From: Candidatus Tiamatella incendiivivens
GTDB lineage: Archaea; Thermoproteota; Thermoprotei_A; Sulfolobales; Acidilobaceae
Assembly (NCBI GenBank): GCA_015522635.1
Contig: WALW01000027.1
Location: 124,001-188,000 of the forward strand
Length of the DNA: 64,000 bases
Direction: 5' to 3'
Shown here: positions 1 to 64,000 of the stretch, in pieces
Position numbering within the stretch: position 1 is the stretch's first letter
Layout: the number at the start of each line of letters is the position of its first letter
The notes under the pieces: model-generated
The model's database searches: none
The model's input: only the letters and a program-made list of their open reading frames with translations
What the model was told of the DNA's origin: nothing
Position numbers and translations under genes: made by a program

Positions 1-404
1 CTCATTCTGATGCGTGCTCTTAGATTGCCAACAGACATAACATCGCTCTCTTCATAGACAGGTACAGTTGAAGTATAAACATCAACTATAGGAGATATTT
101 CTATTAAATGTGGTGAAACACCAAACTTTTTAGAGAGTTCTATTGCATCACTGATATCCTCCTTAGGTGTAACCCTTTGATCAGGCATTACGAGTGTTCT
201 AACCCGCCCGGTTCCCAAGGCTTTTATTGCTAATGCAAATGAAGCCGCTGAATCTACTCCTCCGCTTAAGCCAACCACTACGCCATTAGCCTTTGACTCA
301 GAGATTCTTGAACGAACAAACCCAATTACATTATCTATTATTTTATTCCAATCCCTATCTACAAGAAATTCTACGATTTCTTCCACACTGCTGAATTTCT
401 CCAT
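1..404 (-). CDS. nadE: NAD+ synthase (N-terminal part; continues past the left edge)
   Basis: NAD synthase amidates deamido-NAD with ATP in the last step of NAD synthesis in the cytoplasm. The visible 134 residues begin MEKFSSVEEIVEF and contain the PP-loop ATP-pyrophosphatase motif SGGVDSAASFA near residue 47, followed by the typical VMPDQRVTPKEDISDA stretch. The C-terminal half lies outside the window. The ATG is three bases downstream of the CoaBC stop on the same strand, so the two cofactor genes probably form an operon. Assignment rests on the PP-loop and surrounding family pattern; ammonia versus glutamine use cannot be judged from this fragment. Confidence 0.9.
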   Translation of the reverse strand, partial: MEKFSSVEEIVEFLVDRDWNKIIDNVIGFVRSRISESKANGVVVGLSGGVDSAASFALAIKALGTGRVRTLVMPDQRVTPKEDISDAIELSKKFGVSPHLIEISPIVDVYTSTVPVYEESDVMSVGNLRARIRM

Positions 405-407
405 TCT

Positions 408-1646
408 TTATTCACCCATGAACAGTTTCTTTCTAATTCTATCTAGTATAAACCTTGATACCTCTTCTTTCCTCATTTTAGGTGAAATCTCATAATTCCC
501 ATTTTTATATGCCATAAGAATTTCATTGTACTCCGAGGCAAATCCTATGTCCTTTCTTCCAACGTTATTTGCTATAGTTAGCTCAGCATCATGTTTTTTC
601 AGTTTATTGAAAGCCATCTCTTTAAGCTCGTCAATGCTTCCAGCGAGATCGGCAACAAATGCAACCATAACCTTAGGCCTTTTTTGAATACCAGATATAA
701 CTTTCGGTGTCGGAACAAGATTTACCGTTATTTCTTGTCCACTTCTTAGTTTTCTATCGTGAAACTCTGAAGGTTTAAAGTCCACTGGAGAAGCAGCAGA
801 TATTATAACGTCGAATCGAGTTAATGAAGTTAACTCCTCCATTTTATAAGCCATCTCCTCCGTCGTCTCGACCCTCACAACTTTATCGAGGAATTTGGGA
901 ACTCTAACTTCTAAGTGCCCAGTCAAAAGAACGACATCAGCTCCCCTCGCATAAGCTTCTGAAGCTATTTCAACACCCATTCTACCGGTTCCTGGATTTG
1001 TTATGAAACGCACCTTATCCAAGTATTCGCGTGTAGATCCAGCAGTAACTAGCATTTTAACTCCCTTTAAGTCTCGTCCACGTAGAATCAGTGGAATGCT
1101 CCATCTTACGATGTCATCTACCTCGTGAATTTTCAGTGATCCTTCCACAATGCGGGGAGATAATGAATACACATAGCCTAGATCCTGAAGCTTAGTAAGT
1201 GACCCGGAAAGATAGCTGGTTTTATACATGTTTAAATGCATAGCTGGCACTAAAAGTACATTCTTCTTGTAACCTATAAACGATACTGCTGTAAGTGATA
1301 CATTTTCATCAGTTATCCCTTGTGCCATCTTGGATATAGTGTTAAGAGTAGCAGGGACTATGACCATGGCATCGCATCTTCTTGCCATATATATATGTTC
1401 TGTTTTACCAGTTAGTCCAGTTATAACGGGGTTTCCTGTAGCCCATTCAAAGAGGCTTGGTGATATCATTTTCAATGCTTCCGGAGTCATCATGATGTGA
1501 ATGTCTGCCCCTCTTTTAATGAGGTTTCTTGCATAATCTACTGACTTATAAAGCGCGATGCTGCCAGTCACACCTAGTAAGATACATTTGCCCTTTAATT
1601 CGCTTGAAACTATAGACCTGATGTCTCTTACTGGATGGTAATCCAC
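408..1646 (-). CDS. coaBC: Bifunctional phosphopantothenoylcysteine decarboxylase / phosphopantothenate-cysteine ligase
   Basis: CoaBC (Dfp) catalyses two consecutive steps of coenzyme A synthesis: ligation of cysteine to 4'-phosphopantothenate, then FMN-dependent decarboxylation. At 412 aa it has the usual bifunctional length. The N-terminal flavoprotein half shows GVTGSIALYKSVDYA near residue 25, EHIYMARRCDAMVIVPAT near 85 and PAMHLNMY, the substrate-binding loop, where many bacterial enzymes have PAMN. The ligase half starts near residue 200 with TAGSTREYLDKVRFITN and carries the NPGTGRMG nucleotide-binding stretch. It is followed by nadE after three bases, so coupled expression of CoA and NAD synthesis genes is likely (inference). 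Confidence 0.95.
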   Translation of the reverse strand: MDYHPVRDIRSIVSSELKGKCILLGVTGSIALYKSVDYARNLIKRGADIHIMMTPEALKMISPSLFEWATGNPVITGLTGKTEHIYMARRCDAMVIVPATLNTISKMAQGITDENVSLTAVSFIGYKKNVLLVPAMHLNMYKTSYLSGSLTKLQDLGYVYSLSPRIVEGSLKIHEVDDIVRWSIPLILRGRDLKGVKMLVTAGSTREYLDKVRFITNPGTGRMGVEIASEAYARGADVVLLTGHLEVRVPKFLDKVVRVETTEEMAYKMEELTSLTRFDVIISAASPVDFKPSEFHDRKLRSGQEITVNLVPTPKVISGIQKRPKVMVAFVADLAGSIDELKEMAFNKLKKHDAELTIANNVGRKDIGFASEYNEILMAYKNGNYEISPKMRKEEVSRFILDRIRKKLFMGE

Positions 1647-1737
1647 TTCCTCCCCCTCATCCTATATGCATATTTTAGTTTATATGGGAATCAAAAATCT
1701 TGTATTACTATATGTAAGGAAACACGGGGAACAATGG

Positions 1738-2262
1738 GTGATAACAACGTTGGCAAATGCTTTAAAGACGAATTGTTTAGTGAGGCCTGTAATGCCTTCG
1801 GAGCTCATTGTCGTAAAGGGAGTAAATGAGGCTGTTTTACCCGAAAATTATCCTACATTCTTCTATTATGATGTTTACAGGAATTGGGGGGATATATTTC
1901 TCGTTGCAGTATGTAACGGACAAATAACCGGTTACATTATGAATAGAATAGAAACTAAAATAGATAGAAATGGTCTTTTCCTCTGGAAAACGTATAAGGT
2001 AGGACACATTATTTCCATAGCGGTTCTACCAGAATGTAGAAACCGGGGAATTGGTTCTGCACTGCTTACCAAAGCTATTGAGCTAATGGAAAAGAATTAT
2101 GGAACCAAGAAAGTATACTTGGAAGTTAGAGTTAGTAATGAGGGTGCTATAAGACTTTATAATAAGTTTGACTTCAAGATCAAGAATGTAATCCCACACT
2201 ATTACAGAGATGGTGAAGATGCTTACCTTATGGAAAAGGAATTAGAAAATAGTAATGATTAA
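1738..2262 (+). CDS. GNAT N-acetyltransferase, RimI/Ard1-like
   Basis: This is a GCN5-related acetyltransferase of the archaeal RimI/NatA-like group, which acetylates protein N-termini with acetyl-CoA. The acetyl-CoA binding motif A reads VLPECRNRGIGSALL (R-x-x-G-x-G/A), and the C-terminal EVRVSNEGAIRLYNKFDF is motif B, typical of RimI. The N-terminal NEAVLPENYPTFFY also matches that subgroup. I place the start at the GTG at 1738 because family members begin shortly before the VRP segment and a purine-rich GGGGAA lies just upstream. An in-frame ATG at 1666 would add 24 residues that do not look conserved. It is transcribed divergently from coaBC. Confidence 0.85.
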   Translation: MITTLANALKTNCLVRPVMPSELIVVKGVNEAVLPENYPTFFYYDVYRNWGDIFLVAVCNGQITGYIMNRIETKIDRNGLFLWKTYKVGHIISIAVLPECRNRGIGSALLTKAIELMEKNYGTKKVYLEVRVSNEGAIRLYNKFDFKIKNVIPHYYRDGEDAYLMEKELENSND

Positions 2263-2268
2263 TCAAAT

Positions 2269-3636
2269 TTACCAGTTTATAGCTAGTTCTGATTTGAAGT
2301 TAGTGTAAAGCTGTTCTACTTTTGTGATCCATTCGTTTAAATCCTCCGGGGTCCCTGGGTATTTGTGATAAAGCGCTTTTGCTTGGCTCATATATCTACC
2401 TACAGTTCTTAGTTTCATAAGCAAGCTTGGTCTACCTATAGTTTTTAAGATTATTGAAAGTTTATCGAGTATGCTCAGGTCGGCTTTCAGGTCTCCAGAT
2501 ACACTAGTCTCATACATGTCTTCTTCTCTCATTATTCTATTCTTTAATCCAAACTCAATGTCATCATTGCTCATCATCTGAAGGAACATCCTGAAGATAT
2601 CTAGTGAAGCTTGCTTTGCTCCCAATGTTTTCATGTAACCAATATTAGTATACCAGAGTCCTTCAGCTGAGAAATCTCCATTCTCGAAGGCCTCTTTTAT
2701 TGCTATACTAGCATTGTACGCTGCAAACATAGCATAACCCATACCACCGCCATGAACAGGGTTTACTGTAAAGGCGTTATCACCTATTCCAATAAAATTG
2801 TGCCATACAAGTGTATTAGCAGGACGACGAGTTGGAACTATTGAACCCGACGCGTCATAAACATTATTATAGCGGCCCACCTCTTCTCTTTTATCTAACT
2901 TCTCTCTAAAGATGAACATTGGATTAGGATGCCCTCTACCACCTTGAACTCCTAGTCCTATATTGGCTGTCGTTTTACTTTCTGGGAAAAACCACCAATA
3001 GCCTCCAGGTGCAACATCCTGGTTTACATATATTCTAATGTAATCGGGTTCATCTATCTCGTAGTCCAGTTCACGGATTTCTCTATAGGCTATGTTAGCA
3101 TCAACAGGTTTCAAGGGTTCGTTAACTGGCCATTCCTTAGGTAATTTAAGCCTTAACGACATAGTGTTACCAGTAGCATCTACTATAATTTTAGCTTTAA
3201 ATAGAGCTTTTTCACCTGAAGGGGTTACAGCCTCTACACCTGCAAGTTTCCCATTTTCAATTACAGGTTTTCTAGCCCTGGTTTTTAGAAAGACATTGGC
3301 ATTTCTATTCACTGCTTCCTTAATGAGGCGTTTTCCAAGTTCATTTCTATCTATAATATAGCCAGATCCTTTAACCCTATAGTAATACTTCTCAGATGGA
3401 CTAAACACCAGAATCCCGCTAACTATCTGCTTGATCTCTTTGCCTGAAGGCTTTGGAATCCCTGTTTCATCAAAGTGATGTTCTCCAATGGCGTCTCCAC
3501 AGGGTTTGCCCCAAACTTTGCCCCAATCTACCATGTCAATACCTGCGATACTTAATCCACTTCCCGATAATAAGTAAGCCAAACTTGACCCAGCAGGTCC
3601 TAAACCAATTATTAATACATCATAACTGTATTCCAT
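2269..3636 (-). CDS. Geranylgeranyl reductase family FAD-dependent oxidoreductase
   Basis: This enzyme family saturates the isoprenoid chains of archaeal membrane lipids (digeranylgeranylglycerophospholipid reductase). The 455-aa protein opens with an FAD-binding Rossmann motif, VLIIGLGPAGSSLAYLL. It has the KPCGDAIG segment with the cysteine typical of archaeal GGR, GGYWWFFPES in the substrate-site region, and the second FAD motif GIGDNAFTVNPVHGGGMGYA. It lies convergent to the GNAT gene with a six-base gap and divergent from hsp20. Membership in the family is clear. The exact substrate, whether polar lipid or another isoprenoid such as menaquinone, cannot be told from sequence. Confidence 0.9.
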   Translation of the reverse strand: MEYSYDVLIIGLGPAGSSLAYLLSGSGLSIAGIDMVDWGKVWGKPCGDAIGEHHFDETGIPKPSGKEIKQIVSGILVFSPSEKYYYRVKGSGYIIDRNELGKRLIKEAVNRNANVFLKTRARKPVIENGKLAGVEAVTPSGEKALFKAKIIVDATGNTMSLRLKLPKEWPVNEPLKPVDANIAYREIRELDYEIDEPDYIRIYVNQDVAPGGYWWFFPESKTTANIGLGVQGGRGHPNPMFIFREKLDKREEVGRYNNVYDASGSIVPTRRPANTLVWHNFIGIGDNAFTVNPVHGGGMGYAMFAAYNASIAIKEAFENGDFSAEGLWYTNIGYMKTLGAKQASLDIFRMFLQMMSNDDIEFGLKNRIMREEDMYETSVSGDLKADLSILDKLSIILKTIGRPSLLMKLRTVGRYMSQAKALYHKYPGTPEDLNEWITKVEQLYTNFKSELAINW

Positions 3637-3840
3637 TTAGCCTCACCAGTCACGGATGAAACCGATATGGATAGTGGAATCTCCCAATCCTTTAAATGTT
3701 AGCAATGTAAAGTGTAAGGAATCATAAGCGTTTAAGCAACCGAACTAACGTAAAATACGGTTATTAGACCTCTTTAGAAGCTTCTTATAACTAGAGTACA
3801 AAAATATCTAATAACACCATACAAATAGAATACTAAACAC

Positions 3841-3850
3841 GGAGAGGTGG
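3841..3850 (+). promoter_or_regulatory. Ribosome binding site of the hsp20 gene
   Basis: GGAGAGGTGG ends five bases before the ATG at 3856 and is a strong archaeal Shine-Dalgarno sequence containing GGAG and GAGGTG. The roughly 200 bases upstream, between the divergent lipid reductase and hsp20, are AT-rich and contain several TATA-like stretches (for example around 3782-3789), but I cannot single out one promoter or a heat-shock operator. Confidence 0.7.
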
Positions 3851-3855
3851 TTTAA

Positions 3856-4386
3856 ATGGATTTCAAGAAGAAAAGAAAATCTATATTCGACTTAATGGAT
3901 GAAATGATGAATGAATTTATGAAAGAATTTACTACTGACTTCACTGACATAGAGAAAGAACTAGAAGACATGGTGAAAAAAGGCTATGTAAAAGGACCTT
4001 ATGTTTATGGTGTTAGAGTCACAATAGGTCCTGATGGTGTTCCCAAGGTTGAAGAGTTTGGCAATGTGAAGAGAGAAGGAGATAAACCAGTAGTTACAAA
4101 CGAAATAGAACCCTTAGTGGATGTTTTCGAGGATAATGGAGAAATCATTGTAGTAGCGGAGGTTCCTGGTGTTTCAAAAGAGGACATTGAGCTCAAGGTA
4201 ACCTCCAGAGAACTCATAATCAGAGCGAAGGGGAAGGATAAAAAATATTATAAGACTATAGATCTGCCGAAGGAGGTTATACCAGAGAAGGCTAAGGCCT
4301 CGTATAAGAATGGTGTCCTGGAAGTAAGACTAAAAGCTAAGGAGACCAGGCAAAAGGACGAAGGTGTTGAAGTAAAGGTAGAATAA
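3856..4386 (+). CDS. Small heat shock protein, Hsp20/alpha-crystallin family
   Basis: An ATP-independent chaperone that forms oligomers and holds unfolded proteins. The 176-aa chain has a long charged N-terminal arm (to about residue 80) and then an alpha-crystallin domain: VVAEVPGVSKEDIELKVT, ELIIRAKGK, and the hallmark YKNGVLEVRLKA. The C-terminal VEVKVE offers a V-x-V version of the I-x-I oligomerisation motif. A strong ribosome binding site precedes the ATG. It is convergent, with a seven-base gap, to a small winged-helix regulator gene; no operator is visible, so a regulatory link is only possible. Confidence 0.95.
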   Translation: MDFKKKRKSIFDLMDEMMNEFMKEFTTDFTDIEKELEDMVKKGYVKGPYVYGVRVTIGPDGVPKVEEFGNVKREGDKPVVTNEIEPLVDVFEDNGEIIVVAEVPGVSKEDIELKVTSRELIIRAKGKDKKYYKTIDLPKEVIPEKAKASYKNGVLEVRLKAKETRQKDEGVEVKVE

Positions 4387-4393
4387 ACACTTC

Positions 4394-4771
4394 TTATTTC
4401 CCTAACATATTTTTAACATACTGTTCTACTTCAGATGAGCAGTTTGATATATCTCTCACTAGTTTTTCATACATTTTATCTGAATCAATAGAATAGACAT
4501 ATCTTGGTCTACCAGTTTCATTTCTCCTCTTCTTCTTTTTATCAATTAACTCCATATCTGCAAGCTTAGAGAGTACCCTATTGACTGTAGCCCTACTTAG
4601 ATTAAACACGTCTCTTATATCATCTACAGAATACTCTTTACCTTTACCTTGCTTTAACATCCACTCGAGTATCATAACATCGGTTTCGGTTAGATTATAA
4701 CAGAATTCCATTAGCATTCTGAAATCCAGCTTTCTACCAGCCGGCGTTCTCAGGCTTTCAAGAGGTGCCAA
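4394..4771 (-). CDS. Winged helix-turn-helix transcriptional regulator
   Basis: A 125-aa DNA-binding protein. The centre reads as a winged helix: TETDVMILEWMLKQGKGKEYSVDDIRDVF, the recognition helix LSRATVNRVLSKLADMELI, and a basic wing KKKKRRNETGRPRYVYSID. The C-terminal 35 residues could form a dimerisation helix. The GRPRYVYS wing resembles small crenarchaeal MarR/TrmB-like regulators. Its 3' end faces hsp20, and the next gene upstream on the same strand is an unknown small protein 27 bases away. Target genes cannot be predicted. Confidence 0.75.
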   Translation of the reverse strand: MAPLESLRTPAGRKLDFRMLMEFCYNLTETDVMILEWMLKQGKGKEYSVDDIRDVFNLSRATVNRVLSKLADMELIDKKKKRRNETGRPRYVYSIDSDKMYEKLVRDISNCSSEVEQYVKNMLGK

Positions 4772-4797
4772 AAAGTTTCACCCATTAATATTTTTTC

Positions 4798-5121
4798 TTA
4801 CTCTAACATTTTTAATAATTTTGTTTTTAACGTATTGATCCCTTTTCTCTTACATTTTGCAATACATATATCTTTTTCCCTAGACCTAAGACTACTACAA
4901 CTACTATAAAGACACTCACTTTCTATTTTTCGTTCATTGAACAACAAGACATAAATTCCCCTTCCTACGTTCTTTAATACTAAAACATCCCCCAACCCAT
5001 ACCTTCTTAAGAACAAACTGACCTCGTTAGGCTTAATCAGGTCTTCATGGAATACAAATGCTTCAAGATCACTTGTCAGGCTTGAAACTATTCTTTTAAC
5101 CAAGTCATTGGTTCCTGACAT
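4798..5121 (-). CDS. Small Cys-containing protein of unknown function
   Basis: I do not recognise this 107-aa protein. The first two thirds look like a compact alpha/beta domain (LKNVGRGIYVLLFNERK). The C-terminal third has four cysteines (C-LYSS-C-SS... C-IAK-C) in a lysine/arginine-rich setting, which could bind a metal or nucleic acid. The start is set at the ATG at 5121 because GGTGAT lies just upstream; a GTG three codons earlier is the alternative. It sits between a regulator gene and a C/D box RNA on the same strand. Confidence 0.6.
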   Translation of the reverse strand: MSGTNDLVKRIVSSLTSDLEAFVFHEDLIKPNEVSLFLRRYGLGDVLVLKNVGRGIYVLLFNERKIESECLYSSCSSLRSREKDICIAKCKRKGINTLKTKLLKMLE

Positions 5122-5143
5122 AATTATCACCGGGCTAATTATA

Positions 5144-5206
5144 GGTCAGGACTGGGGGGTTATCATCCGCCTATGACGCGTCAATGGTAATACCAGTCAT
5201 CATTCC
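5144..5206 (-). ncRNA. C/D box sRNA (2'-O-methylation guide), predicted to target 16S rRNA
   Basis: Read on the minus strand, a 60-base intergenic segment has all four boxes in order: C box ATGATGA (5197-5203), D' box TTGA, a C'-like GGATGAT, and D box CTGA (5146-5149). The 12 bases between C and D' include CTGGTATTACC, an 11-base perfect complement of GGTAATACCAG, the crenarchaeal 16S rRNA 530-loop sequence. The D+5 rule places the methyl group on the A after GGU (A532 in E. coli numbering). The second guide, ACCCCCCAGTC, complements GACTGGGG of the 23S P-loop over 8 bases, a weaker match. Box order is seen; targets are inferred from remembered rRNA sequences. Confidence 0.8.
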
Positions 5207-5216
5207 AGGAGATAAT

Positions 5217-5447
5217 TCAATTCAAATCTCTGTTTATATGTTTGGACCACTTAAGATAAAGCTTTATAACAGCATAATTTCTTCGTGCTGCGTCTTTTTC
5301 GATACAAGCCGTTTCTATTCTCTCTCCACCCACTGTCGATACTACTAGTTTAGCCCTTCCATTATCACAATTTAACATTCCAACCTCCTTAACCAAACCG
5401 CTCATAGTCAACCCTTCAATTCTAATTAGATCAAGGCCCTTTTCCAT
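5217..5447 (-). CDS. Small protein of unknown function
   Basis: A 76-aa protein that I do not recognise. The N-terminal half (LIRIEGLTMSGLVKEVG) and the central VVSTVGGERIETACIEK look like a small beta-rich fold. The C-terminus is basic. Composition and codon use match the neighbours, and the ATG follows a short AT-rich gap after the divergent gene at 5.6 kb. A C/D sRNA follows immediately downstream, so the two may share a transcript (inference). Confidence 0.5.
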   Translation of the reverse strand: MEKGLDLIRIEGLTMSGLVKEVGMLNCDNGRAKLVVSTVGGERIETACIEKDAARRNYAVIKLYLKWSKHINRDLN

Positions 5448-5600
5448 AATCTATACACCACTACTAAGTCATTAGCAGATAAATCATTATAAGCAATATT
5501 AATGTTATTCGTGGAAGACGTATTAAACACGATTCATTTAACCTTATACGATAGTTCTTTATTGCCCCTTATTATCATGCATTGCTTAGGGCGGATTGCT

Positions 5601-5942
5601 GTGAGTGAAGAAGGTAAAGGTAGTAAGAAAAAGAAGAGAATGACTTTACCAAAGAAACAGCAAGACATAGAAAAAGTTGTAAAGGAGATTGAGGAGAGAG
5701 AGAGACATGAGCACCATCACCATGCTCATGGAGAACTGGATGAAATAATAGCTATAGTTGAGCTTTTGATAGACTCGCTTAACGTTAAAATGAAGGACGT
5801 TGAGGATAAACTTAGGCTGCAAGGCAATGAAATTACAAGGATTTATAGGATATTGTCGATTCTAGTTAAATATTTTGCACTAGACGATGAAGAATCAAAG
5901 AAAGCTCTAATAAAGGAGGCGGAGAGTATACTCGAGTCCTAG
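5601..5942 (+). CDS. Small charged, coiled-coil, His-rich protein of unknown function
   Basis: A 113-aa hydrophilic protein. A lysine-rich start (EGKGSKKKKRMTLPKKQ) leads into a run HEHHHHAHGELDE near residue 45, which could bind metal. Two amphipathic helices follow (IIAIVELLIDSLNVKMKDVEDKLRLQGNEI and RILSILVKYF), probably a coiled coil. I start at the GTG at 5601. An upstream in-frame extension to 5502 is hydrophobic and unlike the rest, so it is probably not translated. Function unknown. Confidence 0.6.
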   Translation: MSEEGKGSKKKKRMTLPKKQQDIEKVVKEIEERERHEHHHHAHGELDEIIAIVELLIDSLNVKMKDVEDKLRLQGNEITRIYRILSILVKYFALDDEESKKALIKEAESILES

Positions 5943-6961
5943 CAGGATTTAATTTTAGTCAATCGTCTTTCTTTTACTCCTAAGAAAACTATATCAATCC
6001 CGTCAACAGTTCTCCCCGAAAGAGTGTCTATGCTTAAACATCTAGATTCTTCTAATATTGGAGCTAATGCATGATCGAACGACATAAGTAAATAATTACC
6101 CGTATCAACGCATGGTGGGTAGGTTAATGCTCCTTTATTAGAGTCTATTTTAACTATACCTTTGAATCGTTTAGCTTCCTTGAGGACTATGGCATTCCAT
6201 GTGAGAAACCCGTGGAAAGTCTCACAGTATTTAGGATGATAAATGTCTCCTTCTATAAAAATTATACTGATCTTATGGTTTTTCCACATAAACCTACTTC
6301 TTCCCTTAGAAATGAGTTTCAAGATCCGTGGATCCATTTCATACCTAGATTGAATGCTTGCCCAGTTTACTATCCTTGGAAACTGGCGTTTTTTCATATA
6401 TTCGAATACAGCCTTGGAAGGTTCCTCTCCGATAAGAATTAGATCTATATCCGATTTATCAGGATTGTGTATGCCGGCCAAAATACTGCCCGTGACTCCC
6501 CAGGAATCCAGCCTTATACCTGTTTCACGGTTTATTTCACTTAAGAAGTCGATGAGTGTATATTGTAAAGTGTCCTCCGGATGGGTTAGTATCCTATGCA
6601 ACCCGTTGAATGGATCTAGAGTTCTTTCAATATTCATAGTTGAAATAACAGGTACCTCTGTATTGAAACGTGGATCCATAACGGTCAAAGTGTGGGTTAG
6701 TATGGAGTATTGCGTATAATCCTGTACTAGTCTGCAGTATCTTCTATTACCTCTTTTCCAAATGCTTTCAAGATCATTGCATAAATGATACTTCTTGAAA
6801 GCTATAACATTGCCTGGAGGAGGTGGAATTCCAATAACACTGTATATGCTACCTGCTCTGTCTAGCAATAAACTTCCGTGAAATATTGCGGAGTTTTTTG
6901 ATTCTTCCTCCGTGATCTGGTATAATCCATGATCCACCGGCACTATCGACAAACGACTCAC
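5939..6961 (-). CDS. Nucleotidyltransferase-domain protein, paralogue of the upstream gene
   Basis: A 340-aa protein with a Pol-beta-type nucleotidyltransferase signature, VTGSILAGIHNPDKSDIDLI, near residue 180: the GS motif followed by D-x-D. Such enzymes transfer NMP groups to RNA, protein or small molecules. The flanking domains are unrecognised. The upstream gene (6849-7751) has the same layout, so the pair looks like an old tandem duplication. The longest reading frame overlaps that gene by 113 bases. Homology to its paralogue begins near GSLLLDRAGSIYSVIG, so a TTG near 6869 is a plausible true start. Substrate unknown. Confidence 0.7.
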   Translation of the reverse strand: MSRLSIVPVDHGLYQITEEESKNSAIFHGSLLLDRAGSIYSVIGIPPPPGNVIAFKKYHLCNDLESIWKRGNRRYCRLVQDYTQYSILTHTLTVMDPRFNTEVPVISTMNIERTLDPFNGLHRILTHPEDTLQYTLIDFLSEINRETGIRLDSWGVTGSILAGIHNPDKSDIDLILIGEEPSKAVFEYMKKRQFPRIVNWASIQSRYEMDPRILKLISKGRSRFMWKNHKISIIFIEGDIYHPKYCETFHGFLTWNAIVLKEAKRFKGIVKIDSNKGALTYPPCVDTGNYLLMSFDHALAPILEESRCLSIDTLSGRTVDGIDIVFLGVKERRLTKIKSC

Positions 6962-7751
6962 CTTCTATTAAATAGAACCCTTCTGGTAATTCAGTATATC
7001 TAATTCTCCATGTCATAACATTATATGAGTAATCCGGCTCATCATTTTGTATGATATAGATAGCAGGAGTTGTATAAGGTTTAACATGAATTAACCTTCC
7101 TACAATAACAATATGATCCTTGTAATAGTATGTGTTCCTGCAAACAATATTCGCTGCATCTTCTTCTACAATCCTTATAGAATACAATTTATTCTCATAA
7201 CAGCCTTCTAGGATCTTGTCTTTAAATATTTCCCTGTAATTGCTAAGATCCATGCTGTTATCTGCTGATATCTTCTCAATATAGTTTTTCTCTACCAAGG
7301 AACCATTACATTTTCTTAACCCGCCTAGTACATCACGCATTATTGCATACTCGTCACGCAACAGTTTACCATGAATAATAAGATCTATGTCACTTCCATC
7401 TCTCGGGCATCCTAACAGATATGACCCTGTGATACCTACCTCAGCATAACCTATTGTTTTCTCTATCATTTTAATAAAACTATTAATCTTGGATGGGAGG
7501 CGGATGTTGCTATATTCAAATGGGTTATAAACTATTGAAATATCTTCTTTATTAACAACGCAGGCTCGTATTCCAATGGATGGCAAATACTCAATAGGAC
7601 ATTGGGTAAAAATGTTTCTCACTTTTTCACATCCAGTTTTAAGATATTTGGGTACGACTGGTATGAAATCCCCATAATCACATACTCCCTTAACAGCGTA
7701 TATCAGACTCGATGTTTCAATATAGAATCCTTCTATAACCATGGTGTTCAC
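6849..7751 (-). CDS. Nucleotidyltransferase-domain protein
   Basis: A 300-aa protein with the nucleotidyltransferase core GITGSYLLGCPRDGSDIDLII near residue 103 (GS, then D-x-D metal ligands). Its N-terminus (MVIEGFYIETSSLIYAVKGV) parallels the start of the homologous second half of the downstream paralogue. The start codon overlaps the stop of the radical SAM gene by four bases, so PHI, radical SAM and both nucleotidyltransferases appear to be one operon. No domain beyond the transferase core is recognisable and the substrate is unknown. Confidence 0.75.
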   Translation of the reverse strand: MNTMVIEGFYIETSSLIYAVKGVCDYGDFIPVVPKYLKTGCEKVRNIFTQCPIEYLPSIGIRACVVNKEDISIVYNPFEYSNIRLPSKINSFIKMIEKTIGYAEVGITGSYLLGCPRDGSDIDLIIHGKLLRDEYAIMRDVLGGLRKCNGSLVEKNYIEKISADNSMDLSNYREIFKDKILEGCYENKLYSIRIVEEDAANIVCRNTYYYKDHIVIVGRLIHVKPYTTPAIYIIQNDEPDYSYNVMTWRIRYTELPEGFYLIEGESFVDSAGGSWIIPDHGGRIKKLRNISRKFIARQSR

Positions 7752-8671
7752 CTTATTTTAGCGGGGTAATAAGGCGGATATAGTAGGTGAGTACCATCAC
7801 AGGACGGCGAATTAAAGTATTCCTTACCTTGTAATCCTTCTCTGCAATGAGCATATCTAAGCCCATATTTTCTTGCGTAAATAAAGATGGGCTTAAGTAG
7901 CTTCAGTCTAAGCTTCTTTTTTAGATACCAGTATCCACGTACTCTAATACCTTCTTTCAAGTAAAGCTGCCTATATTTCTCGGCTAGTTCAGGAAAAGCG
8001 CTTATTACCCTTTTTAGATTGTCTGGCTTTGCTTTATAAGTTGATGTCACTATGAAATCTACGTTATCTATCTGGGATAGTATTGCAACTAGTTCTTCAA
8101 TATCTTGCGGATCATCGTTAATATAGGGCAGGATAGGGTCTATTCTGACTCCTGCTGGTATACCAGTATCAGATATTCTCTCTAACGCCTTTATCCTTTC
8201 TTTCGGCGACGGAGCTCTTGGCTCTAGTTTAGAACTTACTGAGTCATCCAGTGTTGTTATTGTAGGTGTGATAGCTGTTACACCCATTTTCATTATATCT
8301 ACATCTCTAGTATAGAGAGTACCCTTTGTTGTTATCAAAACACGCAAACCTTTTTTAATAAGTAGTTGTAGAGTTCGTCGGGTTATCATGAGGTTCTTTT
8401 CAATTGGAGGATAAGGATCACTACTTGTTGACATGTTTATTGGAAGTTCAGGGTCTATTTTCCTTAAATCCTTAAGCAACCTGTGAAAATAGTTTTTCTT
8501 TGGTGTACTGGGCTTCCTTCCAACATAAGCTGTCGCATAGCAATAAACACAGAAGAAACTGCAACCAGTATATGGGTTCAATGTATATTTTCTGGGGCAT
8601 GTGCAAAGAGGATTGCTCCAAGGATCAAATAACCGTATAAGTTCACCTTCTCTAAATCTCAATGTTCGCAT
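7748..8671 (-). CDS. Radical SAM protein, spore photoproduct lyase-like group
   Basis: The cluster-binding motif is C-SFF-C-VY-C near residue 37 ([15 protein letters not shown]), which binds the [4Fe-4S] cluster that cleaves S-adenosylmethionine. The flanking [13 protein letters not shown] and the later [14 protein letters not shown] and [11 protein letters not shown] are typical of the archaeal radical SAM group annotated as DNA repair photolyase/SplB-like. At 307 aa it has normal length. It overlaps hxlB upstream by 20 bases and the nucleotidyltransferase downstream by four, which indicates translational coupling. The reaction is not known for this group; a photolyase role is only an annotation tradition. 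Confidence 0.85.
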
Positions 8672-9269
8672 GCCTTTGCCTCAACTCTTCCTCATTTTTA
8701 CCCAAGCGATGCATTAATTCTACTGCTATACCATCGAGGAAAACCATGACCGTATCCTCAAATAGAGTGCCTAGCGGAGCTAATGGTTCATGTATGCCTA
8801 GTATTTGTCTAGCAAAGTAGTCGTCCATTCTAGCCATTTTCGTTCTTCCCGGGATCTTTACCACTATATCTGCTAGAGATCCAAGCTTCGATTCAGGATA
8901 TGTTGTGAGTGCTATGACAGTAGCGCCTACATTTTTCGCGGCCTCTGCCGCTGTAACTATAAGCTTGGTGGAACCGGAACCCGATATAGCTACTACAACA
9001 TCTTGACTTGATACGCTCGGAACTATAGTGTCCCCTAGGACATACACGTTCAATCCTATATGCATCAATCTCATAGCGAAAGCCTTCCCAACTAGACCAC
9101 TTCGTCCTGCACCCATAACTAAGACTTTTCTATTACCATTCGTCTGTACAACTTCTATTAGCTTAGACACAAATTTCTCGACTTGCCCCGGATCTATCGA
9201 TTCCATCGCCTGTGAGATAAAATCCACTATCTCCCTCATAGTCATGTAAACATACTTCACCAAGACCAT
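8652..9269 (-). CDS. hxlB: 6-phospho-3-hexuloisomerase
   Basis: PHI interconverts fructose 6-phosphate and D-arabino-3-hexulose 6-phosphate. In archaea lacking the oxidative pentose phosphate pathway it works with hexulose-6-phosphate synthase to make ribulose 5-phosphate for nucleotides. The 205-aa SIS-domain protein has [31 protein letters not shown] with the SGS phosphate-binding turn, and the C-terminal [26 protein letters not shown] signature of PHI, ending [12 protein letters not shown]. No hexulose-6-phosphate synthase is in this window. It heads a tightly overlapping four-gene cluster. Confidence 0.93.
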
Positions 9270-9321
9270 CCACCATCCGTTGATAAAGTTAAAGCTCTCA
9301 GAGTGTTATATATTGTTTAAT

Positions 9322-9402
9322 AGCCCCGCTGGTCTCACGTCTGCCGAGACTCTGTAAAGAGGATGAAGATGGCGGCGGATCGGTAAGGCGGGGTATAAAA
9401 CA
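9322..9402 (+). ncRNA. H/ACA-type guide RNA (pseudouridylation), predicted to target 23S rRNA
   Basis: A GC-rich block in AT-rich DNA folds as an archaeal H/ACA unit. The lower stem is GCCCCGC (9323-9329) with GCGGGGT (9388-9394). The inner stem is GTCTGCCG with CGGCGGAT (8 bp including G-U pairs). A capping hairpin CTCT-gtaa-AGAG sits above a GA/ATGA kink-turn. The internal loop arms (CTGGTCTCAC and CGGTAAG) leave a pocket complementary to ACCG-UC-GUGAGAC, which matches the conserved 23S domain V sequence GACCGUCGUGAGACAG. An ATA (ANA box) at 9395-9397 lies 14 bases after the pocket; ACA follows at 9400. Structure is read from the sequence; the target is inferred. Confidence 0.65.
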
Positions 9403-9422
9403 ATATGATAATTAGGCGAATA

Positions 9423-9440
9423 TTCCTAGCTCGCTGGGAA
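9423..9440. other. Short perfect hairpin
   Basis: TTCCTAG-ctcg-CTGGGAA forms a 7-bp stem (one T-G pair on this strand) with a tetraloop, between the H/ACA-like RNA and the end of the next minus-strand gene. There is no T-run next to it, so a terminator role is uncertain. It could be part of a second small RNA or a processing site. Confidence 0.3.
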
Positions 9441-9503
9441 CGTAAAAGAGGACAACCGAATAGAATAAGAACCTTGCTATGAAAGAGTTTTTCGGTGGGA
9501 ATA

Positions 9504-10682
9504 TTAGAGCGCGCCTATTTTTGATACTATTCTCCTAATATCATCTGTATGTTCCAACAGTTCCTCAAAATCGTCCAGACGCTTCCCAGTGTTACCGTCG
9601 ACCATCTTAACTCTATAGATTCCTTCACTCTTCTCATATATGTTTATGTAAACAGGATAGTACACCACTTTGACGTTATGAACAGTACCAAATGCTTCTA
9701 GTAGATATTCCAGTTTTTCAGGAGACACATACGGATGAAGCGTCTCTCCTTCACTAGGTATTCCCTTTTCTACAGAGTATACTTGTGAAACGCTCCTATA
9801 GTTTTTTGAAAGAGATAATGGCTTAATAGCATAGGTGTCTCCATATACATCTATTACCATCTTATCCATAAGGACAAGAACTATCCGTTCAAGTTTCCTC
9901 TCATCTATCGAGACGATCTCCGATAACTCTTCCTTTGTGAGTGGGCCATGTTCTGCAATGTATCTCGCGACTTCAACCACCTCGAATGGTATGTCTCCTA
10001 TATTAACCAGTAAATTTTCAAGTCTAAGGGTGCCATTTTCATCTATCGAAACCATTGACCCTCTTATAGACTCGAAATCAAGAGCTATTTCTCTAAACTC
10101 TATTTGACTCTCCCCCTTGGGAGGAGATTCTAACGATACCTTATACTCGTATAGTGGGAGATGACCCAATACTGTTGCTATGTGCTTTCCTTTACATGAT
10201 CCGAAAAGTCCCTTATCGCATTTAGCTCTTTTTCTAACCTCTTCTATAGTTAATTTAGGTTCTACATAATAATGCTTAAGAACCTTCATTTCTGATATGC
10301 TAAAAGCAGCACCTACACTAGATAACCTCTCTATGTCAAGAAGCCCTATATTGAAATATTCTGCTAAGCCTTTTACCTGGGGTGAAACAGATTTGTCAGT
10401 TACTACAATCATCTTATCAACTCTAGTATCTTCTCTTATTCCATGGAAGTTAATTATATCACTAACTGTCAGCGTATGACCTACCTTAATCAGGACTCCC
10501 ACTTCTATATTAAATATCTTACAAAAACTTTTACCTATAATATCAAAGTTATACGTCATTCCCGATTTTCCTTCCTTGGGAGCATCCCGTTCAACGTCGA
10601 AGCCTATGTTACGTAGAAGATTGCAAATAGTATCAGCAATCTCTTTCTTTATTACCTTACCACTCATCGACATTTTAATCAA
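9504..10682 (-). CDS. Archaeal protein with nuclease-like N-terminus and winged-helix domain
   Basis: A 392-aa protein. The N-terminal 130 residues resemble a PD-(D/E)XK-type (Mrr/Holliday-resolvase-like) fold: NFDIIGKSF, FNIEVGVLIKVGHTLTVSDIINF and DKMIVVTDKSVSPQVKGLAEYFNIGLLDI. The centre has a four-cysteine/His-poor patch (CDKGLFGSCKG), and residues near 235-290 read as a winged helix (GPLTKEELSEIV... KLERIVLVLMDKMVI). The C-terminal domain is unassigned. No catalytic triad is unambiguous, so it may be an inactive or regulatory relative. It stands alone, divergent from a zinc-finger gene. Confidence 0.6.
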   Translation of the reverse strand: MIKMSMSGKVIKKEIADTICNLLRNIGFDVERDAPKEGKSGMTYNFDIIGKSFCKIFNIEVGVLIKVGHTLTVSDIINFHGIREDTRVDKMIVVTDKSVSPQVKGLAEYFNIGLLDIERLSSVGAAFSISEMKVLKHYYVEPKLTIEEVRKRAKCDKGLFGSCKGKHIATVLGHLPLYEYKVSLESPPKGESQIEFREIALDFESIRGSMVSIDENGTLRLENLLVNIGDIPFEVVEVARYIAEHGPLTKEELSEIVSIDERKLERIVLVLMDKMVIDVYGDTYAIKPLSLSKNYRSVSQVYSVEKGIPSEGETLHPYVSPEKLEYLLEAFGTVHNVKVVYYPVYINIYEKSEGIYRVKMVDGNTGKRLDDFEELLEHTDDIRRIVSKIGAL

Positions 10683-10730
10683 TCCCGTCCAACAAATTTT
10701 GCCTGTTTAAGGGATTGTTACAGTTGAAGC

Positions 10731-10738
10731 TATATATT
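10731..10738 (+). promoter_or_regulatory. TATA box of the zinc-finger gene
   Basis: TATATATT lies about 37 bases before the proposed ATG at 10772, which would place transcription initiation near 10760 and gives a short leader. This spacing is the main reason to prefer that ATG over an in-frame TTG at 10715, which would lie upstream of the promoter. Confidence 0.5.
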
Positions 10739-10771
10739 AATGAACACTATAAAATCAAGACGGTCAGAGAG

Positions 10772-11008
10772 ATGAGTAGAGAGAGAATACTAAAGGAAGC
10801 AAAATGGAAGGAAGTCATCATAGAGTATAAGGGTAGTGTTATTAAAACCTTCCTTAAAGATAACCCCATAGTATATGCATGCCCTATATGTGGACTTGAC
10901 ATTCACAAACCCAGCTTTACAAGTGAAAGAGACTTGTTTTTCCATTTAGTAGCTCATGCCAAAGGCCTGTTGGAAAAACGAAGGAAACAACCTAAACGGT
11001 ATCATTAG
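10772..11008 (+). CDS. Small C2H2-type zinc-finger protein
   Basis: A 78-aa basic protein with a single zinc finger: YACPICGLDIHKP followed by FTSERDLFFHLVAHAKG, giving C-x2-C-x(n)-H-x3-H spacing. The N-terminus is a charged helix (MSRERILKEAKWKEVIIEYKG) and the C-terminus is KRRKQPKRYH, suggesting nucleic-acid binding. Single-finger C2H2 proteins of this sort are common in Crenarchaeota and their viruses. It is divergent from the nuclease-like gene. Role unknown. Confidence 0.7.
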   Translation: MSRERILKEAKWKEVIIEYKGSVIKTFLKDNPIVYACPICGLDIHKPSFTSERDLFFHLVAHAKGLLEKRRKQPKRYH

Positions 11009-11045
11009 AGAACTAATTGCTATATTATATCTAGGTATTTTTATG

Positions 11046-11414
11046 TTAGACCTCCATTGCTGTTGATAAAATAGTCTGATTACTTGTACTTGTAGCAATA
11101 TGATAGAAGTAGTCTTTCTTACCAAACAGTCTTAGAGCCTCTTCTACCAAGTAGCCAGCTAATATATGAGGGTCTCCGAAACGTTCTTCATATTCATCTC
11201 CGTCACAAATTTCACGTCCATTTATTACAAGCTTGGTTGAATTGTCACCTGCTAATCCTCCAAGATTAGTTTCTACATAATAGTAGGCCACTATTCCGTG
11301 AGAAGTTCTGAGTGTATCAACAGCTATTTGAGCAGCTGCTATGAAATCTTCCTCGTATCTGCATGAGAATCCCAGTGGTGTTGGACTGTAAATTGTTATT
11401 GTTAGATCTCCCAC
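11046..11414 (-). CDS. Conserved-looking small protein of unknown function
   Basis: A 122-aa acidic protein that I do not recognise. It starts with a beta-strand segment (LTITIYSPTPLGFSC), followed by a helix (EDFIAAAQIAVDTLRTSHG) and the motif VETNLGGLAGDNSTKLVINGRE. The order strand-helix-strand with KLVINGREI resembles a thioredoxin-like fold without the CxxC pair, but this is a weak impression. The three cysteines are not paired in a motif. It is monocistronic on the minus strand with a hairpin in its upstream region. Confidence 0.5.
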   Translation of the reverse strand: MGDLTITIYSPTPLGFSCRYEEDFIAAAQIAVDTLRTSHGIVAYYYVETNLGGLAGDNSTKLVINGREICDGDEYEERFGDPHILAGYLVEEALRLFGKKDYFYHIATSTSNQTILSTAMEV

Positions 11415-11438
11415 TTACTAGACACCCCTTATCGAAAA

Positions 11439-11458
11439 TTTCAGTTCGTAAACTGAAA
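11439..11458. repeat. Inverted repeat upstream of the unknown gene at 11.0-11.4 kb
   Basis: TTTCAGTT-cgta-AACTGAAA is a perfect 8-bp inverted repeat with a four-base loop, 25 bases upstream of the minus-strand ATG at 11414 and about 225 bases upstream of glyA. Position suggests an operator or a leader hairpin for the 11.0-kb gene. There is no T-run to make it a terminator. Confidence 0.4.
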
Positions 11459-11683
11459 CAAATACCGCTTAAAGAGTTACCGAGTATTGCCTATAACCAT
11501 TAAGCCCTAAATACGCTGAGGATCTCAAAATTATTAACTACCAACTTAATGCCACATAATGGAAAATTTTCAAAGAATTTACAAGAACTGGCCATAAATC
11601 TTTGAAGAACTCTAATCATCTCACTTAATATAAATTCTCTATACTAATAAATAGATGTGGAACAATAAACGGGATGATTATCC

Positions 11684-12979
11684 ATGTCATTAGGAGGAAT
11701 AAGCGAACTATTTGACATAATTTCTGAGCATAATAAATGGAGGCTTAAAGAAACAGTCAATCTAATAGCAAGTGAAAACGTTATGAGTAGAATTGCATGG
11801 CTCGCATATATTTCAGATTTCGAGCATAGGTATGCAGAGGGCAAACCAGGAAAACGTTACTATGAAGGAACTAAGTTTATCGACATATTGGAGTCATGGG
11901 CTAATGAGTTGATGGCAAAACTGGTACATGCTAAATATGCTGATGTAAGACCTACAAGCGGTACAATATCAAACGCAGGTGTATTTAGAGTATTAGGTGG
12001 TATTAATGATAAAGCACTTATCGCTCCTGTACAGGCGGGAGCTCACGTTAGCCATACTAAATTCGGAACCCTAGGAGCTCTAGGCATCCAGCAAGTAGAG
12101 ATGCCCTATGATAGTGATGCTATGAATATTGATATAGACAAGGCCTTCAAAATGATAGAAGAAGTTAAACCAAAATTCATAGTCATGGGTGGGAGTGTAT
12201 ACCTTTTCCCTCATCCAGTAAAAGAACTGTCCGAAGCCGCTAAAACTGTAGATTCGAAAATAGTGTATGATGCAGCTCACGTTCTAGGATTAATTATTGG
12301 AGGGGTTTGGAGAAATCCACTTGATTACGGTGCTGATATAATAACTGCATCCACGCACAAAACTTTCCCAGGTCCTCAGGGAGGGTTCTATGGCGTAAGA
12401 GATGATGAGGAGATATACAAAGCCATATATAAAACCATATTCCCATATTTCCTAAGTAACCATCATCTCCACCATATACCCGCATTAATAGTAACTGCAT
12501 CAGAAATGGAAGCCTATGGCAGACAATATGCACTTCAAATTGTAAGGAATGCAAGGAAATTGGCTGAATCCCTAGCAGAGAGGGGTTTTAAGGTTCTAGG
12601 AGAGCATCTTGGATATACTCAGAGTCATCAAGTTGTACTTGACGTGAGGAAGCAAGGAGGAGGGCTTAAGGTAGCAAAAACACTTCAAGAAGCAAACATT
12701 ATTGTGAATAAGAACCTTCTCCCATATGACCCTCCATCAGCAATAAAGGATCCAAGCGGACTACGGCTAGGAGTACAAGAAATGACTAGGTTCGGTATGA
12801 CAGAAGATGATATGGAACAAATAGCTCTATTCTTCAAGAAAGTCTTGGTAGATAAAGCTGATCCGAAGAACATAGCCAGAGAGGTTACGGAATTTAGAAC
12901 AGGATTTACTCACGTTAGATTCTCATTTGATAGCGAAGAGATAGCATTTAACAACACTGTCATTGATCTGATCAAATAA
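11684..12979 (+). CDS. glyA: Serine hydroxymethyltransferase
   Basis: A PLP enzyme that interconverts serine and glycine and loads one-carbon units on the pterin carrier. The 431-aa chain has [10 protein letters not shown] at the start, the [14 protein letters not shown] segment near residue 48, and the PLP-lysine motif [14 protein letters not shown] near residue 225. Length is typical of archaeal SHMT, which uses a modified pterin. It is monocistronic. A TATA-like CTTAATATAAA lies near 11625, and a GC-rich element follows its stop codon. Confidence 0.97.
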
Positions 12980-13007
12980 TAAAATCTCTGAATAATAATT
13001 ACAATAT

Positions 13008-13075
13008 AGCGCGCCGACTGGTCTGACTGGGCCGTCCGGCCCTTGGGATGAAGATCGGAACTATCATCTTTTTAC
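13008..13075 (+). ncRNA. GC-rich structured element, possible H/ACA-like RNA or glyA terminator
   Basis: After glyA, an island of GC-rich sequence in AT-rich DNA contains a perfect hairpin GGGCC-gtcc-GGCCC (13030-13043). Below it, GGTCT pairs with AGATC, and the opposing GA and GATGA form a kink-turn-like internal loop very similar to that in the RNA at 9.3 kb. A CTTTTTA run follows at about 13068. The fold fits the upper half of an archaeal H/ACA guide without a long lower stem; no rRNA target could be assigned. A transcription terminator for glyA is the alternative. Confidence 0.45.
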
Positions 13076-13175
13076 ACACCTCTTACAACGCTAGACATAT
13101 GATGCTGCATAATACAGCCTAAAAATGTAATAACAATAAACAACAAGCCATTCTTTTTAGAGGAGATTGACCCCC

Positions 13176-13979
13176 ATGAAAGCCTGGATAATATCTATCG
13201 GAAATGAATTGCTTATAGGTAGGATAGTTAACACCAATGCCTCATGGCTAGCTAAAAAACTAGTATTCCTAGGGTTCAATGTAGAAAGAATAATAGTTGT
13301 ACCAGACAACAAGGATGATATAATTGAAGAACTGAGAAGATCGCTTTCAAAGGCTGAAGTCACTATAACAACAGGAGGTTTAGGACCTACATATGATGAC
13401 ATGACTACAGATGCTGTCGCCCATGCAGTCAACAGGAAAATAGTGTTAGACAATAGAGCTCTTAAACTTGTCGAAAAATTCTACAATAACAAAAACATGG
13501 AGCTAACTCCCGAGAGAGTAAAAATGGCATATGTACCTGAAGATGCTACTATAATAGAAAATCCTGTTGGTGCTGCTCCGGCATATATCATAGAGATTGG
13601 GGGGAAAACTATCGTCGTTCTACCAGGGGTACCAAACGAAATGAAAGAGATCTTTGAAACATATGTTGAGAAGTATCTTAGAGAAAAGTATGCATCTCAC
13701 ATATACCTAGTAGAATACTATGTAATTGTTAAAGGTGTTCCAGAATCCAGTCTAGCCCCAGTAATAAATCAGTTGTCAAAGGAACACAAGAATATATACT
13801 TAAAATCGCACCCTAAGGGACATGAAACAAGCAATCCTATCCTAGATATACGTGTATTTGCACCAAGCAAGAAATCATTAATTGACGCGGAAGAAAAAGC
13901 CCAATCAGTAGCTAACAAAATTATTGAAAATGTAAAAAGATTGGGGGGGACAATTGTCGAAAGCGGAAGAACTATTTAG
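13176..13979 (+). CDS. CinA-like / molybdopterin-binding domain protein
   Basis: A 267-aa protein with the MoaB/MogA-type fold found at the N-terminus of CinA: AWIISIGNELLIGRIVNTNASWLAKKL, the TTGGLGPTYDDMTTDA loop near residue 70 and VLPGVPNEMKEIFE near 150. CinA proteins cleave ADP-ribose or help recycle damaged pyridine nucleotides; archaeal single-domain versions are poorly characterised. The ATG at 13176 is chosen because AGAGGAG lies ten bases upstream; a TTG at 13167 would be too close to it. The gene overlaps the next by 26 bases. Confidence 0.85.
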   Translation: MKAWIISIGNELLIGRIVNTNASWLAKKLVFLGFNVERIIVVPDNKDDIIEELRRSLSKAEVTITTGGLGPTYDDMTTDAVAHAVNRKIVLDNRALKLVEKFYNNKNMELTPERVKMAYVPEDATIIENPVGAAPAYIIEIGGKTIVVLPGVPNEMKEIFETYVEKYLREKYASHIYLVEYYVIVKGVPESSLAPVINQLSKEHKNIYLKSHPKGHETSNPILDIRVFAPSKKSLIDAEEKAQSVANKIIENVKRLGGTIVESGRTI

Positions 13980-14163
13980 AATACAGTTTCTATTGACTAT
14001 AAAAATTATCATTTCCGGGTTAGTAATATCTATGCTAGGATACCTTCTTGGAAGAGAAACTGTAAATGCTATAGTGATCTTAGGTTTAGCACTGGTAACA
14101 ATATCGCCCCTCATATCATTTTATATTACACTGAAACGATATAAGACCAGTAATATCAAATAA
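13954..14163 (+). CDS. Small two-helix membrane protein
   Basis: A 69-aa protein with two predicted transmembrane helices: IKIIISGLVISMLGYLLG and AIVILGLALVTISPLISFYI, separated by a short loop RETVN. The N-terminus and C-terminus are charged and probably both cytoplasmic. It starts at a TTG behind a run of six Gs and overlaps the CinA-like gene, so the two are probably translated together. Function unknown. Confidence 0.55.
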   Translation: MSKAEELFRIQFLLTIKIIISGLVISMLGYLLGRETVNAIVILGLALVTISPLISFYITLKRYKTSNIK

Positions 14164-14204
14164 TTATAAACTATCCATGTTTATTTTTGAAGAAGGTGGA
14201 GTGA

Positions 14205-14600
14205 ATGGCACTAACCGTGAAGGAAAAAGAGGAACTGAGAAAGAATATAATAGAAGTACTCAAAGAAGTGTATGATCCTGAAATTCCTATCGATGTATGG
14301 AACCTAGGATTGATATATGATATAGACATAGATGATGAAGGTAATGTGCATATATTGATGACTATGACAGCAATAGGATGCCCTGTAGCAGGGTTAATAG
14401 TTCATTATGTAGAAGAGGCTCTTAAGGACGGTATAGCCGAGTTAAGAGATAAGAATGTTGAAATAGAGATTACTTGGGATCCGCCTTGGACTCCTGATAG
14501 AGTAACACCTGAAGGAAGAGAATTACTCAAAGCCATGTTCGGATACGACGTTGTCGAAGAATGGAAGAAGCGTATGGAGCAACAACCTACCACTGCTTGA
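14205..14600 (+). CDS. MIP18/PaaD-like (DUF59) iron-sulfur assembly protein
   Basis: A 131-aa DUF59 protein. The family includes SufT and eukaryotic CIA2/MIP18, which help insert Fe-S clusters. Seen are VYDPEIPIDVWNLGLIYDI, the conserved cysteine in MTAIGCPVAG near residue 65, and WDPPWTPDRVTPEG, the hallmark tail. GGTGGA lies seven bases before the ATG. It lies downstream of the CinA-like and membrane genes on the same strand, with a short gap. Client proteins cannot be told from context; the ABCE1 and radical SAM proteins in the window would need such a factor. Confidence 0.9.
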   Translation: MALTVKEKEELRKNIIEVLKEVYDPEIPIDVWNLGLIYDIDIDDEGNVHILMTMTAIGCPVAGLIVHYVEEALKDGIAELRDKNVEIEITWDPPWTPDRVTPEGRELLKAMFGYDVVEEWKKRMEQQPTTA

Positions 14601-14642
14601 AAATCTTTAATTTTATACAAAATAGTGAACTCCTATCATACG

Positions 14643-14706
14643 GGGGCAGTGATGAATCCTAGCCAGTCAGACTTAATGAAGAGCGGACCACGAACTTCAG
14701 AGCCCC
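14643..14706 (+). ncRNA. Candidate C/D box sRNA
   Basis: In the gap before serS, GGGGC (14643-14647) pairs with GCCCC (14702-14706) as a terminal stem. Just inside are a perfect C box GTGATGA (14649-14655) and a D-like CAGA (14698-14701). Internally there is a second CAGA and a C'-like AATGAAG. The spacing is right for an archaeal C/D RNA, but both D boxes read CAGA rather than CTGA, which lowers confidence. The guides would be TCCTAGCCAGT and GCGGACCACGAACTT; I recognise no rRNA target for either. Confidence 0.45.
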
Positions 14707-14724
14707 TTCTATGCCACCAATCCG

Positions 14725-14732
14725 TTATATAA
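14725..14732 (+). promoter_or_regulatory. TATA box of serS
   Basis: TTATATAA lies about 30 bases upstream of the serS start region, so transcription would begin within a few bases of the GTG and the mRNA would be nearly leaderless. This fits the absence of a good Shine-Dalgarno sequence. Confidence 0.5.
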
Positions 14733-14759
14733 CCCTTGTCTATTCCATGTTAATGACAG

Positions 14760-16175
14760 GTGTTAGTGTTGAGCTGGTCTATTCTTGCATTGCTGAGAGA
14801 AAACCCTGAGCTACTCAAGGAACAAGTAAAACGGCGACTTATGGATTCAAAGCTAGTAGATGAAGCTAAGAAAATAGATGAAGCATGGAGAAAAGCTTTA
14901 ACTGGTTTGAACAATATGCGTAGCCAACATAATAAACTGAGTAGATCTTTGAAAGAGGTTCAGGATTCCTCTGAGAGGCAACTGCTTATACAACAAGCTA
15001 GAGAGCTGGCAAATAGTATTAAGAGAGAAGAAGAAAAGTTGCAGGTTATTGAAGAGAAGAGGAGAGAATTACTTCTTGCACTACCTAACATAGTCGAAGA
15101 TGATGTTCCCATAGGAGAGGAGGATGCCAGTATACCCATCCGGTTTTGGGGCAAGCCAAAGGTATGGATAGGATATATCAATATCTTCCTAGAACAGACA
15201 AAAAAATACGGGTTTGCTGTTGATTATGACGCGCTTGAAGAGAAACCAACCGGACATGCTGATATGTTAGAACAGGTTCTAAAACTCGGAGATACCTTGA
15301 AAGCAGGTGAAGTAGCGGGATCTAGGTTTTTCTACTTATTCCAGGACATAATCTGGCTAGAAACAGCGTTACTTGCATATGCTATAGATAAGATGACATC
15401 TAAAGGATACACTTTAGTAATGCCGCCCTATATGCTACGTGGGAAAATAATTAAAAGAGTTATAGACTTGGAAACATTCAAAGACGCCATTTATAAGATA
15501 GAAAATGAAGACCTGTACCTCATTGCGACAGCTGAGCACCCGTTAGCAGCTTTATACTCAGAGGAAGAATTATACGATGGCGAGCTTCCTCTCAAGCTTG
15601 TAGGTATAAGTCCATGTTTCAGGAAAGAAGCTGGAGCAGGAAACAGAGATTTAAAAGGAATATTCCGTGTTCACCAGTTCCACAAGGTTGAACAGTTCGT
15701 TTACTCTCTACCTGAAGAGAGCAAGGGGATACATGAAGAAATAATCAAAAATGCAGAGGATATCTTTCAAGGGCTAGGTTTACCTTATAGAATAATTAAT
15801 ATCGCTTCAGGAGACCTCGGCGCATGTGCCGTAAAGAAATATGACCTTGAAGTATGGATGCCTGCGCAAGGAAAGTTCCGTGAAATGGTAAGTGCTAGCA
15901 ACTGTACTGACTGGCAAGCATATAGGCTAAAAATACGGCTTATACGTAGGAAGGGCATGGAAAGGTCTTATGTACATACCTTAAACAGTACAGCAATAGC
16001 ATCAACTAGAACTATTACAGCTATATTAGAGAACTACCAAAATAAAGATGGAACTATTACTATACCTCAGGTCCTCAGGAAATATCTGGAGGCATATAAA
16101 GCCGCTCCTAAAGATTATATTCATCCCGCTAAAAAAATCACTTCACCTAAGGTAAAAAAGAAAACAACAGGCTAA
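14760..16175 (+). CDS. serS: Seryl-tRNA synthetase
   Basis: Class II synthetase that charges tRNA-Ser and tRNA-Sec-type acceptors with serine. The 471-aa protein has the N-terminal coiled-coil tRNA-binding arm (residues about 30-110, rich in E, K and Q), then motif 2 [23 protein letters not shown] near residue 285 and motif 3 with [17 protein letters not shown] near residue 405. It is the common SerRS, not the rare methanogen type. Starts at GTG 14760, GTG 14766 or TTG 14769 are all possible; the last gives the family-typical [13 protein letters not shown]. Confidence 0.97.
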
Positions 16176-16501
16176 GCCCTCCCAAATAACCTAGAGAACA
16201 CCCCCTTCTTTCTTACCAGGGTCTTATCATCTATTCCGTTCATTCTATTGAATACTAAAGCTCGGGCCATATTATCACTCATACCTAAATATTTGGAAGC
16301 CGTATTCCATAGCAAGACAAGTTCTTCATGTGAGGCATAGTCAACAGGTAAACCTTGCCTTCCAGTGTCTTCCCATCTACAATATAAATTGTCTATCATT
16401 TGCACCACAGCAGGATCAGAATAGAATGCTGATTTAACCCACTTTCTCGGGTCTTGATCCAAAAATATAGTGAGCTTTTCCTTCAGCTTCTCGTCACTCA
16501 T
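16172..16501 (-). CDS. Crenarchaeal small protein of unknown function
   Basis: A 109-aa protein, mostly helical, that I do not recognise. It has [34 protein letters not shown] in the first half, and ends with a basic, phenylalanine-containing tail [12 protein letters not shown] that could be a peptide docking motif. It follows the ESCRT-III-like gene on the same strand after a 19-base gap, so a shared role in membrane remodelling or cell division is conceivable but unproven. Its last four bases overlap the serS stop. Confidence 0.55.
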
Positions 16502-16520
16502 CGTAACCTACCTTCTACTA

Positions 16521-17027
16521 TCACGTTACTCCTTTCTCCATGAACGTTTTTATTTTATCATCTGCATAGTGGTGAGCTTCATTTAATATGATATTAACCT
16601 CCTTTTCTTTATCCAGTGTAGTAAATGATAAATCAGTGGATTCCAAGGTTTCTACAGGAGCAGATGTCTCTATATGTATGGAAGCAATTAAATCCTCTAT
16701 CTCTGAGAGGGAAACTATTAGATCCTGTTCAATACCACTAAATTCGCTATGTGCCCTGTTAAATACCTCCTTAACCAACTCTAAGTCTCTACTGGACATT
16801 AAACCAGTGATCAACAGTGTTTCCGCCCGGGTTATCATCCATTCCAAAACATAGTCAATATAGTATAGTGTTCTAAGCATGTTTAACAGAATACCTTTCT
16901 CTTCTCTTGTAGTTCTTTTCGAGTGAAGCCTTCGTTCTAACCTGTTTATATGCAGTCTTATTTTCATCTGCGTCTTCCTTATTGCTGAAATAGCATTGTA
17001 TAACTTTCTCTGGCTATTTTTATCCAC
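16521..17027 (-). CDS. ESCRT-III/CdvB-like helical protein
   Basis: A 168-aa, almost fully helical protein. The first half is basic (RKLYNAISAIRKTQMKIRLHINRLERRLHSKR) and the second acidic, with helices IDYVLEWMITRAETLLITG and IVSLSEIEDLIASIHIETS. This basic-to-acidic layout and the LERRL helix resemble the Snf7/ESCRT-III core of crenarchaeal CdvB paralogues, which polymerise during cytokinesis and vesicle release. It lacks the C-terminal winged helix of CdvB itself. Starts at GTG. No CdvA or Vps4 gene is in the window, so the call rests on composition and helix pattern. Confidence 0.5.
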   Translation of the reverse strand: MDKNSQRKLYNAISAIRKTQMKIRLHINRLERRLHSKRTTREEKGILLNMLRTLYYIDYVLEWMITRAETLLITGLMSSRDLELVKEVFNRAHSEFSGIEQDLIVSLSEIEDLIASIHIETSAPVETLESTDLSFTTLDKEKEVNIILNEAHHYADDKIKTFMEKGVT

Positions 17028-17139
17028 TACCGCTCCCTCTAACGCGGTCTATAAAATTATTATATAGAAACCATAAAATCTTCGAATCACCCTAGCATTT
17101 GGTAAAAATTAGGATTTAAGAATATAATTCTATGTAACT

Positions 17140-19530
17140 TCATCCTGTCCACTTATAAAGTATTATCATCACAGCAGTCGCTTGTGTATGGTCAGGTGTT
17201 ACATATGGGCATCCAACAAAAACTTTTTCCGGAGCGAAACCCATGACTGTAGCTGGTTTTGGAACTGGTACAAATCCTTGTCCTCCCAATCCTGAACCCA
17301 TCGCTCGTACTATGAACTGAACGCCAGTCACATTACTGAATAATGGATCATTACATCCTATCCTATGATCTAAAAGGTTGTAGGCTCCATCAATCATCAA
17401 CTGGTATATCAAGGTATTCCTTACTTTATCAACTACTGATACTGGAACCCCTACCAGGCCTGGGAAGTTCTTCCACGCGTAATATACACTACTATAGTTA
17501 GTATCAAAAGGTGTAAGCCTTGGATCAATGTTCACTCTTCTACCTATTCTTAGCATTTGGAAGCTCTTAGCCCAATCCGCCTGTCCTTGACTTATCACAT
17601 AATAACCCTTCTGTCTATAAATAGCCTCTTCAATATCCGATGAAGGCATATTATAAGCTGGCATCACAATCAAAGTATTATTATTTTTGAAGAAGTAGAA
17701 TACTTCATATGCAAGTATATATGTTTCATTAGGCTTGGCGCCAAGTTGCCTGAGAAGCGCTGATGCTTCACCGTCAGTACCTGTCATTATTCTAGCCAAT
17801 AACATAATCTGTGTGGAGTTCAACGTAGCACCGTCCGCAACAGTCCTTCTTCCCGTGTTAACTGTTATCCAATATCCATAATCCCACCATGCTACTATTA
17901 GAGCATCCTTAGGGGTCGACTGGTTTATGTATTGTAATGCTTCCTTCCATGCATTATTTATAGGTACAACTACTGTATTGTTTATTTTGAAAGGTGAAAG
18001 ACCTGATGTTTCTATTTGCGGAGCATGGAATTTAGCCATTGTAAGTGAGTCAGAGAACTGTAATAGAGCCCCTGAAACTACTATTATAACAAGAGTTCCA
18101 GCTATTATCACGGGAAGAGGATCTAGTGAAGCAGAGCTCTTTTTGAGGTTCAGTTTACCTAGAGATCCTCCTTCAGACAGGAATGCGAACTTAACGATGT
18201 CCCCAACAAATATTCCTGCTGCTATAGAAGATATTGTTGCCGACATCTGCGTTAGATAGGATAAATTCATGTTTCCATATAGTAATAGTATAACTGCCAG
18301 GAAAATGGTAGCTGTTACCGGGTTCTGCTTCTTCTTTGCCATTATCAGGTAAAGCTCGTAGAAAACACCAATAACCGCCACTATTAGCGCTATCCCATAC
18401 TGATTCACTATATAGTTAATACTAGCACCCTGATTCTCTTGGACAGATGTTAATAGCGGTGAAAGTTTATTGACACCTAGTGCTGCCAGAATTCTCCCTC
18501 CCACTGGTAAATACCCAGAGAAAACTGCTACTCCTCCGACCAATATTACTGCTGACAAAACTACTAGGTAGTGCTCAATAGTGTATCCCTTCTTGTACAA
18601 CCAGTACGCTATATAATAGAGGATAATAGATAGTGTGACGACAGCTCCCACTCCTTTAACGAAATAGAATAATCCTACCTTAGGGTATATTGAGGCTATT
18701 ATACCGTATGTTAAATAGCTTGCTAGAAGAGCTTTGAATTTCCATTCCTCCATTTGCCTCCTAACAATTGGTGTAACAATTACTATTAACGCGAATAACG
18801 CTGTAATGAAATGTACACCGCCCCATATCCATCCTATGCTACCACCAAAGACGCCAGCTAATATACCGTATGTTATGCTTCTCTTCTCGTTTTTTGCCTC
18901 GAACATCATATGAGCAAATAATAAGAATAAGAGTAGGTTCGGTATCGCTATACCGGTTTTCTCAACGAACCCGACTATAGTTCTAGTAATTGCACCAGGT
19001 AGCATTGCAAAGAGCATTGCTGACACTAGACCGCCCAACATGCTATTTGTAAGCCTATATACTAGGTAGAATCCTATCACTACTGCTGTAGTTCCAGCTA
19101 AAACTGGCATTAGAGCTACCCAGCCTTTGAGAGACAAGCCTAAAGCAACTGCTATAGGGTAGGTTGCCGCGGCAAACCATGACACGCCTATGTACTCAGT
19201 GCTTAGAAAGTTCCTCCCCCAAGGCCACCAGAACTCGGTTACATGTTCTAGTCCCTTAAATGCAAACAGTCCATGTTGATGGAAATATTCTGATATCCAG
19301 TATGCTATCCAAGGGTCGTTGGCATCTAGTTCCAGTCCATACTTAGTCGCGGGTAAATATCTAACATAGAATGCTAGTATTGTTACAACTGTTAAAGTTA
19401 AAACTGTTAGAATTTTCCTATAGCCAACTATGACATCTAGAATTTTAATAGAGATACTGCCCATTTCGTGTGAGCCTTTACTCTTCTTTTTTCTGGCTTT
19501 AGACTTTCTGTCCCTAGAAGACTTCGCCAT
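17140..19530 (-). CDS. aglB: Oligosaccharyltransferase, STT3/AglB family
   Basis: AglB transfers lipid-linked glycans to asparagines of secreted proteins at the outer face of the membrane. The 796-aa protein has about a dozen transmembrane helices in the first 470 residues, the metal-binding ELDANDPW loop near residue 60, and the catalytic WWDYGYW motif near residue 545 at the start of the extracellular domain. A DK-like motif expected further on is not obvious to me. The basic N-terminal 25 residues (KSSRDRKSKARKKKSKG) are a cytoplasmic extension. It is followed upstream by surE on the same strand with a short gap. Confidence 0.96.
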   Translation of the reverse strand: MAKSSRDRKSKARKKKSKGSHEMGSISIKILDVIVGYRKILTVLTLTVVTILAFYVRYLPATKYGLELDANDPWIAYWISEYFHQHGLFAFKGLEHVTEFWWPWGRNFLSTEYIGVSWFAAATYPIAVALGLSLKGWVALMPVLAGTTAVVIGFYLVYRLTNSMLGGLVSAMLFAMLPGAITRTIVGFVEKTGIAIPNLLLFLLFAHMMFEAKNEKRSITYGILAGVFGGSIGWIWGGVHFITALFALIVIVTPIVRRQMEEWKFKALLASYLTYGIIASIYPKVGLFYFVKGVGAVVTLSIILYYIAYWLYKKGYTIEHYLVVLSAVILVGGVAVFSGYLPVGGRILAALGVNKLSPLLTSVQENQGASINYIVNQYGIALIVAVIGVFYELYLIMAKKKQNPVTATIFLAVILLLYGNMNLSYLTQMSATISSIAAGIFVGDIVKFAFLSEGGSLGKLNLKKSSASLDPLPVIIAGTLVIIVVSGALLQFSDSLTMAKFHAPQIETSGLSPFKINNTVVVPINNAWKEALQYINQSTPKDALIVAWWDYGYWITVNTGRRTVADGATLNSTQIMLLARIMTGTDGEASALLRQLGAKPNETYILAYEVFYFFKNNNTLIVMPAYNMPSSDIEEAIYRQKGYYVISQGQADWAKSFQMLRIGRRVNIDPRLTPFDTNYSSVYYAWKNFPGLVGVPVSVVDKVRNTLIYQLMIDGAYNLLDHRIGCNDPLFSNVTGVQFIVRAMGSGLGGQGFVPVPKPATVMGFAPEKVFVGCPYVTPDHTQATAVMIILYKWTG

Positions 19531-19566
19531 TTAGGACTACCCCTTCAACCCATCAACTTGAATGTA

Positions 19567-20388
19567 TTACCGCAGATGTTTAAACCTTTGCTTAATTCTC
19601 CAACTAACCGCGTCAATAAGCTTTACTGTCTCCTCGATAGATTCAGTTCTCTTTGGATAAAGGTTAAATGAAATAGGAGTAACTGCTATGTTCCCTTCTT
19701 TAATTACAACATACACGTCCGTTCCTTCTTCAGGTTCAACAGGTTTACCATACAACCAGTAGTACTTCTTACCCCTAGGATCTCCCCTTTCCTCCATATA
19801 TTCTAAGAATCTCATTCTAGCAGGTCGAGCCAGTTTTATTTCCGTCTCCAAAGTCACTTCACATGGAAAATTAATGTTCAATACATCAACTCCCACAGGT
19901 AATCCGTTTTTAATTACACGCCATGAAAATTCTCTGACAACCTTGCGTATAATAGATACATATATATCATCTTCAAAAGCTTCATGGTTATCCACGGCAG
20001 CCGAGAATGCTATAGATGGAATACCAAGTAAACCCGCTTGTGCAGCAACCCCGATTGTTCCACTAGATAAAATTACCTGTACACTAGTATTGTCTCCGAT
20101 GTTAACTCCAGATACCGCTAAATCTATTTTATTTGTTAAAACATTCGAAGCTAGATGAATAACATCACTAGGTGTACCATTTATTGCATATACATTAACC
20201 CCCCATACGTGCATCTCTTCGATTCTCAAAGGTTTATGAAGTGTTAATCCCAACCCACTCGAGCTTTTCGGAGTTTCTGGGGCAATAACATAAGTCTCAC
20301 CTAGATCGTTCACAGCTTCGTACAATACCTTCAGTCCAGGTGAGTAGACCCCATCATCGTTTGATACAAGTATAACAGGCTTATTCAT
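19567..20388 (-). CDS. surE: SurE 5'/3'-nucleotidase
   Basis: A metal-dependent phosphatase of nucleoside monophosphates. At 273 aa it has ILVSNDDGVYSPGLKVL at the N-terminus, with the DD metal ligands, then APETPKSSSGLGLTLHKPLR, VNVYAINGTPSDVIHLA and SGVNIGDNTSVQVILSSGTIGVAAQA. These are all of the family's active-site blocks. The final third matches archaeal SurE. It is 36 bases upstream of aglB on the same strand and divergent from the cDPG synthetase-like gene. Confidence 0.96.
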   Translation of the reverse strand: MNKPVILVSNDDGVYSPGLKVLYEAVNDLGETYVIAPETPKSSSGLGLTLHKPLRIEEMHVWGVNVYAINGTPSDVIHLASNVLTNKIDLAVSGVNIGDNTSVQVILSSGTIGVAAQAGLLGIPSIAFSAAVDNHEAFEDDIYVSIIRKVVREFSWRVIKNGLPVGVDVLNINFPCEVTLETEIKLARPARMRFLEYMEERGDPRGKKYYWLYGKPVEPEEGTDVYVVIKEGNIAVTPISFNLYPKRTESIEETVKLIDAVSWRIKQRFKHLR

Positions 20389-20426
20389 TGTTATTCACTT
20401 CACTCTACGGATAGTAATTTAACCTA

Positions 20427-20453
20427 CTATAAAATATGAATCCATCAAGGTGA
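20427..20453 (+). promoter_or_regulatory. TATA box and ribosome binding site of the 20.5-kb gene
   Basis: CTATAAAATA at 20427-20436 and AGGTGA at 20448-20453 stand before the ATG at 20460. The Shine-Dalgarno spacing is six bases. The TATA box is close to the start codon, so the leader would be very short or transcription starts within the gap. Confidence 0.45.
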
Positions 20454-20459
20454 AATCCT

Positions 20460-21803
20460 ATGGCGGATAGAGTTAAAGTAGTTATAATGGGTGCTGGTGG
20501 AAGAGATTTCCACAACTATAACTTGTATTTTCGTGACAACCCCAAGTATGAGGTTGTGGCATTCACTGCAGCCCAAATACCAGGAATAATTGGCAGGCGA
20601 TATCCTGCAACACTGGCAGGCAAACTATACCCTTCTGGGATACCTATACTACCAGAAGATGACCTGGAGGATATAGTAAAGAAAAACAGTGTAGACCTTG
20701 TGGTCCTAGCGTACAGTGATCTCTTATACAAAGACGTTGGGGAGAAAATAAGCAGAGCACTGGCAAGTGGAGCGTCTTTCAAAATACTAGGGCCTAGAGA
20801 CACTATGATTCCCAGCTCCAAACCAGTAATAGCTGTAACAGCCATCAGAACTGGTGCTGGTAAAAGTACTGTTTCAAAAGCCATAGTCGAGTACTTGACA
20901 AGCAAAGGCTATAAGACCGCAGTAATAAGACACCCTATGGCCTATGGAGACTTGGAAAGAATGACTGTTCAAAAATTCTTAACAGAAGAAGACTTAGAGA
21001 AATACAATGTAACAGTAGAGGAAAGAGAAGAATACGAGCAATACATACGTATGGGCCAAACAGTATACGCAGGAGTTGACTATGGGAAAATACTAGAGCT
21101 TGCTGAAAGAGAAGCTGATATAATTCACTGGGATGGAGGCAACAATGACTGGCCGTTTTATCAGCCAGATAAACTAATAGTCGTAACAGATGCTATGAGA
21201 CCCGGGCACGAATTAGAAAGCTTCCCTGGAGAAGTAAACTTCAGGATAGCTGATCATATCGTAATAAACAAAGCTGATCAAGCAAAGCCTGAAGCTCTCT
21301 CCATGATAAAGGAGAACGCTAAGAAAGCTAATCCTAATGCAACGATAACCGTTGCAAAAAGCGTTGTAGAACTAGATGCTCCAGAACTAGTCGAAGGAAA
21401 ACAAGTAATAGTAGTTGAAGACTCCCCCACAGTAACTCATGGAGGATTACCATATGCAGCAGGATATGTAGCGGCAAAGAAGTATGGGGCAAAAGAAATA
21501 GTAGATCCTAGGCCTTATGCTGTAGGTGTAATAAAGAAGATGTACGGGAAATATACCCACATGGGACCCGTATTACCAAGCACCGGATATTCTCCCGAGC
21601 AACTTAGAGATCTAGAAGAAACGATAAGGAAAACGCCCGCAGACACTGTTATACTAGGAACGCCCGCAGACATTACTAGGTTAATCAACATAGACAAGAC
21701 TACTGTGAAAGTAACATATCGCATAGAAGTTGTTGAGGGACCTACAATAAAGGATATCGTAGAAGACTTCCTTTCTCAAACAAAAAGCAAACTTGGCTTT
21801 TAG
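20460..21803 (+). CDS. Predicted GTPase / cyclic 2,3-diphosphoglycerate synthetase-like protein
   Basis: A 447-aa protein of the family (COG2403) that includes cyclic 2,3-diphosphoglycerate synthetase of thermophilic methanogens. The N-terminal 110 residues form a Rossmann-like domain (VKVVIMGAGGRDFHNYN, and DLVVLAYSDLLYKDVGEKI). A P-loop, VTAIRTGAGKSTVSKA, sits near residue 130, and the guanine-type NKAD motif in ADHIVINKADQAK near 270. Homologues occur widely in organisms without the cyclic compound, so the substrate here is uncertain. A TATA box and good ribosome binding site precede the ATG. Confidence 0.8.
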   Translation: MADRVKVVIMGAGGRDFHNYNLYFRDNPKYEVVAFTAAQIPGIIGRRYPATLAGKLYPSGIPILPEDDLEDIVKKNSVDLVVLAYSDLLYKDVGEKISRALASGASFKILGPRDTMIPSSKPVIAVTAIRTGAGKSTVSKAIVEYLTSKGYKTAVIRHPMAYGDLERMTVQKFLTEEDLEKYNVTVEEREEYEQYIRMGQTVYAGVDYGKILELAEREADIIHWDGGNNDWPFYQPDKLIVVTDAMRPGHELESFPGEVNFRIADHIVINKADQAKPEALSMIKENAKKANPNATITVAKSVVELDAPELVEGKQVIVVEDSPTVTHGGLPYAAGYVAAKKYGAKEIVDPRPYAVGVIKKMYGKYTHMGPVLPSTGYSPEQLRDLEETIRKTPADTVILGTPADITRLINIDKTTVKVTYRIEVVEGPTIKDIVEDFLSQTKSKLGF

Positions 21804-21873
21804 TGACTGATAAACATCTTTTAACTCTTTTTACCAGTACTTTTATAACAGTTAGACCTTAGGGTGTATTAAT

Positions 21874-22131
21874 TTGAGTTTTACAAAAGACGCATCTCCT
21901 TACCAAAGGAAGACAGATGTAAAACATACTAGAATAGCAAACTTACTTGAGATAAAACCCGAATCTGAGTGCCCTTTTTTCGAAGTGCATGAAGAAGGAG
22001 ACGGTTATATAGCTATATGTAGAGTTCAGGGAAGAGCTCTTACTAGGCATGAAGCGAGATTATGCGAGGAGTACTGGGAGAAATGCCCCTTCAAGCGGTA
22101 CGGAGATTTTCTAAAGGATTTATTTACCTGA
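21874..22131 (+). CDS. Small four-Cys protein, crenarchaeal type
   Basis: An 85-aa protein. Four cysteines are arranged as ECPFFEV, AICRVQGR, RLCEEYW and KCPFKRY, which suggests a zinc or Fe-S site, and the spacing LTRHEARLCEEYWEKCP looks conserved. The gene at 23.0 kb has a similar pattern of CP-x-F and a YLE/YWE tail, so the two may be distant relatives. The start is TTG at 21874; a TATA-like CTTTTATAAC lies 35 bases upstream. Function unknown. Confidence 0.6.
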   Translation: MSFTKDASPYQRKTDVKHTRIANLLEIKPESECPFFEVHEEGDGYIAICRVQGRALTRHEARLCEEYWEKCPFKRYGDFLKDLFT

Positions 22132-22153
22132 AATCGCCGAGATCATTATTCTC

Positions 22154-22531
22154 TTACTTAGCAATTTCTGGAAGCTTTACGCAACACTCTGAATTTATTT
22201 CTTTCAGACTATCTATGAACTGGTAAATATAAGCCCGTAGCAGCAAGGCAGGCTCATCATAAGATAAATCTATATATATATGCCTCGTTTTTTCTAGTAA
22301 TAATATAGAATCACTGCAAATCAGTTTATTATTATTACTTTTGATAGTAATAGTAAACTTGTTAACCTCTTGCATAATATTGTTTACTATGTCAATGTAT
22401 CTAAGGATTTTTAGTTTCCCCTCCTCGGAAAGTCGTCCGCTGTTCAATAAAACCGAGTACCTCATAAGAAGATCTACAAGCATTTTCTTTATTACACTAA
22501 TTTTGTTTTTCTGTAGGCCTGTAATACACAT
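22154..22531 (-). CDS. Small helical protein of unknown function
   Basis: A 125-aa protein that I do not recognise. It is helical with leucine- and isoleucine-rich segments (VIKKMLVDLLMRYSVLLNSG, LLLRAYIYQFIDSLKEI). The central ITIKSNNNKLICSDSILLLEK could be a beta hairpin. Three cysteines lie in the C-terminal half. It faces the four-Cys gene convergently with a 22-base gap. Composition is like that of the neighbours, which is the main reason to consider it real. Confidence 0.45.
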   Translation of the reverse strand: MCITGLQKNKISVIKKMLVDLLMRYSVLLNSGRLSEEGKLKILRYIDIVNNIMQEVNKFTITIKSNNNKLICSDSILLLEKTRHIYIDLSYDEPALLLRAYIYQFIDSLKEINSECCVKLPEIAK

Positions 22532-22688
22532 ATAGATACCCCCGCGACTTTGGGGAAAGCGATGTCTTTATTCCTGTAAAGGCTTATTTAAGAGGTTAGT
22601 CCAAGATATTTTTGAGACAAAAAGTTTATCCATATCGGCATACACCTCTATAAGCACAGTATCCTATAGCGTAAGTAGGTGTTAAGGT

Positions 22689-23033
22689 ATGGAGTTCAGA
22701 AATAATGTGGAACAAGAGGATATAAACCTCTCAATTTTATATGAAGATACAGATTTGGTTGTTATGACTGCTCCCAATGAAGACGAGCTACGTGACATTC
22801 TTTTGAGGCTCCTAAAAGAAGGCCCACAAACGATCCGTCAGTTGCATTCCTATTTATCAGGCCTAGCTAGCGAGGATAAGATCAGAAGAGCCTTGAACAC
22901 TCTTATTGAAGAGAGGAAAGTCGACTATGACAAACAAGGTAGATATTTTCTTGCTGAATATATTGATGAAGAAGACTTCAAAGGTTCCATGTACCTAGAA
23001 GAGGTAGGTGGTACCTCAAATCTATATGACTAG
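22689..23033 (+). CDS. Small winged-helix protein
   Basis: A 114-aa acidic protein. Residues 35-95 read as a winged helix: DELRDILLRLLKEGPQTIRQLHSYLSG, the helix SEDKIRRALNTLIEERKVDY, and a wing QGRYFLAEYI. The N-terminal 30 residues and the acidic C-terminus are unassigned. Its 3' end overlaps the convergent gene at 23.0 kb by 12 bases. It could be a regulator; no target is visible. Confidence 0.6.
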   Translation: MEFRNNVEQEDINLSILYEDTDLVVMTAPNEDELRDILLRLLKEGPQTIRQLHSYLSGLASEDKIRRALNTLIEERKVDYDKQGRYFLAEYIDEEDFKGSMYLEEVGGTSNLYD

Positions 23034-23348
23034 CCATGGATTAACTAGATCTTGGAAATCCGCAGGTAGCGGTTTCTTTTTCTCAACATAGTGTTGATAT
23101 GCTTTCTCTAGGTATTCTATAAATATAGGGCAGTTATCGAAACGCCCATCTCTATCACATTTCCCCTCGGTACCTTTGAGAGTAAGCATAAGAAAGCATG
23201 CTTGAGTTTTCTTGTCATAGTATGGGCATAGTCTGTGTTTTCTTTTTGCATTATTTAGCATCTTATTAACCCATCTATTCTTGGCGTCTAGCTCTTTTTC
23301 CCCAGTTTCCCCTGAAATCATAGAATCGAAATCGTTAATTTTTGGCAA
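23022..23348 (-). CDS. Small Cys-cluster protein of unknown function
   Basis: A 108-aa protein with four cysteines: LCPYYDKKTQACFLM and GKCDRDGRFDNCPIF. The pattern C-x9-C-x12-C-x8-C is compatible with an Fe-S cluster or zinc site. The N-terminal 40 residues are hydrophilic and the C-terminus helical (FIEYLEKAYQHYVEKKK). The small size, CP motif and following YLE segment are reminiscent of the 85-aa protein at 21.9 kb. Function unknown. Confidence 0.55.
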   Translation of the reverse strand: MPKINDFDSMISGETGEKELDAKNRWVNKMLNNAKRKHRLCPYYDKKTQACFLMLTLKGTEGKCDRDGRFDNCPIFIEYLEKAYQHYVEKKKPLPADFQDLVNPWLVI

Positions 23349-23514
23349 AAATTCAACACCTCCTGAGATCCTTCTAAGATATAATCATATAGGCCAAAAG
23401 GACTAAATAATTGATTAAACGTATCACTAACCCTTTTAAACTACCAACGGTATAAATATACAGAAGGTGGTCAACCCACTATTTCTGTAATAAATCACCT
23501 AGAACGAGGTGGCC

Positions 23515-23796
23515 ATGTTGGCCAAGGATTTTAATACTTCGGAACTAGTCGACATCATAGCCTCCGCAGGATTAATTGAAGACTTCATTAAATGGTACCG
23601 GGAAAGGTTCGATTCCATGGAAGTCCCCTCTACAAAGTCTCTACCGCCATATATACTGATCGAATATGCCAAACTGAGGAAACTTATCCCTTCGAATGAT
23701 CCAATAGAAGAGAACCTCAAAAACAGTGACGATATTATAAAATATGAACCCCTAGAAGTTAAACCTCGAATAACCCCTAAAAACCGGAAATATTGA
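23515..23796 (+). CDS. Small protein of unknown function
   Basis: A 93-aa hydrophilic protein. It contains NTSELVDIIASAGLIEDFIKWYRERF and LPPYILIEYAKLRKLIPSNDPIEENL, both probably helical, and ends in a proline- and arginine-rich tail (KPRITPKNRKY). GAGGTGG lies directly upstream of the ATG at 23515, and GTATAAATATA at 23449 is a good TATA box about 65 bases before it. I do not recognise the family. Confidence 0.5.
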   Translation: MLAKDFNTSELVDIIASAGLIEDFIKWYRERFDSMEVPSTKSLPPYILIEYAKLRKLIPSNDPIEENLKNSDDIIKYEPLEVKPRITPKNRKY

Positions 23797-23824
23797 GTAG
23801 TTCAATAATATTTGTTTAAAATCT

Positions 23825-24445
23825 CTAAAGTGGAGTGAAGAATAATAATATGCTAACCGTGAATATTACTCCCCACTTTAGAGGGCTTATTTTCACCATC
23901 TTCCATCCGTCAAGAGGAGGGATAGGAAGTAAATTAAACACTGCAAGCCACACATTAATAACTAGAAATCCCTGTAGGAAAACCGAGTGAATTCCTGCGT
24001 AATAAATCGCTATCGCGACTATTGCTAGAACAATATTAGTTAGTGGGCCCCAGCTGGATATCTCGAATTCCCCTTCACTACTGACCCTGCTGAAACATAT
24101 TAAACTAGTAAATCCAGGTATCAATAGTTTGATTGGAGAAAAACCTGATGCAATTGTCACTAAAACACCCCACGCAGTAGTCACATACATTGATAGACAC
24201 CCATTTCTTCTTCCTGCGTATTTATGAGCAGACTCGTGAATAACCATCCCTACTATAAGACCCATTAAAAGACCATCATTGTAAAGATTTAGATAAGTCC
24301 CCATTCTGAACATATTGATTCCTAGGAATGCAAAAGCTATAGAGAATATTCCCAGGAACCAAGACCCTGGCTCACTGTATATTTTATTTATTATACTCCT
24401 CTTCGAGCTCTTGGAATAGTCTACTTCATAGTATGTTTCATTCAA
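23825..24445 (-). CDS. Site-2 protease-type zinc metalloprotease (M50 family)
   Basis: An intramembrane protease homologue of 206 aa with five or six hydrophobic segments. The zinc-binding HESAH (H-E-x-x-H) is in a membrane helix near residue 69, and the third ligand motif NLLPIPPLDGWK is near 175, as in S2P. Such proteases cut membrane-bound regulators. No PDZ domain is present. The ATG overlaps the end of the ATP-NAD kinase-like gene by eight bases, so the two are co-translated. The physiological substrate cannot be inferred. Confidence 0.9.
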   Translation of the reverse strand: MNETYYEVDYSKSSKRSIINKIYSEPGSWFLGIFSIAFAFLGINMFRMGTYLNLYNDGLLMGLIVGMVIHESAHKYAGRRNGCLSMYVTTAWGVLVTIASGFSPIKLLIPGFTSLICFSRVSSEGEFEISSWGPLTNIVLAIVAIAIYYAGIHSVFLQGFLVINVWLAVFNLLPIPPLDGWKMVKISPLKWGVIFTVSILLFFTPL

Positions 24446-25562
24446 CAGATATCACCCTCTCCTCCATATAACCAACTATAACCCTTCTATAACCCTTGAA
24501 TTTATCATCAATCTCTGGATATCCTGTGTCGACTCTCATTTTTTTAATATTCTGCATCTTACATTCACTCGCGATAATAAATAAGTTCCCCGGGTCAAGT
24601 TTTTCTAAGATCTTCCTTCCAAATTGATGATTCCCTCTACCGAATAAGACACCTTGGCCTCCTATAGGTGTAATTATTATCGAGTAATCTTCATAGGAAC
24701 TTACCATTCTTAATAGTTGCTGGTAACTTAAATTCAGTCCAACTATTCCACCACTATAGATAGCGTCTACTCCAAGCAGAGTATAAGGTAAATGAAGATA
24801 CTCGTGAATATACTTCACTGTCCTACCAGGACCTGTAAGGAATAATGCGTCGGGTTTCATTCCCATTATCTCAACGATATATTCTACCGCCCCTTCTAAA
24901 CCACTATAACAGCTCAGAGTTTTTGATGGCTGTATTAACCCGTCAGAATATACTACAGGAAGATAGCCGAAGACCTTAAACCTTGTATTTTCCAAGGAGA
25001 CCCAGTCGACTACTTCCCTTAAGTCCATCTTAACAGTGCTAGAGCTCTTCACGAACTCGCTTAGAACCTCTGCAGCATCTCTAGGTGTATATGCAAAGAC
25101 TGCGCTGTAAACCTTAACTCCGGCAGGTATCCCTAGTACCGGAATGCTTTTTTCTCCCACCGCTTTGAGAATATCCCTAGCAGTTCCATCACCTCCTACA
25201 AAGGCTAGTAAATCTACACCTCTCTTAAGCATCTCTCTAACAGCACGGATAGTATGATTTCTTGTCGAAGGGAAAGAATTTAACCTTATAGATGAGATCC
25301 TCCGTAAAATAATATTATCACATTTGCCAAGAGCATATTGAGCAATACTATAACCCATATATCTAGGAGGCGTTATTATCTCTATATACCTGGATCCTCC
25401 GCATTCCAGTAAAGTGAAACTCCTCAGAAAAGAGAGGGCTTTTCTATAGGAAATGGGAACTCCCCCTCTTTTAACTGCTTCCATGAAAAACCCGTCAGTA
25501 CCTCTTAATCCAACAAGTCCCCCTGTTCCTGATATAGGGTTAATTAGAAATCCTATTCTCAC
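24438..25562 (-). CDS. ATP-NAD kinase-like protein (COG3199 type)
   Basis: A 374-aa member of the NAD kinase/diacylglycerol kinase superfamily. It begins RIGFLINPISGTGGLVGLRG, has the catalytic AFVGGDGTARDILKAV near residue 120 (GGDGT) and PVLGIPAGVKVYSAVFA (the G-x-P-x-G loop). The longer N-terminus and IPAGVKVYS place it with the archaeal group annotated as ATP-NAD kinase, which makes NADP. An NMN adenylyltransferase gene is divergent just upstream, so NAD synthesis and phosphorylation genes are neighbours here. The start is GTG. Confidence 0.87.
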   Translation of the reverse strand: MRIGFLINPISGTGGLVGLRGTDGFFMEAVKRGGVPISYRKALSFLRSFTLLECGGSRYIEIITPPRYMGYSIAQYALGKCDNIILRRISSIRLNSFPSTRNHTIRAVREMLKRGVDLLAFVGGDGTARDILKAVGEKSIPVLGIPAGVKVYSAVFAYTPRDAAEVLSEFVKSSSTVKMDLREVVDWVSLENTRFKVFGYLPVVYSDGLIQPSKTLSCYSGLEGAVEYIVEIMGMKPDALFLTGPGRTVKYIHEYLHLPYTLLGVDAIYSGGIVGLNLSYQQLLRMVSSYEDYSIIITPIGGQGVLFGRGNHQFGRKILEKLDPGNLFIIASECKMQNIKKMRVDTGYPEIDDKFKGYRRVIVGYMEERVISVE

Positions 25563-25629
25563 CAGGTATCCCTATATAATTAATAATCAACCATGCTAAT
25601 CCTATATACTTCATGTAGAGAGTTCATGT

Positions 25630-26169
25630 GTGGTGCAAATTCCATTGAAACGAAGAGCGATGATTTTCGGGAGATTCCAACCATTACACAACGGCCATCT
25701 AGAACTGATTAAATGGGCTTTAAAACTGGGATACAATGAAGTTGTCCTCCTTATCGGAATGGCTTCCGAGAATTATACTCCGAGAAACCCGTTTACAGCT
25801 GGAGAAAGACTTGAAATGATACGTATAGCTGCAGAAACCACTGACATAGGATTAGAAAGAATCGTTACATCAGCTGTTCCCACACTTGAGACGAACATAG
25901 GGTGTACCTACTATGTACTCAGCTATGTGCCTAAAATAGACGCTATAATAACAAGGAACCCTATAATAACAAGAATATTCAAAGACGCTGGCTATAAGGT
26001 AGAGTATCCCCCGCTTTTCAATAGACAAGAGTATCGGGGGACATATATACGGGAATTGATAGCAAAAGGTAACTTACTATGGAAAAAACTAGTACCGCCT
26101 GGAATACCTGAATATATAGAGGAGATTGGGGGAGTCCAGAGGATAAGAGAGATAACAATGGAAGACTAA
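25630..26169 (+). CDS. Nicotinamide-nucleotide adenylyltransferase
   Basis: Archaeal NMN adenylyltransferase joins NMN (or NaMN) and ATP to give NAD (or NaAD). The 179-aa protein has the nucleotidyltransferase motif GRFQPLHNGH near residue 15 and a C-terminal GTYIRELIAKGNLW-type segment replacing the ISSTxxR loop (here RGTYIRE). Two consecutive GTG codons can serve as start. It is divergent from the ATP-NAD kinase gene. With nadE at the window edge, most late NAD steps are encoded in this region. Confidence 0.94.
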   Translation: MVQIPLKRRAMIFGRFQPLHNGHLELIKWALKLGYNEVVLLIGMASENYTPRNPFTAGERLEMIRIAAETTDIGLERIVTSAVPTLETNIGCTYYVLSYVPKIDAIITRNPIITRIFKDAGYKVEYPPLFNRQEYRGTYIRELIAKGNLLWKKLVPPGIPEYIEEIGGVQRIREITMED

Positions 26170-26172
26170 TCA

Positions 26173-27291
26173 TTACTTAGTCTTAAACCGTAAAACTCCA
26201 GCCAAACCATTAAATGTCATCTTTAACCATTCTGCCTCAGGAATGCTCTTAGGTATAATCACAGGCTTAGTACTCATGCTATTAGCCTTCTCAACCAGTG
26301 AATCAATATCCTCCCTCTCTTCGTGAATTAATAGATATTTAAGCATGCCATTATTCAATGCCACTATAACTTCTTTTTCTCCATAAACAGCCATACCAGT
26401 ATCTTTAGCTAGATGGAGTTTAAATTCCTCTAGAGCGTTGATCGCGTCTCTATATCTCTGCGTCTCTATAACACCTTCCGCTTTCAAAACAGTCTCCTTT
26501 AACCCTTGAATGCCCTGATATGCAACATCAATCAATTGCTTTGATATCAGCTTCCTTAAACGATAGTCAAGATTACCAGTCTCCAAAAAGTCTGCCTTAG
26601 CATATCCTGGCCCAGCAATAATCAATCCCTTAAGTCTTCCCTGGTCAAGATATGGGAGGAAATACTTGTTAGCCCTCTCAGCTACCCGTTTAAAGAACTC
26701 AGAGACCATTTGTTCGATAATCCTATCATATCTCCTCTGACTTTGGCCTCCCATCTTATGTTTCCCTGGAATATAGTCAGAGACCTCCTCTATAACCTCC
26801 AAACTAGACCCTTGAAGTATACCTAGAGTTGCTTCATCTCTTTCAACTATAATGATACCTATAACATCTTTCTCCTCTAGCATATCCTCTAGAAACTCTA
26901 AGTGGAATTCTTTATCTGTCCTATAGAAGTATACTGGAACCTTGCCCGGTGGAGAGAACACGTAACAGATAAAATCACCTGTCTCCATGTTTTCTCCGCA
27001 AAAGAGCGCCAGCCCGTTAGGTGGTACCTTAGGTATCTTCGACAAACGATCCATGGCAGCAGACAATGCTCGTTGAACCGCATCACGTGTTCTCTTAAGC
27101 TTAATATTATCAGTTATCGACAACTCTTGTCTAAGCATGTTCATTACATCACTTAACGGTCTCCCGGGAGGGATGTAAAGACTTAATAATACTGTTGCTG
27201 GTTCTTTCCATTTCTTCAATTCTCTTATAATGTCTTGTAAATCCCTTTTAGTTGCTTGAAGCCTAGTTTCAACCTTCTCCAAACCGCACAC
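26173..27291 (-). CDS. prf1: Peptide chain release factor aRF1
   Basis: aRF1 recognises all stop codons and triggers peptide release. The 372-aa protein has the GGQ motif (KHKMGGQSQRRYDR) near residue 182, which enters the peptidyl transferase centre, and three domains of normal size. In domain 1 the usual NIKS stop-codon motif reads NIKLK near residue 64, so the serine is leucine. The ALFCGENMETGDFICYVF region corresponds to the YxCxxxF area. An ABCE1 gene, the ribosome-recycling partner, is also in the window. It is not Pelota, which lacks GGQ. Confidence 0.95.
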   Translation of the reverse strand: MCGLEKVETRLQATKRDLQDIIRELKKWKEPATVLLSLYIPPGRPLSDVMNMLRQELSITDNIKLKRTRDAVQRALSAAMDRLSKIPKVPPNGLALFCGENMETGDFICYVFSPPGKVPVYFYRTDKEFHLEFLEDMLEEKDVIGIIIVERDEATLGILQGSSLEVIEEVSDYIPGKHKMGGQSQRRYDRIIEQMVSEFFKRVAERANKYFLPYLDQGRLKGLIIAGPGYAKADFLETGNLDYRLRKLISKQLIDVAYQGIQGLKETVLKAEGVIETQRYRDAINALEEFKLHLAKDTGMAVYGEKEVIVALNNGMLKYLLIHEEREDIDSLVEKANSMSTKPVIIPKSIPEAEWLKMTFNGLAGVLRFKTK

Positions 27292-27371
27292 CCTATTATT
27301 TCAATATCTATAAAACCATGTTTAAAGTTAAGTGAGGTATACCCTGTTTTTTAATTAGAAGGATGAGTGTC

Positions 27372-27971
27372 ATGGCACAAATAGTATCAATATCAGAAGA
27401 CACTTGCTTACCAGCCGCTGTCAAGAAACTTGCTAATCAAATACTAGCCAAAGATGGGCTCTTAGTATACCCTACAGATACTCTGTACGGTCTTGGAACG
27501 AGAATCACTAGCACAGGGCTAAGGAATGTATTTACAGTTAAGCTACGTCCTGGAAATACGAAACCTCCCATATTGATAAGCGAAACACATATAGCCCTCA
27601 AACTAGTTGAACCTAGCGATCTCCTTTGGGATTTAGCAGTAAAATACTGGCCCGGCCCATTGACTATAGTTGCAAAAGCATCTGAAAATGCGCCTGATCC
27701 CTTAAAAGATTGGGGTTATATCGGAGTCCGTCTACCTGATAGTTGTATTGCAAGAGAACTCGCCAGGCTTGCCGGCGGCTATATTATAGGTACATCAGCA
27801 AATGTTTCCGGTAGTCCTACTCCTTCTACAGTAAGGAAGATATATGAAATCTTTAGAGATACCATAGAACTATATATAGATGCGGGTCCAAGATTCGGCC
27901 CTGCTTCGACAGTAGTTATGATAGAAGATAACACTCTTAAAATCCTCAGAAAAGGAGTATTATTACCGTAA
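27372..27971 (+). CDS. L-threonylcarbamoyladenylate synthase, Sua5/YrdC family
   Basis: Makes threonylcarbamoyl-AMP from threonine, bicarbonate and ATP, the first step of tRNA t6A modification; KEOPS then transfers the group. The 200-aa protein shows GLLVYPTDTLYGLGTRI near the start, VKLRPGNTKPPILIS, PGPLTIVAKAS and GTSANVSGSP. These are the complete YrdC signature, without the C-terminal Sua5 domain. I use the ATG at 27372, ten bases after AGAAGG. An ATG nine bases earlier is also possible. A Cgi121-like KEOPS gene lies at 47.6 kb. Confidence 0.93.
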   Translation: MAQIVSISEDTCLPAAVKKLANQILAKDGLLVYPTDTLYGLGTRITSTGLRNVFTVKLRPGNTKPPILISETHIALKLVEPSDLLWDLAVKYWPGPLTIVAKASENAPDPLKDWGYIGVRLPDSCIARELARLAGGYIIGTSANVSGSPTPSTVRKIYEIFRDTIELYIDAGPRFGPASTVVMIEDNTLKILRKGVLLP

Positions 27972-28022
27972 TACCAAGCCATCCTTATTACAATGACATA
28001 AAAACACTAAACATTTCTATGG

Positions 28023-28343
28023 GTGCACAACTACTTGATCGAAATAACCGTATATAAAGGCTTAGACTCAAACAGCACTATTACATGGAGGTTAGTTAAG
28101 GATCTAATCATCACAATTAGCAAAGAATACGAGTTGGATATAAAACTAGATGTCATAGAGGTCCCAACAATTGAGTATAACAGGCTTCCAAAAGTAGCTG
28201 TAAATGGTGAAATCTTAGTAGAAGGCAGAATACCTGGGGTTGATGAACTGATTAATGCCATCTTTGACGTAATAAAGGGGAAAAGTGTACTTGGCCCGGC
28301 AGGATTCCCGTTACCTGCACCAGAAACAATGGCTGATATATAA
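28023..28343 (+). CDS. Small thioredoxin-fold protein lacking the redox cysteines
   Basis: A 106-aa protein. The order ITVYKGLDSNSTITWRLVKDLI, LDIKLDVIEVPTIEYNRLPKVAVNGEILVEGRIPGVDELINAI follows the strand-helix-strand-cisPro-strand-helix plan of small archaeal thioredoxin/glutaredoxin-like proteins; RLPKVAVNG is the cis-proline segment. Where CxxC is expected the sequence is LDSNST, so it cannot be a dithiol oxidoreductase. The tail is GPAGFPLPAPETMADI. It starts at GTG, or a TTG four codons later. Role unknown. Confidence 0.6.
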   Translation: MHNYLIEITVYKGLDSNSTITWRLVKDLIITISKEYELDIKLDVIEVPTIEYNRLPKVAVNGEILVEGRIPGVDELINAIFDVIKGKSVLGPAGFPLPAPETMADI

Positions 28344-28355
28344 GGCTACTTCCAG

Positions 28356-29297
28356 CTACTTAATGAAAACCGAAAGTATAGCCTTTTGTGCGTGAAGCCT
28401 ATTCTCAGCCTGATCCCATACAATACTCATTGGCCCATCAATTACGTCGTCAGTAACCTCTTCACCTCTATGGGCTGGAAGACAATGCATGAATAAAGCT
28501 CTAGAAGCATGCCTCATTAGAGAAGCATTAACCTGATAGTTTCTCAAGATAGCCTCTTTCTCTTCAGCCTTTTCCTCTTGTCCCATACTAACCCAAACAT
28601 CAGTATAGACCACATCAGCTCCTCTCACCGCCTCAACAGGATCCTCAATAACATCAATGAATCCGCCAGTCTCTTCAGCAGTAGAGAGAGAATATCCTAG
28701 GAGTTCCCTATTTGGATAAAGCTCCTTCGGAGATGCTATCATTAATACCATGCCAAGCTTAGATGCTGCTATCATAAGACTATTTAATACATTATCAGTT
28801 CCATCACCTACAAACGTGATCTTAACGCCCTTCAGTCTCCCAAGTTTCTCGTATATAGTCATTAGATCAGCCATTATCTGAGCCGGATGCGAGAGATCAC
28901 TCAAAGCATTAATTACGGGTGAATCAGAATAGGCTGCCAGTTCTTCAAGGTCTTTATGGGAATTCACTCTTGCTACAATACCATCTAGATACCTTGACAA
29001 TACCCTGGCAGTATCAGCTATCGTCTCTCCCCGTCCTAACTGAAGTTCATTCCAGCCTAGATAGAGTGGATGGGCACCTAATTGATAAGCAGCAATGTCG
29101 AAGCTTATCCTAGTCCTAGTACTAGGCTTCTGGAACAAGAGACCTATACTTCTACCTTCAAGCACCCTAAGCTTCCTCTCGCCCATATAAGATCTTCTCT
29201 TAAGGTCTAATCCCAGCTGTATTAACTGAAAGATCTCTTCTCCCTGGAAATCCCTCAAACATAGGAAGTCTTTGCCTTCCAAGTCATATAATGACAT
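28356..29297 (-). CDS. argF: Ornithine carbamoyltransferase
   Basis: Forms citrulline from ornithine and carbamoyl phosphate in arginine synthesis. The 313-aa protein has the carbamoyl-phosphate motif STRTRISFD near residue 58 and the ornithine-site motif [11 protein letters not shown] near residue 270, with [15 protein letters not shown] between. No other arginine genes are visible nearby. Some archaeal enzymes of this type are catabolic, but sequence alone does not show the direction. It is divergent from the small gene at 29.4 kb. Confidence 0.96.
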
Positions 29298-29394
29298 AGT
29301 CTACACCCGCATTTGTATGTGGACCTGCTTGCATTTATTAACACTCTACCAAGCAATTCCTCCACGGTGGAAGATATTGTCATATGCTAGAAAA

Positions 29395-29673
29395 ATGGCT
29401 GATAGATCTGTCAAGGAAGCTTTATTCCAACAAGTGGAAGAGAATATCCCCATAGATGACGTGGTTGAATGGTTATATGAGGACTTCGGAGTGCATGCTG
29501 GACGGAAAAAATGGAGTAACCTAAAAAGAGCAACCCTGAAATCAACGGATATCAAACCGCAAGATATGGCCATACTATTAATGGACCATGATATACAACC
29601 AAATGAAGGGGCTTGGGATGTCCAGCCTAGAAGAGGTCTGTCAACTAATCCGAAACCTAGCCAAGATAGCTGA
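29395..29673 (+). CDS. Small protein of unknown function, overlapping the DUF4443-like gene
   Basis: A 92-aa acidic protein (MADRSVKEALFQQVEENIPIDDVVEWLYEDFGVHAGRKK then WSNLKRATLKSTDIKPQDMAILLMDHDIQPNEG). The composition and helical periodicity look like real coding sequence. The C-terminal 18 codons overlap the start of the next gene in another frame. Upstream in-frame codons to 29272 run through the argF promoter region, so I begin at the ATG at 29395. Family unknown. Confidence 0.5.
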   Translation: MADRSVKEALFQQVEENIPIDDVVEWLYEDFGVHAGRKKWSNLKRATLKSTDIKPQDMAILLMDHDIQPNEGAWDVQPRRGLSTNPKPSQDS

Positions 29674-30250
29674 ACCTCGGAGAAACATTTACCCAGGCTT
29701 TAATAAGGCACACGTCTTCCTAGCCATAACATGGGTCTCGCAGTCTCCTAAAAGCAGGCTTTTCCTAGAGAAAAATCTAGATATCGGCGAAGCATCTGTT
29801 AAAACACTGATCAAACGGTTAAAAGAGGAAGGTTTGATCGAAACTAGCAAACACTCAGGGTCCATGGTAACAGAGAAAGGAATGCGAATTGCCACGAAGC
29901 TAGTGTCCCAAATAAGAATATACAGGGCTACCTGTAATCCAACTAGTGAGAATGATCTCCTAACACTTATACCAAGTATACCTCCTCCAAAAGAAATGGT
30001 AGAAGTCTATGTTGTAAGAGACTATCTAGTTAGATCAGGATGTAATATATCCCTTATAGGAGGTTACACTCCAAAGAAACTGTACGCCCCTGGTGTAGAC
30101 ATACGTTATCTTAATAGTATCAGAAAATGTATTGAGGAATCATCTAATCTAGGACTATATAATGATCAAGGAGTTTTTGTGTTTTTCCCGAGGGATAGCC
30201 TCTCTAAGTGCCTAGACGGAATATTTTCATTCTTCTTGTCTTTATGTTAA
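29618..30250 (+). CDS. Winged-helix protein, DUF4443-like
   Basis: A 210-aa archaeal protein. The N-terminal 85 residues are a winged helix (KAHVFLAITWVSQSPKSRLFLEKNLDIGEASVKTLIKRLKEEGLIE, then TSKHSGSMVTEKGMRI). The C-terminal part (YVVRDYLVRSGCNISLIGGY... PGVDIRYLNSIRKCIEE) matches my recollection of the archaeal DUF4443 domain. The ATG at 29618 follows GAAGGGGC. It may be a transcriptional regulator. The stop codon itself lies inside the first GTTAAC of the repeat region described next. Confidence 0.7.
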   Translation: MSSLEEVCQLIRNLAKIAEPRRNIYPGFNKAHVFLAITWVSQSPKSRLFLEKNLDIGEASVKTLIKRLKEEGLIETSKHSGSMVTEKGMRIATKLVSQIRIYRATCNPTSENDLLTLIPSIPPPKEMVEVYVVRDYLVRSGCNISLIGGYTPKKLYAPGVDIRYLNSIRKCIEESSNLGLYNDQGVFVFFPRDSLSKCLDGIFSFFLSLC

Positions 30251-30259
30251 CTCAAAAAT

Positions 30260-30277
30260 GTTAACCGGGGAGTTAAC
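30260..30277 (+). repeat. 18-bp near-palindrome, copy 1 (downstream of whiP)
   Basis: GTTAACCGGGGAGTTAAC. It matches the reverse complement of copy 2 (31342-31359) at 16 of 18 positions. Each half is GTTAAC around a G4 core, so a dimeric protein could bind it. Confidence 0.75.
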
Positions 30278-30323
30278 AAACTATTAGTTTAAAAGTATAA
30301 CCTACTACTTCCAAAGAGCTCTA

Positions 30324-30386
30324 ATTATTGTAAGATGAAATAATTATAAAAAGTGTAATACATCAAGTATTATTGTAAGATGAAAT
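30324..30386 (+). repeat. 18-bp direct repeat, two copies at 45-bp spacing
   Basis: ATTATTGTAAGATGAAAT occurs at 30324-30341 and again, identical, at 30369-30386. The following bases are also partly shared, so the unit is about 45 bp. No open reading frame covers it. Confidence 0.75.
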
Positions 30387-30485
30387 TTGATCATTATACA
30401 AAAACCTGTCGTAATACTCATATAAAGGCATATATCAGATTATATTGATAGTTACGATAATATCTACTGAGGTAGATGTAGTGGA

Positions 30486-31262
30486 TTATGCTATAGTAGA
30501 ATTCTCTTTTCTGCACATATCCTCTATGTATGCCTTTACTCTACGGGTAAATCCTACTCGGATGCCTAGCCTACGATCATTATATATATAAACGATCTGC
30601 TTTGTTTGCAAATCCCTTGTAACCTTGAGGATAAACGGTAGTTCTGCATGAAGCTTTTCCTGGATTTGATCTAGATACATATATGATGATCCCCAATTGG
30701 CTAAGTTGTCTACTAATATTTGAAGCACTTCTAGTTCTTCTTCATTTAACCTCTGTTTTAGTATGTTAAATACGCATTGAGGGTCAATGTTTCCTAATTG
30801 TACCCGAATTTTTTGTGGTTTATTGTCTGATTGTTTGGTTTGATTAACAATGAATGACAACAATTCACTTGTTTCCTGGGATCTTAAAGGTTTTTTCTTG
30901 TGGTTTTTTGTCTGATGTTTATTTTCTCCTAGAAGCTGTTTGGCTATAGCTACATACTCACTGAATCTAGTTGCAAGGGTTCTTTCCACAATGCTTTTAG
31001 CATAGTCTTCCCCCTTTGGAGTCAGATACCACAAACCGTTACTATATTCTAGGTATCCTCTAGTTCTCCAGTACGATAGGTAGCTTGATACGTATTTTGT
31101 TTCAACCCCAACAACCTGAGCGATCTCAGCAGCTCTCATGGGTTTGGATAGTAGGAGGACTAGTGCAGCTTCTATAATTTTGCTCCTAGGACCTCCCCGG
31201 GTCTTTGTTGACTTAGCTACCTCTTCTGCAATGTATTCAAGCAAATTCCTGTAGTCGTTCAC
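30486..31262 (-). CDS. whiP: Winged-helix initiator protein WhiP (candidate)
   Basis: WhiP is a crenarchaeal double winged-helix protein, distantly like Cdt1, that binds a replication origin. The 258-aa protein has an N-terminal winged helix (IIEAALVLLLSKPMRAAEIAQVV, VETKYVSSYLSYWRTRGYLEY, NGLWYLTPKGEDYAKS). A hydrophilic linker with KNHKKK follows, then a C-terminal winged helix (ANWGSSYMYLDQIQEKLHAELPFILKVTRDLQTKQIVYIYNDRRLGIRVG). The double layout and the WGSSYMYLDQIQ/RRLGIRVG segment are what I remember of the family. GTG start with AAGGGG upstream. Repeats flank the gene on both sides. Confidence 0.7.
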   Translation of the reverse strand: MNDYRNLLEYIAEEVAKSTKTRGGPRSKIIEAALVLLLSKPMRAAEIAQVVGVETKYVSSYLSYWRTRGYLEYSNGLWYLTPKGEDYAKSIVERTLATRFSEYVAIAKQLLGENKHQTKNHKKKPLRSQETSELLSFIVNQTKQSDNKPQKIRVQLGNIDPQCVFNILKQRLNEEELEVLQILVDNLANWGSSYMYLDQIQEKLHAELPFILKVTRDLQTKQIVYIYNDRRLGIRVGFTRRVKAYIEDMCRKENSTIA

Positions 31263-31341
31263 ATCTACCCCTTGAAGTATATTGGATTTGAGACAAGAAT
31301 ATGAGGATCTTCTCGGTATTACTTTGTCTTTTATTGTCTTC

Positions 31342-31359
31342 GTTAACTCCCCAGTTAAT
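31342..31359 (-). repeat. 18-bp near-palindrome, copy 2 (upstream of whiP)
   Basis: On the minus strand ATTAACTGGGGAGTTAAC, differing from copy 1 at two positions and in inverted orientation relative to it. It lies in the 99-base gap between whiP and nre, about 80 bases upstream of the whiP start, so it could also be an autoregulatory operator. Confidence 0.75.
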
Positions 31360-31361
31360 CT

Positions 31362-32594
31362 TCAGGGTAACCATTTATCTAGTCTGGATTGTAGGCATGC
31401 CTTTCTGATAAGATAGCTTTCCTTAACTAGTTTCTTAACATCATATCTAACATATTTGTTTAAGGCTTCTATAAGTTCTTGTATAGTTCTTGGTTTGTTA
31501 ACTGGAGGGTGAACAAGCGCTTTTCTCACAGTCTCACGGATTTGCCAGTTACCAACAGGAGCATAGTATGAGGGGAATACTTCTCTTATAATCAAAACAG
31601 CAGCTTGGCGATGAAGACTGTATAGTTTCTCTACTACTGATAATCTAGCAGCCAGATAGCCTCCATCAATTTTATCAAATTTACCTCTATGATCTTCTTG
31701 GACCTTAACTATGGCTGGCTTATCATAGCTTGGAACCCATGGCGTTGAGGGGTACCATATTTCTATCCATTCCGCTTCATATAATTCTGGTAGGAAAATA
31801 ATCGTATAGGAGTTTCCAATGTAATATCTATAGTATAGCTGGGCTTCATTGATAATGGAATATGATCTTATTTCACGTATCATTCTATCGGCTATGATAG
31901 AGTCTACGGCAGTTATTCCCCATCTAGTAGGAACTATTTTCCTATTCCTCAATGTACCGGTCATTCCTAGAGTGAATGCCTTGATAATATTGTAAATATT
32001 GATGCCATGCCTATATAGATACCAAACTGCTTTACTGGATTTTATGTCGTCTGTAAGAATCTTCTCGATAGGCTTTGGAATACAGGGGTTTTCTTCAATA
32101 GTAACCTTTCTTGCCGGAGATGCTGGACCCATGGGTTTAGTTGTTCCGTTAAATACAAGGGAAGGCTTGGGTTTTCTCTCTAATATGACCTCCGAGGATA
32201 CAGGTTTAATAGAGACAGCTGCTAGGGAGAGCTCTTTGTTATACAATTCCCAAGGATGTATTGCTTCTATCCTAATAATGCCTGATATGGTTTGAGATCG
32301 TAAAGCGATTATTCTTCGCAGTGAGTACTCTTTATTAGCCCATGTTAGGGGGTCATCGTGGATGGATGGATTAGTGGATCCCGGAGTAGTTGTATAGTAA
32401 AGTCTTACATATGGGTAACCGTGTTCTCCTACTAGCACTGATGGCGGGGTAGGTGCCTCCACATCGTTGTCTTTAATTAACTGAACTCCATGAACCTGCC
32501 ATTTATATCTCTCTAGAAGCGGGCAGTATGGGAGGCCGCAAAGCCGTTTATACCCCTTGCATTTAGCGCATAATGAGGGGTTTATCCTAGTCAC
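31362..32594 (-). CDS. Archaeal DNA repair protein of the Nre family
   Basis: Nre proteins take part in archaeal DNA repair and bind PCNA. The 410-aa protein starts with a zinc-finger-like C-AK-C-KGYKRL-C-GLPY-C and contains the conserved SVLVGEHGYPYVRLYY segment near residue 55. It ends QSRLDKWLP, which fits the short PIP box Q-x-x-(L)-x-x-W-(L) used by Nre to dock on PCNA. It is the last gene of the long cluster starting with MBF1 and lies next to whiP, placing repair and replication genes side by side. Confidence 0.9.
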   Translation of the reverse strand: MTRINPSLCAKCKGYKRLCGLPYCPLLERYKWQVHGVQLIKDNDVEAPTPPSVLVGEHGYPYVRLYYTTTPGSTNPSIHDDPLTWANKEYSLRRIIALRSQTISGIIRIEAIHPWELYNKELSLAAVSIKPVSSEVILERKPKPSLVFNGTTKPMGPASPARKVTIEENPCIPKPIEKILTDDIKSSKAVWYLYRHGINIYNIIKAFTLGMTGTLRNRKIVPTRWGITAVDSIIADRMIREIRSYSIINEAQLYYRYYIGNSYTIIFLPELYEAEWIEIWYPSTPWVPSYDKPAIVKVQEDHRGKFDKIDGGYLAARLSVVEKLYSLHRQAAVLIIREVFPSYYAPVGNWQIRETVRKALVHPPVNKPRTIQELIEALNKYVRYDVKKLVKESYLIRKACLQSRLDKWLP

Positions 32595-32596
32595 CC

Positions 32597-33787
32597 CTAG
32601 TCCTCTATTAGTTTAAGTGACTTAGATTCGAGTTCGCTATATATTTTATCTTCAGTTTCATCTGTTAATATATAGAACTTTACTAGTAATTCATCTCCCT
32701 CTTTGAGAAGAAACGTGTCTGGGGGTAGAGGTATCCATTTCCTTGATCTATTAACTGCTAGGACTAGTCCGCCCATATCAGATAATGATAGCTCCTCGAG
32801 AGGTTTCTCTCCTCCTTCATATCTCACTCTAATAACCGTTTCTCTACTTTCCTCCCCAGCCTCCTCGACTATAAAGTGAACAGCGCCTTCTAGGACTGTT
32901 AACGCCAGCAGTTTGGCTGCATCCCCCAAACTCTCAAGGCTTTTAGCTAGAATAGCTATGGCTGGCCCGTATTCGGGCTTGTTTCTGTATTCCTTGTATG
33001 ATGTAGAGAGCAGGTCAACATACATCTGGTCAATATCCTCTTCCATGTTAACAATTTCTACTGCTGCAGTCTTGTCCATGTTGAATATAGAATGGAATGC
33101 AAGATCCATCATGAGAGAGGCTAGATTGTAAGTCTCTAAGGCTTGTTCTGCTAGAGGATCCTCTTCCACGGTCTTTTCTATACTGGTAACTAACCTTAAT
33201 GTTCCATTATCACCTAGGAATCTTGCTAGATCTTCTATCTCATCAAGGGTACCTCTAACTATGAGTATATCACCTTTTTTAATTACAAATGAGGGATCAG
33301 GGGCAATATTGTAGTCATTGTCCCTTCTCACAATTAAAGCATCGATACGTGAAACATTCTCCTCTATATCTGATATGGAGATTTCTTCTCTCACCATTTT
33401 CATTGCTTTTATAAGTGCTACAGTTTCTTCTCCACGTAAAAGGGAGTTTTTAACTGCTTGGCTAATACTTAATCCTTGAAGAACTACTCCTGCAATATCT
33501 CCTGCAGCATTACTTATTCTATCGAATGCTACTCCGAGATTGGCTAGGGAGACCATGTACTTTGCTTGTGAGGGAGATCTAGCTGCAAGCATTGTTTTAT
33601 AGAGGAGCTTTCTCCACATTTTATCTATTATTTTCTCTATGTTAGAAACTTCTAGCGCTGCACGTTTATCATTCCATATTAGACTGTAGAAGGATAGGTC
33701 TAGTGCTATGCTTGAATAATCTTTGGCTTCCTGCAGTATATCACGTATGGTGTCAGTCTTCAATGTAATTTTCACCGTTTTTGCCAA
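32597..33787 (-). CDS. PhoU-like / RCK_C (TrkA-C) domain protein
   Basis: A 396-aa protein with a duplicated layout: a PhoU-like helical bundle (LQEAKDYSSIALDLSFYSLIWNDKRAALEVSNIEKIIDKM), a TrkA-C ligand-binding segment (FVIKKGDILIVRGTLDEIEDLARFL), a second bundle (ASLMMDLAFHSIFNMDKTAAVEIVNMEEDIDQM) and a second TrkA-C (FLLKEGDELLVKF). Such proteins probably sense ions or nucleotides and regulate transport. The TTG at 33787 overlaps the upstream gene by 35 bases; a GTG four codons on is an alternative. No channel or transporter gene is adjacent. Confidence 0.85.
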   Translation of the reverse strand: MAKTVKITLKTDTIRDILQEAKDYSSIALDLSFYSLIWNDKRAALEVSNIEKIIDKMWRKLLYKTMLAARSPSQAKYMVSLANLGVAFDRISNAAGDIAGVVLQGLSISQAVKNSLLRGEETVALIKAMKMVREEISISDIEENVSRIDALIVRRDNDYNIAPDPSFVIKKGDILIVRGTLDEIEDLARFLGDNGTLRLVTSIEKTVEEDPLAEQALETYNLASLMMDLAFHSIFNMDKTAAVEIVNMEEDIDQMYVDLLSTSYKEYRNKPEYGPAIAILAKSLESLGDAAKLLALTVLEGAVHFIVEEAGEESRETVIRVRYEGGEKPLEELSLSDMGGLVLAVNRSRKWIPLPPDTFLLKEGDELLVKFYILTDETEDKIYSELESKSLKLIED

Positions 33788-34211
33788 GTATATACAGGGA
33801 AAGGGACACTTCCGCTACTACGGGAAGTTTTCCGGGAACATCTTTTAGGTATGTTTGAACTCCCAGTTTTTTCTCCAAGGGATCAAAACCTGCATCTGAG
33901 CCGTCGAAAACGAGAGCTGTCGATGATTCAGAGGTGTTATGTTTTCCTAGAATCTCACCGAGCTCTTGTCCAGTTCCTGTAAACAGTATGGTTAAACTTG
34001 GTTTAACAGTCTCAACAAAATCCTCGAGGGTAGGCATGACTAATAGGGATAAACCGTTTTTGTAAGCGTATTTAAACGCGTCAGGTATACCCGTCTGAGC
34101 AGCCGCCCCGTAAATCTTAGTGTAAACAATCTCTTTTACCCCCATAGTTGAACCTATTTTAATGAAGTCCATAACGCGGCTCGGACTCGATGTATTGTTC
34201 AGTACAAGCAT
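33753..34211 (-). CDS. SPOUT-fold / COG4080-like protein
   Basis: A 152-aa archaeal protein. LVLNNTSSPSRVMDFIKIGSTMGVKEIVYTKIYGAAAQTG at the start and the later ALVFDGSDAGFDPLEKKLGV and LPVVAEVSLSLYIL resemble the SpoU/SPOUT-like group COG4080, sometimes annotated as RecB-family nuclease. The SPOUT knot would be formed by the C-terminal VVAEVSLSLYIL. No RNA target is known. The ATG at 34211 is preferred since family members begin with this strand. Longer GTG starts reach 34238. It is packed between the C5 methyltransferase and the PhoU/RCK gene. Confidence 0.55.
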   Translation of the reverse strand: MLVLNNTSSPSRVMDFIKIGSTMGVKEIVYTKIYGAAAQTGIPDAFKYAYKNGLSLLVMPTLEDFVETVKPSLTILFTGTGQELGEILGKHNTSESSTALVFDGSDAGFDPLEKKLGVQTYLKDVPGKLPVVAEVSLSLYILGKNGENYIED

Positions 34212-34250
34212 CACGTTTTTAGGTAACACCACTACCACCGATCCGAATGA

Positions 34251-35252
34251 TCATCTCTGATAAGGAGAGTTTAAAGGGTTTGGAATTTGCTCCTCTAGGA
34301 AATTAATGGTTTTTAATGCTATTCTAAATGATAGAGGAGGAGGCACTGCTTCTCCGATCTGATTGTATTGAACGTCTTTGCTTCCAAGAAATATATGATA
34401 ATCTGGGAAACCCATTAGCCTGGCTTGCTCTCGGACAGTTAAAAGTCTGTTCTCATATGGATGTATAAATTGCGAGGATCCTAGAACTGTAGGTGCTATG
34501 TGCTTGGGATTCAGCCTAATTAAATTAGGAAGCTTTCTTCCTCCAGCACCTGTATATTTGATTAAGCCTTTACCCCATTTAAGATATTTGAGTTTCTTCA
34601 ATTTGCTTGGTGATAGGGTAGTGTATTCGTGGTTAGGCGGGTATGGAGAGCTTGGAGGGGGTAGTCCTTGCAGAGCTTCTTCAACCGTTATATGAGGGTT
34701 TTTTCCTAGTTCTATTCTTATATTAGATATGAAGACGCGTGTTCTTCTGCTCGGAACACCGTAATCCTCTGCTTTGATAATGTTAAAATACACGTTCTTG
34801 TAGCCGTATCTGACGAGTTCTCTCCTTATGGAGTCTTTAATTTCATTTACTAGGATACCTTTAACATTTTCTATGAAGAAGATTTTGGGCTGTACCTCAC
34901 CTATTATTCGTATAGCGTGAAGGAATAACTGGCCGGAAGGGTCACGATACAGTCTATCAATAGGGTGCTTCTGCCTTTTAGGATTTGCTCCAGTAAACGG
35001 TTCACAAGGTGGGCTAGCTATTATTACATCTGTATTGTCACGGCATCCAACGTATTCTAAAATAGTATCGAAGGTTATTTTCTTAATATCTTCTGATAGA
35101 ACTATGGAATGAGGGAAATTTTCCTTGTATGTTTTAGAAGCAGCTGGGTGATTTTCTACTGCTAATACACTCTTGAACCCAGCTTCTTCGAATCCTCGGG
35201 AGAAACCTCCTGCTCCCGAAAACAGGTCAATAAGTCTATAGTTGAGTTTCAT
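34251..35252 (-). CDS. DNA (cytosine-5-)-methyltransferase
   Basis: A 333-aa C5 methyltransferase. Motif I is LIDLFSGAGGFSRGFEEAGF. Motif IV with the catalytic cysteine is IASPPCEPFTGAN near residue 82, motif VI is FFIENVKG, motif VIII is YGVPSRRTRVF, and motifs IX/X are LTVREQARLMGFPD and YNQIGEAVPPPL. All catalytic motifs are present. The target recognition region lies between residues 200 and 250. I use the ATG at 35252; it overlaps tfe by 17 bases. No restriction endonuclease gene is adjacent, so it is an orphan enzyme or a non-restriction one. Placement in the tfe operon argues for vertical maintenance. Confidence 0.93.
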   Translation of the reverse strand: MKLNYRLIDLFSGAGGFSRGFEEAGFKSVLAVENHPAASKTYKENFPHSIVLSEDIKKITFDTILEYVGCRDNTDVIIASPPCEPFTGANPKRQKHPIDRLYRDPSGQLFLHAIRIIGEVQPKIFFIENVKGILVNEIKDSIRRELVRYGYKNVYFNIIKAEDYGVPSRRTRVFISNIRIELGKNPHITVEEALQGLPPPSSPYPPNHEYTTLSPSKLKKLKYLKWGKGLIKYTGAGGRKLPNLIRLNPKHIAPTVLGSSQFIHPYENRLLTVREQARLMGFPDYHIFLGSKDVQYNQIGEAVPPPLSFRIALKTINFLEEQIPNPLNSPYQR

Positions 35253-35847
35253 CCCGCTTAATTTCCCTCTGAAGGTTCTCAATTATTCTTTTCAATATCT
35301 TTAGGTTGATCTCTCTGTCCTCATCCAGTTCAAGTTCTCCACCACATCTAGGACATACAAACTCATACTCAAATGCTTCTGGAAAAGTATATCGTGCACC
35401 ACATTTAGGGCACACGTAGATTTCATTTTCTTCCTCGAACTGATATCGAGTTTTTAGTTTTCCTAGAACATTCTTTTTGCGGCTTAGTAATATGAGGTTT
35501 AGTGTGCTTTTATTGATCCTCCAGAAGAACCTTGTTTCTCCTGTTTTTGTTCTACCACGCTGATAGGTAACAAGTTTGTTTTCCAATAGTAAGAGTAGTA
35601 TTCTCCTTATTTGGGTTTCTCTCATTCCAGTAATTTGCTCTAACTCTTCATCGCTCAAGCCTTTGGTTTCAGCTTTCTCGTATAATATTCTAAATATAAG
35701 AGAAGCTTCTTCAGGCGTTATATTGGCTAGGATGGGCGATCGTTTATAAACTTTCTCCTTGTAGAACAATAATTTTATGAGAACATCTAATTCCTTCAGT
35801 ATTTCCTTTTCATCAACTTTGTTCTTGCTACTTTTTCCATCCAACAC
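35236..35847 (-). CDS. tfe: Transcription factor E, alpha subunit
   Basis: TFE alpha, the homologue of TFIIE alpha, helps promoter opening by archaeal RNA polymerase. The 203-aa protein has the N-terminal extended winged helix (ILANITPEEASLIFRILYEKAETKGLSDEELEQITGMRETQIRRILLLL) and a C-terminal zinc ribbon C-PK-C-GARYTF... C-PR-C near residues 145-170. The length is typical. The start overlaps the end of aTrm56 by 20 bases, and the C5 methyltransferase start overlaps its stop, so the genes are tightly coupled. The crenarchaeal partner TFE beta is not in the window. Confidence 0.95.
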   Translation of the reverse strand: MLDGKSSKNKVDEKEILKELDVLIKLLFYKEKVYKRSPILANITPEEASLIFRILYEKAETKGLSDEELEQITGMRETQIRRILLLLLENKLVTYQRGRTKTGETRFFWRINKSTLNLILLSRKKNVLGKLKTRYQFEEENEIYVCPKCGARYTFPEAFEYEFVCPRCGGELELDEDREINLKILKRIIENLQREIKRDETQL

Positions 35848-36379
35848 GTTTGCCCCTCGGTGAGGGTATTATTCTCGTTGTCCCTCCACTAAATTCTAGA
35901 TATAGCTCTCTACCCTTAAATAGCCTGTCGAGAAAAACAGCAAGGGCCGCTATTTCAGAATGAGGCTGGTTTCCTATTGCAACATTATAATCAGCTAACT
36001 CATAATAGACGGGATCTACTTTCGATCCTCCTATGATTACCAACTTATCTTTCAGACTTGCTCTAATGCTATCTATGACATCATCAACCTGTAAGCCATA
36101 CATAGTAAGATGAATAAGTTCTCCACCTTCTTCCCTCCATTTCTTACTGAATTTAACTGGGTTATTAATGCAAGAGAATTCTATTTCTCCACCCCACCGT
36201 CTTGCTATGTCAAATAAGTTTAATCGAATATTTCTATCACAAATACCTGATAAATAGAAGCCATCCGCCCCGAATGCTCTAGCTACTAATGCAGCATGAG
36301 TTGTTACTCTTTTGTCACGTTCAGGTCGATGATCAAGTTTAAGAATACAAACCCTATAGCTCAGTGACAAGAGCTTCAT
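35828..36379 (-). CDS. tRNA (cytidine(56)-2'-O)-methyltransferase, aTrm56
   Basis: aTrm56 is a SPOUT enzyme that methylates the ribose of C56 in the T-loop of archaeal tRNAs. Diagnostic segments are LKLDHRPERDKRVTTHAALVARAFGADG at the N-terminus and the SPOUT knot ADYNVAIGNQPHSEIAALAVFLDRLF near residue 150. The length of 184 aa from the ATG at 36379 is typical. A TTG three codons further, nine bases after AGAGG, would also be a good start. It overlaps the hflX end by 26 bases and tfe by 20. Confidence 0.92.
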   Translation of the reverse strand: MKLLSLSYRVCILKLDHRPERDKRVTTHAALVARAFGADGFYLSGICDRNIRLNLFDIARRWGGEIEFSCINNPVKFSKKWREEGGELIHLTMYGLQVDDVIDSIRASLKDKLVIIGGSKVDPVYYELADYNVAIGNQPHSEIAALAVFLDRLFKGRELYLEFSGGTTRIIPSPRGKRVGWKK

Positions 36380-37460
36380 CCTCTGAAGGATTCTCGGATG
36401 AGGATATGAGATTGTGTACAACTTCGATCAGACGCGGTATGTTATAACCTGTTACAGCAGATACTCTAACTATACCTCTTATGTTATATATATCGCTATA
36501 TAGGTTGCTAGCTACTTCTTCCTCTATCCTACTCACAACATTTTCACGAGCCTTATCTATCTTATTCAAAGCCAGTACTATAGGATTAACATCTGCTTCT
36601 ATCCTAGAAAGAATCGAGAGGCCTGCATCTAGCTTCTGCATGACTATTTCATAGTTCTCCGAGACATCTAAAACGAAAATTATGAGATCAGAAAACACTG
36701 TTTCTTCTAGTGTCGCATGAAAGGCCTCTATAATTTCAGGGGGGATATCTCTTATGAAACCTACTGTGTCTATAAAGACTATTTTCTCTCTCCTGTAGAG
36801 AATTGCTTTGTGCTTGGGTTGCAGTGTTGTGAAATATTCTTCTCCTACTGGTTTGGATTCTCCTGTTATTTTATTGAAAAGACTAGTTTTCCCGGCGCTC
36901 GCATAGCCAACTATAGATGTGTGAGGAATCCCACTGCGGGTTTTCCTCATATTCCCCCTCCTTTTCTTTATATATTCTAGTTCTCTTCGAAGACGGGATG
37001 TTCTACTTTTTATATGCCTGTAGTATCGTTCGACACCGTACATTCCCGGTCCCATGAACCCTGGCATTTCTCCCATTCTTTTACGTCTTACCATTTCTCT
37101 AACTAGAGGGGTTATGTGCTTTAGCCTAGCCAGCTCTATTTGAAGCCGAGCTTCCTTTGAACCAGCATGTTGATCGAATATTTCTAGGATGAGGAGTGTT
37201 CTGTCCATTACTTCCTTTCCTGTAGTTTTCATAATTCTAGAAACAATAGAAGGCTTAGGGTTACCGAAGAATATTATTATGTCAGCTGCGTTTTCCTCTA
37301 TATTGTACTCGATCTCATTTAGTTTAATCCTTGATAAATAACGGTCTGATCTAACCGGGATTATAATAGTAGGCTCATATCCAGCTGTTTCAAGTAAACA
37401 TAAGGTTTCTTCTATATTTTTCTTCTCTTCCCTAGTAATTAGTAGAAGGGCTTTCTTCAT
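36354..37460 (-). CDS. hflX: HflX-family GTPase
   Basis: HflX is a ribosome-associated GTPase. The 368-aa protein has an N-terminal HflX domain (residues 1-175, with HAGSKEARLQIELARLKH and GPGMYGVERYYRHI, the latter corresponding to GPGE-type sequences). The G domain follows: G1 GYASAGKTSLFNK near residue 185, G2/G3 FTTLQPKHKAI and FIDTVGFIRDIPPEIIEAFHATLEE, and G4 ALNKIDKA. Start overlaps the MBF1 stop by four bases. It is part of the MBF1-to-Nre cluster. Confidence 0.95.
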   Translation of the reverse strand: MKKALLLITREEKKNIEETLCLLETAGYEPTIIIPVRSDRYLSRIKLNEIEYNIEENAADIIIFFGNPKPSIVSRIMKTTGKEVMDRTLLILEIFDQHAGSKEARLQIELARLKHITPLVREMVRRKRMGEMPGFMGPGMYGVERYYRHIKSRTSRLRRELEYIKKRRGNMRKTRSGIPHTSIVGYASAGKTSLFNKITGESKPVGEEYFTTLQPKHKAILYRREKIVFIDTVGFIRDIPPEIIEAFHATLEETVFSDLIIFVLDVSENYEIVMQKLDAGLSILSRIEADVNPIVLALNKIDKARENVVSRIEEEVASNLYSDIYNIRGIVRVSAVTGYNIPRLIEVVHNLISSSENPSEDEALVTEL

Positions 37461-37987
37461 CTTTCTTCATCTTTCTTTAATACAGCAATATCTCCCAGTG
37501 TTAGAACGGATTTGCCGGGTGTTTTCCCCGTAATCTCTTGCTCTTCCTCGTTATCCACAACAGGCTCAAGTAACCTTATCTTTAATACTCTTTCAAGTCT
37601 ACGGGCAAGATCTATTGTTGGCATCAACCTGCCAGTTTCTATTTTACCCAAAGTAACCTCTCTTTCCTGTACTCTTCTTGCTAATTCAGCTCTAGTTAAC
37701 CCTGCCTGCTCTCTAGCATCTCTTATTATTCTAGCATAATCTTCTACTACATCATAATTTTCAACAAGCCTCCTCTTATTAAGCACGCTTATACTCTTCC
37801 TAGGCCTAGCCGGTTCTCCTTTATTTTGACCATTCCTCTTGGCTTTTTTAACTAGGCCCTTATCCTTCAAAAGCTTGAGATAACAGGAAGCACAGACTGT
37901 GAGTTCCACGCCTTCCACCACTACTTTGTATGCTTTACCGTAGATAGGCCTACCACAGAGCTCACAGGTTTGAAAGCTTTTAACCAT
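37457..37987 (-). CDS. Multiprotein bridging factor MBF1
   Basis: Archaeal MBF1 is a conserved HTH protein linked to transcription and translation. The 176-aa protein has an N-terminal zinc ribbon, C-EL-C-GRPIYGKAYKVVVEGVELTV-C-AS-C, as expected for the archaeal type. A basic linker follows, then a Cro/C1-type HTH, IRDAREQAGLTRAELARRVQEREVTLGKIETGRLMPTIDLARRLERVL. It is the first gene of the minus-strand cluster with hflX, trm56, tfe and others; GGAGGAGGGCCC precedes its ATG. Divergent from pan. Confidence 0.95.
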   Translation of the reverse strand: MVKSFQTCELCGRPIYGKAYKVVVEGVELTVCASCYLKLLKDKGLVKKAKRNGQNKGEPARPRKSISVLNKRRLVENYDVVEDYARIIRDAREQAGLTRAELARRVQEREVTLGKIETGRLMPTIDLARRLERVLKIRLLEPVVDNEEEQEITGKTPGKSVLTLGDIAVLKKDEER

Positions 37988-38130
37988 GGGCCCTCCTCCG
38001 TTAATGGATGAAGTTTATCCGGTGGTATTAAGTTATTAACACCCTATTGATACAGCAGTTATACTTAATCATTAACAGGTCGACCCTTTAATAAAGCTCG
38101 AAGGATAAAGAATCCATTGGTGAGCAGTGC

Positions 38131-39351
38131 TTGTCAATGACTAATGATGATGAAGTAACGATAACTGAAAGTACTATAATTAGGCAGATGAAGGAACTAG
38201 AAGCAGAGAATGCTAGTCTCAGATCTCAACTGGAAATATTGATGAGACAAAATGCTAATTTATCAGCTGAACTCCAATACTATAAAAAAGAAGTGGAAAA
38301 ACTGGTGTCACCTCCTCTCATAGAAGCTATAGTACTAGAAGTTCTTGACGAAGGAGAGAGAGCAGTCGTGAAAAGTACTACAGGCCCTAATTTGGTAGTT
38401 AAGATTGACAGCAAAATTGACAGGAAGAGCCTCAAGCCTGGTCTTAGAGTTGCATTAAATCAGCGTGGATCAACGGTTGTTGAAATATTAAATGAACGTG
38501 AAGACCCTGTAGCTCAAGCTATGGAAGTAATAGAGCGTCCCTTGGTATCATATAAGGATATTGGAGGTTTGTCCCGGGAGATCCGTTTGATTAAAGAAGT
38601 GGTAGAATTGCCCTTGACTAAACCAGAGTTATTTAAGGAACTGGGAATTGAACCACCTAAAGGAATACTACTGTATGGACCTCCCGGGACAGGTAAAACA
38701 CTTCTAGCTAAAGCAGTAGCTCGAGAATCCAATGCAACGTTTATCCGGGTAGTAGCATCAGAGTTTGTTCAGAAGTTCATTGGAGAAGGAGCAAGAATAG
38801 TTCGAGAGGTATTCCGGTTAGCTCGTAAAAAGGTACCTGCGATAATATTCATTGACGAGTTGGATGCTATTGGAGCGAAAAGGCTCGATATAGGGACCAG
38901 TGGTGAGCGAGAGGTACAGAGGACGCTAATGCAGCTACTAGCTGAAATGGATGGTTTTAACGAGCTTTATGATGTTAGAATAATAGCAGCAACTAATAGG
39001 ATAGACATTCTAGATCCAGCTTTACTGAGGCCTGGAAGGTTTGATAGAGTAATAGAGATCCCCTCTCCTAACCTGGATGGTAGAATAGAAATATTTAGGA
39101 TACACACAAGGAAGATGAAATTGTCTAAAGATGTTGATTATAGGAAACTTGCTGAGATAACAGAAGGATTCACTGGAGCTGATATTAAGGCGGCGTGTAC
39201 AGAGGCTGGCTATAATGCATTGAGAGCTAATAGGAGGTCTGTTAGGATGAAGGATTTTATAGACGCTATAGACTTTGTTAAAAAGAGTAGTGCATTCGAA
39301 TCCCGTGGTATCGGAGATGATGATAAGGAACAAGGATTTAGCATACTCTAA
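38131..39351 (+). CDS. pan: Proteasome-activating nucleotidase PAN
   Basis: PAN is the AAA+ ring that unfolds substrates for the archaeal 20S proteasome. The 406-aa protein has the N-terminal coiled coil (residues 10-55), an OB domain, Walker [14 protein letters not shown] near residue 183, Walker [15 protein letters not shown] near 238 and the second region of homology [21 protein letters not shown]. The C-terminus reads KEQGFSIL, so the HbYX motif that opens the proteasome gate is absent. Start is TTG 38131 with GGTGAG six bases upstream, or ATG 38137. No proteasome subunit gene is in the window. Confidence 0.95.
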
Positions 39352-39423
39352 ACTCTATTCTATTCGGTAGGTATTTATTGTTTTAAGATGCTTATCTAAC
39401 AGTCTTATTTCTAGGGAAAAGGC

Positions 39424-39906
39424 ATGGTTAAACATGTTCACAGGATTCCAGCAGATGATAATGTACGTGAAGCAATAAGGATAATGATAGAGAGACAATT
39501 TGGCGAAAGGCTAGCTGACTATGTAGCTAATATAAGCTCCCTTGAAATACAGTTATCACCTAAAACTGGTAGGATAAGATATGTTTTCGCCGATGGCAAA
39601 CGAATACTTACACTAAGAGCTAGCGACGGATGGTTTACGGTTTCACTAGATTTTGCTAATGCTATCATTAACTTGTGTGAAGGGAAAAAGCATAAAGTGA
39701 TCAGCGAAAAAGACGTAGACTTGAAGGGCTCTCTTCTAGTCCCTGGTGTAGTTGATTGCGATGATAACATCCGTCCAGGCAATGAAGTAGTTATTGTTGA
39801 CGTAGAAGGGAAATTAGTAGGCGTTGGTAAAGCCAGAATGTCTTGTGCTGCTATGAAAACTAGTTTAAAAGGAGAAGCTGTTAGAGTTAGAGTAAAAGCC
39901 CGTTAA
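39424..39906 (+). CDS. PUA-domain protein, possible separate PUA subunit of ArcTGT
   Basis: A 160-aa protein. The C-terminal 75 residues are a PUA RNA-binding domain: DVDLKGSLLVPGVVDCDDNIRPGNEVVIVDVEGKLVGVGKARMSCAAMKTS with the typical GKARMS. The N-terminal part (VHRIPADDNVREAIRIMIERQFGERLADYV, and KTGRIRYVFADGKRILTLRA) matches the C2 domain of archaeosine tRNA-guanine transglycosylase. It is convergent, with a four-base overlap, to a tgtA gene whose product ends before this part. Together they would make a full-length ArcTGT split in two genes. Confidence 0.85.
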   Translation: MVKHVHRIPADDNVREAIRIMIERQFGERLADYVANISSLEIQLSPKTGRIRYVFADGKRILTLRASDGWFTVSLDFANAIINLCEGKKHKVISEKDVDLKGSLLVPGVVDCDDNIRPGNEVVIVDVEGKLVGVGKARMSCAAMKTSLKGEAVRVRVKAR

Positions 39907-41387
39907 TCTACTTGGAGTATTTTCAGATTTCTAAGTTTACTTATTTTCATGTATATGTAATCATAGCAAGCTATCCTACTCGGATAGTAGATAGTTATGC
40001 GGTTAATGTTGTTCTTCAAAGCAAAGGTCTCTACAATCATTGCTGTTTTTCTACATACCTCGTCTTCTACAATGCTTCCAATAGCATGTTGGGAATATGG
40101 ATAGGATCTGCATAATGCTAGTGGTATCAAACCGAAAAATGGGGTGACTATATAATCTCCCACGCTTCCTATACTTCCACAAAGCTCATATTCCAGTGGA
40201 TATAGTTTTATTTCTTTAACTCCAGACTTGTGCTGGGTAAATAAGTATTTCAAGTGTCTTACTATTATCGGGTTCCAAAAGTTCTCTGAGCCTAAAAGTC
40301 TGTGTCCTTTAGGATTAGCAATAGTGATAGGCGTATGGGCTTCTATTAATCCATGATATTTTCTGAACTTACGGAATATGTCCCATGTAGATTTATGATT
40401 TCTAGAGTAGGCAAGCAACAGCTCCCAAAGCCTGCCTTCCTTTATAGCTTGTTTAGTCTCTCTGATGGTTGATGCCAGTACCTGCAAATTATGGAGCGCT
40501 AATAACCGAGTTCTTTCATTTATAGGAAGCTCAAGGAGATCTCTGGGTGTAAATTTATTGCAAATATCTGTATTACATGGCATGTAATCTAAGGAGTCTA
40601 ATTTATAAGCTCCCTTATCTGTCATTATTCTGTTATCTCTAGCATATAGAATATATGATGCTGAATCGAAAGTATCTACTCCTAATGCTGTCATAAATGG
40701 TATTATAAGTGGGTGCCCTGCACCAAATAAATGAAGAGGCCTCCCCCAAGGAAGCATTTTTCTCGCAGTATAAACCATGTCCCCAATTATGTCATACTTA
40801 TATTTTTCGAGGAAAACAGTAGGGCTGCCTATGCTGTACATTCTATAAGGCAATTTCACTGCAGTTCTACAGGATTCTTCTATTAAACCAAGATATCGTC
40901 CTCCTTGTATTGGTAGAACCCATATAGTTTTATCTGAAACAGGATCTATAACATCTAAAGCCTTCTGAGCTCGGTGTAAGGTCATGTCTACAGTTTTCAT
41001 TGCTTCTATGCGATTGGAATTTCCTGTTGGAACATCAAGTATAACTCCGATATCAACATTCAACTGTTTCTGGTAGTTTAGAATAGTTTCTTGATCGACG
41101 CCTATGTCCCCGTATTGAAGGAGTTGATATGCACCGGAATCAGTCATAACCACTCCGTTGAAATCCAATAACTTATGTATAGACTCTATCTTAGAACCAT
41201 ATCTCTTATAGATCAAGTATGAATTGGTTATTATTTGATTGAATCCCGCTTTCTTTATATCATCTATACTTAGCTCTTGCCTATGTATATCTATAACCGG
41301 AAATAATGTAGGGGTCTCTATTTTACCATGCTTTGTCTCTAATACACCTATTCTACCACCTAGGTCGGTGTATTTTATTTCAAACAA
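39903..41387 (-). CDS. tgtA: Archaeosine tRNA-guanine transglycosylase, catalytic part (no PUA domain)
   Basis: ArcTGT exchanges G15 of archaeal tRNA for preQ0, the precursor of archaeosine. The 494-aa protein has the catalytic barrel with MTDSGAYQLLQYGDI near residue 82, LDVPTGN near 118 (nucleophile region), VLPIQGGRYLGL, HLFGAGHP and the zinc site PCNTDICNKFTPRDLL near 271. There the usual C-x-C-x-x-C reads C-x-T-x-x-C, so one ligand is missing. The C1 domain follows, but the C-terminal PUA domain is absent; an adjoining convergent gene encodes it. Confidence 0.93.
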   Translation of the reverse strand: MFEIKYTDLGGRIGVLETKHGKIETPTLFPVIDIHRQELSIDDIKKAGFNQIITNSYLIYKRYGSKIESIHKLLDFNGVVMTDSGAYQLLQYGDIGVDQETILNYQKQLNVDIGVILDVPTGNSNRIEAMKTVDMTLHRAQKALDVIDPVSDKTIWVLPIQGGRYLGLIEESCRTAVKLPYRMYSIGSPTVFLEKYKYDIIGDMVYTARKMLPWGRPLHLFGAGHPLIIPFMTALGVDTFDSASYILYARDNRIMTDKGAYKLDSLDYMPCNTDICNKFTPRDLLELPINERTRLLALHNLQVLASTIRETKQAIKEGRLWELLLAYSRNHKSTWDIFRKFRKYHGLIEAHTPITIANPKGHRLLGSENFWNPIIVRHLKYLFTQHKSGVKEIKLYPLEYELCGSIGSVGDYIVTPFFGLIPLALCRSYPYSQHAIGSIVEDEVCRKTAMIVETFALKNNINRITIYYPSRIACYDYIYMKISKLRNLKILQVD

Positions 41388-41461
41388 TCTTATCGACCTT
41401 AATAAAATAACAATGGGTTTATAAGGTAATTAAGAAAGGTTCCCACAGGAACATAATGAAG

Positions 41462-41902
41462 TTATCTTTTCTTTTTAGACTTCATATAATCTTGGAAGAC
41501 TGCATGAATACTGTTAACCATAGGGCCGACTCCTTCTACACCTTTCTCAGAAACTGTGATCTTTTTCAGTACAACAACAGAACCTGCTTCTTCTATTACT
41601 GTAACATCATAAGGCTTAAGGTTGAGTCTCTTTATCAAGAACTCCTTGAACTCTATAGGGTCAAATAGTTTTTGCTCGACTTCTACTATTTCAGAGACAA
41701 CCTCTCCTCTGATAATTACTGAAGAAAAGGAATTCCCATCTTTATCTACTGCATCGGTTATGAGTAAGTTGAAATGCGGGTGATCGAATCCTTCCAAGGT
41801 TCCTGTATATGATTGCTCGTTGATGAGCCGTATGCTTATCTTTCTACCAAGAAGCGTGTTTAGTTTTGTGACAAGTTTTCTTTGAGCGTCGATTACACTC
41901 AT
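41462..41902 (-). CDS. Sm-like archaeal protein with C-terminal domain (SmAP3 type)
   Basis: An RNA-binding protein of the Sm/Lsm family that forms rings. The 146-aa protein has the Sm1 motif GRKISIRLINEQSYTGTLEGFDHPHFNLLITDA and Sm2-like SSVIIRGEVVSEIVEV. It then carries a further 70 residues (FDPIEFKEFLIKRLNLKPYDVTVIEEAGSVVVLKKITV), as in Pyrobaculum SmAP3, and a basic end KSKKKR. The ATG at 41902 is chosen because GGTGG lies six to ten bases upstream. It is divergent from rpo8. Confidence 0.88.
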   Translation of the reverse strand: MSVIDAQRKLVTKLNTLLGRKISIRLINEQSYTGTLEGFDHPHFNLLITDAVDKDGNSFSSVIIRGEVVSEIVEVEQKLFDPIEFKEFLIKRLNLKPYDVTVIEEAGSVVVLKKITVSEKGVEGVGPMVNSIHAVFQDYMKSKKKR

Positions 41903-42002
41903 CCTAACCACCTGATTACCATTTTGTCAATAAGTATTACGGCTTCCCTTAAATATTGTTTTAAAGGGGAGTTCGAGTATATCGTGAATAAGGGTGGACT
42001 AG

Positions 42003-42362
42003 ATGGCTGTTGCTAGAAGCTTTGAGTGTAGGGTATCTAGGGTTGAAAAATCAGAACTTCCGAGAACTAGGATATATAGATGTAAAATAACAGGTTTAAA
42101 GAACGCTTATATAACATTTGATATGCTTGAGGATGTTATTTATCTAGGTACTGGAAGAAAGATTAACGTCCTAGTAACTGATGAAAAGCCTGGGGATTTG
42201 GAATCATTCCCTTTCTGCGGGAAAGCTAGATTTGTCGATAGAAGCAATGACGGTTCTATGATATACTCTATTGGAGGATTTATGGTGAAAATAATAGAAC
42301 CTAATGAGGTGCTAGGTAAGGATAGGGTTCCTCAGGAATTTTACATGTGTATAAAAACATAG
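42003..42362 (+). CDS. rpo8: RNA polymerase subunit Rpo8 (RpoG), crenarchaeal
   Basis: Rpo8 is the crenarchaeal homologue of eukaryotic Rpb8 in RNA polymerase. The 119-aa OB-like protein fits the Sulfolobus Rpo8 pattern in order: a divergent N-terminus, YITFDMLEDVIYLGTGRKINVLVTDEKPG, FCGKARFVD, YSIGGFMVKI, and the final EFYMCIKT (compare VSFDIIDS, FCGHGYIV, LYGLLVKI and VYFCVKK). The assignment is by remembered motif pattern rather than a search. Its presence supports placement in Crenarchaeota. It is followed by a HerA-like gene. Confidence 0.85.
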   Translation: MAVARSFECRVSRVEKSELPRTRIYRCKITGLKNAYITFDMLEDVIYLGTGRKINVLVTDEKPGDLESFPFCGKARFVDRSNDGSMIYSIGGFMVKIIEPNEVLGKDRVPQEFYMCIKT

Positions 42363-42415
42363 GAATAGTATGTTTCCTCCCTCTTTAAAATCATGCTTGA
42401 TTTTCAGGGCACATA

Positions 42416-44065
42416 TTGCATAGAAATTATTCACCGGGAATAATTGGTATAATCATCAGCATTTTACTCATAGTTTACACGATGGAAGGAGAACTGGTGT
42501 TTAATAGATTAGTTTTGTTTTGGCTGATGGTAGCATTTTCATTTATTGTCATACTAATCTATAGTATATCCTATAGATTCAAATCATTGAATTTTACTGG
42601 AAATGAAAATATTATCGCATTCGATCTTCAAGCAAATGAAGAGGCATGGGAGTGTGTTAGGCGAATATTAAAAGAAAGAATGGCTTCTCCAAATGTTCAG
42701 TATTATTATATAGTTTCATCTTCTCCAAATGGTTATTCCTCGGTCACTGTTGTTTTAGGTGGAAGAAGTGACAGGGTTGAGATAGAGAAAGAAGTTATTA
42801 GAACGACGTTAAATGCTGCATGTACAGGGTTTAGGGTCTCTGTGCGGAATATTGATTACTCACCGAAAATAGTTTCTTTCCTTGAGAGAATAGTAGGTGT
42901 TAGTGCTCCCTTTAATAAGTTAAAAATCTGGGGCTCAAGAGAATTTGACTTTGTTTTGCCTAAGTATTATCCCTATCCTATAAGCAGGGATGATGGTAAT
43001 GGAGAATTCAATGCATACCAGGAGGAAGCTCTTATCGATATAGGTTACTCGTTGAATAGCAACGAACCCCGTAAAGTTATCTTGACGTATAGTGATATAA
43101 TTAATAGAATAGGTATTTTTGGTTCTACCGGTACCGGTAAATCTACTACAGCAGCATTAATAATTACAGGCCTTTCATTAAGTCATATTAAACATCGCTT
43201 CAAAATAATTGTTATAGACTGGCATTCTGAGTATCCTAGTCTTTTAGGTAGCATGGGATTTAGGAGTTATAGAATAATAGATTTCTCCAGTCGAGACCTT
43301 CATTTAGGTGTTTTTTGTTATCCTAGAATGGGTTTCGAAGGTGTAGCTGAACTTTTATCAGAGGCGCTATCTTTAAGTGATCCTCAGGTCGTGTTTCTAA
43401 CAAAGGTAATTCATGAGCAAAAGCCTACTAGTATAAAAAATCTTATAGAATATTTGGATAACTCTTTTACTGAAGGCTATTGGTCTAGAGAAATAAAACA
43501 GGCGGTTCTCCGTAAGTTATACTTTATCCATCAGTCAAAATATGATAAATTATTTACAGCTCCCTGTGGAAATCTCGAACATCTATTAAGGACGTCGCAG
43601 GAAAATGTATTGATTTTTGATCTATTTAGAATTAAAAATACGAATCTACGAAGACTTATTGCCTTCACAGTTATATCAAATCTGTATTATATTGCTAGAG
43701 AAAAAGAGATGGGCATTATTCTATTATTAGATGAAGCTCAGAGCCTTATTGGGAATTCTCCCTCAAACCTGGTTAATACTATTGTTGTTGAGGGAAGGAA
43801 ATTCGGTTTAGGATTGATAGTGTCAACACAGAATCCTTCCATGCTTCCCAAGGAAATAACTGCAAATATGAACACCAAAATAGTACATGCTATAAGATCT
43901 GGGGTCGATAAAAAAGTTATCCAGGAATCCATGAGTCTTCCACGTGAATATATTCAAATCTTAGACAAGTTAGGGAATGGTGAAGTTCTCTTGCAATCAC
44001 ACTTATATAGAAAACCGATACTAGTTAAGATTGACCCGTTTCTATACTTAAAACAGCAGCAATAG
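42416..44065 (+). CDS. Membrane-anchored HerA/FtsK-superfamily ATPase
   Basis: A 549-aa DNA-pumping type ATPase. It begins with two transmembrane helices (GIIGIIISILLIVYTM and LVLFWLMVAFSFIVILIYSI). A domain of about 150 residues follows, then the motor: Walker A GSTGTGKSTTAAL near residue 234, the HerA-type VIDWHSEYPSLLG, Walker B ILLLDEAQSL near 436, STQNPSMLP (sensor) and NTKIVHAI. HerA of archaea is usually soluble and paired with NurA; the anchor makes it more like VirB4/TraD or virus-type ATPases. No NurA gene is adjacent. Start is TTG 42416. Confidence 0.85.
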   Translation: MHRNYSPGIIGIIISILLIVYTMEGELVFNRLVLFWLMVAFSFIVILIYSISYRFKSLNFTGNENIIAFDLQANEEAWECVRRILKERMASPNVQYYYIVSSSPNGYSSVTVVLGGRSDRVEIEKEVIRTTLNAACTGFRVSVRNIDYSPKIVSFLERIVGVSAPFNKLKIWGSREFDFVLPKYYPYPISRDDGNGEFNAYQEEALIDIGYSLNSNEPRKVILTYSDIINRIGIFGSTGTGKSTTAALIITGLSLSHIKHRFKIIVIDWHSEYPSLLGSMGFRSYRIIDFSSRDLHLGVFCYPRMGFEGVAELLSEALSLSDPQVVFLTKVIHEQKPTSIKNLIEYLDNSFTEGYWSREIKQAVLRKLYFIHQSKYDKLFTAPCGNLEHLLRTSQENVLIFDLFRIKNTNLRRLIAFTVISNLYYIAREKEMGIILLLDEAQSLIGNSPSNLVNTIVVEGRKFGLGLIVSTQNPSMLPKEITANMNTKIVHAIRSGVDKKVIQESMSLPREYIQILDKLGNGEVLLQSHLYRKPILVKIDPFLYLKQQQ

Positions 44066-44615
44066 CAGACTCATCATCTAGCCAGTCTATAAATCTTCCT
44101 TGCCCGAGGCAAGGTTCTTGACCAATTTTATCTATCAATTTCTTTATGAGCAAGGCCGTTTCTGATACAGTTTTACTAGTAGTGTCTATGGAGAAAACAC
44201 AATCAAATTGCTCTCTCGCCTCATTATCAATAACTCCTATTAATTCCGCCTCAGCATTCTCAATAACCTTATTTTTAATCCATCCTCTTCTTGCTAATCT
44301 CTTGATTATAGTCTTAGGATGAGTTCTTAGAACAAAGACTGCAATAACATCCCTTGCCAGCGAGGAAAATATGCTAGGATAGTGTGTGTCTATTATAATG
44401 CATTTACTTTTTTTATGAACTTCCTCTATGTGTTGAATCACTTTTTGAGGACTTGATAAAACCAATGTTTGCCTGCCGGTGGGATCGTTTTTACCTAGTT
44501 TCATTTGGTTAACGAGTTGTGATACATCAATGTGTATACACTCTAGTTCCCCTGAGACTAGGGTGGATATACTTGTTTTCCCCGTTCCTGGTGTACCAGT
44601 TATTATTATGATCAT
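44025..44615 (-). CDS. AK6/Fap7-type nucleotide kinase
   Basis: An adenylate kinase-like ATPase of the Fap7/hCINAP group, which acts in 30S/40S ribosome assembly and as a nucleoside monophosphate kinase. The 196-aa protein starts MIIIITGTPGTGKTS, with the P-loop GTPGTGKT, followed by IHIDVSQLV and CIIIDTHYPSIF, matching the family's Walker B D-x-H. The LRTHPKTIIKRLARRGWIKNKVIENAEAE segment is the lid. The ATG at 44615 gives the family-typical N-terminus. The 3' end overlaps the convergent HerA-like gene by 41 bases. Confidence 0.88.
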   Translation of the reverse strand: MIIIITGTPGTGKTSISTLVSGELECIHIDVSQLVNQMKLGKNDPTGRQTLVLSSPQKVIQHIEEVHKKSKCIIIDTHYPSIFSSLARDVIAVFVLRTHPKTIIKRLARRGWIKNKVIENAEAELIGVIDNEAREQFDCVFSIDTTSKTVSETALLIKKLIDKIGQEPCLGQGRFIDWLDDESAIAAVLSIETGQS

Positions 44616-44731
44616 AATATAAACCCGGTAATTGCTTAGAATTCCCAACTTGTTGTAAAGAATTGGTTAGGTAAGTTAAAAACTTGGGTTTGATAATGGA
44701 GTTAAAGAATTTACAGGAGGGATTAAGCTGG

Positions 44732-46375
44732 TTACTCTTCTTCTTCACCGCTTCCCCTCGGTTTCTTGCTTTCTTCTTCTTTAGTTCTACTAGCAGCGAT
44801 CACATCGTCTATTCTCGTGACAAGTGTAGATGCTTCAGTAGCTGCTTTCAATGCATTGGCTTTTATTCTAGCGGGCTCTATTATGCCTGTATTGGCAACA
44901 TCTATGATTTCTCCGGACTTTATGTCTATTCCATAGAACTTCTTTGACGGATCTTCATGGGCTGCCCTCAGTTTCATCAGTGTTTCTATCGGATCAAGAC
45001 CAGCATTCTCTGCTAGAACTGCTGGGAGTGACTCCACGGCTCTGGCGAAGTATTCAATGGCTAGCTGTTCTTTACCGCCGATCTTAGGAGCTAGCTCCCT
45101 GAGCCTCTTAGCTATTTCTATTTCTATTGCACCAGCACCAGCTACTATTTTACCGTCCCTTATGGCGTCTGCTACTGAGCTTAAAGCGTCGTGAATAGCT
45201 CTGTGGGCTTCTTCAACCATTCTCTCAAGACCCGCTCTTATAAGTATCGTTACACTCTTGGGGTTCTTTGCATCTTCTACGAATATCATCTTATCGTCCC
45301 CGATCTTCTTTTCCTCTACGAGCTCTGCTTCCCCCAGATCCTCCGGTTTCAAGTCTTCTATATTGCTTACTATCCTTGCACCAGTTGCTCTTGCTATCTT
45401 TTCTATATCGCTTCTCTTAACTCTTCTTACGGCCATAACGCCCTTCTTGGCTAGGAAGTGCTGTGCAACATCATCAATACCCTTCTGGGTTATAACTACA
45501 TTTGCACCTGTTGCAGCTATTTTGTCAACCATTTCCTTTAGTATTTTCTCTTCTTCCTCAAAGAACTTATCGAAGAGCGTAGGGTCGTTGATTCTTATCT
45601 CAGCATCAATTTCAGGTTTTTCTACCTCTAAAGGAGCGTCAAGCAGTGCTATCTTAGCTTTCTCTACTCTTCTAGGCATGCCAGGATGTACTACTTCTTT
45701 ATCTATGACTATTCCGTGAATAAGTTCGGTGTCTAGTATTCCTCCTCCATGCTTCTTAATTATCTGTATGTTATCGAGATCAACATACCAGTATCCATCT
45801 TCCCCTCTCTTCTCAGCTACTTTCTTGACAGCTTCAAGTGCTATCTTGGCTAGGTGTTCCCTTGCACCGTGAACAGCTTTACTGTTAAGGCTTGTTTTAG
45901 CTATGAGAAGTAGTTTTTCATCGTCTTCAAAACCTATTTTCTCAGCTGTTTCGTTGATAGCCTTAACAGCTTCTTCTAGAGCTTTCTTGTACCCGGAAAC
46001 TATTACAGTAGGGTGAATTCCTTTCTCTAGGAGGAGTTCGCCTTGCTTAAGTAGCTCTCCGGCTAATATAACAGCCGTTTTAGTACCGTCTCCTGCCTCT
46101 TCATCTTGGCCCTTTGATATTTGAACTATCATCTTAGCTGCAGGATGCTGTATGTCCATTTTATCAAGTATTGTAGCGCCATCGTTAGTTATAGTTATAT
46201 CTCCTAGGCTGTCTACAAGCATTTTGTCCATGCCTTTGGGCCCATATGTTGTTTTCAGCATTTCGGAGATCGCTCTAACTGCCATAATGTTTGCTCTTAA
46301 AGCATCTTTTCCAGCTGTTCTCTGGGTTCCTTCTTTAAGGATAATTACCGGTATTCCGGTTGGTTCTGTTGCCAT
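44732..46375 (-). CDS. ths: Thermosome subunit (group II chaperonin)
   Basis: The ATP-driven archaeal chaperonin subunit, which assembles into an eight- or nine-membered double ring. At 547 aa it has the equatorial ATP-binding [28 protein letters not shown] and [15 protein letters not shown] near residue 95, the apical helical protrusion region, and [17 protein letters not shown] and [13 protein letters not shown] near the end. The tail is [14 protein letters not shown] rather than the GGM repeats of some subunits. A TATA box (46430-46437, minus strand) and GGGGTG ribosome binding site precede it; heat induction is likely from family knowledge. Confidence 0.97.
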
Positions 46376-46429
46376 ATTCTGTCACCCCTTCCTACTTGTG
46401 CTTCACGTAAAACCATGTAAAATGGCTTC

Positions 46430-46437
46430 TATATAAA
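46430..46437 (-). promoter_or_regulatory. TATA box of the thermosome gene
   Basis: On the minus strand TTTATATA stands about 55 bases upstream of the thermosome ATG at 46375, giving a leader of roughly 30 bases that contains GGGGTGAC as ribosome binding site. Confidence 0.55.
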
Positions 46438-46532
46438 GTTTTCCCATAATGATAACAGATAACTGCCCTAAGAATCAGACACTAATAAATAAAAACCACA
46501 TACGTCAATAGGCGGACAATGAGGTGTAGGTG

Positions 46533-46733
46533 ATGGGCAAAGTAAGGCCTACGATAGTTAAGAGGACTGCAAGGAAGCTTCTCTTAAGGTATCCTAGTGT
46601 ATTTACAGATAATTTTGAGGAGAACAAGAAAATAGTGGATCAGTTAATTGAGTACCAATCCAAGAGAGTTAGAAACAGGGTTGCTGGGTATATAACTCAT
46701 TTAATTAAGGTTATAAGGAAGAAAGAACAGTAG
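46533..46733 (+). CDS. rps17e: 30S ribosomal protein S17e
   Basis: A small archaeal/eukaryotic-type ribosomal protein of 66 aa. The start MGKVRPTIVKRTARKLL and the middle NKKIVDQLIEYQSKRVRNRVAGYITHLIKVIR are diagnostic for S17e. The ATG at 46533 is preceded by GAGGTG at 46511-46516 and by a weaker TAGGTG; an in-frame GTG directly before it is less likely. It lies between the divergent thermosome gene and the ubiquitin-like fusion gene. Confidence 0.95.
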   Translation: MGKVRPTIVKRTARKLLLRYPSVFTDNFEENKKIVDQLIEYQSKRVRNRVAGYITHLIKVIRKKEQ

Positions 46734-46816
46734 ATCAGAATAATTAATTACCACTAGTTTCCTATACAAATCAACAATAAACAAGCAATTAATTCTTCGA
46801 GTATTGGGGTGCACTT

Positions 46817-47557
46817 ATGCACATAAAAGTCAAGTTATTAGGTCAACTTAAACATTCAGCTGGAAGAGAGGAATTAACTCTGGAGATTGAGAATTCTAGA
46901 ATAACACTCTTAGATCTTATTAACACTGTAAGTAAAACACGAGAATTATCTCAGTATTTTAATGGGAAGGGCCCTAGGTATGATATAATTTTATTCGTTA
47001 ACGGCAGAGACTATAGAGTCTATACGGAGGATCACCTGTTATCGGATACCGTAGAAATGACATTTATACCTATAAGTCACGGCGGAGTAGAGCTCTACTA
47101 TGTAGCATGGAAAGATATAGAGAATTATTCTAGGATGATAGCTGGAAAAGTGTATAATGACGGGTATAGAGCCGATGCTATAATAGGGATAATGAGGGGA
47201 GGAATAGTTCCAGCAAGAATAATAGCGGATTATCTTGGAGTAAGAAATTTGGGTACAATAGAAGTTATGTTCTATCAGCGCCCAGGTGAAACCAGACATA
47301 AACCTGTCATACGGCAACCGCTAACACTTGACATATCAGATAAAAACGTTTTAATAGTAGATGACGTTTCGGATACGGGTAAAAGCCTACAAGTAGCTCT
47401 AAGCGCTATAACGCTCTACGGACCATCCCAAATAAAGACAGCGGCATTGTATATTAAACCTTGGACAACATTTATTCCAGACTATTATGGTACAAGTGCT
47501 ACAAAGTGGATTGTATTTCCTTGGGAAAAGAATGAGGTGGAAAGGGAAATAAAATGA
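46817..47557 (+). CDS. Fusion of a MoaD/ThiS-like ubiquitin-fold domain and a phosphoribosyltransferase
   Basis: A 246-aa two-domain protein. Residues 1-90 are a beta-grasp domain of the MoaD/ThiS/SAMP type: IKVKLLGQLKHSAGREELTLE, DIILFVNGRDYR and VEMTFIPISHGG. The Gly-Gly at residues 89-90 is exactly where free MoaD/SAMP proteins end. Residues 91-246 are a purine-type phosphoribosyltransferase (YYVAWKDIENYSRMIA, ADAIIGIMRGGIVPARIIADYLG, and PRPP loop VLIVDDVSDTGKS near residue 181). The frame is continuous with no internal start codon at the junction. Its stop overlaps the start of the Cgi121-like gene. Confidence 0.85.
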   Translation: MHIKVKLLGQLKHSAGREELTLEIENSRITLLDLINTVSKTRELSQYFNGKGPRYDIILFVNGRDYRVYTEDHLLSDTVEMTFIPISHGGVELYYVAWKDIENYSRMIAGKVYNDGYRADAIIGIMRGGIVPARIIADYLGVRNLGTIEVMFYQRPGETRHKPVIRQPLTLDISDKNVLIVDDVSDTGKSLQVALSAITLYGPSQIKTAALYIKPWTTFIPDYYGTSATKWIVFPWEKNEVEREIK

Positions 47558-48039
47558 AAGCGGAATGTACAAAGATAGACTCGTTTCAACATCCTATATA
47601 TATTATACGGTGGGTAGTGAATCTTAGTCGAGAAGACTACGATGTGTTTACCAAGAAGTTAAGGAGATTGAAAAGAAGAAATGATACATTAGTAGTTGTT
47701 ACACCTGAAAAAATAGATCCTTTAGTATGTTATGCAACCTACATTCACACTTTAGATGCTTTTAGGTTGTCAAGAAACAAAGCTAGAACACTAGATCTAG
47801 AAGCACTTATCATTATCTATGGAGACAAGCAAATAGGAAGGCTTCTCTCTCGATTAAGAAACGAAGTAATGAAAGTAGGTTCATATAATATTTGTATATT
47901 ATATGAACAAAAGCATCCGGGTCCTGAGTATCTTCCAGAACCTCCTGGGGAACCATTGAAATGTAATGAGCTTGAACTAATAGGTGATGTTCTAAATAAG
48001 CTAGAGTCCGTTACTGCTAATTACTTATCAACAATATAA
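47554..48039 (+). CDS. KEOPS complex subunit Cgi121-like
   Basis: Cgi121 binds Bud32 and the tRNA in the KEOPS complex that makes t6A. The 161-aa protein has TYIHTLDAFRLSRNKARTLDLEALIIIYGDKQIGRLLSRL, which fits the Cgi121 core (the family has a helix followed by NLEVEILLYASGKRQI-type sequence), and SYNICILYEQ near the end. The match is by pattern and only moderately strong. Its ATG overlaps the TGA of the ubiquitin-like/PRTase gene (ATGA), so the two are translationally coupled. Sua5, the other t6A enzyme, is at 27.4 kb. Confidence 0.65.
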   Translation: MKAECTKIDSFQHPIYIIRWVVNLSREDYDVFTKKLRRLKRRNDTLVVVTPEKIDPLVCYATYIHTLDAFRLSRNKARTLDLEALIIIYGDKQIGRLLSRLRNEVMKVGSYNICILYEQKHPGPEYLPEPPGEPLKCNELELIGDVLNKLESVTANYLSTI

Positions 48040-48044
48040 ATAAC

Positions 48045-48107
48045 GAGGCTCAGGATCATGTCCTCTCATCACATCCTTCAGTGCCGTCACCACATTTCAT
48101 CGCCTCA
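48045..48107 (-). ncRNA. C/D box sRNA (2'-O-methylation guide)
   Basis: Read on the minus strand: terminal stem strand GAGGC, C box CGATGAA (48096-48102), guide 1 ending GTGGTGACGGCA, D' box CTGA (48078-48081), C' box TGATGA (48066-48071), guide 2 GAGGACATGATC, D box CTGA (48050-48053), and closing stem GCCTC (48045-48049). Order, spacing and the 5-bp terminal stem are textbook for an archaeal double-guide RNA of about 63 nt. Guide 1 would pair with TGCCGTCACCAC and guide 2 with GATCATGTCCTC; I do not recognise these rRNA or tRNA targets. Confidence 0.82.
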
Positions 48108-48204
48108 CACAAGTTTATAGATAAATGTGAGTAATAAACCAACTGACAAAAAACCAGTTATTTTCCCCACGACTCCAATCTAGAAGGACAGAGGTATAAG
48201 GATA

Positions 48205-50013
48205 ATGCCGGGAAAAACAGCCAGAATAGCAGTTGTGGATTATGATTCATGTAAACCCACTAAATGTCACCAGGAGTGCATAGCGTTTTGTCCTATAAAC
48301 AGAACAGGGAAGACCAAAGCTATCGAAGCTAAGCCGGAGCTGAAGAATAAACCTGTAATATATGAAGACACTTGTATAGGATGCGGTATATGTGTTAGAA
48401 AATGTCCTTTTAAGGCTATATCCATAATCAACCTACCTGCTGAACTCGAAGAAGATGCTGTTCATAGGTATGATGTAAACAGCTTCAAACTGTTCAAACT
48501 ACCTGTACCTAAAGCAGGTCAGGTTCTAGGACTCATAGGCAAGAACGGGACAGGTAAAACAACAGCCATAAAAATACTTGCTGGTGAAATCAAGCCTAAC
48601 CTAGGCCGGGTGGAGAATCCGCCTGATTGGGATGAAGTTATAAAAAGGTTTAGAGGCTCTGAACTCCAAAACTATCTTGAGAGAATTTCAGAAGGAAAAC
48701 TGAGGGTTGCTCACAAGATACAGTATGTTGATCTTCTAGCGAAATATCTGAAGGGAACAGTTGGTCAGCTACTCCGAAAAGCTGATGAGAGGGGAATATC
48801 GCAAGATTTAGCCCAAGAACTTGGTTTTAAGCCTATCTGGGACAGAAATATAAGGAAAATTAGTGGGGGAGAACTCCAGAAGCTGTTGATAGCAGCAGTA
48901 CTAAGCAAAGACGTAGATGTCTATATTTTCGATGAGCCAAGCAGTTATCTGGATGTTAGAGAAAGGATTAGGGTCTCAAAACTCGTACGGAGGGAAGTAA
49001 AAGGGAACAAGTACTATATAGTAGTAGAACATGACTTAGCAGTTCTCGATTATCTCTCTGATAACATCTCAATACTCTATGGAGAGCCGGGAGTCTATGG
49101 AATAGTCTCAGTACCATATGGTGTTAGAAACGGAATAAATTATTTTCTAGACGGTTTTCTCCCAGCTGAGAATATGAGAATAAGAAAGGAACCCATAGGA
49201 TTCAGGGTTTACACTCCAGAACAGAGGCAAGAAAGCCCTATACCGTACTTGGAATGGAGCAACATAAAAGTAGAAAGGGGGCTATTTACACTTCAAGCAG
49301 AAGGAGGCAGGATCTATAAGGGTGAAGTAATAGGCATTGTAGGCCCTAACGGTATAGGTAAAACAACCTTTGTGGATACTGTGGCTGGAAAAATAAAGCC
49401 TCATGAAGGTTATGTCACTGTATTAGGCGACTATAAGATAAGCTTCAAACCACAGTACATAAAAAGCGAGGATTATACTGGCACTGTCTATGATGTTCTA
49501 AAAGAAGCTAACTCACACTCAGTCAATCCTGGAAGTTGGCTTTACTTGGAACTAGTGAAGAAACTCAGGCTAGACAAATTGTTTGACAGGCAGGTAAACG
49601 AACTCAGTGGAGGAGAACTCCAGAAACTTGCTGTAGCTCAAACTCTGGCTAGAAATGCCGAAATCTATCTGCTAGACGAGCCTTCTGCTTATCTTGATGT
49701 TGAAGAGAGGCTAACAGTTGCCAAGACTATAAGAAGACTCACAGAGACTAGGGAAGTGGCAGCATTTGTTGTAGAACATGACGTAGTTATAGAAGACTAT
49801 GTTAGTGACAAACTAATTGTTATACTAGGTCAACCAGGATATGAAGGATGTGCAAGTAAACCATTGACACTAAGAGAAGGTATGAATATTTTCCTCAAAG
49901 AACTGGGAGTTACTTTCAGAAGAGACCCCGAGACAGGAAGGCCTAGGGTCAATAAAGAAGGAAGCTATTTGGATAGACTCCAAAAATCTAGGGGAGAGTA
50001 TTTTTACGAGTAA
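48205..50013 (+). CDS. ATP-binding cassette protein ABCE1 / Rli1
   Basis: ABCE1 splits ribosomes after termination, acting with aRF1 or Pelota. The 602-aa protein has an N-terminal Fe-S domain with two [4Fe-4S] cysteine sets (CKPTKCHQECIAFCP near residue 15 and CIGCGICVRKCPF near 55). Two nucleotide-binding domains follow, each with Walker A (GKNGTGKTT and GPNGIGKTT), the signature SGGELQKL twice, and Walker B-type IFDEPSSYLD and LLDEPSAYLD. Length and both hinge regions are normal. aRF1 is at 26-27 kb in the same window. Confidence 0.97.
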   Translation: MPGKTARIAVVDYDSCKPTKCHQECIAFCPINRTGKTKAIEAKPELKNKPVIYEDTCIGCGICVRKCPFKAISIINLPAELEEDAVHRYDVNSFKLFKLPVPKAGQVLGLIGKNGTGKTTAIKILAGEIKPNLGRVENPPDWDEVIKRFRGSELQNYLERISEGKLRVAHKIQYVDLLAKYLKGTVGQLLRKADERGISQDLAQELGFKPIWDRNIRKISGGELQKLLIAAVLSKDVDVYIFDEPSSYLDVRERIRVSKLVRREVKGNKYYIVVEHDLAVLDYLSDNISILYGEPGVYGIVSVPYGVRNGINYFLDGFLPAENMRIRKEPIGFRVYTPEQRQESPIPYLEWSNIKVERGLFTLQAEGGRIYKGEVIGIVGPNGIGKTTFVDTVAGKIKPHEGYVTVLGDYKISFKPQYIKSEDYTGTVYDVLKEANSHSVNPGSWLYLELVKKLRLDKLFDRQVNELSGGELQKLAVAQTLARNAEIYLLDEPSAYLDVEERLTVAKTIRRLTETREVAAFVVEHDVVIEDYVSDKLIVILGQPGYEGCASKPLTLREGMNIFLKELGVTFRRDPETGRPRVNKEGSYLDRLQKSRGEYFYE

Positions 50014-50089
50014 ATGATTATTAATCAATATATAACTCCCATTCTCTAACCATTTATAATTAGATCTACTTTCTAGGAGGAGGATAATC

Positions 50090-51244
50090 ATGGTCAAGAC
50101 AACTATAAGTGTTATAAAAGCAGATATAGGATCTCTCGCAGGTCATCACGTAACTCACCCTGATACTCTTGCAGCAGCCTCAAAAGTTCTAGTTGATGCA
50201 AAAAAGGAAGGGCTCATAAAAGACTTCTATGTAACCCACGTAGGAGACGACTTACAGCTGATAATGACTCACAACAAGGGGGAGGACAACTCTGACATAC
50301 ATGGCCTAGCTTGGAAGGCATTTAGCGAAGCAGCTAAAGTAGCCAAAGAATTAGGACTCTATGCAGCAGGTCAAGACCTACTCTCAGACGCGTTCTCTGG
50401 AAACATAAGAGGCCTAGGCCCGGGAGTAGCTGAAATGGAAATAGAAGAAAGGCCGGCCGAGCCTATAATTATATTCATGGCAGACAAAACAGAACCTGGA
50501 GCATTTAATATGCCATTATTCAAAATTTTTGCAGATCCCTTCAATACTGCAGGACTAGTAATAGATCCTAGGATGCACAATGGCTTCATATTTCAAGTGT
50601 TAGACGTCTTCGAAGGAAAAGTAGTTGAATTAAAAGCGCCAGAGGAAATGTATGATATACTAGCGCTGATAGGGACGCCAGGAAGATATGTGGTAAAAAG
50701 GGTATACAGGAAAAATAACCATGTAATAGGAGCGGTAGTAAGCAGTGAAAGACTAAACCTAATAGCCGGAAAATATGTAGGAAAAGACGATCCAGTTTCG
50801 ATAGTCCGAGCCCAGAGCGGGTACCCGGCAACCGGAGAGGTACTAGAACCATTTGCGTTCCCACACTTGGTAGCAGGATGGATGAGAGGAAGCCACCACG
50901 GGCCACTCATGCCAGTAGGCCTACGTCACGCTAAATGCACGAGATTCGATGGCCCACCTAGAATAATAGCACTGGGGTTCCAAGTCAAGGACGGAAGGCT
51001 TGTCGGCCCAGCAGACCTCTTTGATGATCCAGCATTCGACGAGGCGAGAAGAACAGCTAACGTCATAGCAGACTATCTTCGCCGTCACGGGCCATTCATG
51101 CCTCATAGGCTAGGTCCAGAAGAAATGGAGTATACAACATTACCAGATGTGCTGGAAAAACTGAAAGACCGTTTCGTTAAAATTGACATTGGATATAAAG
51201 CAAAAATACGTCACTCTGAAATGCTGGAAGAACTTCATGAGTAA
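50090..51244 (+). CDS. Fructose-1,6-bisphosphate aldolase/phosphatase
   Basis: This bifunctional archaeal enzyme condenses DHAP and GAP and dephosphorylates the product to fructose 6-phosphate, making gluconeogenesis irreversible. The 384-aa protein starts TTISVIKADIGSLAGHHVTHPD with the conserved metal-binding DIGSLAGH. It contains DLLSDAFSGNIRGLGPG with the catalytic-lysine neighbourhood, FADPFNTAGLVIDPRMHNGF and AKCTRFDGPPRI. GGAGGAGG precedes the ATG at 50090. Triosephosphate isomerase follows 46 bases after its stop, so DHAP and GAP supply and use are encoded together. Confidence 0.97.
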   Translation: MVKTTISVIKADIGSLAGHHVTHPDTLAAASKVLVDAKKEGLIKDFYVTHVGDDLQLIMTHNKGEDNSDIHGLAWKAFSEAAKVAKELGLYAAGQDLLSDAFSGNIRGLGPGVAEMEIEERPAEPIIIFMADKTEPGAFNMPLFKIFADPFNTAGLVIDPRMHNGFIFQVLDVFEGKVVELKAPEEMYDILALIGTPGRYVVKRVYRKNNHVIGAVVSSERLNLIAGKYVGKDDPVSIVRAQSGYPATGEVLEPFAFPHLVAGWMRGSHHGPLMPVGLRHAKCTRFDGPPRIIALGFQVKDGRLVGPADLFDDPAFDEARRTANVIADYLRRHGPFMPHRLGPEEMEYTTLPDVLEKLKDRFVKIDIGYKAKIRHSEMLEELHE

Positions 51245-51290
51245 CCACATTCTTCTTTTTCAAGGATATGACATCTAATTGGTGGAAGCT

Positions 51291-51950
51291 ATGATACCTG
51301 TATTTGTAGTTAACTACAAAGCTTACCCTACAAGTTATGGAAAAATAGCAGAAGAAATAGCAAAGAAAGCTTCAGATCTTTCATCTACAGGTAGGATAAG
51401 AATAATATTAGCTGTACCGGCCACGGAAGTTTATAGGATCTCCAAAATACATGAAGACACGTACATTCAATCAGTTGACTCTGTAATAGAAGGATCTTAC
51501 ACAGGACACATAACAGTAGAAATGGCGGAGGAAGCTGGAGCAAAAGGTGTCCTGTTGAATCATAGTGAGAAGAAACTCCTGTATAGAGACATACAATCGA
51601 TTATAAAGGTAACAAGAATAGAAACACTCGTATGTGCTGAAACGCCCGAGGAAGCGGTTGCTGTATCACTACTTAATCCAACAATGATAGCAATCGAACC
51701 GCCGGAACTTATTGGAACGGGAATACCCGTATCTAAGGCAAAACCTCAAGTTATAACTGATACAGTTAGACTAGTAAGGCAGCACAATACACAATCAGCA
51801 ATTCTAACAGGAGCTGGGATCTCTGCTCCAGGCGATGCTATTAAAGCAATACAACTGGGAACACAGGGGGTACTAGTAGCGTCTGCAGTCATGAAGGCGC
51901 AAAACCCTCTCGCAAAACTAGAAGAGTTCGCTGAGAAGATGATTATTTAG
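51291..51950 (+). CDS. tpiA: Triosephosphate isomerase
   Basis: Interconverts DHAP and GAP. The 219-aa protein has the short archaeal form: VNYKAYPTSYG (active-site Asn-x-Lys, N and K present), LLNHSEKKL with the catalytic histidine near residue 90, IAIEPPELIGTG with the catalytic glutamate near 140, and GAGISAPGDAIKAIQLGTQGVLVASAVM. ATG 51291 is chosen because GGTGG is seven bases before it; a GTG within that motif is the other in-frame option. It forms a small operon with the FBP aldolase/phosphatase. Confidence 0.96.
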   Translation: MIPVFVVNYKAYPTSYGKIAEEIAKKASDLSSTGRIRIILAVPATEVYRISKIHEDTYIQSVDSVIEGSYTGHITVEMAEEAGAKGVLLNHSEKKLLYRDIQSIIKVTRIETLVCAETPEEAVAVSLLNPTMIAIEPPELIGTGIPVSKAKPQVITDTVRLVRQHNTQSAILTGAGISAPGDAIKAIQLGTQGVLVASAVMKAQNPLAKLEEFAEKMII

Positions 51951-52024
51951 AACCAATTTTCTCACGACCTATAAAAACATCGTCTTATATAGAAATGAAA
52001 GAATAAAGAAAAAAAGGATGTCTT

Positions 52025-52570
52025 TTAGGGAAGAACCACTCCTATAGCTCCAGCAAAAGCCATAGTCATAAAGACAAAGCCATCAATAAACGATGTTATC
52101 CCAGCAATTTTTGCACATGCCTCATTCCCTGTATAGCCATGGATAGCACCGCAAACAGTAACTGGTACTAAGAGTCCGAGTGCTGTTGTTAGGAAGATCA
52201 AGTGTAGTTCTATGCCAGTAAATGTTGAGAACGCTGCAAAGAGTATTCCAGTGAACCACAGGGCATGATTCGCTAAGTAAAGGTTAGTTCCGCCTATAGT
52301 TAAAGACACACCCAATATCCATAATAGTAAGACAAATGCTGCTGCTATGGTTGCAGCGAAGACATTTCTATCAGCTATAACGTAACCCAATGCGAGAGTC
52401 TCCATTATTGCACCACTGAGGATTATCACACCATAGTCCTTTAAGTTAATTTTTTCCTTGCCTGCCCCCAGGTTCACCAAACCGATAACCAGGGTCATGA
52501 CAGCTGCTTCCCATAGTAGAGTAGTCATAGCCACTTCAGAGAGAGGAGGAGGACTAGCCATTTTCCCCAC
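52025..52570 (-). CDS. GPR1/FUN34/YaaH (SatP)-like membrane transporter
   Basis: A 181-aa membrane protein with six hydrophobic segments, the fold size of SatP-type acetate/succinate channels. The pattern NVFAATIAAAFVLLLWILG, LWFTGILFAAFSTF and HGYTGNEACAKIAGITSFIDGFVFMTMAFAGAIGVVLP parallels the family's GNTFGATAF, LW...FT and TGN...KAGGYFGIITALLAWYLAAAG tail. The N-terminal NPAPLGL hallmark is not obvious, so the family call is moderate. A small ammonium/urea-channel-like (AmiS/UreI) protein is the alternative. It stands alone. Confidence 0.55.
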   Translation of the reverse strand: MGKMASPPPLSEVAMTTLLWEAAVMTLVIGLVNLGAGKEKINLKDYGVIILSGAIMETLALGYVIADRNVFAATIAAAFVLLLWILGVSLTIGGTNLYLANHALWFTGILFAAFSTFTGIELHLIFLTTALGLLVPVTVCGAIHGYTGNEACAKIAGITSFIDGFVFMTMAFAGAIGVVLP

Positions 52571-52893
52571 CTTTATCCAATGAGTTCTCTTTGATTTTAT
52601 GTAAAAATGTATGTTTTATAGGTTACGTGTTTAGATATAAAAATATTATGATGGAAAGAATAATAAGAATCTATATATTAAGCGGTAGTAAGTTTATTGC
52701 TAATAATATTATCCATAAACGAAAGTCATAATAGATTTTGTATAAACATAGATTATTTTGAATTCGCTGAAGTTAGGAGAGGCACATAAAGTAAATCTCT
52801 TTGCATAGTATTATTTTAGAAGTTTCTTGTTAAGACGCAGGTTGTCTATAAAACAAGTAGGCTTGAATTCCTCCAGGTATTACCACACAATAA
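52571..52893. other. AT-rich intergenic region, no gene seen
   Basis: About 320 bases between the SatP-like gene and the tRNA fragment contain several TATA-like stretches (for example near 52636 and 52670) but no convincing reading frame, RNA fold or repeat. It marks the left flank of the accessory island. Confidence 0.5.
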
Positions 52894-52929
52894 TGGTGGG
52901 CCCGCGGGGACTTGAACCCCGGGCCTACC
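52894..52929 (-). repeat. 3'-terminal tRNA fragment with CCA (candidate att site)
   Basis: On the minus strand this is the T-arm and 3' acceptor strand of a tRNA: CGGGG-TTCAAGT-CCCCG followed by CGGGCCC-A-CCA. It matches the last 36 bases of the tRNA-Val gene at 56020-56097 with only about four differences. No 5' half is present next to it. Integrases of archaeal viruses and plasmids use tRNA 3' ends as attachment sites and leave just such a fragment at the other end of the insert. Confidence 0.75.
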
Positions 52930-53012
52930 ACCTAAAAGTTATGCATTCGTTTTACGGCATTGGCTAGAATAAATATAAAATTAAGCGAAATTGATTACCT
53001 CCTACCGTAATA

Positions 53013-53219
53013 ATGGCATTTGGTGTATTGAGTATGCCTGAGATAGAGGGTATCGTTAAGGGCGGTGTGATTATTCCACTGAAGAGTTTGGCCGAGCTTG
53101 AGGGTAAGAAAGTTAGGATAAAGATTGTGGGTGTCAAAGATGTTGATGTTGAGAAACTCTATGCATACCTCAGGCTTTTAAGGGAGGGTGAAGATGCTAG
53201 AGAATTCTTCAAAGTATAG
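53013..53219 (+). CDS. AF2212/DUF104-type antitoxin
   Basis: A 68-aa antitoxin of the AF2212-like family, which is commonly paired with VapC (PIN) toxins. Diagnostic is PEIEGIVKGGVIIPLKSLAELEGKKVRIKIV. The C-terminus is EDAREFFKV. The usual toxin gene should overlap its end. A short frame begins at an ATG inside its last codons but stops after 24 residues and has no PIN motif, so the toxin seems lost. The start may be the ATG at 53013 or the one seven codons later (MPEIEG). It lies inside the tRNA-bounded island. Confidence 0.75.
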   Translation: MAFGVLSMPEIEGIVKGGVIIPLKSLAELEGKKVRIKIVGVKDVDVEKLYAYLRLLREGEDAREFFKV

Positions 53220-53285
53220 ACAAGGAGACATAGTTATCCTAGAGTTGCCATGCTATAATATTTTGTGAAGCGAAAGCTTATAACA

Positions 53286-54044
53286 TTACTTGGTGTCAAT
53301 AGGTGAGAGAACCAGCCATAAACTACTCTCAACTGTATTCGGCACATTCTCCGTCTTTACTATGAAGATCCTAACTATAATTATACTGTTCCCCTTAAGC
53401 TCTATTGCCTCCGAGCTACATATTACCTTATCTTTGTACACGACTCCAGGGTAGCTCGTGAACCATAACACTTTTGTTGTGTTATCACTACTTATGCGAA
53501 ACCACTGTGCTGGACCGAAACTACCAGTAATGGTGATATTCTCTAAAGGAGAGATGTGAGTGACCACAATGCCTCCTAGTTTTAGTTGCCTTGCAAACCA
53601 GTAATTACCGTTAGAGGATATATAAGCTAATAAGCCGTAGTGATAAAGACCTCCAGAAACCGAAATATGGTTAATGTTAGCTGTTTCGCCATTAATGAGC
53701 CGAACCTTATAGCTACCTATAGGTATCTGGATAAGGGTAGCATTTACAACCTTCCCATGCAGAATTAATGTTCTACAAAAACCGTCTATAATATTTGCTT
53801 CTTTATGCTCTAGGTAAAATCTTGATGTATTAGCGAGAAAGGCTTTAACAAGGCTGGGAACGTTAACCAAGCCAGAACCTTGGCCAGGTACATGAGAAGC
53901 CGGGGGTGTGCTAGAAGTAGCTGATTTTGAAGGAGTTTTCACCGTATAGAAGTTATTAATAAATATTATTCCCATGAATAGTAAAATAACAATAATAGCA
54001 ATATAGTATATCATTCTCTTATTTTTCTGTACACCTATTACCAT
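53286..54044 (-). CDS. Secreted or membrane-anchored protein of unknown function
   Basis: A 252-aa protein. Residues 10-30 (MIYYIAIIVILLFMGIIFINNFY) are a transmembrane anchor with lysines before it. A Ser/Thr/Pro-rich stalk follows (TPSKSATSSTPPASHVPG) and then an extracellular domain rich in beta strands. Several N-x-S/T sequons are present, for which the window's AglB would be the enzyme. It overlaps the upstream gene by seven bases, so the two form a unit. I do not recognise the family; such proteins in an accessory island could act at the cell surface. Confidence 0.6.
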   Translation of the reverse strand: MVIGVQKNKRMIYYIAIIVILLFMGIIFINNFYTVKTPSKSATSSTPPASHVPGQGSGLVNVPSLVKAFLANTSRFYLEHKEANIIDGFCRTLILHGKVVNATLIQIPIGSYKVRLINGETANINHISVSGGLYHYGLLAYISSNGNYWFARQLKLGGIVVTHISPLENITITGSFGPAQWFRISSDNTTKVLWFTSYPGVVYKDKVICSSEAIELKGNSIIIVRIFIVKTENVPNTVESSLWLVLSPIDTK

Positions 54045-54790
54045 AATTGTGCCTCTTTTTTATAATGAGTGCCTCCTATATCATAGCCTATATAGAATTT
54101 CCCTGGAGACAATAGTTTTATTTGAATACGCTCTTCTATATCTTTTTCATTTTCTTTAAAGTCTGCATATACTTTTCCATGCGGCCACCTTTCCGAAACC
54201 CAAGGCTCTAGCAGCCAATTAGTTGTCTCTATTTTAAATGCATTGTTATTCCCTACCTTTATTAGATCACTAGTATCAGTTGTATCGGATTCCATCATTC
54301 CCCCAACAGGCGTAGATGGCTTACTACTATCGTTTAACGTATAAATATTATACAATATATTAGTACTATAATCAACAAAATACAGAAATACTCTGTAACC
54401 ACTGCCTTGCTTAGGTATGAATCTGATCCCCAGTTCATATACATGATTATGTTGCGGCTTGAAGATCTTATCATCAACCTTAAATGGGGGACATCCGCAA
54501 TCGCATGGTAAATTTGGGTGAGGGCCACCATTTTCCCGGCTACAAGACCCAGCAGAAATACGCCATCCCCATTCTGCATGATAGCCTAGAGAAGTTTGGT
54601 AGAAATACTCATCTGACGATACTGAGGCCCAAACGACTACTAAATGATCAAGCTTAGGAAGCACTAGAGGAGTTCTAACTACAATAAATCCTCCGTAAAT
54701 ATCAATACCATATTTCCTAGGATCAGGGCTTCTCACACCATAAGTCCAAGGACAATCACTTGCACTGTGTGTTTTTTCTATAGAATACAA
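54038..54790 (-). CDS. Beta-rich protein of unknown function, partner of the anchored protein
   Basis: A 250-aa protein starting at a TTG seven bases after GAGGTG. It has many aromatic residues and short strands (GGFIVVRTPLVLPKLDHLVVVWASV, YRVFLYFVDYSTNILYNIYTL, GKFYIGYDI), which suggests a beta-sandwich such as a lectin-like or jelly-roll fold. A cysteine knot-like CDCGCPPF stands near residue 95. There is no signal peptide, so it is either cytoplasmic or has lost its N-terminus. Its stop overlaps the start of the anchored protein gene. Family unknown. Confidence 0.5.
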   Translation of the reverse strand: MYSIEKTHSASDCPWTYGVRSPDPRKYGIDIYGGFIVVRTPLVLPKLDHLVVVWASVSSDEYFYQTSLGYHAEWGWRISAGSCSRENGGPHPNLPCDCGCPPFKVDDKIFKPQHNHVYELGIRFIPKQGSGYRVFLYFVDYSTNILYNIYTLNDSSKPSTPVGGMMESDTTDTSDLIKVGNNNAFKIETTNWLLEPWVSERWPHGKVYADFKENEKDIEERIQIKLLSPGKFYIGYDIGGTHYKKEAQLW

Positions 54791-55025
54791 AAAACACCTC
54801 TTAAATAAGCATGCTAGTAGAGCATTAATAAACCTTTGTATAACTAGTCATTTTTAGTGTACAATGATTGGTCATGTAACTATTTATATAATAATATGAT
54901 TGTAGCTGTAAGTTAATTTATACAGGCCAATAACTTAGCTCATAAAAACTAGATAGCTATAAAAATGGAAAATTATTTAATAATTTTGCGTTACTTTACT
55001 CTACTGTTATGTCTTTTCTTTCCTC

Positions 55026-55347
55026 TCATACTCCGTGAAGATTGAAGTATACTAGGGCGTATATAATGCCGCTTTTCTCTAGTTTGACCTTTATGGCTAT
55101 TTCTGGCTCTGAGTAGACTGGATCGAGCTCGATGCTAGCGATTCTTATTGAGTTAAATTCCCTGCTCTCCTCGTAGAATCATAGTTCTATTTTTCTTATC
55201 AAATACTGGGGCTCGTTGGGGTGCGGGCCTGCTTTGTTTCCAAAAGATTAACATTTCTTTACCTTGTCTGATGCTTCTAGTTTTGGAGTGTGGATTTCGG
55301 TCTTGGTTGCTACTAGACCTTCTATTATCTCCTGCTTGTTTCCTCAT
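55026..55347 (-). pseudogene. Frameshifted gene remnant
   Basis: Minus-strand translation gives PVFDKKNRTMILRGEQ in one frame and, directly adjoining in another frame, FYEESREFNSIRIASIELDP then EPEIAIKVKLEKSGIIYALV up to a stop at 55026. The second part has strong coding character (alternating strands, charged residues) but no start codon and an in-frame stop just before it. A one- or two-base shift near 55178 would join the two. The intact gene family is not recognisable. It is a decayed gene inside the island. Confidence 0.6.
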
Positions 55348-55444
55348 TGCTGAATATGCATTTGCTCCAAAACGAATATCAGTTGGGATATCAAATAATG
55401 ATATTAAACACCATCACATATGCATAACAAGGGGTTCCAGTGCA

Positions 55445-55711
55445 TTATTTCTTATATGCTTTCTTTCGGAGGATTATTGCATATACTGTTATTGTGTTGG
55501 GTTTTTCTAGTTCAAATAAAACTCTATACTCTCCTATTCGAATTCTATAATGATTCCTGTAGCCACGCAGTTTCTTAATGTCTAGTCTTCCCGTGAAGCC
55601 GTAGTCTTGAAGTGTAACTAGCGCTTCAAGGATCCTATTTCTAATAGGCTCGTCGAGCTCCCTGAGATGCTTCAAGGCCTTCTTGGTGAGGTTAACAGTG
55701 TATCTCGTCAC
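55445..55711 (-). CDS. RelE/ParE-family toxin
   Basis: An 88-aa ribosome-dependent mRNA interferase-like toxin. YTVNLTKKALKHLRELDEPIRNRILEALVTL is the N-terminal helix hairpin, and KLRGYRNHYRIRIGEYRVLFELEKPNTITVYAIILRKKAYKK is the RelE beta-sheet core with the conserved YRIRIGEYRVLF and the basic C-terminus that contacts mRNA. Start GTG or ATG is directly downstream of the antitoxin gene, with a two-base gap. The pair sits at the right end of the tRNA-bounded island. Confidence 0.9.
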   Translation of the reverse strand: MTRYTVNLTKKALKHLRELDEPIRNRILEALVTLQDYGFTGRLDIKKLRGYRNHYRIRIGEYRVLFELEKPNTITVYAIILRKKAYKK

Positions 55712-55713
55712 TT

Positions 55714-55920
55714 TTACTCCCTGAGGACGTCATTTAGGCTCACAAGTTCTATTTTCCCCTTCTTTTTATCATCCTCATACTCTCTGATCGCGTCAACCTC
55801 GTCGGGCAAGGGTTCCTCGATACCTATAAGCCGTTCTTCCAACAAGGCCTCAATACGCTCTAGTATAGCCCTCAGCTCACGTAACTCGCTATATAACAGC
55901 TTTTCTTCTCCTACAGTCAT
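55714..55920 (-). CDS. Antitoxin partner of the RelE-like toxin
   Basis: A 68-aa acidic protein, helical at the start (EEKLLYSELRELRAILERIEALLEERLIGIEEPL) with a C-terminal KKKGKIELVSLNDVLRE. The last segment is the type of short strand-helix element with which archaeal RelB antitoxins wrap RelE. No DNA-binding domain is obvious. It precedes the toxin gene by two bases, the usual antitoxin-first order. Confidence 0.75.
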   Translation of the reverse strand: MTVGEEKLLYSELRELRAILERIEALLEERLIGIEEPLPDEVDAIREYEDDKKKGKIELVSLNDVLRE

Positions 55921-56019
55921 TAACAGCCTCCCCCTACAAGAATAGCTTGCATGAAGCCCTTAATTTTTATCGCCTTGAATAACTGTCGAATAAGGACTAT
56001 GAGAATTAAATTGTACCAG

Positions 56020-56097
56020 TGGTGGGCCCGCGGGGATTTGAACCCCGGACCTCCGCCGTGTGAGGGCGGCGTCCTAACCAGGCTAGACGACGGGCCC
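56020..56097 (-). tRNA. tRNA-Val (anticodon CAC)
   Basis: Minus-strand cloverleaf: acceptor GGGCCCG/CGGGCCC, D-arm GTCTAGCCTGGTTAGGAC, anticodon arm CCGCC-CTCACAC-GGCGG giving anticodon CAC, variable AGGTC, T-arm CGGGG-TTCAAAT-CCCCG, discriminator A and encoded CCA. No intron. Its 3' 36 bases are repeated at 52894-52929. Confidence 0.95.
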
Positions 56098-56142
56098 TAC
56101 CGGGGTGTTTCTCTTAATCGATTTGTTCTAAATAAATAAGTG

Positions 56143-56889
56143 TTAAATTTGTTGTTTAGATAGAAATTTCCGAGCTTTTTCTATAAGTTCAGGTGTTTCA
56201 GCTAATCTTGCTAGTTGAGTTATTTTATCTAGATTCTCTTTTAGGTGCATTCTCCTGTATCCAAGATATAGTTTTGTTGCTAGAGGATTCTTAGAGGCTG
56301 TTTCAAGTGTTTCAGCTATATGCTTAACAGCACCATCTAACGTATCGTAAATACCAGCGATTAACCCCATTTTTTCAGCTTCTTTTACTGTCAACTTATC
56401 ACTTGTTAATGCAGCATGCAGTAATTTGTGATGCGGTGTTGATTGGAGCCTAGCTGCTAGCATTGGAGCCATTAGCCCCCACTTAATCTCAGGCCAGGAT
56501 ATAAATGCTGTCGGGCTCGAGAAAGTAATATCTGCTGCTAATGCTATTTCTGCGCCCCCTGCTATTGCTGGGCCGTTTAGGTATACTATAACAGGTTTAG
56601 AGCAGTTTATCATAGCTTCGAGTAGGTTACCCAGCGCATCAAAAGGCTTCCTCGCCTCGCTAGGTGTTTCGGATCTAGCTACCTCTTCCAGATCTATTCC
56701 TGAGGAAAACAGTCTTCCTTTACCTGTTATCATTACTGCCTTTACGCTAGAGTCTTGGCAGGCGTTTTTGATTTTTTCTGCTAGATTGTTTAGTGTCATA
56801 GTGTCTAGACTGTTTAACTTTTCTTGACGGATTATGATTATAATCTTTATTCCATATCGGTTTTCAACTATTAATGACATTATTCTCAT
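56143..56889 (-). CDS. Enoyl-CoA hydratase/isomerase family protein
   Basis: A 248-aa crotonase-fold enzyme. Seen are QEKLNSLDTMTLNNLAEKI, the oxyanion-hole loops ITGKGRLFSSGIDLEEV near residue 60 and NGPAIAGGAEIALAADITF near residue 107, and PEIKWGLMAPM with the catalytic-glutamate region. The position of the first catalytic glutamate reads as alanine-glycine-glycine-alanine-glutamate, so a hydratase or isomerase activity is possible. Substrate is unknown; no beta-oxidation genes are nearby. It lies between two tRNA loci. Confidence 0.9.
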   Translation of the reverse strand: MRIMSLIVENRYGIKIIIIIRQEKLNSLDTMTLNNLAEKIKNACQDSSVKAVMITGKGRLFSSGIDLEEVARSETPSEARKPFDALGNLLEAMINCSKPVIVYLNGPAIAGGAEIALAADITFSSPTAFISWPEIKWGLMAPMLAARLQSTPHHKLLHAALTSDKLTVKEAEKMGLIAGIYDTLDGAVKHIAETLETASKNPLATKLYLGYRRMHLKENLDKITQLARLAETPELIEKARKFLSKQQI

Positions 56890-56952
56890 CCCACAGGAAA
56901 CTTAATGGGTGATTGGGGGTGTTAGGAGCCCGTTATTCCCCCTGTTTGGGTG

Positions 56953-57099
56953 TGGTGGGCCCGGGGGGACTCGAACCCCTGACCTACGGGTCTCTCCGAG
57001 CTTAGCTCCAGTAACAGTTCATCCCCACATTTAGGGGTCATAAGACCCGTATTCCATTCGTCGGGTCTGGAGCCAGGGATTACTGGAGCATCGGCCCCC
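56953..57099 (-). tRNA. Interrupted tRNA-like locus: clear 3' half, unresolved 5' half (Lys-type)
   Basis: The minus strand has an unmistakable tRNA 3' half: CCCGT-AGGTC-AGGGG-TTCGAGT-CCCCC-CGGGCCC-A-CCA (56953 to about 56990). The expected 5' strand GGGCCCG and a normal D-arm do not precede it. Instead there are about 110 bases with strong self-complementarity (GCTCCAGTAA with TTACTGGAGC; TACGGGTCT with AGACCCGTA). ACGGGTCTTA could supply an anticodon stem with CTT (Lys). It is either a tRNA with one or more large, non-canonically placed introns, or the 3' half of a split tRNA. The outer 5' limit is uncertain. Confidence 0.55.
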
Positions 57100-57214
57100 G
57101 TCCGCCCCTAGTTTTCAATGAATTATCTTTCTAGGGTTTTAAGGGTTAACTCAAACTGGGGCTGAAGTTAGGAGTAAAAGGTTTGCGTGCCGGGTCCCCT
57201 CTCCACAAGTTATG

Positions 57215-57289
57215 GCGCCGGGGAGGGGACTCGAACCCCCGACCATCGGGTTAACAGCCCGACGCTCTACCAGCTGAGCTACCCCGGCT
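57215..57289 (-). tRNA. tRNA-Asn (anticodon GTT)
   Basis: Minus-strand cloverleaf: acceptor GCCGGGG/CCCCGGC, D-arm GCTCAGCTGGTAGAGC, anticodon arm TCGGG-CTGTTAA-CCCGA with anticodon GTT, variable TGGTC, T-arm GGGGG-TTCGAGT-CCCCT, discriminator G and encoded CCA. No intron. It is 55 bases from the MetRS stop. Confidence 0.95.
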
Positions 57290-57344
57290 TGACCCACGTT
57301 TGCTGTGGGCAAGAATTATGTATAGATTGGTTGGTTTATAGGTT

Positions 57345-59078
57345 TTATCCCGCGACCTTATACCCTTTGAGGACTGGAGGTCTTTTCAGCCTAGCCTTCT
57401 TCCTTGCCTTTTCAAGCATTTGACCAGCATTTTCAAGAAAGTCCTCACGGAGTTTCTTGAAAAGAGGCTCTGGTCTAGGTATCTCAACACATTTATCTAG
57501 TGTTTTATTGATGTAGCTCCATCTTGCTTTGCTTATTCCTTGTTTTTGTCCCAGCATAATCCATAGCTTGGTAGACGCATTTGGTATGATAGGCCAGGAT
57601 GTGAGGGCTATTAGATATAAAATATTTGCTTCTGTCCATAGAATGCCTGTAGCTTTGTCACGGTTTGTTTTTATATACTTCCACGGCTCGGAGGCATTTA
57701 GATACTGGTTTCCTAGTCTAGCTATTTCTAATATTCCCTCAGTTGCTGCCCTGATTTTCACTTCCTCGTAGCTATGGACAACATTCCAAGCTTTTCCTCG
57801 GGCATTTGCCAATACCTCAGCTTCTTCATCTTCTATCAGAGGATTGCACGGTGTTTTCCTATCAAGCTTCCTGTATATTAATGTGAGAACTCTGTGGGCA
57901 AGGTTTCCTATGGTATCGTTTAATTCAGTATTTACTATGCGGTAGAATTCTTTCCATGAGAAGTTCATATCCCTCTGCTCTGGCCTAATCCTAGCCAATA
58001 CCCACCTCCAATAATCCGACGGGGCAATTTCAAGCGCCTCATCTGCCCATATGCCTATTCCACGGGATTTACTGAATTGCTCTCCTTTGAAGGTAAGGTA
58101 TTCTGTGGCTGATATTATATAGGGTAAAACGTAAGGATCACCTGAAGCCATTAACATTGCTGGGAAAATTATTGAGTGAAATGGGATATTGTCCTTACCT
58201 ATAAAGAAATAGGTTCTTGTTTCCTGGTTGAACCACCATTTCTTCCATTCTTCAGGATTTCCTGTTTTCATTATTAAGTATTCTTTTGTAGCGGAAACGT
58301 ATCCTAGAAGTGCATCAAACCATACATATACAGTTTTACCTTCCGCTCCAGGGAAAGATGCCGGTATACCCCATTTTATATCCCTCGTAACTGCTCTTGG
58401 TTTAAGCCCTGTTTCGAGCCATGAGAGACTGTATTTCTTAATGTTTTCCGGCATGTGCTTGTGGTTTGCCAACCATTCCTTAAGCCGATTCTGTAGTTTT
58501 CTAAGATCTATGAACCAATGTTTGGTTTCTTTGAATATAGGTGTTACACCGCATAAAACACAGTGGGGGTTTATGAGTTCGGTTGGGTGTAGAAGTCTAC
58601 CACAATTATCGCATTGATCCCCCCTTGCCTTTTCATATCCACAATATGGACAAGTTCCTTCAACGTATCTGTCTGGAAGAAACATTTTGTCATTAGGACA
58701 ATATGGAAGTATATCTGTTTGCTCAAATATATAGCTATTGTCGTATATTTTCCTAAGCATTTCCCTGACAAATTCTTTATGGATCTCGCTTTCAGTTCGG
58801 CTGTAGAGAGAGAAGTTGATGTTAAATTCATTAAACAATTTAAGGTCGTAATCGTGGACCTGATCTGTAAGTACCCGAGGCTCGATACCTCTTTTCCTGG
58901 CTTCAAGCTCTATAGGGGTACCATGCTCATCGCTTCCTGTTACATATATAACCTCATGTCCAGATAGCTTCATTGCTCTAGCGAAAAAGTCCGCGCTTAG
59001 CAAACTACCTATAAGTGTACCTAAGTGAGGCACATTGTTTACATAAGGCCATGCCGATGTTACTATAATCTTAGCCAT
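57345..59078 (-). CDS. metG: Methionyl-tRNA synthetase
   Basis: Class I synthetase charging initiator and elongator tRNA-Met. The 577-aa protein has the HIGH-type signature WPYVNNVPHLGTLIG near residue 12. A double zinc knuckle lies near residues 125-175 (C-PN... C-PY-C, and C-DN-C... C-VL-C). The SKS motif is FKGEQFSKSRGIG near residue 330, where K-x-SKS reads QFSKS. The tail has no C-terminal EMAP/tRNA-binding domain. It lies between tRNA-Asn and the 5S rRNA on the same strand. Confidence 0.96.
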   Translation of the reverse strand: MAKIIVTSAWPYVNNVPHLGTLIGSLLSADFFARAMKLSGHEVIYVTGSDEHGTPIELEARKRGIEPRVLTDQVHDYDLKLFNEFNINFSLYSRTESEIHKEFVREMLRKIYDNSYIFEQTDILPYCPNDKMFLPDRYVEGTCPYCGYEKARGDQCDNCGRLLHPTELINPHCVLCGVTPIFKETKHWFIDLRKLQNRLKEWLANHKHMPENIKKYSLSWLETGLKPRAVTRDIKWGIPASFPGAEGKTVYVWFDALLGYVSATKEYLIMKTGNPEEWKKWWFNQETRTYFFIGKDNIPFHSIIFPAMLMASGDPYVLPYIISATEYLTFKGEQFSKSRGIGIWADEALEIAPSDYWRWVLARIRPEQRDMNFSWKEFYRIVNTELNDTIGNLAHRVLTLIYRKLDRKTPCNPLIEDEEAEVLANARGKAWNVVHSYEEVKIRAATEGILEIARLGNQYLNASEPWKYIKTNRDKATGILWTEANILYLIALTSWPIIPNASTKLWIMLGQKQGISKARWSYINKTLDKCVEIPRPEPLFKKLREDFLENAGQMLEKARKKARLKRPPVLKGYKVAG

Positions 59079-59168
59079 AAGCTAACACCGTCCTTTTCAT
59101 TAGCCCTAGCTTGTTCAATGAAAAATACTAGAGGGATAAAATTGTTATCCGAAGAATGTAAGAAGTAG

Positions 59169-59296
59169 TGCCCGGTCCCGGTTTAGGGCCCCTGCAGGTC
59201 CTCTCGGACCCTACCGGGTACCCCAACGCGACAGGCTTAACTGCCGGGTTCGAGATGAGTCCGGGTGTTCCCCGATCGCTATGACCGGGCCGGGCA
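59169..59296 (-). rRNA. rrf: 5S ribosomal RNA
   Basis: On the minus strand 128 bases start TGCCCGG and end CCGGGCA, forming helix I. In between stand GGTCATAGCGATCGGGGAACACCCGG, ACTCATCTCGAACCCGGCAGTTAAGCC (loop A and helix III, conserved in all 5S rRNAs) and GGGTCCGAGAGGACC. It is isolated from the 16S and 23S genes, as in most Crenarchaeota, and lies just upstream of metG's start on the far side. Confidence 0.95.
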
Positions 59297-59352
59297 AGTC
59301 ATATACATCGGTTTCTGAAAGATTATAAAGTTATCTCACATTGTAAGGGGGG

Positions 59353-59634
59353 TTACTGCTGTTTTATCTCGGTACTATAAATTGCTTTTATTATTTTGAC
59401 ACCATGCTCCCCGCAGGTTCCAAGGTTTTTCCCAATATAGTCGCCTTCCTGGAAGTCTCTCTTCTCCTCTTTACCGTCTTCACTACATTCTATCAAGGTA
59501 ATAAGCTTTCTTGGGATTTCCTTTTTCCTTGACTGACTTGATTGTATAAAGAGGTAAATCGTTGAACCTATAAGTAGTAGGAGGAAAAGGAACTGCATAT
59601 ATGGATTATTCTGCGTATTAAGCACTATTCCCAC
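59353..59634 (-). CDS. Small single-span membrane protein of unknown function
   Basis: A 93-aa protein with one transmembrane segment (FLFLLLLIGSTIYLFIQ) near the N-terminus, then a charged cytoplasmic part (KEIPRKLITLIECSEDGKEEKRDFQEGDYIGKNLGTCGEHGVKII). It follows the DUF1512-like gene directly, ending and starting within one base, so the two are probably co-translated. The soluble part resembles small archaeal proteins encoded beside DUF1512, but I cannot name the family. Confidence 0.55.
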   Translation of the reverse strand: MGIVLNTQNNPYMQFLFLLLLIGSTIYLFIQSSQSRKKEIPRKLITLIECSEDGKEEKRDFQEGDYIGKNLGTCGEHGVKIIKAIYSTEIKQQ

Positions 59635-60759
59635 CTACTGTGATACCCCCATACTGTTTCCTATGCCTGCCAGTAAAACAACATCACCATTCTGAGTCTC
59701 TTCTTTTAGAATGGTCTTTATCCTATTCAATGCTTCAACACCGCCTTTGTATATCTCTTCTCTCATGGCGTATATCGCCTCCTCCATTCCCATCTTTATT
59801 ATAACTGTTCTAAGAGGTATTCCATATTTCGTTGCTACTCTTTCAATCCTGATTTTCTCAGGCCCTGGATCACCTATTGCTGCTCCGACACCTTCAGCTA
59901 CAGAACCTGTGTCTTCTCCTTCTAGCTTTAATGCAGCATCAACCGTGATTAACAGTCTCGGTTTTCCCGTTTTGAATAGGTCTTTTTCTATTATCTCTTC
60001 TATAGCCACCCCAGGTCTACCTACATTCGATTCTGGGCCACTAGCCTTTACTAGTATGATTTTACGGTTTTCGAATTCTACGAGCGAGGCTACAGTGTCT
60101 TCATCTATGTTTATCCATTCAGGTGTTCCATTAAATCGAGCTATTCTGTGTGCTATTAAGGGGCCTATGGCGTCGCCTATGGGAGCTCCTTTTGCAAAAT
60201 CGTCTAGTGCTTTTCGATAGCTTTCTGCTATCTTGAGTATTTGAGGTAGAATGAGTTTGAGCTGCATTAGTAGTATATAGTTGTTGGTTTTCTCGCTTGT
60301 TATTAAATAGTGCCTCACGATCTTGTATATCATGTTTAGTGCATATGTGATTTCCAGAGAGGTTTCAATTTTATATCGAATGCTTTTATCCCTTTCCGGC
60401 ATTTCCTTAAGTAGGAGTTCTTTTATATGGTTTCTTTCTGTCGTTAATATATGATCTAGTCTTCTAATAATGTCTGTCGGCTCTATATCTACTGGTGAAA
60501 TTGTCACATAATCCTTTATTCTATCGACTATGGTTTTAGGCCTCTTGGCGCCATTCCGAACAAGCATGTCCCGGGTTTTCTCTTCAGCCTCAGTGTAGTA
60601 TTTATAGAATATTCCGAGGGATGCTCTCACTTCCTTACCCCATAAATACATTTGGAACCTCTGGTTGGCCCCAACGAACAGTAATACGAATATAAGGAGG
60701 AATGCAAGCTGGCTTATAGCTGAAATCCAGTCGGCTAAGCTTGTTCCATCTGTTGTCAT
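59635..60759 (-). CDS. DUF1512-like archaeal membrane-associated protein
   Basis: A 374-aa protein with an N-terminal membrane segment (AISQLAFLLIFVLLFVGA). A helical region follows (RLDHILTTERNHIKELLLKEMPERDKSIRYKIETSLEITYALNMIYKIVRHYLI). The C-terminal alpha/beta part has KGAPIGDAIGPLIAHRIA, ILVKASGPESNVGRPG, LLITVDAALKLEGEDTGSVAEGVGAAIGDPG and LLAGIGNSMGVS. This matches my memory of archaeal DUF1512. The ATG at 60759 follows GAGGTG at ten bases; longer in-frame starts would overlap map. Function unknown. Confidence 0.7.
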   Translation of the reverse strand: MTTDGTSLADWISAISQLAFLLIFVLLFVGANQRFQMYLWGKEVRASLGIFYKYYTEAEEKTRDMLVRNGAKRPKTIVDRIKDYVTISPVDIEPTDIIRRLDHILTTERNHIKELLLKEMPERDKSIRYKIETSLEITYALNMIYKIVRHYLITSEKTNNYILLMQLKLILPQILKIAESYRKALDDFAKGAPIGDAIGPLIAHRIARFNGTPEWINIDEDTVASLVEFENRKIILVKASGPESNVGRPGVAIEEIIEKDLFKTGKPRLLITVDAALKLEGEDTGSVAEGVGAAIGDPGPEKIRIERVATKYGIPLRTVIIKMGMEEAIYAMREEIYKGGVEALNRIKTILKEETQNGDVVLLAGIGNSMGVSQ

Positions 60760-60773
60760 TTGATAAGTGCACC

Positions 60774-61682
60774 TCACGCAGTGGTAACCATTTTACCATC
60801 TTTTGTAAGCAAGATAGTATGCTCGAATTGGGATACTAATCCTCTACCCACCTCAACCAGAATAGGGTAGACATAAAGGGTTTTAGTTTTTATTAAAACT
60901 CTCATAGCGTGTTCAACAGTCTTCTCTCCGAAAACAGGGACAAGCCATCTGGGTGTGAATGGAAGGGTTTTATATTCCTGTGAAATATAGTCGAAGACTT
61001 CTCGTGATTCTCGATCCAGTTTACGTGGGTTCGTTTTTGCCAGTGAGTAAATATTAGCTATTTTCCCCTCTCTCGTTAAACCTTTCCCATTTGTTGCGAA
61101 CGGTTCTATGGCTATGGTCATGTCTTTATTTATTTTGAAGACAGCAAACCTGTCTCCATAGTTTGGGATAGAGAGACCAGCATGTATTCTATATCGGTCG
61201 ATGCTATGTCCTGTTAGGTTTCTTACCGGTTTAAACCCATAGTTCTTTATAACATGCTCTATAGCTAAGCCTATCTCAAACGCTTTCACGCCTGGTTTCA
61301 ATGTTTTAATAGCTTTTTCAAGGGCCTCTTTAGAGGCTTCGAGGAGAAGAACGTGTTTATCTGATAAATCTATGGTTTTGGCAGTATCTGCTATATATCC
61401 ATCTATATGAACGCCGAGATCCACTTTTACAACAGCATCCGGTGGAATAATTGTGGTATCGTTATATAAAGGAGTGAAATGTGCTGCTACCTCGTTGATG
61501 GATATATTACATGGAAACGCCAGTTTACCGCCCATGTCTATAATCTTTCTCTCAAGTTCTAAACAAACGTTTAATGCTTTCTCACCAGGTTTTACGATTT
61601 TGTCAGAGTACTCTCGTACTTCCCTCGCTATTTCCCCGGCTCTCAAGTATTTTTTTATCACTTCCTCTTCCAATTCACTCAA
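60774..61682 (-). CDS. map: Methionine aminopeptidase, type II
   Basis: Removes the initiator methionine from new proteins. The 302-aa protein is type II by its insertion. Metal ligands are in VVKVDLGVHIDGYIADTAKTI (two Asp) near residue 90, LTGHSIDRYRIHAG (His) near 150, MTIAIEPFA (Glu) near 187 and FEHTILL (Glu) near 287. It is followed by the DUF1512-like gene, which starts 15 bases after its stop. It is divergent from S10. Confidence 0.96.
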   Translation of the reverse strand: MSELEEEVIKKYLRAGEIAREVREYSDKIVKPGEKALNVCLELERKIIDMGGKLAFPCNISINEVAAHFTPLYNDTTIIPPDAVVKVDLGVHIDGYIADTAKTIDLSDKHVLLLEASKEALEKAIKTLKPGVKAFEIGLAIEHVIKNYGFKPVRNLTGHSIDRYRIHAGLSIPNYGDRFAVFKINKDMTIAIEPFATNGKGLTREGKIANIYSLAKTNPRKLDRESREVFDYISQEYKTLPFTPRWLVPVFGEKTVEHAMRVLIKTKTLYVYPILVEVGRGLVSQFEHTILLTKDGKMVTTA

Positions 61683-61804
61683 CGCTCATCAACCATTAGG
61701 CAAAATGATGAGAGCCGGTCAGCATTAAATATTAGCTTTTTATTAGGGGGATAAACCTTATATGATGATGCATGTATGGAAGAAGGTTATGGGGGAGTAG
61801 TGGT

Positions 61805-62113
61805 ATGGTAAACAAAGTCAGAATATGGCTGTGGAGTCCTAATGTAAATAGTCTAAGACATGTTGAAGAGCAGATAAGGAAGATATCAGAGAAAACGGGT
61901 GCTAGGATGAGAGGCCCTATACCGCTTCCCACGAAGAGACTGAAGGTACCGGTATTCCGATTGCCTCATGGTGAAGGGTCGAAACACTGGGAGCATTGGG
62001 AAATGAGGATACATAAGAGGTTAATTGATATAGTAGCTGATGAAAGAGTGATGAAGCAAATAATGAGGGTAAGGGTACCAAAGGATGTCTATATAGAAAT
62101 TAAGATAGTTTAA
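61805..62113 (+). CDS. rps10: 30S ribosomal protein S10
   Basis: A 102-aa archaeal uS10. Seen are [64 protein letters not shown] with the family signature, and the C-terminal [11 protein letters not shown]. The ATG at 61805 follows AGTGGT. In-frame codons back to 61772 are unlikely to be translated. In many archaea rps10 follows the EF-1A gene, but here EF-1A is on the opposite strand 800 bases away, so that operon is rearranged. Confidence 0.96.
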
Positions 62114-62212
62114 TCTTTTACATAAATCCTTTAAATCCCTAGATCAGGCATTAATATTAATTACAGTTACAATCGAGAACTTTTACATATAATAATAGGT
62201 GTGCCGGGGTGC

Positions 62213-62289
62213 CCGAGCGGCCCAAGGGGCTGGCCTTGAGAGCCAGTGGGCGGAAGCCCGCGCGGGTTCAAATCCCGCCCCCGGCGCCA
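62213..62289 (+). tRNA. tRNA-Ser (anticodon TGA)
   Basis: Plus-strand class II cloverleaf: acceptor GCCGGGG/CCCCGGC, D-arm GCCCGAGCGGCCCAAGGGGC, anticodon arm CTGGC-CTTGAGA-GCCAG giving TGA, a long variable arm GGGCGGAAGCCC, T-arm GCGGG-TTCAAAT-CCCGC, discriminator G and encoded CCA. A TATA-like ACATATAATAA is about 25 bases upstream. Lies between rps10 and EF-1A. Confidence 0.95.
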
Positions 62290-62896
62290 TTTGCCATACA
62301 CGATAATTGCTTCTAAATACAATAAACTTGAGTGAGCCTTTATTATCTAGGTATTAGTATAACATGTAGCTTGTCACAATAAAGGAGTATAAGGGTTATT
62401 TGCGATTAATATTCACTTTATAAGTCTATCCTCTACTTTTATCTTAAAACACTAGTCTTTGTTTCGAAAAAGTAATGTTCTGGGAAGTATAAAGCTTGTT
62501 GTAGCTGATAAATCTAATTGACATATAAGTGAAGCTTAAACAATTTATTCAATTCCAAGGCTAACATTAGCTTTCTTAGGAGTTTTTGCTTACAATAATA
62601 AATCTTAAAAGATACTTCTCGGAATAGACCAAGGTTCACTGCAAAATCATCAGCAAAATCATCATGTTCTATGTATACAATAATAAAACCTCAACTGGAA
62701 GATTTTTCGAGTACAACTGTAAGTGTTATATTCCGCTGGTTCCTTGCACTGCTTATATTCGTTGATGTATCGAGGATTGGTTTTGAGATGTTGGAATTAC
62801 CGGCATAGACTGATTTATAATCCCTAGGTACTTGTTTTGCAAAGTAAAATACGATGAGATTTCTTCTTGGAGTAAAGTAAAGAAGGTTTGTATGGT
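62290..62896. other. AT-rich intergenic region with a 12-bp tandem duplication, no gene seen
   Basis: About 600 bases between tRNA-Ser and the EF-1A stop carry no convincing reading frame on either strand and no GC-rich RNA fold. The only repeat I see is GCAAAATCATCA twice in tandem at 62641-62664. The region may hold 3' untranslated sequence of EF-1A and decayed DNA. Confidence 0.5.
62641..62664. repeat. Tandem duplication of 12 bp
   Basis: GCAAAATCATCA is repeated exactly head to tail. On the minus strand each copy contains TGATGA, a C-box-like string, but no guide-length spacer or D box follows, so a C/D RNA is not supported. Confidence 0.6.
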
Positions 62897-64000
62897 TTAC
62901 TTTATTTCTACAGTTGTAGGTTTTACGTCCTTGACTATTCCTATTCCTATGGTCTTATTCATGTCTCTCATTGCGAATCTTCCTAGTGGCGGAAAGTCAC
63001 TGTACTTCTCTATTACCAGCGGCTTTATTGGCTTGAATCTTACTATAGCAGCATCACCCTGTTTGAGGAAGTCTGGGTGCTCCTCTAATACTTTACCCGT
63101 TCTTGGATCCACTTTCGCCACTATTTCAACTATTCTTGATGCTACACTTGCTGTGTGGACGTGGATGACTGGTGTGTAACCAACTGTTATGGCTGATGGA
63201 TGCCATATTACGAATATTTGTGCTGTAAACTCTTCAGCTACTGTCGGCGGTGTGTTTGGATGACCCACCACGTCTCCTCTCTTAACATCTTTCTTTGTTA
63301 TTCCTCTAACGTTGAATCCTATATTGTCTCCAGGTTCTGCTTTCTCAAGTTTTGTGTAGTGCATTTCTATGCTTCTGACTTCACCTATCTTACCTATAGG
63401 CATGAACACTAGTTTATCTCCCACTTTAAGAACCCCGGTCTCCACTCTACCTACAGGTACTACACCTACTCCAGGCACTTGGAGCACATTCTGTATAGGT
63501 ATCCTTAAAGGCTTGTCCACAGGCTTTGCTGGAGGCTCGATCTGGTCTAGTGCTTCTACTAGAGTTGGCCCATTGTACCACGGCATATTAGGGTCTCTCT
63601 CTATCAGGTTTGCCCCTGTCCATGCTGAGACTGGTACGTAGGCTATCTTGTCAATATCGTATCCGAGTCCTTTCATGAACTTCTTGAGTATAGATACCAC
63701 TTGCTCATATCTCTTCTGACTGTATGGCGGGTCTGTGGCATCCATCTTGTTTATTGCAACTACAACTTTATCTATACCCATGGTTTTAGCTAGTAATAGA
63801 TGTTCTCTGGTCTGTCCTTCAGGACTCATACCAGCCTCGAACTCTCCTTTCCTAGCTGAAACAACTACTACGGCTGTATCAGCTTGGCTTGCACCGGTGA
63901 TCATGTTCTTGATGAAATCACGGTGTCCAGGAGCGTCGATTATTGTGAAGTAGTATTTCCTGGTCTCGAACTTCATGAAGGTTAAGTCGATTGTTACTCC
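62897..64000 (-). CDS. tuf: Translation elongation factor 1A (partial; N-terminus beyond the right edge)
   Basis: aEF-1A brings aminoacyl-tRNA to the ribosome. The visible 367 residues begin within the G domain at GVTIDLTFMKFETRKYYFTI. They include G3 DAPGHRDFIKNMITGASQAD, G4 INKMDATDPPYS, the G5 region VSAWTGANL, then domains 2 and 3 to the end (KDVKPTTVEIK). The P-loop and about 70 N-terminal residues are outside the window. An internal Met near 63976 is not a start: homology continues past it to the edge. Confidence 0.97.
   Translation of the reverse strand, partial: GVTIDLTFMKFETRKYYFTIIDAPGHRDFIKNMITGASQADTAVVVVSARKGEFEAGMSPEGQTREHLLLAKTMGIDKVVVAINKMDATDPPYSQKRYEQVVSILKKFMKGLGYDIDKIAYVPVSAWTGANLIERDPNMPWYNGPTLVEALDQIEPPAKPVDKPLRIPIQNVLQVPGVGVVPVGRVETGVLKVGDKLVFMPIGKIGEVRSIEMHYTKLEKAEPGDNIGFNVRGITKKDVKRGDVVGHPNTPPTVAEEFTAQIFVIWHPSAITVGYTPVIHVHTASVASRIVEIVAKVDPRTGKVLEEHPDFLKQGDAAIVRFKPIKPLVIEKYSDFPPLGRFAMRDMNKTIGIGIVKDVKPTTVEIK

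Follow-up and report, generated by a model that had tools for sequence, protein, structure and literature searches.

Is the DNA around a whiP gene in a Tiamatella-like member of the Acidilobaceae a replication origin, and what do the two inverted 18-bp dyads that bracket this gene contribute to it? Where archaea have several origins, each is served by a different initiator, and the ucm element and its binding protein, UBP, have become clear only recently. We addressed both questions in the window, a 64,000-nucleotide stretch of an assembly of 1.45 Mb in 27 contigs, and in related genomes and plasmids. Among the relatives, we take G014 to be A. pernix, G022 A. camini, G005 Caldisphaera lagunensis, and G020 Acidilobus saccharovorans; G143 is presumably M. 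sedula, G157 S. acidocaldarius, and G164 S. tokodaii. We consider it likely that the locus is an oriC3-type origin with its core at 30278-30485, and that this core, together with whiP, is bracketed by two dyad border elements (GTWWACYGGGGRGTWWAC) that are not specific to WhiP.

A putative oriC3-type origin beside whiP

The repeats that drew attention to the locus are all present (Table 1). The two 18-mers lie inverted around whiP where the original prediction placed them, as do the additional GTTAAC and the two exact copies of the direct repeat, which start 45 bp apart. The AT-rich surroundings it described hold for the gap between the left 18-mer and whiP, but the AT-rich repeats are confined to that gap.

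Table 1. Features of the whiP locus, in window coordinates.
Feature	Coordinates	Strand	Basis or remark
Winged-helix gene, PH0730-like N domain	29588..30250	+	Pfam PF22167, E=2e-7
Isolated GTTAAC half-site	30246..30251	+	Conserved only in part
Left 18-bp border element, GTTAACCGGGGAGTTAAC	30260..30277	+	9 bp past the stop of the upstream gene
AT-rich convergent intergenic core (proposed)	30278..30485	.	208 bp, 74.5% AT, ucm-like element inside
Direct repeat copy 1, ATTATTGTAAGATGAAAT	30324..30341	+	Little kept in congeners
Direct repeat copy 2, ATTATTGTAAGATGAAAT again	30369..30386	+	Conserved block (TCTTACAATAATAC on the whiP strand), adjoins ucm in three congeners
ucm-like element, ATTATACAAAA	30393..30403	+	10/11 match to ucm ATTATACAAAC, 82 bp past the whiP stop
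whiP homolog, 258 aa, GTG start	30486..31262	-	ORF and orthology
Right 18-bp border element, ATTAACTGGGGAGTTAAC	31342..31359	-	2 bp past the nre stop, ~80 bp ahead of the whiP start
nre (archaeal Nre DNA-repair protein), upstream of whiP	31362..32594	-	Pfam Nre_N E=4e-88, Nre_C E=3e-30
Degenerate third 18-mer, 3 mismatches, within the nre coding region	31497..31514	+	Motif search of the window

In the WhiP model, a disordered linker with a conserved LSFI...DNKxQ motif connects two predicted winged-helix domains, and AlphaFold pLDDT is mostly about 90 in both domains. A Foldseek search with this model returned mainly MarR-type winged-helix proteins with weak scores, and no Cdt1 among the matches listed. 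whiP orthologs occur in 41 of 60 relatives and in all Sulfolobaceae genomes searched; the protein of the nearest congener, G002, is 87% identical, and the named whiP orthologs of Metallosphaera have an exact or near-exact ucm adjoining them.

Four lines of evidence make it very probable that the whiP neighborhood corresponds to Sulfolobus oriC3 and to the A. pernix origin that depends on whiP: whiP orthology, the conserved downstream ucm, the AT-rich core, and the published marker-frequency data for A. pernix (PMC10769869). The original prediction had drawn the same equivalence with Sulfolobus; on these grounds it stands, but the core is narrower than the 30246-31361 interval it proposed. As in both known systems, a whiP ortholog stands beside an AT-rich intergenic region with a ucm at a single chromosomal locus. 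The window locus differs from them in being bracketed by GTTAAC-type 18-mers. Marker frequency in A. pernix reveals exactly two origins that are active, corresponding to those of Orc1-1 and WhiP (PMC10769869), and by homology to these data the locus in the window would be expected to fire. Against this reading stand the inexact ucm match (10/11) and the local GC skew, which shows no switch at 30-31 kb, although the skew here is governed mainly by gene strand.

The proposed duplex-unwinding and initiation region would be the gap between the left 18-mer and whiP, whose AT content is in the top 0.3% of same-size segments of the window. We worked out the ucm sequence from wild-type and mutant oligonucleotides given in PMC12141716. 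Firing of S. islandicus oriC1 needs this element, which is also reported from oriC2, from oriC3, and from the two A. pernix origins. Among 54 named whiP loci, 28 have a ucm with at most one mismatch at a distance of 59-203 bp downstream of the gene, and it is exact in several, including Metallosphaera-type loci. The window and its congeners G001 and G002 share four blocks here, namely the ucm block GGTTTTTGTATAATGATCA, TCTTACAATAATAC, GATATTATCGTA, and the 18-mer, with a slight shift at the ucm and the 18-mer within the conserved blocks of one congener. The paired ATTATTGTAAGATGAAAT copies are the only exact 18-nt direct repeat with a spacing below 200 bp in the window. The suggestion that these AT-rich repeats form the unwinding element survives in part: in the two sister genomes, one copy corresponds to the conserved TCTTACAATAATAC block, but the other is absent or degenerate.

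We found no ORB element in the oriC3 core of the window. At two Pyrodictiaceae loci (G131:C1:874680 and G051:C1:1426244), ORB-like sequences lie ~42-47 bp past the 3' end of whiP, as if an oriC3-type origin there had an ORB, and nORB sites have been described in S. islandicus (PMC3718332).

The 18-mer pair at oriC1 and its relation to known elements

Searching the window for the 18-mer with up to three mismatches returned the two sites flanking whiP and the copy within nre, whereas shuffled sequence gave a mean of 0.05 matches and never the three observed. The position of the third copy is intact in the sister species G002 and carries one mismatch in G001.

Genome-wide, the same asymmetric pair recurs at C19:282869 (+) and C19:283617 (-). 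Only 2 bp separate the end of the second site from an ORB, which belongs to an ORB-ucm-ORB array (with a ucm-like element) that adjoins the TiaS gene. We located oriC1 independently by its ORB pattern, with the ORBs of this genome clustering at C19:283637-283945. Its orc1-1 gene is 28 kb away, and therefore the 18-mer goes with the origin and not with the initiator gene. In this lineage (L009, which is the genome's own C19, 6286-8000, with L155, L267, and L272), oriC1 lies between the genes for TiaS and the gamma subunit of 2-oxoacid:ferredoxin oxidoreductase, unlike in the Sulfolobaceae, where the equivalent ORB array adjoins orc1-1.

The placement beside ORBs extends well beyond this genome. 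In 20/20 motif-bearing genomes whose ORB cluster was examined, an 18-mer with at most four mismatches lies 1-2 bp outside an outermost ORB. A. pernix carries an identical variant, GTATACCGGGGGGTTAAC, at two oriC1 sites and two oriC3 (whiP) sites. Two Metallosphaera genomes have orc1-1 flanked by 18-mers; in M. sedula, they also stand around whiP and, 0.8-1.7 kb or more away, around a second orc1 paralog, and S. acidocaldarius has an 18-mer ~0.9 kb upstream of an orc1 paralog near coordinate 1. Among the Pyrodictiaceae and genus g7 genomes examined, which are without the GGGG form, looser dyads such as GTTAACCAGGTGGTTAAA or GTAAACCAATGGTTTAC follow the outermost ORB.

The original prediction cast the 18-mers as initiator sites of this origin or of WhiP. 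That view is hard to maintain for a motif whose same pair sits at oriC1, which abuts an ORB, and which is dispersed over the chromosome and multi-copy in plasmids. A broader version would make the 18-mers WhiP recognition sites wherever they occur, with WhiP acting as initiator at oriC3 and in an accessory or regulatory capacity at oriC1 and at the scattered copies. By predicted structure, WhiP binds DNA with two winged-helix domains, its gene is flanked by 18-mers in most Acidilobaceae and in Metallosphaera, and the motif-rich families (f1, f11, f4-g26) all have whiP, whereas families without it average ~0.5 motifs per genome. We nevertheless regard this version as rather unlikely, given that the motif is missing from the Pyrodictiaceae, family f3, and genus g7 although they have whiP, that the most exact placement of the 18-mer adjoins ORBs, which are Orc1 sites, and that a published ChIP study places WhiP at oriC3 (PMC5134839). 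The oriC1 copies, the plasmid copies, and the phyletic pattern likewise weaken the idea of a site for WhiP only.

The 18-mer matches none of the ORB, ucm, SegB, and Orc1-2 motifs. Its G4 core had been likened to the G-run of the ORB (TCCANNNGAAACNNNGGGG); the two do share a G4 run and an origin location, but the 18-mer does not fit the ORB sequence, has another symmetry, and is separate from ORBs at many loci, making it a distinct element that abuts the ORB at oriC1. The ucm, or UBP site (ATTATACAAAC), offers a good precedent as a short conserved origin element that is also dispersed on chromosomes. It is, however, AT-rich and inside the core, while the 18-mer is larger, forms a dyad, and lies at the edge, and sequence rules out their identity. 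SegB sites are also palindromic, dispersed, and in some cases near origins, but their sequence is unrelated and their consensus, TCTAGASTCTAGA, is not matched by the 18-mer (PMC12284271). The Orc1-2 DDRE is an ANTTTC hexamer in promoters (PMC9738581), and neither strand of the 18-mer contains ANTTTC.

The 18-mer could correspond to the palindromic C2 and C3 sites of Sulfolobus oriC1 (PMC3718332). Under this reading the dyads would be bound by Orc1-2 or Orc1-3, in keeping with the recognition of C2 and C3 by Cdc6 proteins (PMC3718332) and with a likely Saccharolobus genome in which a palindromic 18-mer abuts the outermost ORB close upstream of orc1-1. Yet oriC3 is without C sequences (PMC3718332) although the 18-mer flanks oriC3, and Orc1-2 has a published site of its own, the ANTTTC hexamer (PMC9738581); we consider such binding by Orc1-2 or Orc1-3 improbable. 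In S. islandicus, the linker scan published for oriC1 ran over ORB3-DUE-ORB2 (PMC12141716); the 18-mer seems to fall beyond that stretch, past the outermost ORB on the side of orc1-1.

A family of sites in chromosomes and conjugative plasmids

We counted the family by its core, TTAACYGGGGRGTTAA, with one mismatch allowed, for which reversed-pattern controls were near zero. Most Acidilobaceae genomes have 2-31 copies each, all 29 Sulfolobaceae have 2-21, and one further genus has 9-14; other families average 0-1. Shuffles and reversed-pattern controls rule out chance occurrence, and the 18-mers elsewhere in the genome are a real site family. The genome-wide search that the original prediction had proposed thus returned no mere chance matches, but it did return copies elsewhere, the oriC1 pair included. 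One copy (L262, G028:C1:848898) coincides with the NSPVN codons of phosphoglycerate kinase, and some coding copies are probably due to chance.

Many copies stand away from any known origin and dense clusters occur in conjugative plasmids, and therefore an exclusive origin role is unlikely. Nor is the element essential to whiP origins everywhere, since those of the Pyrodictiaceae and genus g7 lack the GGGG-form 18-mer. In the Thermodiscus-like genus g7 (L080, L083, L027), whiP is flanked by CTAGGGAGGGACCCCTAG and not by a GTTAAC-type 18-mer. The surroundings of whiP in this genus hold ~20 copies of GGGWCCCT in 8.7 kb, possibly a switch of site specificity or another dense repeat.

Two dense chromosomal clusters, at 1311-1353 kb in S. 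tokodaii and at 395-427 kb in S. acidocaldarius, look like integrated conjugative plasmids, and within the S. tokodaii cluster a gene has matches among the type IV secretion proteins that conjugative plasmids of Sulfolobus encode. The plasmids themselves are rich in the motif: with up to four mismatches we found 21 copies in pNOB8, 15 in pARN3, 25 in pHGQ25, 15 in pYN01, and 18 in pAH1, against 0-1 for the reversed control. As in the chromosomal 18-mer, the plasmid motif combines the core ACYGGGGRGT with an 18-bp dyad in many copies per plasmid, and this core is nearly invariant throughout chromosomes and plasmids. The arms vary, reading GTTAAC or WTTAAC in chromosomes and GTAAAC...GTTTAC in plasmids, with the reverse, GTTTAC...GTAAAC, in pHGQ25. 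In pNOB8 (L227, 15328-16331), four plasmid dyads fall in a gene-free stretch between annotated genes, possibly a putative origin section. A plasmid search with the WhiP protein of the window returned no match.

Greve and colleagues reportedly called such repeats of Sulfolobales conjugative plasmids 'recombination motifs' in 2004. The 18-mer could accordingly be a signature of recombination or mobile elements, a conjugative-plasmid motif left at the borders of captured replicon modules. The 15-25 copies in each of the five plasmids, the clusters in the integrated plasmids of S. tokodaii and S. acidocaldarius, and the copies around initiator-gene modules all fit such an account. We give it little credence: the plasmid arm variants are unlike the chromosomal GTTAAC/WTTAAC forms, the ORB junction is exact in two families, which implies constraint and no relic, and oriC1 is an ancestral origin that was not captured. 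A text search of open papers for the 18-mer motif gave nothing relevant, and a link between the conjugative-plasmid motif and chromosomal origins was not found in the searchable papers.

Gene context and a possible border role

The position of the 18-mer relative to genes provides a further view of its function. With ORFs called mechanically, 23/31 sites in Caldisphaera (p=4e-11) and 10/21 in Acidilobus (p=0.002) are intergenic. These two genomes have 33 intergenic sites between them. Of these, 14 fall no more than 30 bp past a stop codon (12% expected, p=1e-5), and just two come within 60 bp of a start (27-28% expected, p=0.002). The Sulfolobaceae form a small set, with 2/7 sites in the stop-codon context, and the bias is significant only in the two genomes with many sites.

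The original prediction had named autoregulatory operators as its alternative, and both the oriC1 positions and the avoidance of gene starts weaken it. In a fuller form, an autoregulated winged-helix regulator, either WhiP or the DUF4443-type protein of the linked gene, would use the 18-mers as operators, with the dispersed copies as its regulon. This form can call on the right 18-mer ~80 bp ahead of the whiP start, on the ORB-linked copy close upstream of orc1-1 in Sulfolobaceae, and on the linkage of the DUF4443-type gene to whiP. It sits poorly with the scarcity of sites near starts and the preference for gene 3' ends in Caldisphaera and Acidilobus, and with the oriC1 neighbors in Acidilobaceae, which present the ends of metabolic or tRNA-modification genes and no promoters; we find it very improbable. 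The 3'-end bias and start avoidance would instead suit a roadblock, insulator, or anchor at an origin edge.

The symmetry of the element narrows its function in other respects. At the orthologous whiP-flanking site the GGGG strand flips within one genus, and hence polarity is not functional; this rules out polar functions (fork barrier, KOPS-like, Chi-like). An RNA hairpin is rejected by inspection, as the commonest inner combination, C..A, is unpaired. The dyad symmetry makes a dimeric binder likely, and WhiP and the linked DUF4443-type protein are candidates. The gene for the latter (29588-30250) converges on whiP and is linked to it in both Acidilobaceae and Sulfolobaceae. Its product has a profile match to the PH0730 structure 2p8t (E=6e-21), and the S. 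tokodaii homolog carries PF14544 (DUF4443), a DUF4443-type assignment that holds for the Sulfolobaceae homologs. It is a candidate binder by linkage to whiP only: the family is order-wide and is found also where the 18-mer motif is absent, and we rejected it as the sole explanation by co-distribution.

Returning to the origin-border reading, we envision that a dimeric DNA-binding protein would occupy the 18-bp dyad. Bound past the stops of origin-facing genes, it would set the limits of the origin, either as a block to incoming transcription or as an anchor for origin regions in the nucleoid. UBP and the initiator, which would be WhiP here and Orc1-1 at oriC1, would meanwhile act on the core. 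Judged from sequence patterns, the 18-mer is likely a border element at origins with unrelated initiators in Acidilobaceae and Sulfolobaceae, possibly with a role in insulation or architecture. A plausible, if tentative, extension is that a dedicated Sulfolobales origin-border dyad of 18 bp, with one conserved reader protein, marks the edges of Orc1-1, WhiP, and probably Orc1-3 origins and was adopted in multiple copies by conjugative plasmids. If true, the border dyad would join ORB and ucm as the third element that origins share, with the function of an insulator or anchor. The putative whiP origin itself is of a known type; what may be new is that origins share a border element and that this element is the same as the dyad of conjugative plasmids, and the 18-mer offers a concrete handle on origin delimitation and on the movement of replicons between plasmids and chromosomes.

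Finally, a C5-cytosine methyltransferase-like gene lies near whiP in the window (34251-35282, minus strand), and in Caldisphaera lagunensis a similar gene adjoins a whiP-proximal 18-mer (G005:C1:1278240).
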